Source: Flavobacteriaceae bacterium (GTDB taxonomy: Bacteria > Bacteroidota > Bacteroidia > Flavobacteriales > Flavobacteriaceae). Taken from it: a DNA stretch of 64,000 bases. Location of the stretch: contig CANGWK010000001.1 of NCBI GenBank assembly GCA_947457615.1, positions 1-64,000 on the forward strand, read 5' to 3'. Of this stretch, positions 1-64,000 are shown in pieces. Under the pieces are notes generated by a model, which saw only the letters and a list, made by a program, of their open reading frames with translations, was not told where the DNA came from and made no database searches. Both the position numbers and the translations under genes were made by a program. The number at the start of each line of letters is the position of its first letter. Positions within the stretch are counted from its first letter, which is position 1.

Positions 1-135
1 AAGCGTAATAGATTTGTCTTTTTGTTGGTGCTCAGAAAAATGTTCCACCAAAGCAGGCAATTTCAAGAACTGATGCAATTCAGTACTTGAAATTAGATAG
101 AGCGATAAAAATGTTAAGGCAATGATCCTCTTCAT
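1..135 (-). CDS. Conserved hypothetical protein, N-terminal part only (runs off the window)
   Basis: Reverse-strand reading from ATG at 135: MKRIIALTFLSLYLISSTELHQFLKLPALVEHFSEHQQKDKSITL, open to window edge; signal-peptide-like N-terminus. Confidence 0.6.
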   Translation of the reverse strand, partial: MKRIIALTFLSLYLISSTELHQFLKLPALVEHFSEHQQKDKSITL

Positions 136-311
136 ATTTTAATGATTTTTTTCACTTTATGTGGAGCAAAATTACTCAATTATTAAATACCTTATTTTTT
201 ATTTGGATATATTTAATCGATTCTTAAGTATGTATAATTTAAAGTTATCTTCATTTTAATAGTATCTGTTAAATTATAGTTTAAAACCCGAAACCTAAAA
301 TCTAAATAAAT

Positions 312-319
312 TATATTTG
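312..319 (+). promoter_or_regulatory. Bacteroidota -7 box (TATATTTG) upstream of tgt
   Basis: Exact TAnnTTTG match about 20 bp before ATG 338; the ORF-track TTG start at 317 lies inside this box. Confidence 0.55.
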
Positions 320-337
320 CAAATTGAAAATGCCAAT

Positions 338-1468
338 ATGATATTTGATTTATTACAAAAAGACCTTAATTCAAAAGCCAGAGCGGGAAAAATAACTACC
401 GACCACGGCGTAATTGAAACTCCTATATTCATGCCTGTTGGAACTGTTGCTTCTGTAAAGGGAGTGCACCAACGCGAATTGAAAGAAGAAATTAACCCGG
501 ATATTATTCTTGGAAATACCTATCATTTATACTTGCGTCCGCAAACAAAAATACTTGAAAAAGCAGGTGGATTACATAAATTTATGAATTGGGATCGAAA
601 TATTCTAACCGATTCAGGGGGGTATCAAGTGTATTCTCTTTCGGCAAACCGTAAAATAAAAGAAGAAGGAGTTAAATTCAAATCGCATATTGATGGTTCG
701 TACCACTTTTTCACTCCCGAAAATGTAATGGAAATTCAACGAACTATTGGTGCCGATATAATTATGGCATTTGATGAATGTACTCCATATCCTTGTGATT
801 ACCGCTATGCACAGCGTTCGATGAAAATGACACACCGTTGGTTAGATCGTTGTATAAATCATTTAGAAAAAGTACCTACTAAATATGGCTACGATCAAAC
901 TTTTTTTCCAATTGTACAAGGCAGTACTTACAAAGATTTGCGAATGCAATCAGCAGAATATATTGCAAATTCTGGCCAACAAGGAAATGCTATTGGAGGA
1001 TTATCTGTAGGAGAACCTGCAGAAGAAATGTATGCCATGACCGAAATTGTTTGTGATATATTGCCAGAAGAAAAACCTCGTTATTTAATGGGCGTTGGAA
1101 CTCCTATTAATATTTTAGAAAATATTGCACTTGGTGTGGATATGTTCGATTGCGTAATGCCAACTCGGAATGCCCGAAACGGAATGCTTTTTACGGCAAA
1201 TGGAACTATTAATATCAAAAATAAAAAATGGGAAGATGATTTTTCTCCAATAGATGAAATGGGAATTACCTTTGTTGATACCGAATATACCAAAGCATAT
1301 CTAAGACATTTATTTGCTGCAAATGAGTATTTAGGAAAACAAATTGCAACTATTCATAACCTTGGTTTTTATATGTGGTTGGTTCGTGAAGCAAGAAAAC
1401 ATATCTTAGCAGGAGATTTCAGAGTTTGGAAAGAAATTATGGTCAAACAAATGAGCCAACGACTATAA
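338..1468 (+). CDS. tgt: tRNA-guanine transglycosylase (queuine tRNA-ribosyltransferase)
   Basis: TPIFMPVGTVASVKGV, LGNTYHLYLRPG-like, LTDSGGYQV, QGSTYKDLR and GGLSVGEP motifs; ATG at 338 preferred to the track TTG at 317. Confidence 0.95.
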   Translation: MIFDLLQKDLNSKARAGKITTDHGVIETPIFMPVGTVASVKGVHQRELKEEINPDIILGNTYHLYLRPQTKILEKAGGLHKFMNWDRNILTDSGGYQVYSLSANRKIKEEGVKFKSHIDGSYHFFTPENVMEIQRTIGADIIMAFDECTPYPCDYRYAQRSMKMTHRWLDRCINHLEKVPTKYGYDQTFFPIVQGSTYKDLRMQSAEYIANSGQQGNAIGGLSVGEPAEEMYAMTEIVCDILPEEKPRYLMGVGTPINILENIALGVDMFDCVMPTRNARNGMLFTANGTINIKNKKWEDDFSPIDEMGITFVDTEYTKAYLRHLFAANEYLGKQIATIHNLGFYMWLVREARKHILAGDFRVWKEIMVKQMSQRL

Positions 1469-1478
1469 CTGTTTATTG

Positions 1479-2564
1479 ATGCTGACAATTTTAGATAAGT
1501 ACATATTAAAAAGATATTTAAGCACTTTTTCAGTAATGATTTTGATGTTCATTCCTATAGGAATAACCATTGACGTTTCTGAAAAGGTGAATAAAATGAT
1601 TGAAAACAAGGTTCCTTTTTCAGCAATTGCTCAATATTATTTAGATTTTACTATCTATTTTGCTAATCTACTTTTCCCTATTTTCTTATTTATTTCAATA
1701 ATTTGGTTTACTTCTAAGTTGGCAAACAATACTGAAATTATTGCCATATTAAGTTCCGGAATATCCTTTTCAAGATTTTTACGTCCTTATATTATAGGTG
1801 CAACCATTGTATCTATTTTTGCTCTTATAATGGGTTTTTTTTTAGTTCCTAAAGCAAGTGAGGGTTTCAATAACTTTAGATATATTTACCTTATCGGTGA
1901 TGGTCAGAGCCAAATGCGAGATAATTCGGATGTATATCGACAGATTAATAAAGAGGAATACATTTATGTAAGTAATTATAATTCGGACTCTAAAATGGGC
2001 TTTAATTTTTCTATGGAAAGATTTGAAAAAGACAAACTTAAATACAAAATTACCGCCCAAAGCATAAGATGGAACCCGAAAGATAGCAGTTATACCTTGA
2101 ATAATTATACTAAAAGGAAAGTTGGTGCATTAGGAGATAGTATTGAAACAAGCCAAATAAAAGATACTGTTTTTAAATTTGATTTAGAAGATTTGACCCC
2201 GGTAGTTTATATTGCAGAAACTTTACCTTATAATAAATTGGTACGTTTTATTGAAAAGGAGCGACAAAGAGGATCAACTAACATTAATGTTTATTTGGTT
2301 GTTTTATATAAAAAATATTCTATTCCAATTTCGGCATTTATCCTAACTATTATTGCTGTTGCAGTTTCTTCTATGAAACGTCGTGGCGGAATGGGAATAA
2401 ATCTAGCAATTGGAATTTTATTAGCATTTGCTTTTGTTTTTTTAGACAAGATATTTGGAGTATTAGCTGAAAAATCTACCTATCCGCCAATAATTGCCGT
2501 TTGGTTTCCAAATTTTGTTTTTGGAATTTTAGCAGTATTTTTACTATGTAATGCTAAGCGATAA
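1479..2564 (+). CDS. LptF/LptG family permease (YjgP/YjgQ)
   Basis: N-terminal LDKYILKRYLSTF, multiple TM segments, C-terminal FxLDKIFGVLAEKSTYPPIIAVWFPNFVFG typical of LptG. Confidence 0.85.
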   Translation: MLTILDKYILKRYLSTFSVMILMFIPIGITIDVSEKVNKMIENKVPFSAIAQYYLDFTIYFANLLFPIFLFISIIWFTSKLANNTEIIAILSSGISFSRFLRPYIIGATIVSIFALIMGFFLVPKASEGFNNFRYIYLIGDGQSQMRDNSDVYRQINKEEYIYVSNYNSDSKMGFNFSMERFEKDKLKYKITAQSIRWNPKDSSYTLNNYTKRKVGALGDSIETSQIKDTVFKFDLEDLTPVVYIAETLPYNKLVRFIEKERQRGSTNINVYLVVLYKKYSIPISAFILTIIAVAVSSMKRRGGMGINLAIGILLAFAFVFLDKIFGVLAEKSTYPPIIAVWFPNFVFGILAVFLLCNAKR

Positions 2565-3432
2565 CACAAAAAGCCACTTACAACTTCATTGGATAGTATT
2601 TCTATGGGGGTTTACAGCTATTTTAGGACGATTAATAACTTTAGACGCTTTGCCTTTAGTTTGGTTTAGAATGTTATTTGCAGTAATTTTTATTTTTATT
2701 TATACTAAAATAAAGAAAATTTCATTAAAACTTTCCAAAAAAATTCTTCTAAAATTTTTAGTTGCAGGACTAATAATTGCGTTACACTGGTTCACTTTTT
2801 TCAGAGCTATAAAGGTTTCAAATATTTCTATCACTCTAGCTTGTTTGTCTACGGGTGCTTTTTTTACCTCTATAATTGAGCCTATTTTTTATAAAAAAAA
2901 AGTAATATGGTATGAAATTTTCTTCGGATTAATTGTGGTGTTTGGTCTTGCAATTATCTTTAATGTAGAAGGAAAATATAAAGAAGGTATCCTTTTAGCA
3001 TTAATATCTGCATTTCTTTCTGCTTCATTTGCAGTAATAAACAGCACGTTTGTAAAAGATCACAAACCAACAATTATTTCATTTTACGAATTATTAGGAG
3101 GGGTTCTTTTCTTCACCATTTTTATTTTAGGAACATCTGGTTTTGATAGTAATTTTTTCCAAATTACTTCAAATGATTTTATGTATCTAATGATTTTGAG
3201 TTCGGTTTGTACCGCCTATGCATTCATTACTTCTACATCAGTAATGAAATTTTTAAGTCCTTACACAGTAATGCTTACTATTAATTTAGAGCCAATTTAC
3301 GGAATAGTATTAGCAATTATTATTTTCAAAGATAAAGAACAAATGAGTTCTGCTTTTTATGTTGGGGCTGCAGTTATATTAATCACAGTGATTTTAAACG
3401 GGATTATAAAGTCAAGACATAAAGCTTCTTAG
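2551..3432 (+). CDS. DMT superfamily (EamA) transporter
   Basis: Ten hydrophobic helices, LHWIVFLWGFTAILGRLI N-terminus, duplicated EamA pattern; overlaps the upstream gene. Confidence 0.85.
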   Translation: MLSDNTKSHLQLHWIVFLWGFTAILGRLITLDALPLVWFRMLFAVIFIFIYTKIKKISLKLSKKILLKFLVAGLIIALHWFTFFRAIKVSNISITLACLSTGAFFTSIIEPIFYKKKVIWYEIFFGLIVVFGLAIIFNVEGKYKEGILLALISAFLSASFAVINSTFVKDHKPTIISFYELLGGVLFFTIFILGTSGFDSNFFQITSNDFMYLMILSSVCTAYAFITSTSVMKFLSPYTVMLTINLEPIYGIVLAIIIFKDKEQMSSAFYVGAAVILITVILNGIIKSRHKAS

Positions 3433-3486
3433 CTATATTTTTACAACTTAAAATATAAAATTGCTTTTATTGAAAATTAAAAATTT

Positions 3487-3494
3487 TATATTTG
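3487..3494 (+). promoter_or_regulatory. Bacteroidota -7 box (TATATTTG) upstream of accA
   Basis: TAnnTTTG match 34 bp before ATG 3528. Confidence 0.55.
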
Positions 3495-3527
3495 TACTTC
3501 AAATTTTAATTTAAACGCAGCAAAACT

Positions 3528-4481
3528 ATGGAATACTTAGATTTTGAGCTTCCTATAAAAGAATTAGAAGACCAATTGGACAAATGTCAAATTATTGGTT
3601 TAGAATCGGATGTAGATGTTACAAACACCTGCAAAAAAATAGAAAAAAAACTAGAAGAAACCAAGCGTGCTATTTACAAGAATTTAACTGCTTGGCAAAG
3701 AGTGCAATTATCTCGTCATCCCAATAGGCCTTATACTTTAGATTATATTAATGCAATTTGTGGCGATTCGTTTTTAGAACTTTTTGGAGACAGAGGTTTT
3801 AAAGACGATAAAGCAATGATTGGTGGATTAGGTAAAATTGACGGTCAATCGTTTATGATTGTAGGCCAACAAAAAGGATATAATACTAAAACACGTCAGT
3901 ACCGAAATTTTGGAATGGCAAATCCTGAAGGTTATAGAAAAGCCTTACGATTAATGAAAATGGCTGAAAAATTTGGTATCCCTGTAGTTACTTTCATTGA
4001 TACTCCCGGCGCTTACCCCGGTTTAGAAGCTGAAGAAAGAGGCCAAGGAGAAGCTATTGCAAGAAACATTTTTGAAATGTGTCGTCTTAAAGTTCCAATT
4101 ATCTGTGTGATTGTTGGAGAAGGAGCTTCTGGAGGAGCATTAGGAATAGGTGTTGGAGATAGAGTTTTAATGATGGAGAACACTTGGTATTCTGTTATTT
4201 CTCCAGAATCTTGTTCTTCAATACTTTGGAAAAGTTGGGAATACAAAGAACAAGCAGCTGAGGCATTAAAACTTACATCTGCAGATATGAAAAAACAAAA
4301 ACTAGTGGACGATATCATTCCGGAACCTCTTGGTGGAGCGCATTACGATAGAGAAACGACTTTTAAAACAGTACAACAGTATATCACCAAATCCTTTAAA
4401 GAATTAAAAGATTTATCAACATTGCAACTTTTAGAGCATAGGATGGATAAATACAGTAAAATGGGTGAGTTTAAGGAGTAA
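3528..4481 (+). CDS. accA: Acetyl-CoA carboxylase carboxyltransferase subunit alpha
   Basis: [56 protein letters not shown]. Confidence 0.96.
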
Positions 4482-4500
4482 AATTCTTACAAAACAATTA

Positions 4501-4533
4501 AATCCGAAGCCCCATGGTTTCGGATTTTTTTTT
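4501..4533 (+). terminator. Intrinsic terminator after accA
   Basis: AATCCGAA-gccccatgg-TTTCGGATT hairpin followed by a T run. Confidence 0.8.
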
Positions 4534-4620
4534 AGTTGTTAACAATAAATAGTTAGTTGTAAACAATTTTTAGTAATAACTAAACTTTAATAAAATTAAA
4601 GAATTGGTTACTTTCGCTAA

Positions 4621-6165
4621 ATGGAAAATCTCAAAAACATAAACCCTGTAAGAGTAGATAAAACTACTATTATCAATCTGGAAAAAGGTAAAATTCCTCC
4701 ACAGGCACTAGATCTAGAGGAAGCTGTTTTGGGCGCAATGATGATTGATAAAAAAGGTGTTGATGAAGTTATTGATATTTTACAATCGGATGCATTTTAT
4801 AAAGATGCACACAAACATATTTTCGAGGCTATTTTTCAGTTATTCACCGATTCGCAACCTATAGACTTATTAACAGTTTCGGCACAATTAAAAAAGAACG
4901 CCAAATTAGAATTAGCGGGTGGTGATTTTTATCTAATTCAGCTTACGCAAAAAATTGCTTCGTCGGCGCATATTGAATTTCACTCCAGAATTATTCTTCA
5001 AAAATACATTCAGCGCAGTTTAATAAGAATTTCTTCAGAAATCATTGAGGAATCCTATGATGAAACCACAGACGTTTTTGATTTATTAGACAAAGCGGAA
5101 TCTAAATTATATGAAGTAACACAAGGAAATATAAAAAGAAGTTCAGAAACGGCACAAAGTTTAGTTATTCAAGCAAAAAAACGAATTGAAGAAATTGCTA
5201 ACAAAGAAGGTCTATCCGGAATTGCAACTGGTTTTGATAAATTGGATAAGTTAACATCTGGATGGCAACCGTCTGATTTAGTAATTATTGCGGCAAGACC
5301 GGGGATGGGAAAAACTGCTTTTGTGCTTTCAATGGCACGAAATATTGCTATAGATTTTGGACATCCAGTTGCTCTATTTTCACTTGAAATGTCATCTGTT
5401 CAATTGATTACCCGTTTGATTTCATCTGAAACAGGTTTGTCTTCTGAGAAACTTCGAACTGGAAAATTAGAAAAACACGAATGGGAACAACTTTCTGTAA
5501 AGGTGAAAGATCTTGAAAAAGCACCCTTATTTATTGATGATTCACCGTCACTTTCTATTTTCGATTTACGTGCCAAAGCGAGAAGATTAGCATCACAGCA
5601 TGGTATTAAACTTATTATTGTAGATTATCTTCAATTAATGACTGCTGGAGGAAACGGAAAAGGTGGCGGAAATAGAGAACAAGAAATTTCAACCATTTCT
5701 AGAAATCTAAAAGCATTAGCCAAAGAACTTGAAGTTCCAGTTATTGCATTATCACAACTATCTCGTGCTGTTGAAACTCGTGGATCGAGTAAACGACCAT
5801 TACTTTCTGATTTAAGGGAGTCTGGAGCAATTGAGCAAGATGCCGATATTGTATCCTTCATTTATCGTCCAGAATACTACAAAATTGAAGAATGGGATGA
5901 TGAAGATAGATCGCCAACAGCTGGTCAAGCAGAGTTTATTATTGCAAAACATCGTAATGGTTCTTTAGAAAATATCCGATTAAAATTTATAGGTAACCTT
6001 GGTAAATTTGATAATTTAGAAGAATATGGTGGCGGTTTTGATGATTTACCTTCTAAAATGAATCATGAGGATAATCCATTTTTTACTAAAAATCTACCTT
6101 CTCCAAATGAAGCATTTGGAAGTAACCTTAATTCTAATGACGACGACAGTGATGTTCCTTTTTAA
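4621..6165 (+). CDS. dnaB: Replicative DNA helicase DnaB
   Basis: ARPGMGKTAF Walker A, LEMSS, VDYLQLM Walker B, LSQLSRAVE, LSDLRESGAIEQDAD. Confidence 0.96.
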   Translation: MENLKNINPVRVDKTTIINLEKGKIPPQALDLEEAVLGAMMIDKKGVDEVIDILQSDAFYKDAHKHIFEAIFQLFTDSQPIDLLTVSAQLKKNAKLELAGGDFYLIQLTQKIASSAHIEFHSRIILQKYIQRSLIRISSEIIEESYDETTDVFDLLDKAESKLYEVTQGNIKRSSETAQSLVIQAKKRIEEIANKEGLSGIATGFDKLDKLTSGWQPSDLVIIAARPGMGKTAFVLSMARNIAIDFGHPVALFSLEMSSVQLITRLISSETGLSSEKLRTGKLEKHEWEQLSVKVKDLEKAPLFIDDSPSLSIFDLRAKARRLASQHGIKLIIVDYLQLMTAGGNGKGGGNREQEISTISRNLKALAKELEVPVIALSQLSRAVETRGSSKRPLLSDLRESGAIEQDADIVSFIYRPEYYKIEEWDDEDRSPTAGQAEFIIAKHRNGSLENIRLKFIGNLGKFDNLEEYGGGFDDLPSKMNHEDNPFFTKNLPSPNEAFGSNLNSNDDDSDVPF

Positions 6166-6307
6166 TGATAGGGCTTTGAAATTTTGTTAAATCTTATTTT
6201 GAATCTGTTTTTTGATTAAATTTGACATAATAATTATTAATGTTTTAAAAAAAGAAAAACTACAAATTAATCCGAGGTTGAAAAAAATCAAAAAATAATT
6301 CCAACTC

Positions 6308-7570
6308 ATGCAATTTAAAAAATCGATAATTCTATTACTATTTTTAGTTTCATTTTCTATTAAGGCAAATTTTATTTTGCTTCCGATGGATGAAACTGCC
6401 CAAAAAAATCACCTTAAAGCATATGGAATTACCTATTGGTGTTTGGATAAGAAATATAAAGCAAGTTGGTTATTAAACTACCGAGGTGGCTCTTTTTTAT
6501 TGCCAGATGCAGCTGAAATAAGAAAAGAATGCCAAATAAGAGGAGTTAGTTTTGAAATAGTATCTGATGCCGAAGCAGACTATATCCTAGCAGAAATAGC
6601 TTCGCCATCTCAAAATATGGAAACAGTTGTTCTAGAAAAAGCTCCTAAAATTGCAGTTTATACTCCTAAAGGCAAACAGCCTTGGGATGATGCTGTTACG
6701 ATGGTTTTAACCTATGCTGAAATTCCATTTACTCCAATTTACGACGAAGAAGTGCTATCGGATCAATTAATTCTGTTCGATTGGTTACATTTACACCACG
6801 AAGATTTTTCTGGTCAATATGGAAAATTTTATGGTGCTTATAAAAATTCACCTTGGTATATAGACCAAAAGAAAGATGCAGAAGTTCTAGCAACAAAACT
6901 TGGCTACACTAAAGTTTCAGAAGAAAAATTATCAGTTGCAAAAAAAATTAGAGATTTTGTAATTGGAGGTGGTTTTATGTTTGCAATGTGTTCCGCAACC
7001 GATAGTTTTGATATTGCCCTTTCGGCAGAAGGAGTTGATATATGTGAACCAATGTTTGATGGTGATGAAAGTTCCCCTAATTATCAATCTCAAATCGATT
7101 ATAATAAAACTTTTGCTTTCAAGAATTTCATCTTAGATAGAAAGCCCGAACATTATGAGTTTTCCAATATTGATATGACCGAAAAACGAAATATCCCTAT
7201 GGAAAAAGATTATTTTACATTAATGGATTTTTCTGCAAAATGGGATGTTATTCCTAGTATGTTGTGCCAAAATCATACTTCTTTAGTGAAAGGATTTATG
7301 GGGCAAACAACTTCTTTTGATGGGGAATTAATAAAATCAAGTGTATTAATTCTGGGTCAAAATGAATTAAATGGCGAAGCGAGATACATTCATGGGCAAA
7401 AAGGAAAAGGATTTTTTACCTTTTATGGAGGTCATGATCCGGAAGATTACCAACATAGAGTAGGGGATGCGCCAACCGTTTTAGACTTACACCCAAATTC
7501 TCCAGGTTTCCGATTAATATTAAACAATGTATTGTTTCCTGCTGCTAAAAAGAAAAAACAGAAAACATAG
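6308..7570 (+). CDS. Secreted conserved flavobacterial protein (family often auto-named 'asparagine synthetase B')
   Basis: Signal peptide MQFKKSIILLLFLVSFSIKA; no AsnB PP-loop motif seen; naming from memory of related entries. Confidence 0.6.
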   Translation: MQFKKSIILLLFLVSFSIKANFILLPMDETAQKNHLKAYGITYWCLDKKYKASWLLNYRGGSFLLPDAAEIRKECQIRGVSFEIVSDAEADYILAEIASPSQNMETVVLEKAPKIAVYTPKGKQPWDDAVTMVLTYAEIPFTPIYDEEVLSDQLILFDWLHLHHEDFSGQYGKFYGAYKNSPWYIDQKKDAEVLATKLGYTKVSEEKLSVAKKIRDFVIGGGFMFAMCSATDSFDIALSAEGVDICEPMFDGDESSPNYQSQIDYNKTFAFKNFILDRKPEHYEFSNIDMTEKRNIPMEKDYFTLMDFSAKWDVIPSMLCQNHTSLVKGFMGQTTSFDGELIKSSVLILGQNELNGEARYIHGQKGKGFFTFYGGHDPEDYQHRVGDAPTVLDLHPNSPGFRLILNNVLFPAAKKKKQKT

Positions 7571-7631
7571 TTTTTTCTAATATTTAGGATTAATATAAGT
7601 ACCATTTTCCTTTTATTAATATCTATTAATT

Positions 7632-7639
7632 TACCTTTG
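7632..7639 (+). promoter_or_regulatory. Bacteroidota -7 box (TACCTTTG) for rnpB
   Basis: TAnnTTTG match directly upstream of the RNase P RNA 5' end. Confidence 0.55.
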
Positions 7640-7640
7640 T

Positions 7641-7948
7641 GTCGCAGACCGCCTTATCGCTGTTCAGTAATGAAGAGAGGAAAGTCCGGACACCAAAGAG
7701 TAGCATAGCGGGTAACTCCCGCCAGGTTGAGTAATCAATTTAGGACAAGTGCAACAGAAAGTATGTACAGGTAAGGCTGTAGTGAAAACAGGTAAACTCT
7801 ATGCGGTGAAATTTCAAGTATATCAACATTTAAGGGTAACTCGCCCGTTGTTGAAGGGTAGAAAGATAGAGGTTGTGAGTAATTGCAATCCTAGATAAAT
7901 GATAAGGCACTGATTTATTAGTGACAGAATCCGGCTTACAGGTCTGCA
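7641..7948 (+). ncRNA. rnpB: RNase P RNA (bacterial class A)
   Basis: Conserved GAGGAAAGTCCGGACACC near the 5' end and ACAGAATCCGGCTTACAGGTCTGC at the 3' end; terminal GCAGACC/GGTCTGC pairing; T run follows. Confidence 0.95.
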
Positions 7949-8052
7949 TTTTTTTAATATTATCTAATTGATTAAAATTATTTAAGCATTGAATCTGAAA
8001 ATAGTACTACCTATAAAATATTTTATTTTAGAGAGATGATTTGATTTTCAAC

Positions 8053-8604
8053 TTAATCCTTATCAACTTCCATTTCATAAAAAGTAAATACGGAACCTCC
8101 ATAATTTTTTTCAAAAGAAAAATGCATCATGTGGTCTAGTTTGGTACGTTTAGAATGTTCAACAACTAGCATTCCAGTAGAATCTAAAAGTTCCTTTTCA
8201 AAGACCAATTCGATAAGTTTTTCAAATTCCTTTTGTTCAATTCCATAAGGTGGATCGGCAAAAATGATGTCGTAAGTTGCTTTGTGTTTTTCCAGAAATT
8301 TAAACACATCGTTTTTTATAGCTGTAATATTCAGGTCAAATTCTTTGGCAGTTTTCTTGATAAAATTAATGCAACCTAGATCACCATCAATACTAGTTAT
8401 GTTTTCACAACCACGAGAACCAAATTCGTAGCTAATGTTTCCAGTTCCTGCAAATAAATCTAAGACCTTAAGTTCTGCAAAATGGTAATGGTTGTTAAGA
8501 ACATTAAATAAGGCTTCCTTGCTCATGTCGGTTGTTGGTCGAACGGGAAGATTTTTTGGAGCGGTAATTCTTCTGCCTTTGTATTTTCCGGAAATTATTC
8601 TCAC
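8053..8604 (-). CDS. rsmD: RsmD family 16S rRNA (guanine966-N2)-methyltransferase
   Basis: MRIISGKYKGRRI, RPTTDMSKEALFNVL, VLDLFAGTGNISYE, IFADPPYG. Confidence 0.93.
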   Translation of the reverse strand: MRIISGKYKGRRITAPKNLPVRPTTDMSKEALFNVLNNHYHFAELKVLDLFAGTGNISYEFGSRGCENITSIDGDLGCINFIKKTAKEFDLNITAIKNDVFKFLEKHKATYDIIFADPPYGIEQKEFEKLIELVFEKELLDSTGMLVVEHSKRTKLDHMMHFSFEKNYGGSVFTFYEMEVDKD

Positions 8605-9407
8605 GAGTGAAGTAATATAAAGTGTTCCCGGTTTTCATTTTCGGTAAACGGATTTTTAAAATCGGAAACATCCAATAAAGAAATGTTTCGTATGTATTTG
8701 TAGGTTATTTGATAAAAAGCATCATTTTCTGAAATTGAACCAAGAAATTGCAAAATAAAATTCTCAGGATTTAGCTGCAATTGTTCCGCAATAAAAAGTA
8801 TGTAATAAATAAAATCTTCGGGAGTTTTATATTCAAAAGAATTAAATAAATGCAACTTCTGATTTTGAACTACAATTATTTCAAAATGATTTTCATTTAC
8901 ATGCACAAACATTTTTCTTTCTTCTTTGTTTTTAGATAAATCTAACAATTTAGATACTAGAATGGTAGTAGCATGTTTATAATCAAAAGAACCATATTGA
9001 TCAATAAAAAAATTATTCATGTTTACATAAGGAATATAAACAAGGTTCATTTCATATTTATCTAAAGCATCAAAAGTAAAAAAATCGGTTTCAAAAACCT
9101 TAGTATTAAATTGTAAATAACTACCTATAAACTCTTCGTCAAATAATGCTGTTGGTACAAATGTGGAAAGATTGTTGCTGTGAATAACAAGAATTTCATC
9201 ATAGTTATTTTTCAATTCAGTATTTAAACTAAAAACAGATTCTAATAAATCTTCCATCTTAACACTGCGATTCAAATTAGAAAAAGGCAGCTTCTTTAAA
9301 ACTATTGGATTATTATTTAAAGTGTCAAAAATACAAAACGACAAAGCATTCAATGAAATTTGAATGGTGAGTTTTTTATAGGTTTTGTCGGTGATGCTTG
9401 TTGTCAT
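8601..9407 (-). CDS. DUF3822 family protein
   Basis: Typical position directly upstream of rsmD in flavobacteria; 4-bp overlap; family assigned by recall. Confidence 0.7.
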   Translation of the reverse strand: MTTSITDKTYKKLTIQISLNALSFCIFDTLNNNPIVLKKLPFSNLNRSVKMEDLLESVFSLNTELKNNYDEILVIHSNNLSTFVPTALFDEEFIGSYLQFNTKVFETDFFTFDALDKYEMNLVYIPYVNMNNFFIDQYGSFDYKHATTILVSKLLDLSKNKEERKMFVHVNENHFEIIVVQNQKLHLFNSFEYKTPEDFIYYILFIAEQLQLNPENFILQFLGSISENDAFYQITYKYIRNISLLDVSDFKNPFTENENREHFILLHS

Positions 9408-9501
9408 AATTAGATTTAGAACGCTGCAAACTTACAAATTTTATTGTTGAGTTTAAGATATTAGATTTTAGAAGTTTACTGGAACCTAAAATAGAATAGT
9501 G

Positions 9502-10197
9502 TTAATTACAGTTCCACTGAAAATTTGCCAACTTATCTTTAGTGCTTTCAGATAGGTTATAATGCCACCATTCTGAATCATAAGATTTAAAATTATTCCG
9601 CAACATTACTTCTTTTAAATAAATTCTATTTTTTTTAATTTTTGATGAAAGACCCTGGTATTTGTGACTTGCTTCGGGACCAAAGAAATCAAAACTAGTT
9701 CCCATATCAAGTTCTTTGCCTTTAGAATTTACAATACTAATGTCAACAGCGCCACCTCTATTGTGTATGGATCCGTTTTTTGGATCAGCAACGTAATCTG
9801 CATTTGGAACTAACTCCCACATTTTTTTTTGAACATCTAAAGGCCGATAACAATCAAACAATTTAATTCGATATCCTTTTTTTTGAAATTCAGTATTCGC
9901 TGCTATTAAATACTTAATGGTTTTAAGTCGCAAATAACATTCTTCACATGCATAAACTTTTTGTTTTAGAAAATTATTCTGTGTTGCATATTTCATGTCA
10001 AGAACAAAATCGTTGCTGAAATTAATCAGTTTAACAAAAGTAGTATCGTTTATTCCTTCATAAAGTGTGGTAAAATTTCCGCTGAGAGTATTATTTTTTA
10101 ACTTTTGGACGGTATTAGTTTTGATAGATTTGGTAGTTTTACAACCAATAAATAAAAGAATGCTAATTAAAAAAAGATACTTATTGAAAGAAAACAT
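9502..10197 (-). CDS. M15 family D-Ala-D-Ala dipeptidase (VanX/DdpX-like), lipoprotein
   Basis: Lipobox-like LLFIGCKT; YRPLDVQKKMWE, GSIHNRGGAVDISI, SEWWHYN zinc-ligand motifs. Confidence 0.88.
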   Translation of the reverse strand: MFSFNKYLFLISILLFIGCKTTKSIKTNTVQKLKNNTLSGNFTTLYEGINDTTFVKLINFSNDFVLDMKYATQNNFLKQKVYACEECYLRLKTIKYLIAANTEFQKKGYRIKLFDCYRPLDVQKKMWELVPNADYVADPKNGSIHNRGGAVDISIVNSKGKELDMGTSFDFFGPEASHKYQGLSSKIKKNRIYLKEVMLRNNFKSYDSEWWHYNLSESTKDKLANFQWNCN

Positions 10198-10285
10198 AAT
10201 TAGATTTTTTATTAATTTTTAGAATAAAAAAGAAATCAAATTTAAAATAATAAAATCTAAAAACAATAGAACACTTATAAATTAA

Positions 10286-10293
10286 TATATTTG
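10286..10293 (+). promoter_or_regulatory. Bacteroidota -7 box (TATATTTG) upstream of kdsB
   Basis: TAnnTTTG match before ATG 10316. Confidence 0.5.
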
Positions 10294-10315
10294 CCACTTA
10301 CCATAAATTAAGATT

Positions 10316-11059
10316 ATGAAAGTAATTGCTGTAATTCCTGCTCGTTATGCTTCTACTCGTTTTCCTGCAAAATTAATGCAAGATTTAGGTGGGAAAACTG
10401 TAATTGTAAGAACTTATGAAGCTGCGATAGCAACTAAATTATTTGACGATGTGTTTGTTGTTACAGATTCTGAATTGATTTATAATGAAATTATTTCCAA
10501 TAAAGGAAAAGCCATAATGTCAATAAAGGAACATGAATCGGGGAGCGACCGCATTGCAGAAGCGGTTGCAAATCTTGATGTAGATATTGTGGTTAATGTT
10601 CAAGGGGACGAACCTTTTATAGATAAACAATCATTAGAAAAACTTATTGAAGTTTTTGATTCTTCGCTTACTCAGAATGATACTATTGGACATGTTGATT
10701 TGGCTTCCTTGATGCGCGAGATTAGCAACGAAGAAGAGATTAATAACTCCAACAATGTGAAAGTGGTTGTGGATCAAAATAACTTTGCACTCTATTTTTC
10801 TCGTTCCGTGATTCCTTATCCAAGGGATAAAAACGCGGGTGTTCGCTATTTTCAACATATCGGAATTTATGCTTTTCGTAAACAAGCACTTTTAGATTTC
10901 TATTCTTTACCAATGAAATCATTAGAAGCCTCTGAAAAATTAGAGCAACTTCGTTATTTAGAATTTGGTAAACGAATAAAAATGGTTGAAACCTCTCATA
11001 TTGGAATAGGTATTGATACTCAAGAAGATCTAGTTAAAGCTAGGTTGTTACTTAAATAA
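10316..11059 (+). CDS. kdsB: 3-deoxy-manno-octulosonate cytidylyltransferase
   Basis: [53 protein letters not shown]. Confidence 0.95.
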
Positions 11060-11064
11060 TATCT

Positions 11065-11727
11065 CTAGCAAAGCTTTTTTATAGTAAACAATTCATTATG
11101 AACTTCTACTTTTGGGTACATCCGTAAAGAATAATTACCAGAAAATTTCTTTTTATAATCTAGATTTCTAATTCTATTTTGCTCGTTAATTACCATAGTA
11201 TTAAATAGAATAAATCCGTTTACATTTAATAAAAAATTAATTCTTTGAATAAAATAATCTTCAAATAAAAAGTTAGGCATTGTAGTATCTTGAAAAACAT
11301 CAATAATTATCAAGTCGAATTTTGCTTTAGTTTTTAAAACAAATTCAAATGCATCGTCAATAATGAGTTCTAAATTATTAATTTGGTTTAACTTAAAATA
11401 GGTATTTGCAATTTCTACAATTTCTGGATCAATTTCTATTCCAGTTATTTTTCCTCTAAATTTTATTTCGTCAACCAATGTTTTAATTACACTGCCACCA
11501 GCAACTCCTAGAACTAATACGTTTTCAAACTTTCGTATGCGGTCGTAACCAATATATTTTAATCCTTTTTTTAAAATTCGTTGCAGACTCCCATAAGAAT
11601 AATTAGTATTCTTGGAATCTAAAACTAGTTCTCCGTTATTCCAAGTCACCTCAAGCGAGTTACTTATGGAAGATTTTCGCTTAATGACGTTTATAGGAAG
11701 GAAATAACTAAGGTATTTGGCAATCAT
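11065..11727 (-). CDS. Spermidine synthase-like SAM-dependent methyltransferase
   Basis: VLVLGVAGGSVIKTL, GIEIDPEIVEIA, FDLIIIDVFQDTTMP. Confidence 0.8.
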   Translation of the reverse strand: MIAKYLSYFLPINVIKRKSSISNSLEVTWNNGELVLDSKNTNYSYGSLQRILKKGLKYIGYDRIRKFENVLVLGVAGGSVIKTLVDEIKFRGKITGIEIDPEIVEIANTYFKLNQINNLELIIDDAFEFVLKTKAKFDLIIIDVFQDTTMPNFLFEDYFIQRINFLLNVNGFILFNTMVINEQNRIRNLDYKKKFSGNYSLRMYPKVEVHNELFTIKKLC

Positions 11728-11784
11728 TTTTTTATTTTCCTCAAAAATAACAGAATAATATTAAATTTACACAAAATATTTCAA

Positions 11785-12336
11785 ATGAAGAAGCAACTTT
11801 ATTATTTTATTTTTTATAAAATTTTAGGATGGAAATTATCTGGAACTATTGCTCCAAATTTAAAAAAGTGTGTTGTAATAGTTATTCCTCATACTAGCAA
11901 TTTAGATTTTTTTATTGCTATGTTAGTAAGAGGAATAATGAATATTGAAATCAATTTTGTAGGAAAAAAAGAACTATTTACTTTTCCTATTGGATATTAC
12001 TTTAAGGCAGTTGGTGGTGCTCCTTTAGATCGTAGTGGGAAGAAAAATAATGTAGATGCATCGGTTGAAGTATTTGCTAAGAAAGATGTTTTTCGTTTGG
12101 CAATATCGCCGGAAGGTACACGCAAGAAAGTAACCGAATTGCGAACAGGATTTTATTATATTGCTCTTAAAGCTAATGTTCCTATTGTTCCAGTGGCATT
12201 TGATTTTGGAAAAAAAGAAGTTAAAGTGGGCGAACCTTTTATTCCATCTGGAAATTTTGAAGAAGACATGAAATTATTACTCCCTTTTTACAAAGGAGTG
12301 AAAGGAAAAATTTCAGAACGAAGTTATCAAGTATAA
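11785..12336 (+). CDS. 1-acyl-sn-glycerol-3-phosphate acyltransferase family protein
   Basis: VIPHTSNLDFF (HX4D variant), AISPEGTRKK. Confidence 0.85.
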   Translation: MKKQLYYFIFYKILGWKLSGTIAPNLKKCVVIVIPHTSNLDFFIAMLVRGIMNIEINFVGKKELFTFPIGYYFKAVGGAPLDRSGKKNNVDASVEVFAKKDVFRLAISPEGTRKKVTELRTGFYYIALKANVPIVPVAFDFGKKEVKVGEPFIPSGNFEEDMKLLLPFYKGVKGKISERSYQV

Positions 12337-12346
12337 AACAAATCGT

Positions 12347-13486
12347 ATGGATTATATAGAATTACATAAACAATTTAAAGAAAATTCTTTATTCGGACGG
12401 TATATTACTTTAAAAGATATTGAGCCGTTACTTGCTAAACTTCCTGTAGAAGTTATTGGAAAATCTGTTTTAGGAAAACCAATATATAAATTCACTATTG
12501 GATCTGGAGAAATTAAAATTTTTATATGGTCGCAAATGCACGGCAATGAAAGCACCACAACCAAAGCAGTATTTGATTTTTTTAATTTAATTAACTCTTC
12601 AAGTGAACAAGGGAAGAGGTTTCTTAAAGAATTTACATTTTGTTTTATTCCAATGGTTAATCCGGATGGAGCTGAATTATATACCCGTGAGAATGCCAAT
12701 AAAGTAGATTTGAATCGTGATTCTATTGATTTATCACAGCCAGAAAGCCAATTATTAAGACAAACTTTTAACGAATTTAAACCAGATTATTGTTTTAATC
12801 TTCACGACCAACGTACCATTTTTGGTGCGGGAAGTAAAGGTAATGTTGCTACAGTTTCTTTTTTAGCGCCATCGTTTAATGAAAATCGAGATATTAATGA
12901 TGTTCGATTAAAGGCTATGCAAATTATTGTAGCCATGAATAAGCAATTACAAAATCATATTCCAAATCAAGTTGCTCGTTTTGATGATAGTTTTAATGCT
13001 AATTGTATTGGAGATCAATTTACATTACTAGGAGTGCCGACAATATTATTTGAAGCAGGTCATTATCCAGACGATTATTATAGAGAATATACTCGAAAAA
13101 TGATTTTTATAGCATTAGTTGCCGGATTGCAACATATTTACGAAATCGATATAGTTAATGATGAAAATGCAATATATTTTGAAATTCCTAAAAATAATTT
13201 GGTTTTTTATGATTTTCTTTATAAAAATGTCAAAATAAATTATGATGGTAAAGAAATAATCACGAGTTTTGCCTCTCATTATAAGGAAGAACTTGTTAAT
13301 GGAAAGATACAATTTAATGCTTATGTCACTGAAATTGGGGATTTAAAAGGAAAATTTGGTCATTATCTTTATAACGCACACAAAATGACTTATGAAGATT
13401 CTTTTGATAATATTCCTAAAATCAATCAAAAAGCAAACTTTTCGTTAGGAAAAGTTATCAAATTTGAAAATGGCGTTAAGATTTAA
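12347..13486 (+). CDS. M14 family zinc carboxypeptidase
   Basis: WSQMHGNESTTT zinc motif, NPDGAELYTRENANKVDLNRDS. Confidence 0.88.
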   Translation: MDYIELHKQFKENSLFGRYITLKDIEPLLAKLPVEVIGKSVLGKPIYKFTIGSGEIKIFIWSQMHGNESTTTKAVFDFFNLINSSSEQGKRFLKEFTFCFIPMVNPDGAELYTRENANKVDLNRDSIDLSQPESQLLRQTFNEFKPDYCFNLHDQRTIFGAGSKGNVATVSFLAPSFNENRDINDVRLKAMQIIVAMNKQLQNHIPNQVARFDDSFNANCIGDQFTLLGVPTILFEAGHYPDDYYREYTRKMIFIALVAGLQHIYEIDIVNDENAIYFEIPKNNLVFYDFLYKNVKINYDGKEIITSFASHYKEELVNGKIQFNAYVTEIGDLKGKFGHYLYNAHKMTYEDSFDNIPKINQKANFSLGKVIKFENGVKI

Positions 13487-13565
13487 CTAAATTCATCTTT
13501 TTGTTTAAATAAAGTTTAATGATTGTTGTATAAAAGTTAGAAAAAAAAATATAAATTATATAGTT

Positions 13566-14045
13566 ATGAGTAAGTTCCGATTAGACGAAGTAGATCATCA
13601 AATTCTTGATATGTTAATTGATAATACAAGAATACCATTTACAGATATTGCAAAAAAACTATTAATTTCCGCAGGAACCGTTCACGTAAGAGTTAAAAAA
13701 ATGGAAGATGCCGGAATAATTATGGGATCGTCTTTAACACTTGATTATGAAAAACTTGGATATTCTTTTATTGCTTATGTAGGAGTTTTCTTAAATAATA
13801 CCTCACAAACGAAATTTGTTTTAGAAAGAGTAAGTGAGATTCCTTTTGTAACGGTAGCGCATGTAACTACAGGAAAATTCAACATATTTTGTAAAATTCG
13901 TGCAAGAGATACAAAACATGCCAAAGATGTTATTTTTATGATTGATGATATTGAAGGAGTTTACCGAACGGAAACTATGATTTCTCTTGAGGAAAGCATC
14001 AACGACAAAAAACGTTTGATGCACACTATTTTTAAAGATATATAA
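13566..14045 (+). CDS. Lrp/AsnC family transcriptional regulator
   Basis: LDEVDHQILDMLIDNTRIPFTDIAKKLLISAGTVHVRVKKMEDAGII HTH plus C-terminal RAM-type domain. Confidence 0.92.
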   Translation: MSKFRLDEVDHQILDMLIDNTRIPFTDIAKKLLISAGTVHVRVKKMEDAGIIMGSSLTLDYEKLGYSFIAYVGVFLNNTSQTKFVLERVSEIPFVTVAHVTTGKFNIFCKIRARDTKHAKDVIFMIDDIEGVYRTETMISLEESINDKKRLMHTIFKDI

Positions 14046-14080
14046 TTTTTCTAAATTTTATAGAAAAATCTTTTAATAGA

Positions 14081-14113
14081 AAACCTTAAGTAATTTACTT
14101 GAGGTTTTTTTAT
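14081..14113 (+). terminator. Intrinsic terminator after lrp-like gene
   Basis: AACCTTAAGTA-at-TTACTTGAGGTT stem followed by T run. Confidence 0.75.
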
Positions 14114-14139
14114 ATCAACTTTCGAAAAAAATATTCACA

Positions 14140-16716
14140 ATGTACACACTTCCTGAAATTGAGCGTTTTAATAAAAATGTTTTGTCCAAATACCATATTT
14201 ATAATAGCGTGTTTGTTAATTTGCCCTTTGATGCAATTGATAATACAGGTGTCTTGTTACCATTATTTAGTGAAGTTTGTACAACTGGTTTTAAAAATAA
14301 TTTAACTCCAGTAGAAATTGTAAATTCCTTTTCGAAAAAGTATTTAGATTCTGTTTCAGAAGAAGAAAAAATTAGTTTGTTATTTCGATTTATCCAATAT
14401 GTTGAACGTCAAATAGTTCTTTTTGATGCAATTGAAGATGCTGCTTTTCCAATAGTTAATAATATGGAAGGTAAAGCATCTCTTAGAGACATAAGAGAAA
14501 GAGCTGATACTAAAGAATTACAAGAGGAATTGATTTCTTTCTTAGATAGTTTTAATATTAGAACAGTTTTAACTGCTCATCCAACACAATTTTATCCAGG
14601 TTCTGTTTTGGGTATTATAACTGATTTAACCGATGCAGTAAGGGATAATAATTTGTCAAAAATAAAAGACTTACTAGCTCAACTTGGAAAAACTCCTTTT
14701 ATTAAGAAAGATAAACCAAGCCCTTTTGACGAGGCAATCAGTTTGATCTGGTATCTTGAAAATGTATTTTATCAAACATCAGGTGAAATGTTGCAATACA
14801 TTCAGAAGAATATTTTTAATGAAAAACCAATAACTAATTCAATAATCAATCTTGGATTTTGGCCTGGTGGTGATAGAGATGGAAATCCATTTGTAACATC
14901 CGAAATAACTTTGAAAGTTGCGGATAGACTGCGAACTGCAATTTTGAAATCTTATTATTTAGATATTAGAAAACTAAAACGTAAACTAACTTTTTCAGGA
15001 ATAGATGCTATAATTTCTGATATTGAAAATAAGTTATATCGTTCTGTATTTTATTCTGATGGAAGTATTTACATTACTTTATCGGAATTAAAAGATAAAC
15101 TTAATATAGTAAAATCTATTTGCATCGAAAAACACCAGTCGCTATATTTAGATGAAATAAATGAACTTTTGAATAAGGTAACAATTTTCGGATTTCATTT
15201 TGCATCTTTAGATATTCGTCAGAATAGTAAAATACATAATAAAGTAATTCAAATTATTTTTAAGTACTTAGAAAAAAATAATGTTGCGCTTACTGGATAT
15301 TTTGATCTCTCTGATGAAGAACGAATAAATGTTCTAACAAACTTATCCGGAACTATTTCATCTGATTTATTTGAGGATGAAATGACCAAACAAACTATTG
15401 ATTCTATTGTAGCAATAAAAAAAATTCAAGAAAACAATGGTGAATTAGGAGCCAATAGATATATTATTTCTAATAATGAAAGCACTCTAAACGTTCTTGA
15501 AACTTTTGCATTATTTAGTTTATGTAATTGGAAAAATCCATCTGTAGATATTGTTCCGTTGTTTGAATCTATAGACGATTTGCGGCAAGCAGATACAATT
15601 ATGGAGCAATTGTATACTAATTTACAATATGCAAAGCATTTGAAAAACAGAGGAAATAAACAAACTATCATGCTTGGTTTTTCTGACGGAACTAAAGATG
15701 GAGGCTATTTAATGGCTAATTGGGGAATTTATAAAGCCAAACAAACTATTACAGCAGTTTCTAGAAAATATGGTATCAAAGTGATTTTCTTTGATGGGCG
15801 AGGGGGACCACCGGCAAGAGGCGGAGGAAAAACGCATAAATTTTATGCTTCTTTAGGAACTACAATTGAAAATCAGGAAATTCAATTAACGGTTCAAGGT
15901 CAAACCATTAGTTCTAACTTTGGTACTTTAGATTCGTGTCGGTATAATTTAGAAAATCTATTAAGCGCGGGAGTTTCTAATGAAATTTTCAACAAACAGG
16001 AGAATAATTTGTCTGATTTTGATATTAAAATAATAGATGAATTATCTGAAATAGGATACCAAAAATATTTAAGTTTTAAAAATCATCCTAAATTTATACC
16101 TTATTTGGAACAAATGAGTACCTTAAATTATTATTCTAAAACTAATATTGGAAGTCGTCCATCTAAAAGAAATACTACTGCTAATCTAGATTTTAACGAT
16201 TTGCGAGCTATACCTTTTGTTGGTTCTTGGAGTCAAATGAAACAAAATGTTCCCGGATTTTTTGGTTTAGGATCGGCGTTGAAACATTTTGAAGACTTAA
16301 ACAATTGGGATAAAGTACAAACGCTTTTTGATTCGTCTTTATTCTTTAGAACTTTATTGGAAAATAGTATGATGTCATTGGCAAAATCATTTTTTCCGTT
16401 AACGCAATACATGAAAGAGGATAAAGAATTTGGTGAATTTTGGAAAATAATTTTTAATGAATTTCAAGAAACCAAACGACTTTTGCTAAAAATTGCAGGA
16501 CACAAGGAATTAATGGAAAATTATCCTGATGGCAAAGCATCCATTAAAATGCGAGAAGATATAGTTTTGCCTTTATTGGTAATTCAGCAGTATGCTTTAA
16601 TGAAAATAAACGAAATTAAGAAGGGTACAGAATCAAACGAATTGCTTACAGTTTATGAAAAATTAGTAACTCGATCTTTATTTGGAAACACAAATGCAAG
16701 TAGAAATTCCGCTTAA
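14140..16716 (+). CDS. ppc: Phosphoenolpyruvate carboxylase
   Basis: TAHPTQFYPGSVL, NLGFWPGGDRDGNPFV, LDIRQNS, MLGFSDGTKDGGYLMANW, FFDGRGGPPARGGG. Confidence 0.95.
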   Translation: MYTLPEIERFNKNVLSKYHIYNSVFVNLPFDAIDNTGVLLPLFSEVCTTGFKNNLTPVEIVNSFSKKYLDSVSEEEKISLLFRFIQYVERQIVLFDAIEDAAFPIVNNMEGKASLRDIRERADTKELQEELISFLDSFNIRTVLTAHPTQFYPGSVLGIITDLTDAVRDNNLSKIKDLLAQLGKTPFIKKDKPSPFDEAISLIWYLENVFYQTSGEMLQYIQKNIFNEKPITNSIINLGFWPGGDRDGNPFVTSEITLKVADRLRTAILKSYYLDIRKLKRKLTFSGIDAIISDIENKLYRSVFYSDGSIYITLSELKDKLNIVKSICIEKHQSLYLDEINELLNKVTIFGFHFASLDIRQNSKIHNKVIQIIFKYLEKNNVALTGYFDLSDEERINVLTNLSGTISSDLFEDEMTKQTIDSIVAIKKIQENNGELGANRYIISNNESTLNVLETFALFSLCNWKNPSVDIVPLFESIDDLRQADTIMEQLYTNLQYAKHLKNRGNKQTIMLGFSDGTKDGGYLMANWGIYKAKQTITAVSRKYGIKVIFFDGRGGPPARGGGKTHKFYASLGTTIENQEIQLTVQGQTISSNFGTLDSCRYNLENLLSAGVSNEIFNKQENNLSDFDIKIIDELSEIGYQKYLSFKNHPKFIPYLEQMSTLNYYSKTNIGSRPSKRNTTANLDFNDLRAIPFVGSWSQMKQNVPGFFGLGSALKHFEDLNNWDKVQTLFDSSLFFRTLLENSMMSLAKSFFPLTQYMKEDKEFGEFWKIIFNEFQETKRLLLKIAGHKELMENYPDGKASIKMREDIVLPLLVIQQYALMKINEIKKGTESNELLTVYEKLVTRSLFGNTNASRNSA

Positions 16717-16739
16717 AAAAATATTTTAAATAATACAAT

Positions 16740-17258
16740 ATGAAAGTTTCCCAATTACAAACATCCGATTACGCTCCATTCTATAGAAATTATATTGCTC
16801 AAGTATCAGATGAATTTACTTTGATTGAAGAATTAGAAATTTCCTTGCATCGATTTATTAAGTTTGTTCAAGACATTCCACTAGACAAATTTGATTACCG
16901 CTATGAAGAAAGCAAGTGGACAATTAAAGATATTATTCAACACATTATTGATGCTGAACGAGTGTTTTCATATCGCGCTTTACGATTTGCTAGAAATGAT
17001 GCCACAGAATTACCAGGTTTTGAAGAAAACCATTATGTTAATGAAGCTAATGGAAATCAAAGAAGTATCATGGAATTATTAACTGAATTATCAGCTGTTC
17101 GTCATTCTACATTGTATTTATTCAAATCTATTAATAAAGATCAACTTTTAAATACTGGAATAGCATCTAATAATCCAATGTCAGTTCGTGCTTTAGGATT
17201 TGTAATTATTGGACATCAAAATCACCACCAAAGAATTTTTGAAGAAAGATATTTGTAA
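16740..17258 (+). CDS. DinB family protein
   Basis: KWTIKDIIQHIIDAERVFSYRALRFARND and C-terminal IGHQNHHQRIFEERYL. Confidence 0.9.
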   Translation: MKVSQLQTSDYAPFYRNYIAQVSDEFTLIEELEISLHRFIKFVQDIPLDKFDYRYEESKWTIKDIIQHIIDAERVFSYRALRFARNDATELPGFEENHYVNEANGNQRSIMELLTELSAVRHSTLYLFKSINKDQLLNTGIASNNPMSVRALGFVIIGHQNHHQRIFEERYL

Positions 17259-17281
17259 GTAGCAGTTGATTAATTAAAAAA

Positions 17282-17325
17282 TTAAAATCCCATATTTAGA
17301 ATTACTTCTGAATATGGAATTTTAA
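17282..17325. terminator. Bidirectional terminator between the DinB gene and the metallopeptidase gene
   Basis: TTAAAATcCCATATT ... AATATGGaATTTTAA inverted repeat between convergent genes. Confidence 0.6.
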
Positions 17326-17342
17326 ATTAGCGACTAATTTTG

Positions 17343-20276
17343 TTATTGAATAATAACTTTTTTTGTTGCAGTTTTTCCTTCCGAAGTAACATTTAACAAA
17401 TAGATTCCTTTTTCCAATTGACCAATATTAACCTCTTGATAGAAAAAGGAATTTGAATTTTGATAGATAGTATTAAAACATTTTCTTCCTCTTATATCAA
17501 ATAAATCAACTTTAACATCCTCTGAAGTTGATAATTTAACTAATACAATTCCACTTGTTGGATTAGGAGAAATAGTAAACGTTTCAAAAGTATTTTCTGC
17601 ATTTGCTAAAGCAGGAGTTCCAGTTATTACAAAATTATCAATTATTACACCCTCATTGGTAACGCCGGCATCAGAAACGAAATTAAATCTAAAAATAATA
17701 TCCGATTGCGGCATTGTACCGCCAAATCCAAAATCTGACATATCCCAACTATAATTTACTTTGTCAGAATTAACCCCTCCCAACATATTTGGATCTCCGC
17801 CTGCACCAGTCCATTGAGCACCAACACAATTATCGCAGTTGGTACCGTTGGGAATATTAGAACTGTTGTACCAAGTTGTAGTACTTGTAGCATCGCCTAA
17901 TATTGTCCATGTGGTTCCTCCATTAGTTGAGTATTCAACATTAAGGTAATCATAGTCAGGTTCAAAATCAAAAGCCATATCAAATTTGAATTTTGGATTT
18001 TGATATTGTGTTAAATCATAACATTGTGAAACAAGATAAGAAGTCATACCGTCTGGATATAGACCCGAAAGATTTGTTCCATAAACATTAGAACCGCCTG
18101 AAACAGTGCTATCAAGAATCGTTCCTGCAGCTTGACCTCTTTGCCAAAGGATATTAGTATTTGCCTTATCAAAAGAAATTAAATTATCAGAAGTAGATTC
18201 AAACGTATTAATTGAATTGACTATTCCAGCTTCATTTACTAAAATTAAAGCTGTTTTAGTATTATTACTACTATTACCATCACTATTTGTAGTAATAGTA
18301 TAGGTGATGAAATGAGTTCCTCTTGATAAACTTCCTATTGTTATTGGAAAATCTATAGATTGACACGACGAAAGTGATCCCGACCAATTTGAATTTGTAG
18401 GAGAATTTCCATCAATAGTGTATGAAATTGCAACTGAAGAAATAGGATTTGTTCCAGAATTTTCAAAAGTTAAAATTGAATTATGAGATGCACCACAAGC
18501 AACTGAAAGGGGTTGCACAATTTTTTTAAGTGACACATCAGTAGGGTAACCAATGTATTGATTCCCTACATTTACTGCATACCAAGCATTAGTAACGGCA
18601 ATAACTTGGGAACTTGATCCGCAATATAAATTGTTAGCAACTTGAAGAGTAGCATTTCTCATGTCTAAATAAGTGGCGTTAGAAGTTAAATAATCTCTCT
18701 CCGCATAATATACAATTTTAGAAGATTCTGCCATTCCTATTCCTGAAACTGAATAACTACGGGGGATTGGTGCATTATTAGTTCCTGATTTTCCGACTGT
18801 TAGAATATAAAACCAATGATTCAACACTCCACTATTAGTGTGGACTCCACATTGATCATTATTGCCTGATGGAGTGCAAGTTCCTTCATCTCCAGTAGTA
18901 ATCCAATTACTTCCAAGATACGTATCTGGATCTCCATAAGTTAAAGGAGAGTTCATGCTTCTAAAAGGAGAAGCTCCTAAATCTTCTGCTATTTTCCAAA
19001 CCCCGGTTGCAAAAGGCCCGGTTAAAGAACCAGTCCTTCCATAATGTTCAATGCATGCTCCCCATATATCCGAAAGACCTTCGTTGATGGCTCCTGATTG
19101 ATTTTGATAGGCTAAATTTGCAGTTGACGAACATATTCCATGACCAATTTCATGCCCACATACATCAATTGATGTTAAAATAGAAACACTATTATTACCA
19201 TCACCGTAAGACATTACAGATCCATTCCAAAATGCATTAACCAAACTAGTATTTACATTAGAACGATAATGCACATAACTTCTTAACATCGTACCCTTAT
19301 CATCAAAACTGTCTCTGTTAAAAATATTTTTCCAAAAATCATAGGTCATTTCAGCACCCCAATGGGCATCCAAAGCACCAATATCTTTATTAGTATTATT
19401 GAATTCGGCTGTTGTCCAGTTGTTATCTAAGTCTGTGAAATTTGTTGTTGGATAAGACGGTGTCCTTGCACTATTAAAGGTTTGAACTCCACCACCTCTT
19501 GTATCGTCTTTTAAAATATATTTTCCCGAAGACAAGGTTGTTTTGATACTTCTACTGCCGCTATATTTTGTATTATTAGCAGTTCCCGTTACTGAAGCTG
19601 TAACTTCCATTGATTCTTTTAAATCAATTTGCTTCTTAACTATATCATGGGCATGCTTAATTATAGGATTACTATATAATATTGTACCGTTTTGTGCATC
19701 TACATATATTTCATCTCTAGCCAAAGGCTGTGTGGTGTAAACGTCAAATTTGTAAGCTAAATTTATTGCACCAGTAGTAACATTTGGCAAAATTAACAAT
19801 TCACCTGTTGGCTTTTTATAATTCATTGCCAATGCATCTTCTGGTGAATCCCAAAGATATTGAGTGTTGTTTTTTGAATTTAAAATAATATTTAATGCCT
19901 GTTCACCGCTTAAATAAGGAGTAGTATTTATAGTTGAAGCATTGTAAACTTCTCCATTTATCATGTACACTTCATTGTTAATACTGTGGGTAATTATTAC
20001 CCCAAATTCAATTTTTAATCCTTTATAATATTGTTGCAAGTGTTCGTGCTTACGACCAGTTTCATCCGAGTTGGAGTACGTTGAAGCATAATTATTAGAT
20101 TTATCTAATTTGTTTTGCACTTTAAATTTTGCCAATGCATCTGCTTTTGGAAGCGGATTTTCAAATTCAATAATCGTTTGAATTGGTTCATTATCTTTTA
20201 CTGTTTTATTGGATTGACCAATACTAATTTGAAAAGAAAACAAGGATAAACTAAGGTAAAGTATAGCTTTTTTCAT
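17343..20276 (-). CDS. M4 family metallopeptidase (thermolysin-like) with T9SS type A sorting domain
   Basis: DVCGHEIGHGI (HEXXH), NEGLSDIWG; C-terminal FTISPNPTSGIVLVKL...GIYLLNVTSEGKTATKKVIIQ. Confidence 0.93.
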   Translation of the reverse strand: MKKAILYLSLSLFSFQISIGQSNKTVKDNEPIQTIIEFENPLPKADALAKFKVQNKLDKSNNYASTYSNSDETGRKHEHLQQYYKGLKIEFGVIITHSINNEVYMINGEVYNASTINTTPYLSGEQALNIILNSKNNTQYLWDSPEDALAMNYKKPTGELLILPNVTTGAINLAYKFDVYTTQPLARDEIYVDAQNGTILYSNPIIKHAHDIVKKQIDLKESMEVTASVTGTANNTKYSGSRSIKTTLSSGKYILKDDTRGGGVQTFNSARTPSYPTTNFTDLDNNWTTAEFNNTNKDIGALDAHWGAEMTYDFWKNIFNRDSFDDKGTMLRSYVHYRSNVNTSLVNAFWNGSVMSYGDGNNSVSILTSIDVCGHEIGHGICSSTANLAYQNQSGAINEGLSDIWGACIEHYGRTGSLTGPFATGVWKIAEDLGASPFRSMNSPLTYGDPDTYLGSNWITTGDEGTCTPSGNNDQCGVHTNSGVLNHWFYILTVGKSGTNNAPIPRSYSVSGIGMAESSKIVYYAERDYLTSNATYLDMRNATLQVANNLYCGSSSQVIAVTNAWYAVNVGNQYIGYPTDVSLKKIVQPLSVACGASHNSILTFENSGTNPISSVAISYTIDGNSPTNSNWSGSLSSCQSIDFPITIGSLSRGTHFITYTITTNSDGNSSNNTKTALILVNEAGIVNSINTFESTSDNLISFDKANTNILWQRGQAAGTILDSTVSGGSNVYGTNLSGLYPDGMTSYLVSQCYDLTQYQNPKFKFDMAFDFEPDYDYLNVEYSTNGGTTWTILGDATSTTTWYNSSNIPNGTNCDNCVGAQWTGAGGDPNMLGGVNSDKVNYSWDMSDFGFGGTMPQSDIIFRFNFVSDAGVTNEGVIIDNFVITGTPALANAENTFETFTISPNPTSGIVLVKLSTSEDVKVDLFDIRGRKCFNTIYQNSNSFFYQEVNIGQLEKGIYLLNVTSEGKTATKKVIIQ

Positions 20277-20359
20277 TGAAAATAAAATTTAGTGCTTCAA
20301 ATATAACACTAAATAAACAATTGAATCATCAGAATTCTAATCTTAAGATAATTTAAGAA

Positions 20360-21664
20360 TTAATTAATAATTGTTCTACTTATCAAAAACTGTTTAAGTT
20401 GGTTGTAGTTTTTAATTTTTACTTTAATTTTATCTTTTCCTAATACACTTTCAATTTGTTTAGGAATTTCTAATGTAATATTTAAAACGGGTTCTACAAC
20501 ATCCAAGAACTTTATTGGATGTGCTGTTTCAAGAAATACTCCAATGCTATTAGGATGGTTTTTTAGTTCTTTTTTCAATCCTAAATAGCCAACTGCTCCG
20601 TGGGATTCTGCAACATATCCAGTATTCGAATATATTTTTTGCATTTCGATTTTTGTTTCTTCATCAGTAAAAGAATAGGATGAAAAATCTTTAATAAATT
20701 CATTTAAATCATTGTTGTACATTTCTTGAATACGAATAAAATTACTCGGATTGCCAACATCCATAGCGTTCGAAATAGTTGCTTCAGATGGTTTAGCATT
20801 ATAAATTCCGTTTTCTAAAAACTTAGGAACCGTATCGTTTATATTAGTTGACGCTACAAAATGGGTAATTGGCAACCCCATTTTTTTTGCTAAAATTCCA
20901 GCACAGATATTACCAAAATTGCCACTTGGGCAGGAAACAATTAATGGTTTATTATGTTTTTTTAATTCTTTGTAAGAAAAGAAAAAGTAAAACATTTGAG
21001 GCAACCAACGGGCAATATTAATAGAATTTGCAGAAGTAAGATTTTTGTGTTTTAAATCCGAATCTAAAAATGCTTGCTTCACCATATCTTGGCAATCATC
21101 AAAAAAACCATCTACCTCTAAAGCGGTTATATTTTGTCCTAAAGTGGTTAACTGTCTTTCCTGAATGTCACTTACTTTTCCAGATGGGTAAAGAATTACT
21201 ACTTCTACACCTCTTACACCAAGAAAACCGCTTGCAACAGCACCACCAGTATCGCCAGATGTAGCTACAAGAACTGTGTTTTTTAGGTCTTTTCCTTTGT
21301 TAAAATAAGCCAAACACCGTGACATAAATCTGGCTCCAACGTCTTTAAACGCCATTGTTGGTCCGTGGTACAATTCTAAAGAATAGACATTTTCTTCCAC
21401 AGAAACACACGGAAAATCAAAGCATAGGGTTTCGGCAACAATTTGTTTAAGTTCTAATTCTGGAATTTCATTACCTACAAATTGTTTAATGACTTCAAAG
21501 GCAATTTCTTCGTTTGATAAACTCTCAATAGTATCAAAAAAGGATTGTGATAGTGGGGTTATTTTTTCCGGAAAATATAAGCCTCTGTCGGGTGCTAGTC
21601 CCTGAATTACTGCTTCCTGAAAAGATACCTTTACATTTTTGTTATTTAAACTATAGTAGTTCAT
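20360..21664 (-). CDS. thrC: Threonine synthase
   Basis: GPTMAFKDVGARFMSR, VATSGDTGGAVASGF, PSGNFGNICAG. Confidence 0.96.
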   Translation of the reverse strand: MNYYSLNNKNVKVSFQEAVIQGLAPDRGLYFPEKITPLSQSFFDTIESLSNEEIAFEVIKQFVGNEIPELELKQIVAETLCFDFPCVSVEENVYSLELYHGPTMAFKDVGARFMSRCLAYFNKGKDLKNTVLVATSGDTGGAVASGFLGVRGVEVVILYPSGKVSDIQERQLTTLGQNITALEVDGFFDDCQDMVKQAFLDSDLKHKNLTSANSINIARWLPQMFYFFFSYKELKKHNKPLIVSCPSGNFGNICAGILAKKMGLPITHFVASTNINDTVPKFLENGIYNAKPSEATISNAMDVGNPSNFIRIQEMYNNDLNEFIKDFSSYSFTDEETKIEMQKIYSNTGYVAESHGAVGYLGLKKELKNHPNSIGVFLETAHPIKFLDVVEPVLNITLEIPKQIESVLGKDKIKVKIKNYNQLKQFLISRTIIN

Positions 21665-21731
21665 TTGATTTAGATTTTAGCTTCATGGTTTTAAGTTCAT
21701 GGTTTATAATATTACTTAAAACCTAGAATCT

Positions 21732-22652
21732 TTAAATTATTGAAACTCCAATTGGATTTATTTTTGAAATATGAATATCAGAGGGAATTCCTGTATTTAG
21801 ATATTCTTCGGTCATAGCAATAGCAACCTTTTCGGCTACAGCCAAACCTTTGCACAAAGCAAAAATTGATGGTCCTGCGCCAGAAATTCCTGCTCCTAAA
21901 GCGCCATGATGCATTGCTGTGAATTTTACTTGATCAAAATTAGGTATTAAATGTTTTCTTAGTGGTTCTACTATAACATCTTGTAAGGAACGTCCTATTA
22001 ATTCGTAATCTTTAGTGTATAATCCTGCAATTAATCCGCCTACATTTCCCCATTGTGTTATAGCAGATTTTAAAGAAATCATGGGTTGTAAAACTGCTCG
22101 TGAATCGGATGTTTTTACTTCAATTTGAGGATGCAAAACAACCGCAAAAAGTTCTTCGGGACTATCAATCCTAATAATGTCTAATGGATTATAACCTCTA
22201 ACTAATGTGAAGCCACCCAATAGGCAAGGAGCAACATTATCAGCATGTTCACTTCCGCTTGCAACTACTTCGCCTATCATGGCAAATTCAACTAATTCTT
22301 TTCTTGTAAAAGGTTTTCCTAGTAATTCATTTATTCCAAAAACTGCTCCTGCGGCGCTAGCAGATGAGCTACCAATGCCACTTCCAGCTTTAATTTTTTT
22401 ATGAATTTCAATTTCAAATCCATATTCCGAATCGATTTTATTTATTAATGCTAATGCCGCAACTCCTGCCACATTTTTTTCGGCTTCCAAAGGTAAATCG
22501 GCTCCAGTTATTTTGGTAATTCGGATGTCTTTTTCCTTTACTTTTCGGATAATCATTTCATCACCAATGGTTTCTAGACATAAGCCTAAAACGTCAAATC
22601 CACAGGATAGATTAGCTATAGTTGCGGGACAGAATATTTTAATATCAGTCAT
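21732..22652 (-). CDS. thrB: Homoserine kinase (GHMP family)
   Basis: PATIANLSCGFDVLGLCL, GSGIGSSSASAAGAV, GALGAGISGAGPSIFAL. Confidence 0.96.
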   Translation of the reverse strand: MTDIKIFCPATIANLSCGFDVLGLCLETIGDEMIIRKVKEKDIRITKITGADLPLEAEKNVAGVAALALINKIDSEYGFEIEIHKKIKAGSGIGSSSASAAGAVFGINELLGKPFTRKELVEFAMIGEVVASGSEHADNVAPCLLGGFTLVRGYNPLDIIRIDSPEELFAVVLHPQIEVKTSDSRAVLQPMISLKSAITQWGNVGGLIAGLYTKDYELIGRSLQDVIVEPLRKHLIPNFDQVKFTAMHHGALGAGISGAGPSIFALCKGLAVAEKVAIAMTEEYLNTGIPSDIHISKINPIGVSII

Positions 22653-22744
22653 AAAGTCATAAAGTTTTTAAAGTCATAATGTCAAGTTGTTCATAAAAAT
22701 AAATCCTTTTTTTGGACTTAATGCTATTTGACTTTTGGACTAAA

Positions 22745-25192
22745 TTACACATTTCCAATTCGAATTACATCGGCAAAAATACCTGATGCGGTAACCGCTG
22801 CGCCAGCACCGGCACCTTTAATTAATAGAGGTTGATCTACATATCTATCAGTATAAAACTGAACGATATTGTCTTTTCCTTCCAAATTATAAAAAGGGCT
22901 GTCGCTAGGAATAAATTGTAAACCAACACTTGCTTTTCCGTTTTCGAACGAAGCCACAAATTTTAATCGAGACTCTTTAGATTTAGCTTCTGCTAAAAGG
23001 TTCTCAAAATGCCCGGAATGTTTTGTTAAGGATTTAAAGAAAGTATCATTAGTAGTAGTTTCTATACATTCTATAGGAAGAAACGAATTGTTTGTAATAT
23101 CTTCCATTTCCATTGGATATCCACTTTCTCGAATCAAAATTAGAATTTTTCTAGCAACATCTACACCACTTAAATCTATTTTTGGATCAGGTTCAGTAAA
23201 TCCTTGTACACCTGCTTCTTTTACAACGTCGTGAAAGTTATAAGTTTCGCTAAAATTATTGAAAATAAAGTTTAAACTTCCCGATAATACTGCATTAATT
23301 CTATTTACTTTATCTCCTGATGCAATTAAGTGTTTTAACGTATCAATGATTGGTAAACCTGCACCAACATTAGTTTCAAATAAGAAAGGTGCATTGTACT
23401 TTCGAGACAACGATTTTAGATATTTGTAATTGTCATATTGAGACGAACACGCTATTTTATTACACGTTACGACTGCAATATTTTGTTTTAAAAACTGGTC
23501 GTAAATAGAGGCAATATCTTCATTTGCAGTGATATCCACAAAAATACTATTTCGTAAATTCAGTTCTTTTGCTTTAGCTATAAATTGATTTACATTGGCA
23601 GTTCCACCATTTTCTAATAACGGTTTCCAATCTTTTAGTTGTATTCCTTCTTCGTTAAAAAACATTTTTCTAGAATTGGAAATAGCAACTACACGAAGGT
23701 TTATTTTTAAATTTTCCTTTAAGAATTTCTTTTGTTGGTGAATTTGATCGATGAATTTTTCACCTACATTTCCAACCCCCATAACAAATAAATTCAACTG
23801 TTTAGTATTGTCTTCAAAGAAACGTTCGTGCAAAGTATTTAATGCTTTCTTGACGTCTTTTTCGTTAATAACTACTGATATATTTCTTTCGGATGCACCT
23901 TGTGCAATAGCACGAATATTAACATTGTTTTTCCCTAAAGTACTGAACATTTTACCGCTCAATCCTTGGTGGTTTTTCATGCTTTCACCAACCAAAGCAA
24001 CAATGCACAATTCGTTTTCAACAATGCAAGGATCGATTTTATTTTGAGCAATTTCTAGTTCAAAGATGGAGTCAATTGCAGTTTTGGCTTTGTGGGCATC
24101 CTGATTTTGAATTCCAATACAAATAGAATGCTCGGAAGAGGCTTGAGTGATAAAAATTACATTGATATTTTCTCTCGAAAGCACTTCAAATAGTCTTTTG
24201 GATGAACCGGCAATACCAATCATTCCAGATCCTTCCAAAGTTAGAAGTGCAATAGTATCAATATGTGAAATCCCCTTTATTGGATTTGCATTAGCATCAG
24301 GACTATTAGAAATTAAAGTTCCGTAAGCATCTGGATCAAAAGTGTTTTTAATCCAAATAGGAATTGCAGCATTCAAAACAGGTTGAATAGTTGGAGGATA
24401 CAAAACTTTGGCGCCAAAATGAGACAATTCCATTGCTTCTTGATAGGAAATAGACTCAATTGGTTGCGCTTGTTTAACAATTTTGGGGTTAGCAGTAAAC
24501 ATACCGTTCACATCTGTCCAAATTTCTAAAGATACTGCTTTCAATCCATTAGCAAGAATGGCCGCTGAATAATCGGATCCACCGCGCCCTAAAGTAGTGG
24601 TGTTTCCATCTTCAGATGAAGCAATAAATCCAGGCAAAACGACGACTTGAGAAGTATTGGAACTGAAATAATTTGAAATCAATGTATTAGAAACTGAAAA
24701 ATCAACGACAGCTTTACCAAAATTAGAATTGGTAATAATCAATTCTCTGCTATCCTTAAAAGTACTATTTGGGAGACTTTGTTGCAAAGCAGTTGCAATA
24801 ATTTGAGAAGATAATAATTCTCCAAAACCAGCAATAGCATCAGCTGTTCTAGGTGACAATTCCCCTAAAAGAAAACAACCATCTAATAATGTTTGCAATT
24901 GATTAATTTGACTATTAATTTTTATTAAAAGTGTATTTTGATTCGATGTTTCAACTAATTCGGTAATCGTAACAAAGTGTTTTTGCTTTATCTCATCTAA
25001 AACAACTTTATAAACTTCGTCTTTATTTGCAGCTTTTTCAGATGCATTAAGAAGCATGTCGGTAACGCCGCTTAGCGCAGAAACTACTACTGCAAGTTTA
25101 TTTTCTTTAGCTTTTTGGTTAACGATTTGGATAACCTTTTGGATATTTTGGGCATTGGCAACAGAAGTTCCACCAAATTTTAATACTATCAT
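22745..25192 (-). CDS. thrA: Bifunctional aspartate kinase / homoserine dehydrogenase
   Basis: N-terminal VLKFGGTSVANAQNI, ACT region, C-terminal FVMGVGNVGEKFI ... VLSGSLNFIFN ... GVQGFTEPDPKIDLSGVDVARK. Confidence 0.96.
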   Translation of the reverse strand: MIVLKFGGTSVANAQNIQKVIQIVNQKAKENKLAVVVSALSGVTDMLLNASEKAANKDEVYKVVLDEIKQKHFVTITELVETSNQNTLLIKINSQINQLQTLLDGCFLLGELSPRTADAIAGFGELLSSQIIATALQQSLPNSTFKDSRELIITNSNFGKAVVDFSVSNTLISNYFSSNTSQVVVLPGFIASSEDGNTTTLGRGGSDYSAAILANGLKAVSLEIWTDVNGMFTANPKIVKQAQPIESISYQEAMELSHFGAKVLYPPTIQPVLNAAIPIWIKNTFDPDAYGTLISNSPDANANPIKGISHIDTIALLTLEGSGMIGIAGSSKRLFEVLSRENINVIFITQASSEHSICIGIQNQDAHKAKTAIDSIFELEIAQNKIDPCIVENELCIVALVGESMKNHQGLSGKMFSTLGKNNVNIRAIAQGASERNISVVINEKDVKKALNTLHERFFEDNTKQLNLFVMGVGNVGEKFIDQIHQQKKFLKENLKINLRVVAISNSRKMFFNEEGIQLKDWKPLLENGGTANVNQFIAKAKELNLRNSIFVDITANEDIASIYDQFLKQNIAVVTCNKIACSSQYDNYKYLKSLSRKYNAPFLFETNVGAGLPIIDTLKHLIASGDKVNRINAVLSGSLNFIFNNFSETYNFHDVVKEAGVQGFTEPDPKIDLSGVDVARKILILIRESGYPMEMEDITNNSFLPIECIETTTNDTFFKSLTKHSGHFENLLAEAKSKESRLKFVASFENGKASVGLQFIPSDSPFYNLEGKDNIVQFYTDRYVDQPLLIKGAGAGAAVTASGIFADVIRIGNV

Positions 25193-25215
25193 TATTATTT
25201 TTTTATTTTGAAATT

Positions 25216-25266
25216 ACATATAAAATTAAATTCTTTCATTTGAAAGGCCTAGAATGGATTATATGT
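25216..25266 (-). promoter_or_regulatory. Putative terminator/anti-expression structure between thr leader and thrA
   Basis: ACATATAA/TTATATGT 8-bp stem (25216-25223 with 25259-25266) enclosing the CTTTC-ATTT-GAAAG hairpin (25233-25246), followed on the minus strand by a U-rich stretch. Confidence 0.5.
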
Positions 25267-25270
25267 GAAA

Positions 25271-25378
25271 TTATACCCCTAACGGGGTTGTAGTTGTTGT
25301 AGTGTATGTGCTAACAAAAATAGCAACCCTTGACGAGGTTGTTAAGTAGGAGGAATTTATGATTTTGTTGTTCAACAT
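25271..25378 (-). CDS. thrL: Threonine operon leader peptide (35 aa, Thr-rich)
   Basis: Reverse-strand ORF MLNNKIINSSYLTTSSRVAIFVSTYTTTTTTPLGV*, 9 Thr codons including six consecutive; too short for the ORF track; 78 bp upstream of thrA. Confidence 0.85.
   Translation of the reverse strand: MLNNKIINSSYLTTSSRVAIFVSTYTTTTTTPLGV
25275..25341 (-). promoter_or_regulatory. Putative attenuator alternative-pairing region upstream of thrA
   Basis: Minus-strand order: CAACC (seg1, 25341-25337), GGGUUG (seg2, 25329-25324), CAACCC(C) (seg3, 25290-25284), GGGGU (seg4, 25279-25275). Pairs 1:2, 3:4 and the exclusive 2:3 (6/6 bp) are all possible. Confidence 0.65.
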
Positions 25379-25587
25379 ACATTTCAAAATTACTCTTTTT
25401 TGTTAATAATAAAAGTAGGAATTGTGTTTTTATGAATATAATAATTTTATCAGCAAATGACACTATTTTTATATTTTTTAAATGAATTAAAGTCTGTTTT
25501 TTATTAATTTACTAATAAAATAGTAGCTGAAATAGTTGGATTTTAATAATTGTTTGCTGAATTTTGAACTCAAATTTCAAACATAAA

Positions 25588-27096
25588 ATGCAAAATTCAC
25601 ATTATATTAGTTCAGAAGTACTTCAATTAGAGACTTTACAAGAAATAATTTCACAAAATAAGCAAATTACTCTTTCGGAAGAAGCAAAAACTGCTATTCA
25701 AAAATGTAGAGAATATTTGGATGCCAAAATGGAATCTCAGAATGCTCCAATCTACGGAATAAACACAGGTTTTGGATCGTTGTGTAATGTAATAATATCT
25801 AATGAAAACTTATCGCAGCTTCAAGAAAACCTTGTAAAATCTCATGCTTGTGGAACGGGAGAGGAAGTCCCTCGTGAGATTGTTAAGATTATGTTGCTGC
25901 TAAAAATTCAATCTTTGAGTTACGGTCATTCTGGAGTTCAATTGCTTACAGTACAAAGATTAATAGATTTTTATAATAATGATATTTTACCCGTCATCTT
26001 CAACCAAGGATCACTTGGTGCTAGCGGAGATTTGGCTCCTTTAGCACATCTTTCTCTGCCTTTAATAGGAGAGGGAGAAGTTTATTTTGAAGGAAAAAAA
26101 ATACATTCTTCAATTGTATTACAAAAATTTAACTGGCAACCTATTGTTTTACAATCTAAAGAAGGTTTGGCATTGTTGAATGGAACCCAATTTATGAGTT
26201 CTTATGGAATTTATATTTTGCTTAAAGCAATGAAATTTTCCTATTTTTCCGATGTTATTTCAGCAATTTCTTTAGAAGGTTTTGATGGAAGAATTGAGCC
26301 TTTTAATGAGTTAATTCATTACATCCGACCACATAAAGGACAGATTGTAACTGCAAAAAGAATAACTGATTTACTTGAAGATAGTGAGATTATTTATCAA
26401 GAAAAAACACAAGTTCAGGATCCATATTCATTTAGATGTATTCCTCAGGTGCATGGCGCTTCCAAAGATACTATTGATTACGTAAAAAAAGTTTTTAAGA
26501 CCGAAATTAATTCAGTTACCGATAATCCAAATATATTTATTGGAGAAGATATTATAATTTCTGGAGGTAATTTTCATGGACAACCACTAGCATTGGCGTT
26601 AGATTTTCTTGCAATTGCATTGTCTGAATTAGGAAGCATATCTGAAAGAAGAACCTACCAATTAATTTCTGGACTACGCGGTTTACCTGCATTTTTAGTT
26701 AGCAACGCTGGATTAAATTCAGGATTCATGATTCCGCAATACACTGCAGCTAGTATTGCAAGCCAAAACAAACAATTGGCAACTCCAGCAAGTGTAGACA
26801 GCATAGTTTCTAGTAACGGACAAGAAGATCATGTGTCAATGGGAGCAAATGCTGCTACAAAATGTTTACGTATTATGGAAAATTTAGAGCGCATTTTAGC
26901 CATCGAGTTAATGAATGCATCGCAAGCAATTGAATTTAGACGACCATTAAAATCAAGTGATTTTATTGAAATGTTTTTGAAATCCTACAGAGAGGAAGTT
27001 CCTTTTGTTAAAGAAGATAGAATATTACATTATGATATCCAAAAGTCTATAGCGTTTTTAAATAGTTTTATGATTGATGATGAGATTGATAATTGA
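25588..27096 (+). CDS. hutH: Histidine ammonia-lyase (HAL/PAL family)
   Basis: GINTGFGSLCN, SHACGTGEEVP, GSLGASGDLAPLAHLSLPLIGEGEV (MIO ASG triad), DNPNIF; ATG 25588 preferred to the track TTG 25564. Confidence 0.9.
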   Translation: MQNSHYISSEVLQLETLQEIISQNKQITLSEEAKTAIQKCREYLDAKMESQNAPIYGINTGFGSLCNVIISNENLSQLQENLVKSHACGTGEEVPREIVKIMLLLKIQSLSYGHSGVQLLTVQRLIDFYNNDILPVIFNQGSLGASGDLAPLAHLSLPLIGEGEVYFEGKKIHSSIVLQKFNWQPIVLQSKEGLALLNGTQFMSSYGIYILLKAMKFSYFSDVISAISLEGFDGRIEPFNELIHYIRPHKGQIVTAKRITDLLEDSEIIYQEKTQVQDPYSFRCIPQVHGASKDTIDYVKKVFKTEINSVTDNPNIFIGEDIIISGGNFHGQPLALALDFLAIALSELGSISERRTYQLISGLRGLPAFLVSNAGLNSGFMIPQYTAASIASQNKQLATPASVDSIVSSNGQEDHVSMGANAATKCLRIMENLERILAIELMNASQAIEFRRPLKSSDFIEMFLKSYREEVPFVKEDRILHYDIQKSIAFLNSFMIDDEIDN

Positions 27097-27131
27097 TGTT
27101 TTTAATCCTGAAATGTAATTCCTATTTCAAG

Positions 27132-28244
27132 TTAACGTAATAAGGAAAAATGGGATTTGAATGTTTGTAAATTATTAGAAATGTCATAATAATCAACAGT
27201 AAACCAATAATCTGTTGCTGGTAAATTCACACCGTTCAATGTGCCATCCCAACCATAATTTGAGGAAGAAATTTGATGAATAAATTTTCCAAATCTATCG
27301 TTAATATATATCTTTGATTTTGAAAAATTTGGCAGGGCAATAATATTCCAAGAATCATTGAATCCGTCTCCATTAGGGGTGAAAAATTTAGGATATCCAG
27401 AAGCAAATACTGGCAAGCTGATAGTTCCACATAAATATTTATCTCTAACAATTACAGAGTATAAGTTTGGTGTGGAAACAGAAAAAGTTCCACTATCTTG
27501 AAAATTAATTCCATCGATAGAATATTCGTAATCTCCTATTCCATTTACAATTGTAACAACAATATTTTGCACATCATCAAAAGGATTTGTTACGGTTACT
27601 GTTGCTTGTGGAGCAGATGAAACACTCACTGAAGCTGAATCTGAAGCTTGACAACTTGTGCTATTATTAGTAGCGGTAACTGAATATACTCCAATTTGAG
27701 TCACAATTAAATATGGTGTTGTGTTAGGCAAAGTTACTCCATCTTTTTGCCAAACAAAACTATAAGTGCTAGAGGATAGTCCTGTATTAAGAATTCCCTG
27801 ATTTAACCAATTTCCGTTAGTAGGATTGGTACAAATAATTAAATCGTTTAAATTAACCGAAGGTAATGGCTTAATAGTGACTTGTAAATTTTGAATGCTT
27901 GAACATCCATTACTATTAGTTTCTCTTACTGAAACTGTATAAATGCCTGGTGGTGTTAGTTGCCAATCAATAGTTGCAGCATTTGTTACACCTGTTACAG
28001 TTTGTGTTATTGTTCCTGAAAATAATACACCAATTACGTTCCAATTATAGGTAGAACCTGTAGTACCAGCTCCAGAATTTTCAGATGTATCTACTGAATA
28101 ATTCTTTATACTTCCAATGCAAATTGTTTGTTGTCCAAAAGTTAAATTATAACTACTCAATAAAATAAATAAAATGAAAAAAGATAGCAGCCTTGAAGTT
28201 TTCAAGGCTAATAAATTAATTCTATTTTTTATTTTATTGTTCAA
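27132..28244 (-). CDS. PKD/Ig-like domain protein with T9SS type B sorting domain (gliding-motility-associated C-terminus)
   Basis: C-terminal FPKFFTPNGDGFNDSWNI...SKIYINDRFGKFIHQISSSNYGWDGTLNGVNLPATDYWF; N-terminal signal peptide. Confidence 0.9.
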   Translation of the reverse strand: MNNKIKNRINLLALKTSRLLSFFILFILLSSYNLTFGQQTICIGSIKNYSVDTSENSGAGTTGSTYNWNVIGVLFSGTITQTVTGVTNAATIDWQLTPPGIYTVSVRETNSNGCSSIQNLQVTIKPLPSVNLNDLIICTNPTNGNWLNQGILNTGLSSSTYSFVWQKDGVTLPNTTPYLIVTQIGVYSVTATNNSTSCQASDSASVSVSSAPQATVTVTNPFDDVQNIVVTIVNGIGDYEYSIDGINFQDSGTFSVSTPNLYSVIVRDKYLCGTISLPVFASGYPKFFTPNGDGFNDSWNIIALPNFSKSKIYINDRFGKFIHQISSSNYGWDGTLNGVNLPATDYWFTVDYYDISNNLQTFKSHFSLLR

Positions 28245-28255
28245 TTAACAAATAT

Positions 28256-29623
28256 TTAGTCGTGGAAAATTGCTGAAGTAGTTGGTGCTGGAGTAGCATT
28301 TATAGTATTTCCCGTAGATGTAGCCGAACAAGAATTTGTGTTGGTAACAATAACAGTGTAATCTCCAGATGTTGTAGCTGTAATTGAAGAAGTTGTTGCT
28401 CCAGTTCCAGTATAGTTTACTCCGTTTAATTGCCATTGGTAATTTAATCCAACTCCTGTATTTGCATTTAATACAACACTTCCTCCTGTACAAAATGTAG
28501 TTGCAGTTGCTGGAGTAATTGTTGCAGTTGGCAATGGATTAACAGCTACCGTAGTGCTTGAAGATGTAGCTGAACAAATATTTGTGTTGGTAACAATAAC
28601 AGTATAATCTCCAGATGTTGTAGCTGTAATTGAAGAAGTTGTTGCTCCAGTTCCAGTATAGTTTACTCCGTTTAATTGCCATTGGTAAGTTAATCCTGTT
28701 CCAGTATTAGCATTTAATACAACACTTCCTCCAGTACAGAATGTAGTTGCAGTTGCTGGGGTTATTGTTGCAGTTGGCAATGGATTAATAGTTACCGTAG
28801 TGCTTGAAGATGTAGCTGAACAAAAATTTGTGTTGGTAACAATAACAGTGTAATCTCCAGATGTTGTTGCTGTAATAGATGAAGTTGTTGCTCCAGTTCC
28901 AGTATAATTTACTCCGTCTAATTGCCATTGGTAAGTTAATCCTGTTCCTGTATTAGCATTCAATACAACACTTCCTCCGGTACAGAATGTAATTGCAGTT
29001 GCTGCAGAAATTGTTGCTGTTGGCAATGGATTAACTGTTACAGTGGTGCTTGAAGATGTAGCTGAACAAGAATTTGTATTGGTAACAATAACAGTGTAAT
29101 CTCCAGATGTTGTTGCTGTAATAGATGAAGTTGTTGCTCCAGTTCCAGTATAATTTACGCCGTTTAATTGCCATTGGTAAGTTAATCCTGTTCCTGTATT
29201 TGCATTTAATACAACACTTCCTCCAGTACAGAATGTAGTTGCAGTTGCTGCATTAATTGTTGCAGTTGGCAATGGATTAACTGTTACAGCCAATGTAACT
29301 TCATTTGCGACACAACCAGTTGCAGTAGTAGTTTCAACAACATGAACAACATAACTTCCTGGTAAAGTAGTAGACCAATTAATGGTTGTGGTATTTCCTC
29401 CATTAGAAATTGGAGTTGGAACTGGGTTAGATCCTGATGTAGTTATAGTCCAATTGTAGGTAGAACCTGGTGTTCCAGATGGCGTGTCTACAGCATAATT
29501 ACGAATTCCAGTGCCTTGACAAAAGTTTTCTGTGATTGCTGAATTCGTTTGAGAATTCATACTCGTTAAGGATCCAAGTAATAAGATCAGGAAAAAGAAG
29601 TTTTTTTTAATAATTGTTTTCAT
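28256..29623 (-). CDS. Secreted Ig/PKD-like tandem-repeat protein without recognised sorting domain
   Basis: Signal peptide MKTIIKKNFFFLILLLGSLTSMNSQ; four about 82-aa repeats (TATI.AATATTFCTGGSVVLNANTGTGLTYQWQLNGVNYTGTGATTSSITATTSGDYTVIVTNTN); ends PAPTTSAIFHD. Confidence 0.85.
   Translation of the reverse strand: MKTIIKKNFFFLILLLGSLTSMNSQTNSAITENFCQGTGIRNYAVDTPSGTPGSTYNWTITTSGSNPVPTPISNGGNTTTINWSTTLPGSYVVHVVETTTATGCVANEVTLAVTVNPLPTATINAATATTFCTGGSVVLNANTGTGLTYQWQLNGVNYTGTGATTSSITATTSGDYTVIVTNTNSCSATSSSTTVTVNPLPTATISAATAITFCTGGSVVLNANTGTGLTYQWQLDGVNYTGTGATTSSITATTSGDYTVIVTNTNFCSATSSSTTVTINPLPTATITPATATTFCTGGSVVLNANTGTGLTYQWQLNGVNYTGTGATTSSITATTSGDYTVIVTNTNICSATSSSTTVAVNPLPTATITPATATTFCTGGSVVLNANTGVGLNYQWQLNGVNYTGTGATTSSITATTSGDYTVIVTNTNSCSATSTGNTINATPAPTTSAIFHD
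28313..29290 (-). repeat. In-frame tandem repeat array, period 246 bp (82 aa), about 4 units
   Basis: Marker word gcaatgg recurs at 28531, 28777, 29023 and 29269, exactly 246 bp apart, with near-identical sequence between. Confidence 0.92.
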
Positions 29624-29644
29624 TTTTTTTATTTTAATTTTTAT

Positions 29645-31165
29645 TTATTGATGATATATTAAGGTTGTTGAGGGGTTTGGATTTACGGTAATAGTACAAG
29701 ACCCAGTCGTGCTACAACCAGAAGTAGTTTTAGCGGTTGCAGTGTAGATTTTGGTAATTGTAGGTTTAGCGTAAAGTGTTGTAGTATTAGTTCCTGTAGT
29801 ATAAGCACTAGTAGCACTTGAATTTGTATATAAACCACTTACAGGTGTCCAGGTAATTGGATTAGTTGTAACAGTTGGAAAACCAAATTGAATATTTGGT
29901 CTCTTCTTTGAAACACTACTAAAGAAAGTACCAGTTGTAAGTGAAGTTGAGTCAAAGCCTGATATTCCAACTCCAGCATCGTCTTTCATTGTATAATAAG
30001 TTGAATTTTCAGAAGTAGAAGTATATCTTGTATAAGTTCCATCCCCGTTACCTGTATTATTTGAATTATGTACAAACTCTACTATAATATTTTCTCCTGT
30101 CCATACAAATATTGTTGCTAGTGAAAAATTAACCCAGCCTGCTGCTGATGGAGTAAATGTTAACGGACCATAAACATCCGAAGTTCCTGTTTCAAAACCT
30201 GTCAACACAGTAGAATTAGTATTTTTCATTCTAATCGTTAAATCAGTACAATCGCTTGAAACAAAGTTATTAACATACAGTCCTACTGATGAAATTGTTC
30301 CTCCATTAACTAATCCAATAGCTGTTAATTCTGCTGCAGTATATATCATTTGAACCTTAGTCCCTCCATACCAGGAATTTAATGGATTTGGTCCGTAACT
30401 AAGTGGACTTATAACATTATTACTTGTTCCTATAATATTTGTTGTATTAGTAATGCTAGTTCCTCCACTTGTTGTTAAAGCTGTAATTGTTCCCTCACAA
30501 ACTGTTGCTGTTGAAGGGGTAACACTAACATTTTGAGGAGGTGTACAAGAAATACTACCATTAAAAGCAACATCATCTATCCTTACAAATCCAGTACTTG
30601 ATGCTCCGTAAAAATATATTCTATAAGTAACTGCAGAAAATGAATTTCCAGTTAATGGAATGGTTTTTGTAACATAGGTTGTTGATATTGTACCCGTAGA
30701 AAGATCAGAAACAAATGAATCTACACTTGATCTAATAGAAAAACTAGTTGCCCCACTTGTAGTTCTGCTAATTCGAAATGTAATAGAACTTAAATTTAAA
30801 TAATATCCTGAATTAGGGGTTACAGAAAACTCCTCATACATATTAGTATTAATAACAGAACCAAAGTCTCCTGTAGATGGTTTAACTGAAAATACATTAT
30901 CATCAATTGAAGATTGAGCATTTATTGTTAAAATATTTTTATTATAAGTTGAAAATGAAACATTTGAAGCCACATTGCTTGCTAATAATCTTGATGCTGG
31001 ACCAGTAGATGTTGAAAGTCCTGTAAATGTGTAGTTCCCTAATAATGTCTGCCCGTTAATTTCTTCACATACGAACACTAAAACCAATAATAAAAATATA
31101 CGAAAAAAAACCTTCTCATTTGAAAGCTTTTCATTATATCTTTTTATTTTAAATAAAGTGATCAA
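29645..31165 (-). CDS. Secreted adhesin-like protein without recognised sorting domain
   Basis: Hydrophobic N-terminus (FFRIFLLLVLVFVCEEINGQ), Thr/Ser-rich beta modules, ends PNPSTTLIYHQ. Confidence 0.75.
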   Translation of the reverse strand: MITLFKIKRYNEKLSNEKVFFRIFLLLVLVFVCEEINGQTLLGNYTFTGLSTSTGPASRLLASNVASNVSFSTYNKNILTINAQSSIDDNVFSVKPSTGDFGSVINTNMYEEFSVTPNSGYYLNLSSITFRISRTTSGATSFSIRSSVDSFVSDLSTGTISTTYVTKTIPLTGNSFSAVTYRIYFYGASSTGFVRIDDVAFNGSISCTPPQNVSVTPSTATVCEGTITALTTSGGTSITNTTNIIGTSNNVISPLSYGPNPLNSWYGGTKVQMIYTAAELTAIGLVNGGTISSVGLYVNNFVSSDCTDLTIRMKNTNSTVLTGFETGTSDVYGPLTFTPSAAGWVNFSLATIFVWTGENIIVEFVHNSNNTGNGDGTYTRYTSTSENSTYYTMKDDAGVGISGFDSTSLTTGTFFSSVSKKRPNIQFGFPTVTTNPITWTPVSGLYTNSSATSAYTTGTNTTTLYAKPTITKIYTATAKTTSGCSTTGSCTITVNPNPSTTLIYHQ

Positions 31166-31317
31166 TTAAATTTATTAATAATTTTGATGTTAATAATTGA
31201 ATTATAAATATATAATAAACAGTAAATTTGGCGCAAAATTTATGAATCAAAATTAAAAAAATAATTCTAATAATTCACATGTAAGTTACTTAATATTATC
31301 AATTGGTTTTAATAAAA

Positions 31318-31350
31318 AAAATCCGTTTTGTTTTCACAAAAACGGATTTA
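31318..31350. terminator. Terminator downstream of the YebC-family gene
   Basis: AAATCCGTTTT-gttttcac-AAAAACGGATTT perfect stem with A/T-rich flanks. Confidence 0.75.
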
Positions 31351-31368
31351 AATATATTTTATATGAAT

Positions 31369-32085
31369 CTATTCCGATTCATCCATAGTATGATAAACGT
31401 TCATCACATCATCATCTTCTTCAATCTTTTCTATTAATTTTTCTACATCTGCAATTTCTGCTTCCGTAAGTTTTTTTGTAATTTGAGGAATTCTTTCAAA
31501 CCCAGAAGATAATATTTCAATACCACGAGATTCTAATTCTTTTTGAATGGCACCAAAACTTTCAAAAGGTGCATAAATCAATATTCCATCTTCATCAGCA
31601 AAAATTTCTTCGGCTCCAAAATCAATGAATTCCAATTCCATTTCTTCGATATCGACATTAGTATTCGGAATTCGAAAATTACAAGTATGGTCAAACATAA
31701 ATTCAACCGATCCTTGTGTTCCCATAGTGCCGTTGCATTTATTGAAATAACTTCTAATATTGGCAACAGTTCTATTATTGTTATCGGTTGCTGTTTCTAT
31801 TAAAAGAGCGATTCCGTGAGGTGCATAGCCTTCAAAAAGTTGCTCTTTATAGTTGGCAGTATCTTTGTCGGTAGCTTTTTTAATGGCACGTTCAACATTT
31901 TCTTTAGGCATGTTTGCAGCCTTCGCATTCTGAATAACAGCACGTAAACGAGAGTTTGCATCCGGACTCGGACCACCTTCTTTAACTGCCATTACAATGT
32001 CTTTTCCAATTCTAGTAAACGCTTTAGCCATTGCTGACCAACGTTTCATTTTTCTGCCTTTTCTAAATTCGAATGCTCTTCCCAT
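31369..32085 (-). CDS. YebC/PmpR family transcriptional/translation regulatory protein
   Basis: MGRAFEFRKGRKMKRWSAMAKAFTRIGKDIVMAVKEGG...NMPKENVERAIKKA, GYAPHGIALLIE. Confidence 0.95.
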   Translation of the reverse strand: MGRAFEFRKGRKMKRWSAMAKAFTRIGKDIVMAVKEGGPSPDANSRLRAVIQNAKAANMPKENVERAIKKATDKDTANYKEQLFEGYAPHGIALLIETATDNNNRTVANIRSYFNKCNGTMGTQGSVEFMFDHTCNFRIPNTNVDIEEMELEFIDFGAEEIFADEDGILIYAPFESFGAIQKELESRGIEILSSGFERIPQITKKLTEAEIADVEKLIEKIEEDDDVMNVYHTMDESE

Positions 32086-32208
32086 TTCTATATAATTCTA
32101 TAACTTAACTAAATTTTTAGTGCGTAAATATACCATTTTCAAAGCTAAAAAATCTATGTTTAATGTGGATATTACCCCAAAACACGTTTAAAATAAATAG
32201 GTGATAAA

Positions 32209-33045
32209 CTATTTAGTAGGCTTTTTAATAAGCACTGAATTGTCCACAAATCGTTTCATTTCAATTTTTTGAGCACCATACAATTGAATTTCTGACTTTC
32301 CAGAAGCATCAATTATTAAAGTTTCATTTACTAAAAGATTTACTGTAGAATATGCTTCACAAGTAAGTTCTGCATTTTTAACTACTAAAGCTTTTGCTTC
32401 CAAAGAGGAATTATTATCTAATCGAACTTTCATTTGCAGAGCATCACCAGCAATTACAGCATCACTTTTTTGATATAAATCTAATGTCAAATTAGTTGTG
32501 GAAGTATTTGCTTTTAAGGAAGCATTTTTACTTAAATTGACAATGGTGTTTTCTCCTTTTGTAGTAACCTCTCCTTTAGATTTATCATCCATAATAAGAG
32601 AAAAATTCTTCGATTTAGAACTTAATACTAATTTAGAGTAATCATAACTTTTAAATGTAATGTTGTCCAATTCAATATCTGCAATAGCACTTACTGTAGA
32701 TTCGTTTCTAGAAACAACTTGGTTAAAATCGCTGGTGTATGTAACTCTAATACTAAGTTTTTTAAATCCAGAAATACTTTTTAGGGTTGATAATCTTAAG
32801 GTAGACCCATTAATTTTAGCATCAATAGCTTCGTGCAAATTATCATCGGCTTCAATTTCTAATCCGCATTCAGATCCTTTTACTAAAAAAACTTCCAAAT
32901 TATCATTAACTTCTAAGGATAGGAAATTCTCGATTTTTTTAATCTCTGTAGTAACAATTTTAGATCCTTTAATTTTATCTTTCTTCTGCGAATAAGTAAT
33001 TGTAGTGAAGATAAAAAGTGCAATTAAGAGTATGTTTTTTTTCAT
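32209..33045 (-). CDS. GIN domain (DUF2807) putative autotransporter-adhesin-like protein
   Basis: Signal peptide; repeated short beta-strand pattern typical of GIN domains (FKKLSIRVTYTSDFNQVVSRNESTV...LDNITFKSYDYSKLVL). Confidence 0.7.
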   Translation of the reverse strand: MKKNILLIALFIFTTITYSQKKDKIKGSKIVTTEIKKIENFLSLEVNDNLEVFLVKGSECGLEIEADDNLHEAIDAKINGSTLRLSTLKSISGFKKLSIRVTYTSDFNQVVSRNESTVSAIADIELDNITFKSYDYSKLVLSSKSKNFSLIMDDKSKGEVTTKGENTIVNLSKNASLKANTSTTNLTLDLYQKSDAVIAGDALQMKVRLDNNSSLEAKALVVKNAELTCEAYSTVNLLVNETLIIDASGKSEIQLYGAQKIEMKRFVDNSVLIKKPTK

Positions 33046-33101
33046 TTTATGTTAAAATTTAGTACACAAATTTAAAAAAAATATTGATTTAATAACTATT
33101 T

Positions 33102-33557
33102 TTAATGTTTTAATCGAATGCTCCATTCAAAATCCATTTCCGAAACAATAGCACCTTCTTCATCAACACCAATAGATTTCAAACAAAGAGTTTGTCCCAC
33201 AGTTGAAACAATAGCTTTTTGAATAGCTTCATTAATTAATTCGCCATCCGAACAAGTAAAAATAATTTGACCTCTAGCTTTTTTTGTAAAATTTCCATTA
33301 ATGTTTGTAACCAACATGGAAATGTTTTTTTTACTTTTCTTAATTTGATACATAACTAAGGCGCCAGTAGTAAGTTCGGCAGCCATCGCTTGTACTGCAA
33401 AATAAATCGAATTAAATGGATTTTGATTTAACCATCGTTGCTTAATCTTAGTTTCGCAAATCCTTGTATTTATTGACTTAACTCTTACTCCACACAAAAA
33501 AGCGGAGGGAAGTTTAAAAAACAAATAGAAGTTTAATTTATTAGGTGAAAATTTCAT
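33102..33557 (-). CDS. DUF4442 / hotdog-fold thioesterase-like protein
   Basis: LPSAFLCGVRVKSI, NPFNSIYFAVQAMAAELTTGALVMY. Confidence 0.8.
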   Translation of the reverse strand: MKFSPNKLNFYLFFKLPSAFLCGVRVKSINTRICETKIKQRWLNQNPFNSIYFAVQAMAAELTTGALVMYQIKKSKKNISMLVTNINGNFTKKARGQIIFTCSDGELINEAIQKAIVSTVGQTLCLKSIGVDEEGAIVSEMDFEWSIRLKH

Positions 33558-33673
33558 TATTTAATGATTTCTTGTAAATATACAAAAATATTGAACAGGT
33601 TAATTTTCTTACCTTTAGTTAAGTTATTGTTAAATAATAGTACTTTGTATTGCATAATACCTTTTTAAGGTTG

Positions 33674-33681
33674 TATCTTTG
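33674..33681 (+). promoter_or_regulatory. Bacteroidota promoter (-7 TATCTTTG, upstream TTG) for the padR-pspC operon
   Basis: TAnnTTTG with TTG 21 nt upstream. Confidence 0.6.
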
Positions 33682-33767
33682 CATAAGAAATTAATAGACT
33701 TTATTTTTAGAGTTTTAAAAAAAGTAGATTTTAAAAAAGCATAGTAATATTTGAAATAAAAGAAATA

Positions 33768-34106
33768 ATGAACATTGAAAACACAAAGGCTCAAATGAGA
33801 AAAGGAGTTTTAGAGTTTTGTATCTTATCTGTTTTGAAAGAAAAAGAAGCCTACACATCAGAAATTTTAGATACATTAAAAAACGCAAAACTTCTAGTAG
33901 TAGAGGGAACAGTTTATCCACTGCTTACAAGACTAAAAAACGACGGTTTACTCAATTATCGTTGGGAAGAATCTACCTCAGGACCTCCAAGGAAGTATTA
34001 TGAATTAACCGAATTAGGAAAAACATTTTTAAACGAATTAAACAGCACATGGACTGAATTATCCGATGCTGTAAACATAATAACCAATCAAAAACAACAA
34101 TTATGA
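33768..34106 (+). CDS. PadR family transcriptional regulator
   Basis: MRKGVLEFCILSVLKEKEAYTSEIL, VVEGTVYPLLTRLKNDGLLNYRWEES..GPPRKYYELTELG. Confidence 0.94.
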   Translation: MNIENTKAQMRKGVLEFCILSVLKEKEAYTSEILDTLKNAKLLVVEGTVYPLLTRLKNDGLLNYRWEESTSGPPRKYYELTELGKTFLNELNSTWTELSDAVNIITNQKQQL

Positions 34107-35815
34107 ACAAAACAGTAAATATTAATATAGGTGGTTTATTTTTTCATATTGACGAAGATGCGTACCAAAAATTATCTAATTATTTTGAGGCCATAAAACG
34201 TTCTCTTTCAAATTCTTCTGGAAAGGATGAAATTATGAAAGATATTGAAATGCGTGTTGCCGAACTTTTTACCGAAAAACAAAAAAGTGATAAACATGTA
34301 ATTAATACAAACGATGTTGACGAAGTTGTAAGAGTAATGGGGCAACCCGAAGATTATATTATAGACAATGACGCAGAAGAAAAAACATCTTTTACATTTG
34401 TATCATCCGGAAGTAAAAAATTGTATCGTGATGATGACCGCGGCATTATAGGAGGAGTTTGTTCGGGACTTGGACATTATTTTGGGATAGAATCTGTATG
34501 GATTAAACTATTATTTTTAGTGCTATTTTTCGGTTTTGGTTCTGGATTAATTGCTTATTTAGTGTTATGGATTGCAATGCCAAAAGCTGTTACAACATCC
34601 GAAAAATTAGAGATGAGGGGAGAACCAGTAACTATATCGTCTATCGAAAAAAAAGTAAGATCAGAATTTGATTCTGTTTCTGATAAATTAAAAAATGCAA
34701 ATTATGATGAATTAGGCAATCGAATAAAAAATGGAGCTGAATCAGTTGGAAGTAAATTAGGAGATTTTTTAACTTCAGTTTTTCAAATATTTGCTAAAGC
34801 GATAGGTGTTTTTATTTTGATTTTTTCATCACTAGCACTTTTAGGAATATTCGCTATTTCTATGGTAGCGCTATTCTCTAGTTCTTTGCCTACAACCTAT
34901 TTAATTAATCACTTTAGAACACCTCTTGGATTAGAAACGCCACTTTGGATTCAGGGCTTATTGTTTCTATTAACTTTCGGAATTCCATTCTTCTTCTTAC
35001 TTATTTTGGGATTAAAATTAGTAATTAAAAATTATAAATCAATTGGTACGATAGCAAAATATACTTTATTAGCAGTTTGGATTATTGCTGTAGGTATATT
35101 TATTACAGTTGGAATAAATAAATTTACTCAAATAGCTTCAGAAGGCAAAGTGGTTGAAAAAGAGGTTATTAATATTCTACCCACAGACACCTTAACTGTC
35201 AGTTTTAAAAACAACACTTTTTATGATAAGGAAATTAGTAATCTTACCGATTTTAAATTAACTCAAGACGAAACTAATCAGGATATAATTTATTCGAATA
35301 ATGTTTCGATTAAAGTTATGAAAACAGATGAAAAATTACCTTATTTACATATAGAAAAAATAGCATATAGTAAATCGATTCCAGAAGCTAAAATACAAGC
35401 AAAAAAGATTAAATATAGCTTTAAAACAAAAGGTAATCAGTTAATTTTGGATAATTACTTATTATATGAAGTAGCTTCAATGTTTCGAAGTCAAAAAGTA
35501 GAATTGTTCTTATATTTACCTAAAGGAACCATATTAAAAATGGAGGAGAGTGTTCGCGATTTTGATGAATCTGATAATGACTTTTTTAATTTACATTTCA
35601 GCGATAAAAATTACATATATAGAGTAGAGGATTCTAAAATTAAATGTATGAATTGTCCCGAAAATGAAAATGAATACAATGATGTGGATTCGGATGCGAT
35701 CGACTCTGTTAAAACTGTTACAATAAATGGTAAAGAAATATTAAGAGTAGAGTCTACTTCCAAAACTTATGGAAGCGAACCTAAAAAAGTCGGAGTACTA
35801 ATTAAAACTAAATAA
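34103..35815 (+). CDS. PspC domain-containing membrane protein
   Basis: KKLYRDDDRGIIGGVCSGLGHYFGIESVWIKLLFLVLFFGFGSGLIAYLVLWIAMP; overlaps padR by 4 bp. Confidence 0.93.
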   Translation: MNKTVNINIGGLFFHIDEDAYQKLSNYFEAIKRSLSNSSGKDEIMKDIEMRVAELFTEKQKSDKHVINTNDVDEVVRVMGQPEDYIIDNDAEEKTSFTFVSSGSKKLYRDDDRGIIGGVCSGLGHYFGIESVWIKLLFLVLFFGFGSGLIAYLVLWIAMPKAVTTSEKLEMRGEPVTISSIEKKVRSEFDSVSDKLKNANYDELGNRIKNGAESVGSKLGDFLTSVFQIFAKAIGVFILIFSSLALLGIFAISMVALFSSSLPTTYLINHFRTPLGLETPLWIQGLLFLLTFGIPFFFLLILGLKLVIKNYKSIGTIAKYTLLAVWIIAVGIFITVGINKFTQIASEGKVVEKEVINILPTDTLTVSFKNNTFYDKEISNLTDFKLTQDETNQDIIYSNNVSIKVMKTDEKLPYLHIEKIAYSKSIPEAKIQAKKIKYSFKTKGNQLILDNYLLYEVASMFRSQKVELFLYLPKGTILKMEESVRDFDESDNDFFNLHFSDKNYIYRVEDSKIKCMNCPENENEYNDVDSDAIDSVKTVTINGKEILRVESTSKTYGSEPKKVGVLIKTK

Positions 35816-35817
35816 TC

Positions 35818-35886
35818 ATGGTGAAATTAATAATCATTTGTACTAAATTTTTAATAGCATTGACAGTAGCACTATTATTTAATTAA
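35818..35886 (+). pseudogene. 22-codon ORF resembling the signal-peptide stub of a lost third gene of the padR-pspC operon
   Basis: MVKLIIICTKFLIALTVALLFN* starts 2 bp after the pspC stop; reads like a lipoprotein signal h-region and stops at the expected lipobox. Confidence 0.4.
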
Positions 35887-35893
35887 TAAAGAA

Positions 35894-36640
35894 CTAGTAT
35901 TTTCCGTTTAATAGTTCGCCACCAATATTTGATTTGGCTTGAATTCCTAATTTTTTCATCATTTCATAAGTTGTGCAAACAGCAGCAGAAGTTACAGGGA
36001 TGCCACATTCTGCTTGAATTAAATCGATTGCTTCTAAGGAAGGCATTTGTACACATGCTGAAGCGACTAAAACATCCACATCGGTTAAATCTAGTTGTTT
36101 GTATATTTCCAATAAATTCAAAGGGTTTTGTGCTGCCACTTCTAAATTATCTGGAATTTCTAAGGCGATACTTTGTTTTACTTTGATCCCTTGGTGTTCT
36201 ATGTAATCTACAACCATATCAGTTAGAGGCCTCATGTAAGGAGTAATTATAGAGACTTGTTTTGCACCTAGTATTTTTAACCCATTGATTAAAGCACCAG
36301 CCGAAGTTACAATTGGAGTAGGATAGTCGTTGGCAACTGTTTCTTGGTGTAAATTCACTTCCGAAACGCAATGGTAACCGCGTCCCATACTCATAATGGC
36401 AACCAAACAAGCATACCCCATAACATCTACATGAGCATCTGAAAGTTCTTGGGCACATTTTAAACTCATGGCATCCATAGCTTCCAGTTCTTCTTTGGTT
36501 ACTTTCTTCATTCGCATTCTACTGCTATGGAATGTAAAACGTTCTGGCAAAATGGTTTCTCTTGCTCTAAATATCGCTGGTATTTCAGTTTCCATCGTCA
36601 CATTGGAAGAGGGAACTATTTGTCCTATTCTGTATTTCAT
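35894..36640 (-). CDS. Maleate cis-trans isomerase / Asp-Glu racemase family
   Basis: MKYRIGQIVPSSNVTMETEIPAIF, two Cys motifs GYACLVAIM and VASACVQMPSL. Confidence 0.82.
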   Translation of the reverse strand: MKYRIGQIVPSSNVTMETEIPAIFRARETILPERFTFHSSRMRMKKVTKEELEAMDAMSLKCAQELSDAHVDVMGYACLVAIMSMGRGYHCVSEVNLHQETVANDYPTPIVTSAGALINGLKILGAKQVSIITPYMRPLTDMVVDYIEHQGIKVKQSIALEIPDNLEVAAQNPLNLLEIYKQLDLTDVDVLVASACVQMPSLEAIDLIQAECGIPVTSAAVCTTYEMMKKLGIQAKSNIGGELLNGKY

Positions 36641-36774
36641 TTTATTTATTTTTGGAACGCGGATGAAACGGAATGCATGAGCAAACGCGAATAAACGCAG
36701 ATTTTATTTAGGAACAAAGATTAATGAAATCTGAAAAATTCATTAGATTTCTATAATATGTATCTATCTTTTAA

Positions 36775-37683
36775 TTAAAATTCTTTAACTGTATTAACAA
36801 TCGTTCCAATTCCTTCTACGGTTGCTTCAATAACATCACCATCGCCTAACCATTCTTGTGGATTTCTTCCTGCTCCAACGCCTGACGGAGTTCCTGTGGC
36901 AATGATATCACCTGGTTCTAAAGTAAAGACAATGCTTAAATCTTCAATTAAATCATTGATATTGAAAAGTAGGAATTTGGTATTAGAATTTTGCTTTTCT
37001 ACTCCGTTTACTTTTAAAGATAAATTCAAATTGTGCGGATTTTCTATTTCGTCTTTGGTTACTAAAATTGGTCCCATTGGTGCAAAAGTATCTTGCCCTT
37101 TAGAAACAATCCATTGTCCTTCTCGACGGCAGTCTCTTGCAGAAATATCATTAATAACTGTATACCCAAAAACATAATCCATGGCATTGGCATTAGGAAC
37201 GTATTTTCCTTTTTTGCCAATAACTACTGCCAATTCCACTTCCCAGTCCAATTGTGATGTTAGTTTTGTATTTTTAATAATGTTTGTATTAGTTGCTGTA
37301 ACCGTAGTTGGAGGTTTAGAAAAGATAATAGGTTTTTGTGGTAATTTGCCTGTTGTATCTAATGTTCTTGCGCTTTCCGCAACGTGTTCGGTATAGTTTA
37401 ATCCTATGCCGATGATGTTTTTTCTTGGTTTTTCAATAGGAGCGAGGATGGTAATTTCGTCCATATTATACGATATTTCTTCAAAGAAATTTTCTGTAGT
37501 TTCATTAACCATTTCGGTGATTTCTTGAATGATTTCAAATCCAAGGTCAATTAAATCCAACATATCGTTTGGTAATGGAAAATTGGATATTTCTCCAAAA
37601 TCTTCCATATCAATAACTTGATTGTTGTGGATAAATCCCAAACGAGGTTCGGTGTCAGCAGTTTTGTATGTAAGTAGTTTCAT
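36775..37683 (-). CDS. Fumarylacetoacetate hydrolase family protein (candidate maleyl-/fumarylpyruvate hydrolase)
   Basis: IGIGLNYTEHVAES, PIIFSKPPTTVT, DWEVELAVVIGKKGK, GDIIATGTPSGVGAGR. Confidence 0.9.
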   Translation of the reverse strand: MKLLTYKTADTEPRLGFIHNNQVIDMEDFGEISNFPLPNDMLDLIDLGFEIIQEITEMVNETTENFFEEISYNMDEITILAPIEKPRKNIIGIGLNYTEHVAESARTLDTTGKLPQKPIIFSKPPTTVTATNTNIIKNTKLTSQLDWEVELAVVIGKKGKYVPNANAMDYVFGYTVINDISARDCRREGQWIVSKGQDTFAPMGPILVTKDEIENPHNLNLSLKVNGVEKQNSNTKFLLFNINDLIEDLSIVFTLEPGDIIATGTPSGVGAGRNPQEWLGDGDVIEATVEGIGTIVNTVKEF

Positions 37684-37699
37684 TTTTTTTTTTAAGTTT

Positions 37700-37891
37700 C
37701 TAAGTTGCTAAGGAACTAAGCTTTTTTTTTATTAATTTATAAAACGCAAATAGCAATAATACGGACCAAAAGCAAATATTTACATAGCCAATTATAACTG
37801 CCATTTTATCTGTCTTTTGTACTAAATAAGTGCCCATCATAATAAAACCAATAGGTCCAATAAAAGCTTTAATTAATTTTAATTTATTCAT
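37700..37891 (-). CDS. Small membrane protein (63 aa)
   Basis: Two hydrophobic segments (AFIGPIGFIMMGTYLV, IIGYVNICFWSVLLLFAFYKLI); co-directional. Confidence 0.6.
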   Translation of the reverse strand: MNKLKLIKAFIGPIGFIMMGTYLVQKTDKMAVIIGYVNICFWSVLLLFAFYKLIKKKLSSLAT

Positions 37892-37927
37892 TATTGTTTT
37901 TTTTAAAGTTCTCGAAGAGGCGATTAA

Positions 37928-39100
37928 TTAATTTTCTATTTTAAGTGTTATAATTTGATTGTCTTTAGATTTTACTTCCATTTCATAAGAAGTCAAGTTT
38001 TCTAATTCCTTTTTTATCTGAAGAATATCACAAAAATCCATTTCAGAAAATCTGTAATTAGCAATTCGAATAATTTCGTCTCCATAATGTAATTGCTCAA
38101 GTAAATTTTTATCCCAAACAAACCCAATAGCAAATTTATTATTTACTATTGTAGGGGTAAATACCGGAGGTCTTTCATTAAAAGTTATTTTTTTATCGCT
38201 TTCAAAATAAAAATTTTCATTTTTAAAATCAAGAATGATTGATCCATACTTCAGCAAATCAAATCCTAATCTTGAATTATTGTCATCGGTAGTGTTGAAA
38301 ATCAGGTTTTCGAATGTAGTGCCATTAATTTGAATTCCTTTAGTTTTTAAAAGCACTTGCTCTTTCATAGGTGTTGAACCAAATAACCCAATAGTTCCAC
38401 TACCACTGCTTCTAGATAATTCTTCAAATATGTTTTCTTTAGAAAAAATTCCGTAAGCTCTATTTGACATTTCATAAAAACCATCCATTCCGGTATCTAT
38501 TAGAAGTTCTTCGGTAGCTTTCTTTTTATCATTATCGAAACTGATTTTAATGTATGGCGCATTTTGCGACCCAACAAGTTTCATTTTTTTTGGTTTTGTA
38601 CTTTTTTCTAGTTTTTTAATATTATCGGTAATAATGATTTTTTTGTTTTCCATATCTATTTTAAGAATTGAATTCTTAAAAAAATTACTTCCAATAAATC
38701 CATCAAATTTATAGCACTTTAAAATAAAGTGATTTTCCAAATCAGTTATTAATACAAGGTTATCTTTTCGTTCAATTGAACCTAAAGTTATGGAAGGAAT
38801 CAAAACGGTTTCCATAGTGCTTGATTGATTATTTGCATCCTGAATCTTTGCTGAATTAGAAGCATTAATATTCAATTCATTTAATATACGTTTAGAAACC
38901 AAATTAGGCGCACCCGTATCCAATAAGAACTTATAACTTTTTCCATTAATAGTTACTGGGATAATAATTTTATCTTGTACAAGTTCAAATGTAATTTCTT
39001 CATAATAGTCATTTTGAACAATTGTACCATTATCAAAATCTTGTGAAAACAAATTAGTTATTATAAAAAAGAATATCCAAATATATTGTAGTCGAAACAT
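37928..39100 (-). CDS. Aspartyl protease family protein with two DTG motifs and C-terminal PDZ-like region
   Basis: KFLLDTGAPNLVS and ELLIDTGMDGFYE; C-terminal LLEQLHYGDEIIRIANYRF PDZ-like. Confidence 0.8.
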   Translation of the reverse strand: MFRLQYIWIFFFIITNLFSQDFDNGTIVQNDYYEEITFELVQDKIIIPVTINGKSYKFLLDTGAPNLVSKRILNELNINASNSAKIQDANNQSSTMETVLIPSITLGSIERKDNLVLITDLENHFILKCYKFDGFIGSNFFKNSILKIDMENKKIIITDNIKKLEKSTKPKKMKLVGSQNAPYIKISFDNDKKKATEELLIDTGMDGFYEMSNRAYGIFSKENIFEELSRSSGSGTIGLFGSTPMKEQVLLKTKGIQINGTTFENLIFNTTDDNNSRLGFDLLKYGSIILDFKNENFYFESDKKITFNERPPVFTPTIVNNKFAIGFVWDKNLLEQLHYGDEIIRIANYRFSEMDFCDILQIKKELENLTSYEMEVKSKDNQIITLKIEN

Positions 39101-39111
39101 TTTAAAGTTTA

Positions 39112-40221
39112 TTAAATTGATTGATAACCATTATTTTCTTCTAATTCTCGGCTTTGATATAATCCTAAACTTTCAATAACGGGTAAATCGTTAAATGAAA
39201 ATAGGCAGGCATCTTCGGTGTCTGATAAATTGTGGTGTTCGTGCCACGCCCATGATGGGACGCAAAAAATATCTCGCTCTTTCCATTCAAAACGTTTTCC
39301 GTTGATAATGGAATATCCTTTTCCTTTGGCACATTGGTACACAAAAGATCCAGTGTGTTTGTGAGCCTTACCTTTAAAACCTGCAGACAACAATTGCATT
39401 GCGGCACCCATTGTTTGCATCACATGACCACCTGTTAACGGATTTGAATATTGCATTAATATTCCGTCAAAATTATTGATTTCGTTGACTTTAGCAACTT
39501 CTAATAAGGTTGGATATACATTTTTCCATGAATATTTGAACAATGGAGAATAGGGTTTGTCCCAAGTTTTATCTGCCGGAATTAATCCTGCACCACCAAA
39601 GGTAATTGGCGAATGATTGACCGGAGAAACTAAAGTTTGTTTACCATCATAAACCGCATAATCATTGGCTTCCAAAGCATTTACTAGTGGAATATCTAAG
39701 CCATCTTGCCAAATGCAAGTTTCGCCACCCTCTTCAACGCCATGTTCGTGCCACGAGGAATTTGGTGTAATTACAAAATCGTTAACTTCCAACATAATTT
39801 TATTGCCATCTACAACAGTATATCCTTTGCTGCCTTCCATAATGAAACGTAACGCAGAAGCTCGATGGCGATGAGCCGAAGTACTTTCGCCTGGACGGGT
39901 AACTTGAATCCCGGTATATAACCAACCCACAGCTGCAGATACGTCTTTTCGTTTATCATTTACCAAATAAACCACACGACGACCTGCTTGTTCGGGTGTA
40001 ACCAATTCGGAAGATTTTAACACTAATGCTCTTAAATCATCATATTTCCATAGCATAGGAATGGAAGAACTTCGAGGTTCCCATGGTTCAATATCGTTTG
40101 CAACAGTCCACAAAGCACCGGCTCCAAGAACTTCTAATTCTTTGTAATAAGCTTCTAGTTCTGGGGAATCCTGAACTCTTGCGCGACCAATTATATCGTC
40201 TGAATGTTTCGTTTCTTTCAT
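39112..40221 (-). CDS. Gentisate 1,2-dioxygenase family (bicupin)
   Basis: GALWTVANDIEPWEPRSSSIPMLWKYDDLR, GESTSAHRHRASALRFIMEG, PSWAWHEHHN. Confidence 0.92.
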   Translation of the reverse strand: MKETKHSDDIIGRARVQDSPELEAYYKELEVLGAGALWTVANDIEPWEPRSSSIPMLWKYDDLRALVLKSSELVTPEQAGRRVVYLVNDKRKDVSAAVGWLYTGIQVTRPGESTSAHRHRASALRFIMEGSKGYTVVDGNKIMLEVNDFVITPNSSWHEHGVEEGGETCIWQDGLDIPLVNALEANDYAVYDGKQTLVSPVNHSPITFGGAGLIPADKTWDKPYSPLFKYSWKNVYPTLLEVAKVNEINNFDGILMQYSNPLTGGHVMQTMGAAMQLLSAGFKGKAHKHTGSFVYQCAKGKGYSIINGKRFEWKERDIFCVPSWAWHEHHNLSDTEDACLFSFNDLPVIESLGLYQSRELEENNGYQSI

Positions 40222-40283
40222 GTTTATCTTTTTAAACCATTAAGAAAAATTAAGTTAATTTTAATAAATCTTAATACTTAATA

Positions 40284-41264
40284 CTATCTCTTATTAAACT
40301 CCTCGTGATTATCAATAAATGTAATCTTTCTAGTTGGAGCGGTATTAACTCTTAAATCAAAAATATCAAATCTATTATAATGTCCTAAAATATCATGCAT
40401 TTGCTTTGGTTGGATACATTTTTCCAAATCAATATCGGCATAAACTATTCCTTCTATATCAATAAGTGGTTCCCCAATTACAGCACCGTTGGGTCCAATA
40501 AATCCCGAGAATGCAGAATTTTTTCTAGTTAATAATTCATCTACATTTGGAACGTCTTCTCTTAATGAATCTTTAATTTCTTGCGAAATTGTAGAACAAG
40601 AAACGATTGTAAATAATTTCCCTTCAAATGAATGCGCTGCCGCACGAATTTTAATGGCTTCAGCCATGTCATAATCGGGTGGGGCAACTGGCAGCGAGAT
40701 ATAATTAGCAATATGAATTAATTCGCCTTGAGATAACAGAGTAAATCGAGCCAATGTATTTGTATTTTCACCACAAGCTAAGGTTCCAATAGGACCAATT
40801 TCTGTATTGTAAACTTTTAATGAAGAACCGTCACCAGAAGACCAAGTTAATTTTTCTGCCCAAGTTGGAACTAATTTCCTGTGTTTGCCAATCAATTTTC
40901 CGTTGTTATCAATGATTAAATTAGTATTATAAATTTCTCCATAACTAGCACCTCGTTCATTAATTCCTATTACAATATGAATGTTATTTTCTTTTGCAGC
41001 TTGAAATAACGGTTGCATTGAAACATCAGTAACGGCAACCGAGTTCTTATACAATTCTTCATACCATTTGCTCCCTTGAACTGGAGTCATAATCCAATTC
41101 CAATAGGGATATCCAGCTATAAATACTTCTGGAAACGCTATTAATTGAGCGCCATTTGCACTTGCTTCTTTGATGAAAGTAATAGCTTTATCGATAGTTT
41201 TTTCAACATTTAAAAAAACCGGGGATGTTTGTACTGTAGCGGCTTTGAATTTTTTAAAGTCCAT
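40284..41264 (-). CDS. Nitrilase (carbon-nitrogen hydrolase family)
   Basis: Catalytic E-K-C contexts AFPEVFIAGYPYW, HRKLVPTWAEKLTW, LACGENTNTLARF. Confidence 0.9.
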   Translation of the reverse strand: MDFKKFKAATVQTSPVFLNVEKTIDKAITFIKEASANGAQLIAFPEVFIAGYPYWNWIMTPVQGSKWYEELYKNSVAVTDVSMQPLFQAAKENNIHIVIGINERGASYGEIYNTNLIIDNNGKLIGKHRKLVPTWAEKLTWSSGDGSSLKVYNTEIGPIGTLACGENTNTLARFTLLSQGELIHIANYISLPVAPPDYDMAEAIKIRAAAHSFEGKLFTIVSCSTISQEIKDSLREDVPNVDELLTRKNSAFSGFIGPNGAVIGEPLIDIEGIVYADIDLEKCIQPKQMHDILGHYNRFDIFDLRVNTAPTRKITFIDNHEEFNKR

Positions 41265-41266
41265 AT

Positions 41267-41692
41267 TTATTTAATTATGTAATTCATAATTCTATTTTTC
41301 ATCTTCTCGTTAAAAGGAGTTGCCTTAATATCTTTTCTGTCTTCATTTATGGTTACATTAACTAAAGTTACTTCACCCTCTAAACAAATTTTTCCTTGTT
41401 CGTCTTCAAAGGAAAATCCGCATACAATAGAAGCGTCACCTATATGGTTTACCCATAGTTTTTTGGTTAAAACCTCTCCCAAACGAGCTGCTTTTTTGAA
41501 TTGTATTTTTAAATCTACGGTAGGAATTCCGTTAGATTCGTGCATCTGTGAAAAAGGACGTTCTAGTGCTTCTTCAAACCAATCTTCTACAAGGCAATTT
41601 AGCATTTCTAGAAATCTTGGATAGAATACTATTCCGGCATAATCTACATGTTGGAAACGAATTTTTTCTTGTTTTATAAAAGGTTGATTCAT
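41267..41692 (-). CDS. Acyl-CoA thioesterase (4-hydroxybenzoyl-CoA thioesterase-like hotdog)
   Basis: EKIRFQHVDYAGIVFYPRFLEMLN. Confidence 0.87.
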   Translation of the reverse strand: MNQPFIKQEKIRFQHVDYAGIVFYPRFLEMLNCLVEDWFEEALERPFSQMHESNGIPTVDLKIQFKKAARLGEVLTKKLWVNHIGDASIVCGFSFEDEQGKICLEGEVTLVNVTINEDRKDIKATPFNEKMKNRIMNYIIK

Positions 41693-41778
41693 TTATTTAT
41701 AAATTAATGTTTTTGAAACAAAATTACGAATTCATCAAATTTATTGGTAATAAATTTGATGCATTCTTTATCCTACAT

Positions 41779-43371
41779 TTATTTTTTCAATTTATATCGT
41801 TGTATTTTACCTGTTTCTGTTTTGGGCAATTCTTCGGTAAAATAAATCATTCTAGGATATTTATATGGTGCTGCTACTTCTTTGAACCAATTCTGAATAC
41901 TATTTTTCATTTCATCGGTTGCTTTATGTTTATCATTTAAAACTATGTGCGCACAAACTAACATTCCACGTTCTTCATCTGGCAAACCAACAACAGCACA
42001 TTCTAAAATATCTTCGTGAGTCAAAAGTACACTTTCTACTTCAATTGCTGCAATATTATATCCTGAGGAAATAATCATATCATCACCACGAGCAACAAAC
42101 CAAAAATAGCCTTCTTCATCTTTTCGAAAAATATCACCCGTTATATTCCAACCGTTTTCAACATATTCTTTCTGTTTTTCTTCTCTGTTCAAATATTTGC
42201 AACCTGTAATTCCTCTAACAGCTAATCTGCCAGGTTCATTAGATGGAAGTTCGTTTCCGTCATGATCTATTATTTTTGCTTCATAACCAGTTATTGCCAA
42301 TCCTGTAGCACCTGGTTTCATGTTTTTGTCATTAGATGAAATAAAAATATGCAATATTTCAGTAGAGCCAATTCCGTCAATAATTTTCAATCCTGTTGCG
42401 TTGTACCAATCTTGCCAAACCTTTAATGGTAAGGGTTCTCCAGCCGAGACACATTTGCGTAAGCTAGAAATATCATATTCTTTTTCTTTGGCGGTGATTA
42501 TTCGCCATGCAGTTGGAGCTGTTAAACAAATAGTAATTTTATGATCTTGAATGGCTTTCAATAAATTATCTGGACTTGGTTTTTCTATTAAAAAAGTGGA
42601 AGCACCAAAATACATCGGAAACAAAACCAATCCACCTAAACCAAATGTAAACCCTAGTGGTGGACTGCCTGTGAAAACATCATTTTGTGTTGGCTGCAAG
42701 GAGTATTGTGGAAAACATTCGCAAATATTCAATATATCTTTATGGTAGTGCGATGTCATTTTAGGTAAACCTGTAGTTCCAGAGGTAAATCCAATCAAAG
42801 CCACACTATTAGATTTACTATTGTAATTGGTAAAGGTTTTTGATTTGGATTGCATTAATTCTTCCAATTGGGAATTGCCAAACAAACAGATTTTCTTTAA
42901 AAAGGTAGATTTTACCAAATGTACTTCTTCCTCTAAAGAAGCATCACAAAAGCAATGGGAAATTTCGGCACAATCAATAATCGTATTCAATTCTTTAGAA
43001 CGAAGAAGAGGCATAGTAGCTACAACAATTCCTCCCGCTTTTAAAATAGCATACCAACACGCTACCATCATAGGATTGTTGGCAGAACGAATTAAGACAC
43101 GATTACCTGATTTTAAATCCAAATCTTCAACAAGAACATGAGCAATTTGGTTCGCTTTTTCAAATAAATCTTGGTAGGTCCAAGTTTCTTCAAATGTGCG
43201 GATACAAATATTATCTCCGTGACCTTCTCTAATATGATTATCCAACAACTTATCTACACAATTCAGCATTTCTGGGTGTTGAAATTGTATTAAATCTGTA
43301 AAAGTATAGTCGGGTTGTAAATCCTGACTAGGGAGGTTATTATGGGCGAAATTGTCTTCAAAATGTATCAT
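41779..43371 (-). CDS. AMP-dependent aryl-CoA ligase (benzoate/2-aminobenzoate-CoA ligase-like)
   Basis: GFTSGTTGLPKMTSHYHKDI, GIGSTEILHIF, WNITGDIFRKDEEGYFWFVARGDDMIISSGYNIA, PKTETGKIQRYKL. Confidence 0.9.
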   Translation of the reverse strand: MIHFEDNFAHNNLPSQDLQPDYTFTDLIQFQHPEMLNCVDKLLDNHIREGHGDNICIRTFEETWTYQDLFEKANQIAHVLVEDLDLKSGNRVLIRSANNPMMVACWYAILKAGGIVVATMPLLRSKELNTIIDCAEISHCFCDASLEEEVHLVKSTFLKKICLFGNSQLEELMQSKSKTFTNYNSKSNSVALIGFTSGTTGLPKMTSHYHKDILNICECFPQYSLQPTQNDVFTGSPPLGFTFGLGGLVLFPMYFGASTFLIEKPSPDNLLKAIQDHKITICLTAPTAWRIITAKEKEYDISSLRKCVSAGEPLPLKVWQDWYNATGLKIIDGIGSTEILHIFISSNDKNMKPGATGLAITGYEAKIIDHDGNELPSNEPGRLAVRGITGCKYLNREEKQKEYVENGWNITGDIFRKDEEGYFWFVARGDDMIISSGYNIAAIEVESVLLTHEDILECAVVGLPDEERGMLVCAHIVLNDKHKATDEMKNSIQNWFKEVAAPYKYPRMIYFTEELPKTETGKIQRYKLKK

Positions 43372-43394
43372 AATTCGTAATTTAAAATTCGTAA

Positions 43395-45683
43395 TTATTT
43401 CTTATTGCTTTTTGGTTTTAATGCTTTTTTCATTCCTTCCATTTGCTTTTTTTCGCTAGCTTTTAATGGATATAAATGGGATATTCCTGCTTTGTATTGA
43501 TTTGGAATATCATTGGTTTCATATTGTTCGTAAGCTTGCGAATTACGTACAAAATTGGCATCTAATAATAAAGGTCTTCCTAGGGCAACTAAATCGGCTC
43601 TTCCGTTAAGAATAATGGTATTGATTTGATCTATATCTTGAATGTAACCTGCGGTTATGGTTGGAATGTGAACGGTATTTCGAACGGCATCTGCAAAAGG
43701 TGTTTGCCACATCCTACCAGTTTGTGGTTTTTGACCAGCAACAGTATTTCCTGTAGAAACATTTATAATATCGGCACCAGCCTTTTTAAATTCGGTTGCA
43801 ATGGTAATTACTTCATCTTCAGAAATTCCGTTTTCTGCCCAATCGGTTGCAGAAATTCGAACTGAAATTGGTTTTTCTTTCGGAAAAACTTTTCGCATTT
43901 CGTTAAAAACTCGAATTGGGAATTTCAAACGGTTTTCAATTCTTCCGCCAAATTCATCGGTTCTAATATTAGTAAGAGGTGATAGGAAGGAAGCCAATAA
44001 GAATCCATGGTGGGCTTGTAGTTCAATCATATCAAAACCTGCTTCATCTGAGTTTTTAGTGGCCTGAATGAATTGAGAAGTAATTAAATCCATATCGGAT
44101 AATGTCATTTCTTTTGGAACTGTAAACTTGTCATTAAATGAAATTGAAGAAGCCGAAAGTAATTCCCAGCTTTTCTCTAGTGGTTCGTTACCTTCCCAAG
44201 GTTTTTTAGTAGCACCTTTTCTACCAGAATGTCCTAGTTGAATTCCTATTTTTGTTTGCGTGTTTACATGAATAAAATCATTTATTCTTTTCCATGCAAC
44301 TATTTGATTTTCATTATATATACCTGCACAACCTAAAGTGATACGTGCTGTTTCGGAAATTGCAGTTAACTCAGTTAATATTAATCCTATTCCACCAATA
44401 GCTCGTGAAGAATAATGTTGAAAATGCCAATCGTTCACTACACCATTTTCTGCCGAATATTGTACCATAGGAGCCATTACAATTCGGTTTTGTAATTCTA
44501 AATCTCTTAATTTGAATTTTGAAAATGAAGGAGATTGATTTTTGTTATTGACATTGATATTGAATTCGTTTAATACTTTATCGGTAAAGGTTTTATCTCG
44601 TAATGATAGATTTTCAAGAGTTATTTTTTTAGAACGTGTCATACATCCAAAAGCAAATTGGCAAAAAGGATGTTGGTTGTTTCGATCCATATTTTCAAAC
44701 CAATCTAACGATACCAAAGCAGCGTACTGAATCATTTCTACCGTATTTCTTCGGGTTTTATCGTATTGCTGGAAGGCTGCTTGCACATCATTTGGATTCG
44801 CAATTACAGCATCCGATAAACCAATAGCGCAATCCATTGCTAATTTAGTTCCAGAGCCAATAGAATAGTGGGCTGTGGCTTTGGCATCGCCTAGTAAAAC
44901 GATATTATCATGAAACCAATTTTCATTAGTAACATGAGGAAACTGTCGCCAATAAGATTTATTGGAAATTAAAGAATGTCCATCTAGTTCTTCCTTGAAG
45001 ATTTCGGCGATTTTAGTAATAGTGTCAGTTTCGTTGGTAATTTCAAAACCGTGTTTTTGCCATGTTTCATCGCTACATTCAAATATCCAAGTACTTCGTC
45101 CTTCTTCATATTGATAGGAATGCGCAACAATGGTCCCGTATGGTGTGGTTCGGAAGAAGTAGGTGAAAGCATCCAAAGGCTTGGTAGATCCCAGCCATAC
45201 AAACCGGTTTTTCTTTACTACAATTTTAGTTCCGAATTCTTTTCCGAATTTAGTTCTAATACTACTCGCTATTCCATCAGAAGCCAAAATAATATCCGCA
45301 TCTTTATATTGTGATAAGTCGTCTACATTTTGTTCGAAATGCAAATTAACGCCTTCTTCCAGACAACGTTGTTGTAACAATTGGAGTAAAGTTTTTCGGG
45401 AACAACCACAAAATCCGTTTCCTGCAATACTTACTTGATCGCCATCACGAGCGATAATAATATCATCCCAATAGGCAAATTTACTTCGGATTAATTCATA
45501 CGATTGCATGTCTCGTTTCAGAAATTCGCCCAAAGTTTCATCTGAAAAGACAACTCCAAAACCAAAACTATCGTCTGGTTTATTACGTTCGTAAATGTCT
45601 ATTTGGCAATCTGGCATTGCTTTTTTGGTTAATATCGAAAAATATAATCCGCCAGGACCTCCACCTATAACTGCTATTTTCAT
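43395..45683 (-). CDS. Bifunctional salicylyl-CoA 5-hydroxylase / old-yellow-enzyme-type oxidoreductase fusion
   Basis: N-terminal GGGPGGLYFSILTKKAMP FAD monooxygenase with DNIVLLGDAKATAHYSIGSGTKLAMDCAIGL; C-terminal NRIVMAPMVQYSA, GIQLGHSGRKG, GGRIENRLKFPI (NADH:flavin oxidoreductase). Confidence 0.88.
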   Translation of the reverse strand: MKIAVIGGGPGGLYFSILTKKAMPDCQIDIYERNKPDDSFGFGVVFSDETLGEFLKRDMQSYELIRSKFAYWDDIIIARDGDQVSIAGNGFCGCSRKTLLQLLQQRCLEEGVNLHFEQNVDDLSQYKDADIILASDGIASSIRTKFGKEFGTKIVVKKNRFVWLGSTKPLDAFTYFFRTTPYGTIVAHSYQYEEGRSTWIFECSDETWQKHGFEITNETDTITKIAEIFKEELDGHSLISNKSYWRQFPHVTNENWFHDNIVLLGDAKATAHYSIGSGTKLAMDCAIGLSDAVIANPNDVQAAFQQYDKTRRNTVEMIQYAALVSLDWFENMDRNNQHPFCQFAFGCMTRSKKITLENLSLRDKTFTDKVLNEFNINVNNKNQSPSFSKFKLRDLELQNRIVMAPMVQYSAENGVVNDWHFQHYSSRAIGGIGLILTELTAISETARITLGCAGIYNENQIVAWKRINDFIHVNTQTKIGIQLGHSGRKGATKKPWEGNEPLEKSWELLSASSISFNDKFTVPKEMTLSDMDLITSQFIQATKNSDEAGFDMIELQAHHGFLLASFLSPLTNIRTDEFGGRIENRLKFPIRVFNEMRKVFPKEKPISVRISATDWAENGISEDEVITIATEFKKAGADIINVSTGNTVAGQKPQTGRMWQTPFADAVRNTVHIPTITAGYIQDIDQINTIILNGRADLVALGRPLLLDANFVRNSQAYEQYETNDIPNQYKAGISHLYPLKASEKKQMEGMKKALKPKSNKK

Positions 45684-45745
45684 ATTTTAATGGAACGCGG
45701 ATACAACTGATGTTTAGCAACGAGGATAACCGCTTATTTAATAAT

Positions 45746-46372
45746 TTAACTTCTTTTTATTGAAAAAACTTCACCTATTTTACTATAATTTGAACCAGAT
45801 AATCGTGCAACTGGTTTATAGGTTTCCATATTGATTTTATAATCTTCAAGCAAGATACTTTCATCAAAATGCATGCGAACAACTCGACCTATAACGATAC
45901 AAGAACCTCCTTGTTTATGGTCTTCAAGGAAATAATGATGTACCATTTCACATTCAAACTGAATAAGGCTTTCTTTAACTCTCATTGGCTTGACAATAGA
46001 AGATGAAATAGGGGTAACCCCAACCATTTGAAATTCATCTACCTCTGCAGGAACTGCTTGCGCCGTTCTATTCATTTGTTCAGTTAAATCCTCTGTAACC
46101 ATATTCACCACAAATTGATTTGTATCCAAAACATTGTTCAAAGTATCCTTATTGGAATTATTATCTCTTCGTGTAGAAAACATAACATGAGGGGGATCAT
46201 CGCCAACCATATTAAAATAGGAGAAAGGTGCAAGATTATTAATTCCGTCTTCACTTATGGTAGCTATCCATGCAATTGGTCTAGGGATAATGGATCCAGT
46301 TAATAATTTGTAAATTGCTTTAGAATCCAGGTTATCAGGATTAAATTCCATATATAAATTGTATTTGTACAA
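45746..46372 (-). CDS. Flavin reductase family protein
   Basis: LTGSIIPRPIAWIATISEDGINNLAPFSYFNMVGDDPPHVMFS; internal ATG at 46351 is an alternative start. Confidence 0.88.
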   Translation of the reverse strand: MYKYNLYMEFNPDNLDSKAIYKLLTGSIIPRPIAWIATISEDGINNLAPFSYFNMVGDDPPHVMFSTRRDNNSNKDTLNNVLDTNQFVVNMVTEDLTEQMNRTAQAVPAEVDEFQMVGVTPISSSIVKPMRVKESLIQFECEMVHHYFLEDHKQGGSCIVIGRVVRMHFDESILLEDYKINMETYKPVARLSGSNYSKIGEVFSIKRS

Positions 46373-46551
46373 ATTAAAGGTATTTTTTGGATTTTTTATA
46401 TTGATTTCTTAAGTTTTAACGAAACAAATTGAATATAAAATAAAAATTTTATTTCTAACGTAGGATTTGAATGGGGATGATTAATATCGAATCTTTAATA
46501 ACTTTATATTTTTTAGGCAGGTATATAGAAACAACTACTACAAGAATTTAT

Positions 46552-46559
46552 TATTTTTG
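46552..46559 (+). promoter_or_regulatory. Bacteroidota -7 box (TATTTTTG) upstream of MFS transporter gene
   Basis: TAnnTTTG match 84 bp before ATG 46643. Confidence 0.4.
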
Positions 46560-46642
46560 GCGCAACAACGACAAGCGCATTTTATGTATTTGTAAAAAAA
46601 GTTGCATTTGAATTGTTAATCAACCAACCATAATTATAAAAC

Positions 46643-48439
46643 ATGAGTGAAAAATCAACAAAAGGTATCTGGAAAGTAATTTCTGCTTCCTCTTTAGGTA
46701 CAATGATCGAATGGTATGATTTCTATATTTTCGGAAGTTTAGCAGTAGTGTTATCTACTAAGTTCTTTCCGTCAGACAATCCAACAGCAGCATTCTTATC
46801 AACACTTGCAACGTTTGCAGCAGGTTTTGTAGTACGTCCATTTGGAGCATTATTCTTCGGTAGATTAGGAGATTTAATTGGACGAAAATACACTTTTATG
46901 GTCACTTTAGTTTTAATGGGAGGAGCCACATTTATGATTGGTTGTATTCCGAGTTATGAAACTATCGGGTTTATGGCGCCTTTATTAGTATTGTTACTTC
47001 GTTTACTTCAAGGTTTGGCCTTAGGAGGTGAATATGGAGGGGCTGCAACTTATGTGGCAGAGCATGCTCCTAAAGGGCAAAGAGGGTATTGGACTTCTTG
47101 GATTCAAACTACTGCAACAGTAGGTTTATTCATTTCATTAATGGTAATCTTAATTACTAAAGGATTATTATCTAAAGAAGATTTTGATGCATGGGGATGG
47201 AGAGTTCCATTCTGGGTATCAATAATCATGGTATTTGTATCCTATTTGATTCGTAAAAATATGGATGAATCTCCAGTTTTTGCTAAAGCTAAAGCAGAAG
47301 GTAAAACTAGTACTAATCCCTTAAAAGAAAGTTTTGGTAATAAATTAAATTTGAAATTTGTCTTATTAGCTTTATTTGGAGCTACAATGGGACAAGGAGT
47401 TGTTTGGTATACTGGACAATTTTATGCGATGAGTTTCATGAAAACGGTTCAAAATATTGATTCTTCTCAAGTAGATGTTTTGTTAGGAATTGCATTATTA
47501 TTTGGCACGCCTTTCTTTGTGTTTTTCGGTTGGTTGAGTGATAAAATTGGTAGAAAAACTATCATGATGACAGGAATGTTATTGGCACTATTTTTATACC
47601 GTCCAATTTACCGACAGATGTACCATTTAACCGATTCAAAAGAAATGGCTAAAAAGAATATTACAATTGTAAAAGACAGTTGTAAAGCAATTGGATCGTA
47701 TGTAGCAACTATAAAAACAGAAAAAGATAAGAAAGATCCAACCATTAAAAACACTAAAATCTTTATCGATTTTAAAACGGATTCTATATACTCTAATGGA
47801 GCTATATTTCATTACACCAAAACCGATACTTTGTATTTAGCAAAAGAGCTAGTATTTGATGCAAAAGAATTAGGTAAAAATGAAACTTGGATAAAATACG
47901 ACTCTAAAGATAAATCTGGAGTTGTACATCATAACATCGTTAAAGTTAAAAATGATATTAAAGAAGGTGAAACTGCTGTAAAAGTAGATACTCTCGCTAC
48001 TTTAAAGCTGAAAACTTTTACAAGCGGTGAAGCTAAAGATAAATCCCATGTTGATGGACTAAGTATTAAGCCGAATGTAGCAGTTGTGAAAAACATTACA
48101 GAGGTGGTAAAATGGTCATTAATTTTCTTAATCTTCGTTCAAGTTGTATTTGTAACTATGGTTTACGGTCCTATAGCCGCATTCTTGGTTGAAATGTTTC
48201 CGGTGAAAATTAGATATACATCAATGTCGTTACCTTATCACGTGGGTAATGGTATTTTTGGTGGATTACTGCCTGCAATTTCTACTTATTTAGTTACAAC
48301 TGCTAAAGGTACAGGACCAAAACCATTAAATCCTGAGTTTTACTTAGAAGGCTTGTGGTATCCAATAATTATAGCAGCTATTTGTTTCGTTATTGGAATG
48401 ATTTACATTGATAAAAAAATAAATACTCTTCACGACTAA
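46643..48439 (+). CDS. MHS-type MFS transporter with large inserted hydrophilic loop
   Basis: SSLGTMIEWYDFYIFGSLAVVL, RPFGALFFGRLGDLIGRKYTFM, LLRLLQGLALGGEYGGAATYVAEHAPKGQRGYWTSW; about 140-aa non-TM insertion after LFLYRPIY. Confidence 0.92.
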   Translation: MSEKSTKGIWKVISASSLGTMIEWYDFYIFGSLAVVLSTKFFPSDNPTAAFLSTLATFAAGFVVRPFGALFFGRLGDLIGRKYTFMVTLVLMGGATFMIGCIPSYETIGFMAPLLVLLLRLLQGLALGGEYGGAATYVAEHAPKGQRGYWTSWIQTTATVGLFISLMVILITKGLLSKEDFDAWGWRVPFWVSIIMVFVSYLIRKNMDESPVFAKAKAEGKTSTNPLKESFGNKLNLKFVLLALFGATMGQGVVWYTGQFYAMSFMKTVQNIDSSQVDVLLGIALLFGTPFFVFFGWLSDKIGRKTIMMTGMLLALFLYRPIYRQMYHLTDSKEMAKKNITIVKDSCKAIGSYVATIKTEKDKKDPTIKNTKIFIDFKTDSIYSNGAIFHYTKTDTLYLAKELVFDAKELGKNETWIKYDSKDKSGVVHHNIVKVKNDIKEGETAVKVDTLATLKLKTFTSGEAKDKSHVDGLSIKPNVAVVKNITEVVKWSLIFLIFVQVVFVTMVYGPIAAFLVEMFPVKIRYTSMSLPYHVGNGIFGGLLPAISTYLVTTAKGTGPKPLNPEFYLEGLWYPIIIAAICFVIGMIYIDKKINTLHD

Positions 48440-48450
48440 AACATAAAATT

Positions 48451-48669
48451 ATGATTAACGCGTTAAAAAAATATTTAGGAATACTATGGATCGCATTAGC
48501 TGTAGCGTTGGCATACAAATGTATTGAAATTTTAGGACCCAAGTTAAGCACAGGAAAACAAGATGATTTAGTTTTCGGAATAATTATCTTCTTTGTTTTA
48601 ATGCCATTAGTAGTTATTGGATTATCCATTTTTGGATGGTATGCAATGACGAATGAATACGACGATTAA
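48451..48669 (+). CDS. Small two-TM membrane protein (DUF6814-like)
   Basis: MINALKKYLGILWIALAVALAYKCIEIL...FGIIIFFVLMPLVVIGLSIFGWYAMTNEYDD; 11 bp downstream of the transporter. Confidence 0.7.
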   Translation: MINALKKYLGILWIALAVALAYKCIEILGPKLSTGKQDDLVFGIIIFFVLMPLVVIGLSIFGWYAMTNEYDD

Positions 48670-48967
48670 TTATTAAATTTTTATCTAAGTTTAGTTTATT
48701 ACTTAAGTCATTTTCTATAAAAAAAATATGGAGATCAATAATTAAATTATTTAATCAAGAAGTGCTGTTGTTTTTATATTTACCGAAAAAAAATAGTGCC
48801 TTTTTTTTATTTCTGCTAATACAAAAAGGATTTTTTAGCATAAATTTAAAACTTATTAGTAGACTTTAATTTATAAAGAATATTCATTTTCAAAATAATA
48901 GAATGTCTATATTTACATCAATTTAACACCAACTATAGGTTACTGCTTTTATTAATATTCAAAGAAA

Positions 48968-50875
48968 ATGAGTTACTACAAAATAGAGAATTTAGAGAAT
49001 TACTTCAAAATGTATAAGAAGTCAGTTCGCGAGCCAAGAAAATTTTGGGATCGCATTGCTGATGAAAATTTTACTTGGTATCAAAAATGGGAAAAAGTAT
49101 TTGATTTTGATATGCAAGAATCTAAATTCAAATGGTTCGTAGACGCTAAAGTTAACATCACTAAAAACTGTATTGACAGGCATTTAGCTAGAAGAGGTGA
49201 GAAAACTGCTATAATTTTTGAACCTAATAACCCTAACGAAGAAGCACAACATATTTCCTACAATGAATTATATGTCCGAGTTTCCAAAATGGCAAACGTT
49301 CTTCGCGAGCAAGGGATAAAAAAAGGAGATAGAGTTTGTATTTACTTGCCCATGATACCTGAATTAGCAGTATCCGTATTGGCTTGTGCCAGAATAGGAG
49401 CAATACATTCGGTTGTTTTTGCTGGTTTTTCTTCTTCAGCAGTTTCTGCTAGGATAAATGATTCCGAATGCAAAATGGTTATCACTTCGGATGGAAGCTT
49501 CAGAGGAAACAAATCTATTGATTTAAAAATAATTGTAGATGAGGCATTGGAAAAATCTCCTTGTGTTGAAAAAGTATTAGTAGTTAAAAGAACCAATACT
49601 TCTGTAAACATGAAAGAAGGTCGGGACCAATGGTTAGAGCCTTTATTGGATGCAGCGGTTTCTAATAATGTTGCTGAAATCATGGATGCCGAAGATCCAC
49701 TTTTCATATTATACACTTCTGGCTCAACTGGAAAACCAAAAGGAATGGTGCATACAATAGCAGGTTACATGGTTTATACTGCCTATACGTTTAAAAATAT
49801 ATTCAATTACGAAGAAAAAGACGTGTATTGGTGTACCGCCGATATTGGCTGGATTACTGGCCATTCTTATATTTTATATGGACCTTTATTAAATGGTGCA
49901 ACAACTGTAATTTTTGAAGGTGTTCCTTCTTATCCAGATTATAGTAGATTTTGGGAAGTAATTGAAAAACATAAAGTTAATCAATTCTACACCGCTCCAA
50001 CTGCTATTCGTGCTTTGGCAAAAGAAAATTTAAGTTATGTTCAAAAATTTCCATTAAAGTCATTAAAAGTTATAGGATCTGTAGGCGAACCAATCAATGA
50101 AGAAGCTTGGCACTGGTACAATGACCACGTTGGCGGAAAACGTTGTCCATTGGTAGATACTTGGTGGCAAACCGAAACAGGAGGAATTATGATTTCGCCA
50201 ATTCCGTTTGTGACGCCAACAAAACCTACCTATGCATCCTTACCATTACCTGGAATTCAACCTGTTTTAATGGATGAATTGCGAAATGAAATTGAAGGTA
50301 ATCAAGTTACTGGAAGCTTGTGTATTAAATTTCCTTGGCCTGCTATAGCGAGAACCATTTGGGGAGATCACCAACGGTATAAAGAAACTTATTTTTCTGC
50401 TTTTCCAGGCAAATATTTCACTGGAGATGGTGCTTTGCGCGATGAAGTGGGCTATTATAGAATTACCGGTAGGGTAGATGATGTGATTATTGTTTCAGGC
50501 CACAATTTGGGCACTGCACCAATTGAAGATTCAATAAATGAACATCCTGCAGTTGCAGAAAGTGCTATTGTAGGCTTTCCACACGATATTAAAGGTAATG
50601 CTCTATACGGATTTGTTATCCTTAAAGAGGTTGGCGAAAGCAGAAATCAAGAGAATTTAACTAAAGAAATTAACCAATTAATTTCAGATCAAATAGGACC
50701 AATTGCTAAATTAGATAAAATTCAATTCGTTTCAGGTTTACCAAAAACCCGTTCTGGAAAAATTATGCGAAGAATATTAAGAAAGATAGCAGAAGGAGAT
50801 TTCTCAAACTTTGGAGATACTTCAACTTTGCTAAACCCAGAAATTGTTGACGAAATTAAAGAAGGAAAATTATAG
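48968..50875 (+). CDS. acs: Acetyl-CoA synthetase (acetate-CoA ligase)
   Basis: YTSGSTGKPKGMVHTIAGYM, WCTADIGWITGHSYILYGPL, DTWWQTETGGIMI, GRVDDVIIVSGHNLGTAPIED, PKTRSGKIMRRILRKIA. Confidence 0.95.
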   Translation: MSYYKIENLENYFKMYKKSVREPRKFWDRIADENFTWYQKWEKVFDFDMQESKFKWFVDAKVNITKNCIDRHLARRGEKTAIIFEPNNPNEEAQHISYNELYVRVSKMANVLREQGIKKGDRVCIYLPMIPELAVSVLACARIGAIHSVVFAGFSSSAVSARINDSECKMVITSDGSFRGNKSIDLKIIVDEALEKSPCVEKVLVVKRTNTSVNMKEGRDQWLEPLLDAAVSNNVAEIMDAEDPLFILYTSGSTGKPKGMVHTIAGYMVYTAYTFKNIFNYEEKDVYWCTADIGWITGHSYILYGPLLNGATTVIFEGVPSYPDYSRFWEVIEKHKVNQFYTAPTAIRALAKENLSYVQKFPLKSLKVIGSVGEPINEEAWHWYNDHVGGKRCPLVDTWWQTETGGIMISPIPFVTPTKPTYASLPLPGIQPVLMDELRNEIEGNQVTGSLCIKFPWPAIARTIWGDHQRYKETYFSAFPGKYFTGDGALRDEVGYYRITGRVDDVIIVSGHNLGTAPIEDSINEHPAVAESAIVGFPHDIKGNALYGFVILKEVGESRNQENLTKEINQLISDQIGPIAKLDKIQFVSGLPKTRSGKIMRRILRKIAEGDFSNFGDTSTLLNPEIVDEIKEGKL

Positions 50876-50941
50876 TTTTTTCTATTTGAAAATAAAAATG
50901 AAATTATTTAGAAGTGTTTTTTTAAGCACAACTCAATAATT

Positions 50942-51559
50942 TTATAAAAATTCTGTACTATTTAATTTAACAGAAATTAGGTTTTCCATAACTTTATATC
51001 CTTCTAAATTAGGATGAACTCCATCAGCACCATATCTTTTTTGCAAACCTTTTTCTTCATCTACCATAGAAGAATAATAATCTACAAGTGAAATTTTATT
51101 TTTCTGCGAATAATCCGAAATTAATTTATTTAAAGCAATTACTTTATTTGCAGGTTCTAATTTTGGATTCCAATAAAAATGATTGGATGGCAAAATAGTA
51201 CAAAGAATAACTTTTATCTTATTAGCATTAGCCATTTCCACCATTAAAATAATAGTATCCATAATTTCTTCTGTAGTTGCGGGCCCTGTATTTTCTGCTA
51301 TATCATTAATTCCTGCCAAAATAACTACTATGGAGGGCTTTAAATCAATAACATCTTGTTGAAAACGCAGTAACATTTGAGGCGTAGTTTGACCACTAAT
51401 ACCTCTGTTAATGAAGGATTTAGAAGTAAAAAAAATCTCGTTATGAACTTTCCAAAATTCCGTAATGGAATCTCCCATAAAAACTACATTATTAGTTCTA
51501 TTCATTAGCTTACGATTTTCGCTACGATACTTAGTTAAATTAGCCCAATCTTTATTCAT
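50942..51559 (-). CDS. SGNH/GDSL hydrolase family protein
   Basis: VVFMGDSITEFW, NRGISGQTTPQML, AGINDIAENTG, YGADGVHPNLEGY. Confidence 0.92.
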   Translation of the reverse strand: MNKDWANLTKYRSENRKLMNRTNNVVFMGDSITEFWKVHNEIFFTSKSFINRGISGQTTPQMLLRFQQDVIDLKPSIVVILAGINDIAENTGPATTEEIMDTIILMVEMANANKIKVILCTILPSNHFYWNPKLEPANKVIALNKLISDYSQKNKISLVDYYSSMVDEEKGLQKRYGADGVHPNLEGYKVMENLISVKLNSTEFL

Positions 51560-51755
51560 TATATCTTATTTACTTTAATTCTGATTTTAGATAAAACTAA
51601 AAAAAATAGTCTACTTAATTCATAAAACATTAATTTAAGAATTTTTAAAGTTAATTAGTTTAAGCAATAATAAATAAAAATATTATAAAGATTTACAATA
51701 TTTTAATATTAGAATACACCATTTTTTCGAAATTAATTACCTACATTTACTTTGA

Positions 51756-52886
51756 ATGGAAGAATTAGATATAATAATTATCGGAGGAGGTTTAGCGGGA
51801 TTAACTGCAGGGATACACCTTTCTAAAAAAGGAATTCGGGTAACTATTATAGAAAAAAATGAATTTCCAAAACATAAAGTTTGTGGTGAGTATATTTCCA
51901 ATGAAGTAATACCATATTTAGAATGGCTTGATTTAAAAATTGATGATTTAAAGCCTACATACATCAACAAACTGCAATTCTCTTCTATAAAAGGAACGCT
52001 AATTAATACTAAACTTCCTTTAGGAGGATTTGGAATTAGTCGCTACGAATTGGATAATTATCTTTATAAAAAAGCACTTTCTAACGGTTGTAAAATAATA
52101 AAAGATTTAGTGGATAGTGTAGTTTTTGAAAAAGAAAAATTTACTACCACAACTTCAAATGGTGCCATTCTATCATCTAATATTGTTATTGGTGCATTTG
52201 GCAAGCGATCTAATATTGATTTAAATTTAAACAGAAAGTTTATCCAACAAAAATCACCTTGGTTGGCCGTGAAAGCACATTATTCAGGTGATTTTCCAAA
52301 CGATTTAGTAGGATTACATAACTTTAATGGAGGTTATTGCGGGATTTCTAAAATAGAAAATGAAAAAATTAATATTTGTTACTTAACAAAGAATAGTTCC
52401 TTTAAAGAGTATAAAAGCATAAATGATTTTCAAAATTTAGTTGTCAAACAAAATCCACATTTGAAAACTATTTTTGAACATTCAGAATTAATTTTTGATA
52501 AAACATTAACTATAGGTCAGGTTTCTTTTTCTCCAAAAAAATCAGTAGAAAATCATATTTTAATGATAGGGGATACTGCCGGATTAATTCATCCGTTGTG
52601 CGGAAACGGAATGGCAATGGCTATTCACAGCGCCAAAATTGTTTCTGAATTAATTGTCGACTACCATAATAACAACATAAAAAACAGGGTAGATTTAGAA
52701 AAAAAATATCAAAAAAAATGGAAAATTAATTTTTATTGGCGCCTTAAAGTAGGAAGACTATTAGCTAAAGTTTTATTAAACGCAAAACTTTCAGATCTGT
52801 TTTTAAATATAGTTATTATATTTCCTTTTTTACTAGTAATAATTATTAAAAAGACACATGGAAAACCTATCTTAATTGAAAATTAA
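51756..52886 (+). CDS. NAD(P)/FAD-dependent oxidoreductase (geranylgeranyl reductase-like)
   Basis: DIIIIGGGLAGLTAGIHLSKKGIRVTIIEKNEFPKHKVCGEY, MIGDTAGLIHPLCGNGMAMAIHSAK. Confidence 0.9.
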   Translation: MEELDIIIIGGGLAGLTAGIHLSKKGIRVTIIEKNEFPKHKVCGEYISNEVIPYLEWLDLKIDDLKPTYINKLQFSSIKGTLINTKLPLGGFGISRYELDNYLYKKALSNGCKIIKDLVDSVVFEKEKFTTTTSNGAILSSNIVIGAFGKRSNIDLNLNRKFIQQKSPWLAVKAHYSGDFPNDLVGLHNFNGGYCGISKIENEKINICYLTKNSSFKEYKSINDFQNLVVKQNPHLKTIFEHSELIFDKTLTIGQVSFSPKKSVENHILMIGDTAGLIHPLCGNGMAMAIHSAKIVSELIVDYHNNNIKNRVDLEKKYQKKWKINFYWRLKVGRLLAKVLLNAKLSDLFLNIVIIFPFLLVIIIKKTHGKPILIEN

Positions 52887-53609
52887 ATGTCTTTAAATAC
52901 TAAATATAGAACGGAGGAACTTGAAATAATGGATGACTTTACCTTGGTGGGAGAAGTACTCCGGGAAGCTTTGGATAAAATTGCAAAAATAAACCAGTTA
53001 TTAGGGGGCAATAAGTTGATTTTACAAGGAGTTCAAAATTTGTTGAAATCTGTAGTTTTGGAAAAAGAAATCACTATAGTAGATGTTGGTTGTGGAAATG
53101 GCGATATGTTGCGCGTATTAGCAAAATATGCTGAAAATAATAATTTAAATTTTCATTTAATTGGTATTGATGCAAATCAATTTACAATCAGTCATGCAAG
53201 GGAATTATCCATTTCGTATTCAAATATTACTTATTTATGTGAAGACATTTTTGGAAGTAAATTCAATAATTTTAAATATGATATCGTTCTTTGTACTTTA
53301 ACTTTACATCATTTTAAAGAAAATGAAATTCTTAAATTAATTTCGGTTTTTTACAAAAATGCTGCTATCGGAATTGTAATTAATGATTTGCAAAGAAGCA
53401 AAATTGCGTATCGATTATTTCAGTTATTGTGTTTTGTTTTTAATTTAAATACTATGTCTAAAGAAGATGGGTTAATTTCTATTTTAAGAGGTTTTAAAAA
53501 ACAAGAATTAGTAAATTTTTCTGAGAAATTAAATTTAAAAAAATATTCAATTCAATGGAAATGGGCGTTTCGTTACCAATGGATTATCGATAAAAAGTCA
53601 ATAGATTAA
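52887..53609 (+). CDS. Class I SAM-dependent methyltransferase
   Basis: ITIVDVGCGNGDMLRVLA, LIGIDANQFTI, DIVLCTLTLHHF. Confidence 0.9.
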   Translation: MSLNTKYRTEELEIMDDFTLVGEVLREALDKIAKINQLLGGNKLILQGVQNLLKSVVLEKEITIVDVGCGNGDMLRVLAKYAENNNLNFHLIGIDANQFTISHARELSISYSNITYLCEDIFGSKFNNFKYDIVLCTLTLHHFKENEILKLISVFYKNAAIGIVINDLQRSKIAYRLFQLLCFVFNLNTMSKEDGLISILRGFKKQELVNFSEKLNLKKYSIQWKWAFRYQWIIDKKSID

Positions 53610-53648
53610 CTATAACAAGTCTATTTGTATAGGAACAAATAAAAAAAT

Positions 53649-54700
53649 ATGATCGTCAAGATAAAAACAGTTGCTAAGCAATTACCCAAATATTCTAGAA
53701 CTACTGAAGAGATTTTACCTTTTTTAGACGCATGGTTGATTAATCAAGAACCCCGTTTTATTAGAAAAGTTAAAAAGATTTTCGAAGGAGCTATGGTTGA
53801 CAAACGTTATTCAATAATGGATCCTGTTGAGGTTTTTACTTCCTCTTCTTTTGAAGAGAGAAATGCTATTTATGTTAGAGAAGTTATTGATTTAGGCGAA
53901 AAAGTTTTGGAAAAGGCGCTAAAAAAAGCCAATTGGAAACCAACTGATTTAGATTACATAATCACAGTAAGTTGCACCGGAATAATGATTCCGTCTTTAG
54001 ACGCTTACCTTATCAATTCGCTTAAATTACGTCAAGATATTGTTCGCTTGCCAGTAACTGAAATGGGGTGTGCTGCAGGAATTTCTGGAATTATATATGC
54101 TAAAAATTTCTTGAAAGCTAATCCTGGAAAACGTGCCGCAGTTATTGCTGTAGAAAGTCCAACTGCAACTTTTCAATTGGATGATTATTCGATGGCAAAT
54201 ATTGTAAGCGCAGCTATTTTTGGAGATGGTGCAGCCTGCGTGTTGCTTTCATCAAACAGCGAGGACGAAGGTCCTGAAATTGTTGCTGAAGAAATGTATC
54301 ATTTCTATGATGCCATTCACATGATGGGCTTTAAACTTACTAATTCAGGTTTACAAATGGTTTTAGATGTTGAAGTTCCAGAAACTATTGCTTCTCATTT
54401 TCCGAATATAATTCATCCTTTTTTATCTAAAAATAATCTAAAAATGGAAGATATAAATCATCTAATTTTTCATCCAGGAGGAAAGAAAATCGTCAATACT
54501 TTGAAGATTTATTTTCAAGTTTAGGAAAAAACATCAATGATACTAAAGAAGTTTTACGTTTGTATGGAAACATGTCTAGCGCAACTGTTTTGTATGTATT
54601 GGAGCGAATTATGGATTCCCAACCTAAAAAAGGCGAAAAGGGATTAATGTTAAGTTTTGGTCCTGGCTTTTCGGCTCAACGTATTTTATTAGAATTTTAA
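53649..54700 (+). pseudogene. Type III polyketide synthase (chalcone/stilbene synthase family), interrupted by a frameshift near 54480-54500
   Basis: 53649-54524 carries the Cys motif (TEMGCAAGISG) and His motif (FHPGGKK) then stops; the -1 frame continues QYFEDLFSSLGKNINDTKEVLRLYGNMSSATVLYVLERIMDSQPKKGEKGLMLSFGPGFSAQRILLEF* to 54700. Confidence 0.85.
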
Positions 54701-54703
54701 TTT

Positions 54704-55132
54704 ATGAACTATTCAGAAATTATATCACAATTACCCTATTCTGAACCATTTCTTTTTGTAGATGAAATTACTTCTATAACTGAAAATGGTGCTGTTGGAA
54801 ACTATACTTTTGATGAGAATTTATACTTTTATAAAGGACATTTCAAAGATAATCCTATAACTCCAGGAGTTATATTGACTGAAGTTATGGCACAAATAGG
54901 AGTAGTTTGTTTAGGTATTTATTTGTTAAACAATAAGATCAATAAAAACATAGTAATAGCATTAACATCCAATGAAATAGAATTCTTAAAACCTGTTTAT
55001 CCAAAAGAAAAAGTTACTGTGATTTCAGAAAAAATATATTTTAGATTTGGCAAATTAAAATGTAAAGTTAGAATGATAAACAAATTAGGAATTGAAGTCT
55101 GTCAAGGTAAAATTGCAGGAATGATTGTTTAA
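54704..55132 (+). CDS. FabZ/FabA-like 3-hydroxyacyl-ACP dehydratase
   Basis: LPYSEPFLFVDEI, YKGHFKDNPITPGVILTEVMAQIG. Confidence 0.88.
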   Translation: MNYSEIISQLPYSEPFLFVDEITSITENGAVGNYTFDENLYFYKGHFKDNPITPGVILTEVMAQIGVVCLGIYLLNNKINKNIVIALTSNEIEFLKPVYPKEKVTVISEKIYFRFGKLKCKVRMINKLGIEVCQGKIAGMIV

Positions 55133-55178
55133 ATAAAATTATATTTTACAAGTTTTGAAATAAAAAAAAGGGAATGTA

Positions 55179-56450
55179 ATGGAAAATAGAGTAGTTATAA
55201 CAGGTTTAGGAATTGTTTCGCCAAATGGTATAAATCTTGATTCGTTCACTGATGCAATAAAAAATGGAATTTCAGGAATAAAACAGGATACCGAATTAAA
55301 ACGACTCCAATTTTCTTGTCAAATATCAGGTAAACCAGAAATTACAAACGATTTTGCTTTAAATTATTTAACCGAATTAGAATTACGTAATTTTAATTCT
55401 TCTGGAATATTATATGGTGTAATTGCAGCATTGGATGCTTGGAAAGATGCCGGTTTAGATATTGAAAATAACGAAAACCCAGATTGGGATTCAGGAACAA
55501 TTTTCGGAACTGGAACTTCAGGGATTGATAAATTTAGGGAAAGTATTTATAAAATTGATGATTTCCAAACAAGAAAATTGGGGAGCACAGCCGTAGCTCA
55601 AACCATGAATAGTGGTGTAAGCGCTTATATCGCTGGAAAATTAGGGCTAGGAAATCAAGTAACTACCAATTCCTCCGCTTGCACTACTGGAACTGAAAGC
55701 ATTTTAATGGCATTTGAACGAATAAAATCCGGTCAAGCTAAACGAATAATTGCAGGAAGCACGAGTGATTCTGGTCCCTATATTTGGGGAGGTTTTGATG
55801 CTATGCGCGTTTGCACCTTTAAACACAACGATTCTCCCGAAAAAGGATCGCGACCAATGAGTGCCTCAGCATCTGGTTTTGTGCCTGGAAGTGGAGCTGG
55901 AGCTTTGGTTTTAGAAGATTTAAATTCCGCATTAAATCGTGGAGTAAGGATTTACGGTGAAGTTTTAGGCGGAAATTTAAATTGTGGAGGGCAAAGAGGT
56001 GGAGGTACAATGACTGCTCCAAACTCAATTGCGGTTCAAAAATGCATTGTAAGTGCTCTTGAAAATGCCAAAATAGATGCTAAAGATATTGATGTAATAA
56101 ATGGGCATTTAACAGCTACATCCAAAGATAGTTTGGAAGTTAAAAATTGGACTGAAGCTTTAAATAGAAAAGGTGGTGATTTCCCTTTTATTAATTCCTT
56201 AAAATCAATGGTTGGACACTGTTTAACGGCAGCTGGAAGTATTGAAAGTGTGGCTACTATTTTACAATTGCACCACGGGTTTATTTTCCCAAATATTAAT
56301 TGCGAAGATTTAAATCCAGAAATAACAGAATTAATTTTAGAAGAAAAAATTCCGAAGAAAATGATAGAAAAAGAAATAAATATAATTGCAAAAGCTAGTT
56401 TTGGTTTTGGCGATGTAAATGGGTGTGTCTTATTTAAAAAATACAAATAA
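55179..56450 (+). CDS. Beta-ketoacyl-ACP synthase (FabF-like), Cys-His-His present
   Basis: VVITGLGIVSPNG, NSSACTTGTESI, INGHLTATSKDSLE, KSMVGHCLTAAGSIE. Confidence 0.92.
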   Translation: MENRVVITGLGIVSPNGINLDSFTDAIKNGISGIKQDTELKRLQFSCQISGKPEITNDFALNYLTELELRNFNSSGILYGVIAALDAWKDAGLDIENNENPDWDSGTIFGTGTSGIDKFRESIYKIDDFQTRKLGSTAVAQTMNSGVSAYIAGKLGLGNQVTTNSSACTTGTESILMAFERIKSGQAKRIIAGSTSDSGPYIWGGFDAMRVCTFKHNDSPEKGSRPMSASASGFVPGSGAGALVLEDLNSALNRGVRIYGEVLGGNLNCGGQRGGGTMTAPNSIAVQKCIVSALENAKIDAKDIDVINGHLTATSKDSLEVKNWTEALNRKGGDFPFINSLKSMVGHCLTAAGSIESVATILQLHHGFIFPNINCEDLNPEITELILEEKIPKKMIEKEINIIAKASFGFGDVNGCVLFKKYK

Positions 56451-56453
56451 ATT

Positions 56454-56708
56454 ATGAATCAAGAAGAAATTTTACAAAAATTAAAAGCAATTGTACAACC
56501 ATTTGTTAAGAACGAAGAAGCTTTTATAAATTTAACTGAGGACACTGATTTTATTAATGATTTGCAAATAAATTCAGCTAATTTAGTAGATGTTGTTTTA
56601 GATACAGAAGAGGCTTTTGACATTGAAATTGACAATATTTCGATGGAAAAAATGGTAACGATAAAAGCTGCTTTAGAAATCATTAACACCAAGTTGTCAG
56701 AAAAGTGA
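56454..56708 (+). CDS. Acyl carrier protein
   Basis: 84-aa acidic protein with INDLQINSANLVDVVLDTEEAFDIEI; Ser in ACP phosphopantetheine-site context. Confidence 0.88.
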   Translation: MNQEEILQKLKAIVQPFVKNEEAFINLTEDTDFINDLQINSANLVDVVLDTEEAFDIEIDNISMEKMVTIKAALEIINTKLSEK

Positions 56709-57229
56709 TCGGAAATGATATAGTAGATTTAGCTTTGTCTAAAAAAGAAAGTAAATGGCAACGAAAAGGGTTTTTAGATAAAATCTTTACGTTGCAAGAG
56801 CAGTCACAAATACATTCTTCTGAAAATCAAAATTCTATGGTTTGGAGTTTATGGAGTAGGAAGGAGGCTGCCTACAAAATATACAATCGGGAATCGGGAA
56901 TAAGAAAATACAACCCAATCCAATTTGAGTGTTTAGCATCAGAAAACGGTAAAGTAGTTTTTGAAAATCATGTTTATTTTACACGAACTGAATTCAGTGA
57001 AGATTTTATTTATTCAGAAGCAGTAGAAAATTTAAATGATTTTGAAAGAATAAAAAACATTGCAAGACCTGAAAAAATTGAAAAAGAAAATGGAATACCG
57101 AGTTATTTTGATGCTTTTGATTCATCAATAAGACCTATATCCATAACGCATCACGGTAGATTTGAACGAATTATTACAATTACTTCAATCCCAAACGAGA
57201 CTTTAATTTTAAAAAAATTAAAGCTATAG
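56705..57229 (+). CDS. 4'-phosphopantetheinyl transferase superfamily protein
   Basis: MIGNDIVDLALSKKES (GTG start), WSLWSRKEAAYKIY; overlaps acp by 4 bp. Confidence 0.88.
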   Translation: MIGNDIVDLALSKKESKWQRKGFLDKIFTLQEQSQIHSSENQNSMVWSLWSRKEAAYKIYNRESGIRKYNPIQFECLASENGKVVFENHVYFTRTEFSEDFIYSEAVENLNDFERIKNIARPEKIEKENGIPSYFDAFDSSIRPISITHHGRFERIITITSIPNETLILKKLKL

Positions 57230-57776
57230 TATACGCTTCATCAGTAGAGGAGACGCGTTCATTTTTCGGGATTTTATAAATTGTACTCAATTGTTCTATA
57301 GTGAAATTTGCATTATTGATATCATTTAGTTTTTTGTGCATAATTTCAATATCAAGAGCTTCATTTTTTAATCTTCCACAGGCTAATTTCTCTAAGGACT
57401 GATTAATCATTTCAACATAAAAATTTATGCGATGTCCAACTAAAGTTGCATTTCCTAAATAATCAATAAATTTTTCAATTGCTTGGCTTTCGGATAATTT
57501 AGGCTGCTCTGATTCTAATAAAAAATCATTTGACAATCCATTATCATGTAAGAATTTATATTGTGGAATAGTTACTTCAAATACGTCTCCCAAAAGTACA
57601 CTATCTTCAATTACGGCAATAGCTCCGAAGGATAGTATAACATCTTTTTTAGGGTTTAATCCACTAGTTTCGGTGCATAAAACAACATATCTATTGGATT
57701 TTTTCTCAAATTTAGAATGATAATTCTTCCAAAATTCGGGGGAGTTTTTATTTATATTTTTTAACCAATCGATCAT
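57180..57776 (-). CDS. 3'-5' exonuclease (DNA polymerase III epsilon-like)
   Basis: YVVLCTETSGLNPKKDVILSFGAIAV, LVGHRINFYVEMIN. Confidence 0.85.
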   Translation of the reverse strand: MIDWLKNINKNSPEFWKNYHSKFEKKSNRYVVLCTETSGLNPKKDVILSFGAIAVIEDSVLLGDVFEVTIPQYKFLHDNGLSNDFLLESEQPKLSESQAIEKFIDYLGNATLVGHRINFYVEMINQSLEKLACGRLKNEALDIEIMHKKLNDINNANFTIEQLSTIYKIPKNERVSSTDEAYTIALIFLKLKSRLGLK

Positions 57777-57779
57777 AAA

Positions 57780-59699
57780 TTAAGAAAATTGGGTTAGTTG
57801 AAATTTATCTTTTATTAGTTCTTCTAATTCTTTCATGGAAATTAAAGCATTTTTTAATTTTTCTTTTTCAACTTTTGATAATTCGTCTAAATTAATGAAT
57901 TGACCTGAATTATCATTTTTTAAGCCTTCTAAAGTTCTAAATTTAGATAAAACTAAAAAGGCATCAGCACAATTTAAATAAATATCTGAAAATTTAGGAT
58001 CTACCATTGCTAATTGTTTATATCGCAAAAATGTGCTATAAACACCTTTAATGTTGTTACTTAAAACTAGCATTCTAGCAGCGTCAATTAAAGGCATTAT
58101 CGCTCTTGTCTTTATATCAAATTTTCCTTTATTTTCACCTTCTTCTTCAATGTTAAATTTTTTAAAGAAATTGAGAGGAGTTGGTTTTTTCAAGGTGTCA
58201 TTTCCTAAATAATCAAAGAAAAGCACTTTGTTTTTAATATTATTAAATATGGTTTCAGTTATTACATCTTCAATTTTTTGTTCTCCAATTGCCATTTCAT
58301 AATCAAAAAAAGCACTACTTATTTCATTTGAACTTTCACCGGGATTATTCATCCAATTATTGTATTGTTTCACCCACTCAGATAAGGATTTACACCACAT
58401 AATATTGCTAGCCATGTGGCCTTGAGGGCAATTCATAAATCCAACTATATTAAGTGTTGCCGTTGTTATCTTGGATAATTTTAAAAAATAGTCTTTTACA
58501 TCTCGATATTTATCTTCTGAAACGTCTTCAAACACCAAAATACTGTCTTGATCGGTTAATAGTAGTTGCTCTTTTCTTCCTTGACTACCAATGCATAACC
58601 AAGCAAAACGAGCAGGAGGGGAACCCAAGTTTAATATTGCTTGTTCTACAGATCTCTTAACTATAGCGAGGGTAATTTCACCAACTATATTGTAAATATG
58701 GGTAAGTGGAATATTCTTATTTAAAGAAGATTGAATAATATCATTTAAATTGTTTCGTACCGCTTTTAATTCTTTTGCTGACTGAGAACGTTTAATCTGT
58801 TTAAGTAAGATACCAGGATTATTGGCTTGTGCAACAACTAAATCGTGTTCAGAAATAATTCCTTTAACTTCCGATTTATCTGTGCCATCTTTTGTAACAC
58901 AAAGGTGCGAAACATTATGTTTTAACATAACTAATTGAGCTTCAGCTACAGAAATATTTTCAGATACTGTTATAACAGGAGATGCCATTATCTTATCAAG
59001 AGAATTAGTTAAAGGAAAACGACCTGTAGCAACTTTTGAACGAAAATCTTTATCGGTAACTATACCAATAGGCAAGCTCTGATCTATAATTATAGCACTA
59101 TCAAACATGTTTTCTGTCATTAATTGAGCTGCATCTTTAATAAGTATATCCGAACTAATTTTTAGAGGTGTTTTGTTATAATTTAAGGATTGAAAATATA
59201 ACATATCCGACTGATTATCAACATAATTTACATTATCTGAAATCAAGCCATGGTTTTTATTATCTAAATTGTTTTTAGTATTAACAGCAAAGCTCTCCAA
59301 TAAAAAATCTAATATGCTTGAATTTTGTGTAACAAATGGTTTAAAAGAATTAATTGGAATAGCATAAACTAAACTTTCTTCACGTGCTTTTGCTGTCATT
59401 TGGTAATTGTTCTTAGCAAAGAAAGGGCGTAGACCAAAAATATCTCCTTCATAACATTTGTTAAGAAGAGTTTCTTCGGCATCTGAAATAACAGTTAAAT
59501 GAATTATTCCGGAAGCAACTACGTAAAAAGAATCATGCAAAACATCATTAATCTGAAACAAAGATTTATACTTTTCTATATTTAAAACACGAATGGTAGA
59601 TACAATTTTTATTAAATCATCATGGGTTAGATAATTAAATGGTTCGTGTTCTTTTAAAAAATTAGCTATACGAAGTGAAATAGCATTTTCCATAATCAT
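57780..59699 (-). CDS. cNMP-binding/CBS/DUF294 nucleotidyltransferase-like protein
   Basis: N-terminal cyclic-nucleotide-binding pattern, two CBS motifs (GIVTDKDFRSKVATG, GIISEHDLVVA), RFAWLCIGSQGRKEQLLLTDQDSILVFED. Confidence 0.92.
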   Translation of the reverse strand: MIMENAISLRIANFLKEHEPFNYLTHDDLIKIVSTIRVLNIEKYKSLFQINDVLHDSFYVVASGIIHLTVISDAEETLLNKCYEGDIFGLRPFFAKNNYQMTAKAREESLVYAIPINSFKPFVTQNSSILDFLLESFAVNTKNNLDNKNHGLISDNVNYVDNQSDMLYFQSLNYNKTPLKISSDILIKDAAQLMTENMFDSAIIIDQSLPIGIVTDKDFRSKVATGRFPLTNSLDKIMASPVITVSENISVAEAQLVMLKHNVSHLCVTKDGTDKSEVKGIISEHDLVVAQANNPGILLKQIKRSQSAKELKAVRNNLNDIIQSSLNKNIPLTHIYNIVGEITLAIVKRSVEQAILNLGSPPARFAWLCIGSQGRKEQLLLTDQDSILVFEDVSEDKYRDVKDYFLKLSKITTATLNIVGFMNCPQGHMASNIMWCKSLSEWVKQYNNWMNNPGESSNEISSAFFDYEMAIGEQKIEDVITETIFNNIKNKVLFFDYLGNDTLKKPTPLNFFKKFNIEEEGENKGKFDIKTRAIMPLIDAARMLVLSNNIKGVYSTFLRYKQLAMVDPKFSDIYLNCADAFLVLSKFRTLEGLKNDNSGQFINLDELSKVEKEKLKNALISMKELEELIKDKFQLTQFS

Positions 59700-59884
59700 T
59701 GTTTTGATTGAAATAATAAAAAATAAGATTTACTACAAAAATAACAAAGTTAAAATAAGAAACTATAATAATTAAATAAGTTTACTAACATTTAAATGAA
59801 CTAAATATTAAGTTATATATATTATTATTACATACATTAAAAGCAAATAAATGATTATATTCCTATTGAAATAAGTACTGATTG

Positions 59885-59916
<32 letters not shown>

Positions 59917-59962
59917 TGCAATAAATAATATTTTATTACATTGTATTGTGTAAAAAAAATTA

Positions 59963-59970
59963 TATATTTG
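59963..59970 (+). promoter_or_regulatory. Bacteroidota promoter (-7 TATATTTG, TTG 19 nt upstream)
   Basis: TAnnTTTG with upstream TTG ahead of the 60008 lipoprotein gene. Confidence 0.6.
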
Positions 59971-60007
59971 CTAAATAATATTTTTATTCTAAATAAATTT
60001 AATAAAT

Positions 60008-60550
60008 ATGAAAGCTATAGCGCCAATATTAATAATATTAATTATGTGTTCATGTTCTAAATCCAGCTCAGATAATTTAACACCTACTGACAATAACTCA
60101 ATATATTCAAATTGGACAATATCAAATAGTTTATTAACTTTTGATAACGATTCGTATAGTAGTCATTGGACAAGTCCAGCTGTTTCGAGTCATTCAACTT
60201 GGTATGATACTCATAATTATTTTATCTGCAATGGTTATGTTTATGATAGTAGTGGTCATAATATAAAGACAACATATGCGCTTATTAAATTTTCATCAAA
60301 ACCAACCAGTAATGCTGTCTACCACATTTCAACATCTAGTACTAACTTGGGTACTAATGAATGTAATGTATTATTCAATGCTGAAACCGGAAGGTATAAT
60401 GCAATTTCAAATAATGAAACTGTTGATGTTACTGTTAATAATGGACTAGTTACTATTAGTTTTAATAATCTTTCTTTGTCAGGATATCATCAAACGCAAG
60501 GTGGAACTTACACAGCAAATGCAAGCGGTAAATTAATTGAAGGTAGTTAA
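60008..60550 (+). CDS. Hypothetical lipoprotein
   Basis: MKAIAPILIILIMCSCSKSSSDN lipoprotein signal; no recognised domain. Confidence 0.75.
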   Translation: MKAIAPILIILIMCSCSKSSSDNLTPTDNNSIYSNWTISNSLLTFDNDSYSSHWTSPAVSSHSTWYDTHNYFICNGYVYDSSGHNIKTTYALIKFSSKPTSNAVYHISTSSTNLGTNECNVLFNAETGRYNAISNNETVDVTVNNGLVTISFNNLSLSGYHQTQGGTYTANASGKLIEGS

Positions 60551-60568
60551 TGATTTATTTCATTCTAA

Positions 60569-62107
60569 CTAATCTAATTCATTCATAACTTTTATCCTAT
60601 ATAATCTTCCTATTGCAATAATCAATTTTAAAGTGTAATCTTCAATTAGCCAAGTTCTATAATTCTTAGTAACGTTTCCTAGGCACTTACAATACTGACT
60701 AATTCTAAATTCAATATCATTATTAAGTTCTTTAGATAATTTTCTGGCGGTAATTAAATCTACCGTATTTTCTACACACATTTTAGCATGTTGTTCTAAA
60801 GATTTTTCAATAATAGATTTTGCTTTAAGATTATTTTTAATTGAAAATTTAAATTCTTCCAATACATCCATATAAATATCTGGAGTATTTTTAAATTTAA
60901 TTTTTAATTCTTCTGGCATTACATATTTAAAATTACTTTCAATATCAGCATCCTCTCGAAGACTTTCTAAATAATATTCTGGCGATTTAAAAATATGCTG
61001 CCAATCTATTGGATTATTCCATAATCCAAATCGTAACGCATTGTTTCCTAAATCAATAACTGTAAAATTACCTTTATTAGGTAGTCTTCTCGAGCCACGA
61101 CCTATCATTTGAAAATAAAGAGTCAACGATTTGGTTGCTCTATTTAGAATAATACTTTCAACTGTTGGCTCATCAAACCCTGTTGTTAGTATTCCAACGG
61201 AGGTTAGAATTGCATCTGGAGTTTTCTTAAACCAATGTAAAATTTCTTTTCTATCCTCCGTAGTAGTCGTATTATCAAGGTGTCTAATATTATATCCTGC
61301 ATTTTTAAAACTCTCATAAACATGTAGTGATGTATTTATTCCGTTATTAAAAATTAAAGTTTTCTTTCCCAAGCATTTTTCTGAATAAGAATGCAATAAT
61401 TTCTCTTGCATCACCATATTACTGTACAAATCATCTGATGATTTAACTGTATAATCTCCGTTTATTCCAACTTTTAAAGATGTTAAACCAACGTCATAAC
61501 TAAAAGTGGTTGCTTTTGCCAAAAATCCGTTATCAATAAGATTCTGAATGGTATCACCTACAATCAATTCGTTGTAATTTTCATACATCGGTAGTTTGAT
61601 ATTAGAACTTAAAGGAGTTGCTGTAACGCCAAGAATAAAAGCATTACTAAATGCACTAAATAACTTCCTAAATGAGTTGAAGTGAGCTTCGTCAATTATC
61701 ACTAAACCAACATCTTCTATCTCTAATTTTTCATCATTAAGTCGGTTTTTTAAAGTTTCAATCATTGCAACAAAACAAGAATATTCTTTTTGATCTGGTA
61801 ATTCTTTTATGGTACTATTAATGATTTTATTTTTAACATCAAATGCTTTAAGCATCTTGGATGTTTGCTTGCAAAGTTCAATGCGATGGGTTAAAACAAC
61901 TACTTTTTTATTGTGCTGTTTTAGATAGCGTCTTGTTATTTCTGAAAAAATAACAGTTTTTCCACCACCTGTTGGCAATTGGTAAAGTAAATGGTAATTA
62001 TTAGGAGCATTATCTAGACGTTCAAAAATCTTATCTATATCATCAATTTGATATCCATAAAGTTCTTTTTTATCTTCAATTTCTGCAAGCAAATCTATTT
62101 TAGGCAT
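60569..62107 (-). CDS. DEAD/DEAH-box superfamily 2 helicase
   Basis: QLPTGGGKTVIFSEI, IIDEAHF, GVTATP, LTTGFDEPTVE, QMIGRGSRR. Confidence 0.93.
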   Translation of the reverse strand: MPKIDLLAEIEDKKELYGYQIDDIDKIFERLDNAPNNYHLLYQLPTGGGKTVIFSEITRRYLKQHNKKVVVLTHRIELCKQTSKMLKAFDVKNKIINSTIKELPDQKEYSCFVAMIETLKNRLNDEKLEIEDVGLVIIDEAHFNSFRKLFSAFSNAFILGVTATPLSSNIKLPMYENYNELIVGDTIQNLIDNGFLAKATTFSYDVGLTSLKVGINGDYTVKSSDDLYSNMVMQEKLLHSYSEKCLGKKTLIFNNGINTSLHVYESFKNAGYNIRHLDNTTTTEDRKEILHWFKKTPDAILTSVGILTTGFDEPTVESIILNRATKSLTLYFQMIGRGSRRLPNKGNFTVIDLGNNALRFGLWNNPIDWQHIFKSPEYYLESLREDADIESNFKYVMPEELKIKFKNTPDIYMDVLEEFKFSIKNNLKAKSIIEKSLEQHAKMCVENTVDLITARKLSKELNNDIEFRISQYCKCLGNVTKNYRTWLIEDYTLKLIIAIGRLYRIKVMNELD

Positions 62108-62181
62108 AGTAATTTATACAATTTTGCAAAATTACACCTAAAAAAAGGTTTCACAACACTATTTTTGAATTATATGTGAAA

Positions 62182-62697
62182 TTAATAATTGAATCGTTCT
62201 ATAATGTTATTGAACTCTTCCTTATTGAACCATTCTTGAGTATTGGTTTCTTCTTGAACTGCCACTACTCTACTTTTAAAATCATCTAGAATTCCTTTTT
62301 CTATAATAAAACTAATGGCTTGCTGAAATGAATTTAGCATGCTTTTATAAAAAACCTCTTGTTTTATTTCTTTTTCAGAAGAAAGTGTCTGAGCAATTTC
62401 TATATTGTAGAGCATTATGTCTGCAATTATGTAGCAATCAACTCCAAGTAAAATAAAATGCTTTATGAATTTTTGAGCTGTAGATCTTCTCATTTTAGGT
62501 TTTTTACCTCTTACAGGATAATACTCATTGGTAATTTTGAGTTTAGCATCTTTTACTAAATTAGTTTCTTTAGGGTTAAAAACAAAGTCGTAATAAACCT
62601 TTACTTCTTTGAATTTATCATACAATTCTAGTATTTGCTCTTCCAATTGCTCCTTATTCAATTCGGATACATATTTTTTTAAATCTCGCTTGCTCAT
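62182..62697 (-). CDS. DUF6155-like conserved hypothetical protein
   Basis: MSKRDLKKYVSELNKEQLEEQILELYDKFKEVKVYYDFVFNPKE; family from recall. Confidence 0.65.
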   Translation of the reverse strand: MSKRDLKKYVSELNKEQLEEQILELYDKFKEVKVYYDFVFNPKETNLVKDAKLKITNEYYPVRGKKPKMRRSTAQKFIKHFILLGVDCYIIADIMLYNIEIAQTLSSEKEIKQEVFYKSMLNSFQQAISFIIEKGILDDFKSRVVAVQEETNTQEWFNKEEFNNIIERFNY

Positions 62698-62786
62698 AAA
62701 TATTTAATAAATAATTACAAAAGTAACTTACTTTGTAGTTTTATTTTTGATGTTATTGCTTAATTTTGTCATTCAAAATAAACAAT

Positions 62787-63071
62787 ATGATCAAATTATT
62801 TAAATTTATTGCAATTGCAGAAGGGTTTTCCTATGTAGCATTGTTAGCAAATATGGTATTTATTAAGCCTACGAATTTAGTACTCTACAAATCCTTATTA
62901 TTTCCAATTGGCATGAGCCATGGCTTACTTTTTATCAGTTACCTTTACTTAAGTTTTTTTATGAAAAACAAACTTAATTGGACTATTAAAGATTTATTAA
63001 TAGTTATCTTAGGTTCTCTTATTCCTTTTGGTGCTTTTTATATTGAAAAAAAATATTTAAAAAATGCATAA
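62787..63071 (+). CDS. DUF3817 domain-containing membrane protein
   Basis: MIKLFKFIAIAEGFSYVALLANMVFIKP...GMSHGLLFISYLYLSF; ATG 62787 preferred to the track TTG 62766. Confidence 0.85.
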   Translation: MIKLFKFIAIAEGFSYVALLANMVFIKPTNLVLYKSLLFPIGMSHGLLFISYLYLSFFMKNKLNWTIKDLLIVILGSLIPFGAFYIEKKYLKNA

Positions 63072-64000
63072 TTTTTTAGAAAAAATATTTTGTTGGTTGT
63101 ATCCTTTGTTGCTAAAGATTTCTTTAGGAGACCTTGCTGCGTCTTATATTAGCTTAATTGCCAATATTTTTATCTTATGTGTTTTATCCTATATAATTTA
63201 TATAATTTTCCGATTAGTATTGATTTCTTCAATGGCTATAGTAGCTAAAAAAACGAAAACCAAATTTGATGATTTATTAGTATCCAATCAAACAGCAAAA
63301 TATATTGCATATTTAATTCCGTTTTTATTTATCTATAAATCAGTTCCTATAATCTTAGAAAAATATGATTACTGGGAGGCCATTTTTGGAAAAATGGTTG
63401 GAGTTTATATAGTTCTGTTATCGTTGTGGATAGTTAGAAGTGTTTTAAAAGCAACGAGTGATTTTTTAAAAGAACAGCCGCGTTTTAGCGATAAGCCAAT
63501 TGATAGTTACATTCAAGTAATCATGATTGTGCTTTGGATTTTTAGTGGTGGTGAAATTATTTCGCAAATTTTTGATATTAATAAAAACACTTTGTTAGGG
63601 GTTTTAGGAGCTATTTCAGCAATTATTATTTTAATTTTTAGAGACACAATATTAGGTTTTGTTGCAAGTGTTCAGGTTTCATTAAACGATATGGTTCGAA
63701 TTGGTGATTGGATAACATTTGATAAATTTGGAGCCGATGGAGATGTTATTGAAATTAATTTAGCTACAGTAAAAGTTAGAAACTTCGACAATACTACAAC
63801 CACTATACCTACCTATAGTTTGATTTCAGATTCGTTTAGAAATTGGCGAGGCATGCTAAAATCTGACGGAAGAAGAATAAAAAGACATGTTTTAATCAAA
63901 GCTAAAAGCATTCGATTTCTTGATGAAGAAGAGTTAACTAAAATGAAAAAAATTCAAATTATCGCTAATTATATTGATAGTAAACAATTGGAAATTAACA
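63064..64000 (+). CDS. Mechanosensitive ion channel family protein (MscS-like), truncated at window end
   Basis: Open frame from ATG 63064 to window edge; GVLGAISAIIILIFRDTILGFVASVQVSLNDMVRIGDWITFDKFGADGDVIEINLATVKVRNFDNTTTTIPTY. Confidence 0.9.
   Translation, partial: MHNFLEKIFCWLYPLLLKISLGDLAASYISLIANIFILCVLSYIIYIIFRLVLISSMAIVAKKTKTKFDDLLVSNQTAKYIAYLIPFLFIYKSVPIILEKYDYWEAIFGKMVGVYIVLLSLWIVRSVLKATSDFLKEQPRFSDKPIDSYIQVIMIVLWIFSGGEIISQIFDINKNTLLGVLGAISAIIILIFRDTILGFVASVQVSLNDMVRIGDWITFDKFGADGDVIEINLATVKVRNFDNTTTTIPTYSLISDSFRNWRGMLKSDGRRIKRHVLIKAKSIRFLDEEELTKMKKIQIIANYIDSKQLEIN

Follow-up and report, generated by a model that had tools for sequence, protein, structure and literature searches.

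A conserved threonine leader peptide ahead of thrABC in Flavobacteriaceae: a probable ribosome-mediated attenuator without an intrinsic terminator

The thrABC operon of a Flavobacteriaceae bacterium (GenBank assembly GCA_947457615.1, contig CANGWK010000001.1) is preceded by a short, threonine-rich leader ORF that is conserved in most of its relatives. We consider it highly probable that thrABC is controlled by a ribosome-mediated attenuator with this leader as its sensor, and that the output is most likely exerted on transcription without the help of an intrinsic terminator. The features on which this reading is based are collected in Table 1; positions refer to the window, i.e., the whole 64,000-nucleotide stretch of DNA that was analysed.

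Table 1. Features of the thr leader region and the operon behind it
Feature	Position	Strand	Basis or remark
Sigma-A promoter box TAATTTTG (TAnnTTTG)	25385..25392	minus	sequence; box position from PMC9723704
thrL-like leader peptide ORF	25271..25378	minus	sequence and conservation
Hairpin P0 (CAACCT/GGGTTG), inside ORF, upstream of Thr run	25324..25341	minus	covariation
Six-Thr codon run (ACT ACA ACA ACT ACA ACC)	25286..25303	minus	sequence; overlaps 5′ arm of P1
Hairpin P1 (ACCCC-GTTA-GGGGT), over last codons up to stop	25275..25288	minus	conservation
Conserved single-strand motif CATATAATCC (CATATMATCC in relatives)	25256..25265	minus	conservation
Outer helix P4 (ACATATAA/TTATATGT), enclosing P3	25216..25266	minus	some relatives only
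Hairpin P3 (CTTTC/GAAAG), no U-tract behind	25233..25246	minus	covariation
A-rich, G-poor linker to thrA start	25193..25232	minus	length varies between species
thrA, bifunctional aspartate kinase/homoserine dehydrogenase I (NF006959)	22745..25192	minus	curated model match
thrB, homoserine kinase (TIGR00191)	21732..22652	minus	curated model match
thrC, threonine synthase (TIGR00260)	20360..21664	minus	curated model match

The ORF runs from an ATG at 25378 to a TAA ending at 25271 and encodes the 35-amino acid peptide MLNNKIINSSYLTTSSRVAIFVSTYTTTTTTPLGV, in which nine codons specify Thr, six of them consecutively; 78 nt separate its stop from the ATG of thrA at 25192. The original prediction of a 36-codon ORF (stop included) with nine Thr codons, a run of six, and a distance of 78 bp to thrA was correct in every detail, as was its placement upstream of thrA-thrB-thrC. 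All three genes are named by curated models. Divergent from the leader is a histidine ammonia-lyase-like gene (25564-27096; NF006871 and TIGR01225 matches above cut-off) and, further away, the genes at 28245-31165 contain near-identical repeats of ~246 nt that encode TxxTPATATTFCTGGSVVLNANTG... units of a surface-type protein.

Loci for comparison were collected via ThrA and comprised 80 named loci, 30 loci that came out of 200 surveyed genomes of Flavobacteriaceae, and more from 150 genomes of the phylum. The leader ORF is kept in 72 of the 80 Flavobacterium-type thrA loci and in 26 of 28 loci sampled from other genera of Flavobacteriaceae. Of the 80 named loci, 70 have a Thr-rich ORF whose end falls on a hairpin less than 260 nt upstream of thrA; in L017 and L019, which are among the 72, the leader is intact and lies further upstream, 0.7 kb from thrA. 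The remaining eight close loci have lost the leader or retain only remnants of it, with weak remnant scores in L010 and L041. Four of the loci (L012, L033, L048, and L058) come from metagenome-assembled genomes titled Bifidobacterium breve, Rhizobium or Klebsiella, which have Flavobacterium-type thr operons and are evidently mislabelled.

Within Flavobacterium, the control run consists of Thr codons and the peptide usually ends in TTTTTPFGV. The other genera of the family add Ile codons (TTTIIITPFGV-like and TTNITTLWGC-like endings), which fits the biosynthesis of isoleucine from threonine, itself derived from homoserine, and parallels E. coli thrL, whose control codons are those for Thr and Ile. 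Beyond Flavobacteriaceae, thrA is likewise preceded by Thr/Ile leaders in further families of the same order and class and, in another class of Bacteroidota, in family f21. When the codons of 93-96 loci were counted by frame, 890 Thr codons were found in the leader frame vs 151 and 40 in the other two, and within the leaders ACA (356), ACT (293), ACC (182), and ACG (38) are freely exchanged for one another. Given that all four Thr codons are used and swapped, and that their excess is in frame, selection acts on the codons, rather than on a DNA repeat. The comparison that the original prediction had proposed thus bears it out, in that the Thr-run ORF is conserved at the codon level in Flavobacteriaceae, as well as in other families of Bacteroidota. 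We therefore regard the sensing of Thr, and outside Flavobacterium also of Ile, by a translating ribosome as well supported. A covariance model of the leader, when searched against its own genome, matched the thr locus only (E 3.5e-12, with the next matches at E about 1), so it does not represent a general amino-acid element.

The predicted promoter of the operon precedes the ORF, and the first gene follows it on the strand shared by all three. In PMC9723704, a study of Flavobacterium psychrophilum, the TAnnTTTG box of the primary sigma factor is placed at -12 to -5; on that basis, the predicted transcription start in the window is at about 25380, just 2 nt before the leader ATG. In 93 of 96 loci, a TAnnTTTG box is found 4-22 nt ahead of the leader ATG, and in most Flavobacterium loci the distance is 4-11 nt, giving a predicted 5′ UTR of 0-7 nt. 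With the ORF starting right behind the sigma-A box, the leader mRNA is predicted to be nearly leaderless.

The RNA around and behind the codon run is structured in a conserved manner. From a plain MAFFT alignment, in which P3 is misaligned, RNAalifold recovered P1 alone; a covariance model that includes both P1 and P3 was used in its place, together with mechanical tests. The strongest covariation signal is P0: in an arm-swap test of 839 segment pairs, cognate arms paired 2.1 kcal/mol better than arms swapped between species (z -6.5), with compensatory exchanges of the types C-G/T-A and A-T/C-G/G-C. P0 is possibly a pause hairpin, well placed to keep polymerase and ribosome in step. We rejected the idea that it acts as an intragenic terminator; CTATTTTTG stands behind it in the window, but most relatives have no U-tract there. 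Within 25303-25384 (minus strand), the beginning of the transcript near the leader ATG covaries weakly with the start of the Thr run in the window and its relatives (z about -3.9), and a further alternative pairing between the two is possible.

P1 (ACCCC-n4-GGGGT) extends over the last Thr codon and the final part of the ORF, and its pairs are almost invariant. In every case it shares nucleotides with the end of the Thr or Thr/Ile run, and a ribosome stalled there would have to open it. CATATMATCC follows about 10 nt after the stop codon; in Flavobacterium, it is able to pair with GGGGTATA when P1 cannot form. Support for this competing helix, GGGGTATA:TATAATCC, is confined to Flavobacterium and, since P1 itself hardly varies, covariation does not prove the switch. 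Pairing with the 3′ arm of P1 accounts for the conservation of the motif in Flavobacterium only, and we discarded it as a general explanation, because the motif is retained in loci in which GGGGTATA has changed to GGGGTTTA; its persistence where the GGGGTATA:TATAATCC pairing is weak indicates an additional role. The sequence of P3 varies freely, and the hairpin was found in 90 of 96 loci, vs 32 expected from shuffles. All six of its pairs have changes on both sides, with 82 such cells compared to 22 in shuffles, a count that is flattered by the structure-fitted alignment. P0, P1, CATATMATCC, and P3 are common to Flavobacteriaceae, f21, f2, and part of f4.

We searched the 130 nt after the leader stop for intrinsic terminators, with a scanner that requires a stem of at least 6 pairs and a U-tract behind it. 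None of 96 thr leaders has such a terminator between the leader and thrA, and only 6 of 94 P3 stems have at least 5 T among the 8 nt that follow. With the same scanner, an intrinsic terminator was detected in all 14 of the hisG leaders scanned, one from this genome and the others from relatives. These bacteria therefore do use terminator-based attenuation, and the scanner is able to detect it, yet the thr leader is without it.

The hisG leader of this genome encodes MKKFFSQIHHHHSCKQAS and ends in the terminator AAAAACCGTCTGAG-TGTA-CTTAGACGGTTTTT. It is the unannotated L153 (G000:C40, near 8642-9106), one of the unannotated His leaders with a canonical intrinsic terminator (L143-L156), further downstream of which lies a stretch complementary to the 5′ arm of the terminator. 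The hisG attenuator of Flavobacterium resembles the thr leader in that a short ORF, again with consecutive control codons, lies before an amino-acid operon and behind a TAnnTTTG box. It differs in its strong canonical terminator, and in that the ORF starts 17-35 nt behind the box, compared to 4-11 nt in most Flavobacterium thr leaders.

From these elements, we infer the following course of events. A ribosome would load at once onto the nearly leaderless transcript and trail the RNA polymerase, which probably pauses after P0. When Thr-tRNA is ample, the ribosome would pass the Thr codons to the stop and leave, P1 would form, and most transcripts would end before thrA. When Thr-tRNA is scarce, the ribosome would stall in the Thr run and cover the 5′ arm of P1; P1 would be blocked and transcription would continue into thrABC. 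In Flavobacterium, the GGGGTATA freed by a stalled ribosome that holds P1 open could then pair with the TATAATCC of the conserved motif.

As to how transcripts would end, Rho, for example, could act on the uncovered, C-rich and G-poor RNA of the leader and linker at a pause behind P3. The genome has a rho gene (TIGR00767, E 4e-193), and the linker contains 15.4% C and 6.7% G (16.8% and 3.3% in other genera) vs 11.6% and 10.3% upstream of other genes in the window. Both observations are suggestive only, because Thr codons contain C by nature and rho is nearly universal, and we therefore name Rho tentatively, at somewhat short of an even chance of being the output factor. A precedent for such an output is the tnaC type of leader, which has no intrinsic terminator and where a ribosome stalled on the leader keeps Rho off, leading to read-through. 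The proposal made here shares with tnaC the stalled ribosome that would exclude Rho and the absence of an intrinsic terminator. The signal would be different, however: tnaC senses free Trp through its nascent peptide, whereas the thr leader would respond to a lack of charged tRNA at its codon run, and the part played by Rho in the latter is putative.

The absence of a terminator would also be expected if attenuation were translational, i.e., if translation of the leader altered the folding at the thrA start codon, and hence thrA translation, without any premature termination. A stop-to-thrA distance that is mostly 70-110 nt is also in keeping with this explanation. However, the predicted accessibility of the thrA start is 0.63 with the ribosome stalled, 0.64 with the ribosome terminated, and 0.62 with the ribosome absent (80 loci), and we accordingly rejected sequestration of the thrA start, as its predicted accessibility does not change with ribosome position. 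Moreover, the linker is not kept at a fixed length. Linkers of up to about 200 nt occur, and insertions of about 100 nt are tolerated in several clades; in L009, L014, L016, L021, and L059-L079, the stretch between P3 and thrA has been lengthened, partly by aactcataactcataac-like runs, while the leader part is unchanged. In L017 (1991-2407) and L019 (1970-2404), an entire gene for a PDDEXK_3 (GxxExxY-type) nuclease-like protein is located between the intact thr leader and thrA, and no TAnnTTTG box was found within the insert of either locus. The variable linker, the inserted gene without a promoter box of its own, and the unchanged accessibility of the thrA start together favour transcription over translation as the level of control, and we consider translational attenuation unlikely.

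Still less probable is a classical attenuator of the E. coli thrL kind, in which an intrinsic terminator would separate the leader from thrA. The sensor half is the same: E. coli thrL (Rfam Thr_leader, RF00506) likewise has a short leader ORF with a Thr run, plus the Ile codons seen outside Flavobacterium, in front of thrA-thrB-thrC with a bifunctional ThrA. In addition, canonical terminators do end the thr leaders of f3 (3/3) and L158 of f4, and the Thr/Ile leaders L160, L162, L165 (another Bacteroidota family), and L158 show that the phylum has two output types for the same sensor. Against this stand the counts of 0/96 and 14/14 and the rarity of T-rich stretches behind P3 given above. The flavobacterial leader also departs from E. 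coli thrL in its nearly leaderless start and in its hairpins, with P1 over the stop codon, CATATMATCC, and P3. Neither the window, searched at gathering score, nor the leader region, searched at E up to 5, matched RF00506, and no relevant Rfam family was found in either. As the intrinsic terminator is a defining feature, the leader falls outside the classical attenuator class. The suggestion of "classical" Thr attenuation in the original prediction hence holds for the leader peptide, which is strongly supported by codon-level conservation, but is not supported for the output.

It is very improbable that the ORF encodes a functional small protein with no regulatory role. Its conservation, and its constant length in Flavobacterium, would be compatible with a protein, but the peptide is unconserved outside the Thr/Ile run and the P1-encoded end, matches none of the protein family models, and is followed by non-coding RNA into which the conservation runs on. 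A chance ORF in an AT-rich intergenic region can be dismissed, as it is refuted by conservation in about 100 loci and as none of 2000 dinucleotide shuffles of the 371-nt intergenic region contained an ORF with a run of six Thr (nine Thr were reached in 4 of 2000).

To return to the terminator-less attenuator, our fullest version of it is a conserved module (P0, P1 over the stop, CATATMATCC, and P3) on a nearly leaderless mRNA that responds to Thr/Ile in Flavobacteriaceae and some other Bacteroidota, has a Rho-dependent or otherwise non-classical output, and exists beside two terminator-based systems, namely its counterpart in sister families and the his attenuator of the same cell. We hold this version, with all of its parts taken together, to have about an even chance of being right.

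Attenuation of the threonine operon has been catalogued from gammaproteobacteria (Rfam Thr_leader), and a comparative study of attenuation (Lopatovskaya et al., 2010) is cited in PMC4833913. Leader-peptide attenuation before amino-acid operons has been reported, in general terms, for F. psychrophilum, with elements at pheA and hisG that are conserved beyond the species, and those leader peptides resemble the one described here in belonging to the same bacterial family and in lying upstream of amino-acid biosynthesis operons; the main text of that report makes no mention of thrA (PMC9723704). As leader-peptide attenuation was already on record in flavobacteria, its occurrence in the phylum is not in itself new; we found no description of a thr leader in Bacteroidota in the open-licence literature. 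The conservation of a thr leader across Bacteroidota shows the attenuation principle to be far more widespread. Furthermore, the terminator-based his leader and the terminator-less thr leader of the same cells offer a clean comparison for the output step, and the pair bears on the extent of transcription-translation coupling and of Rho use in Bacteroidota.
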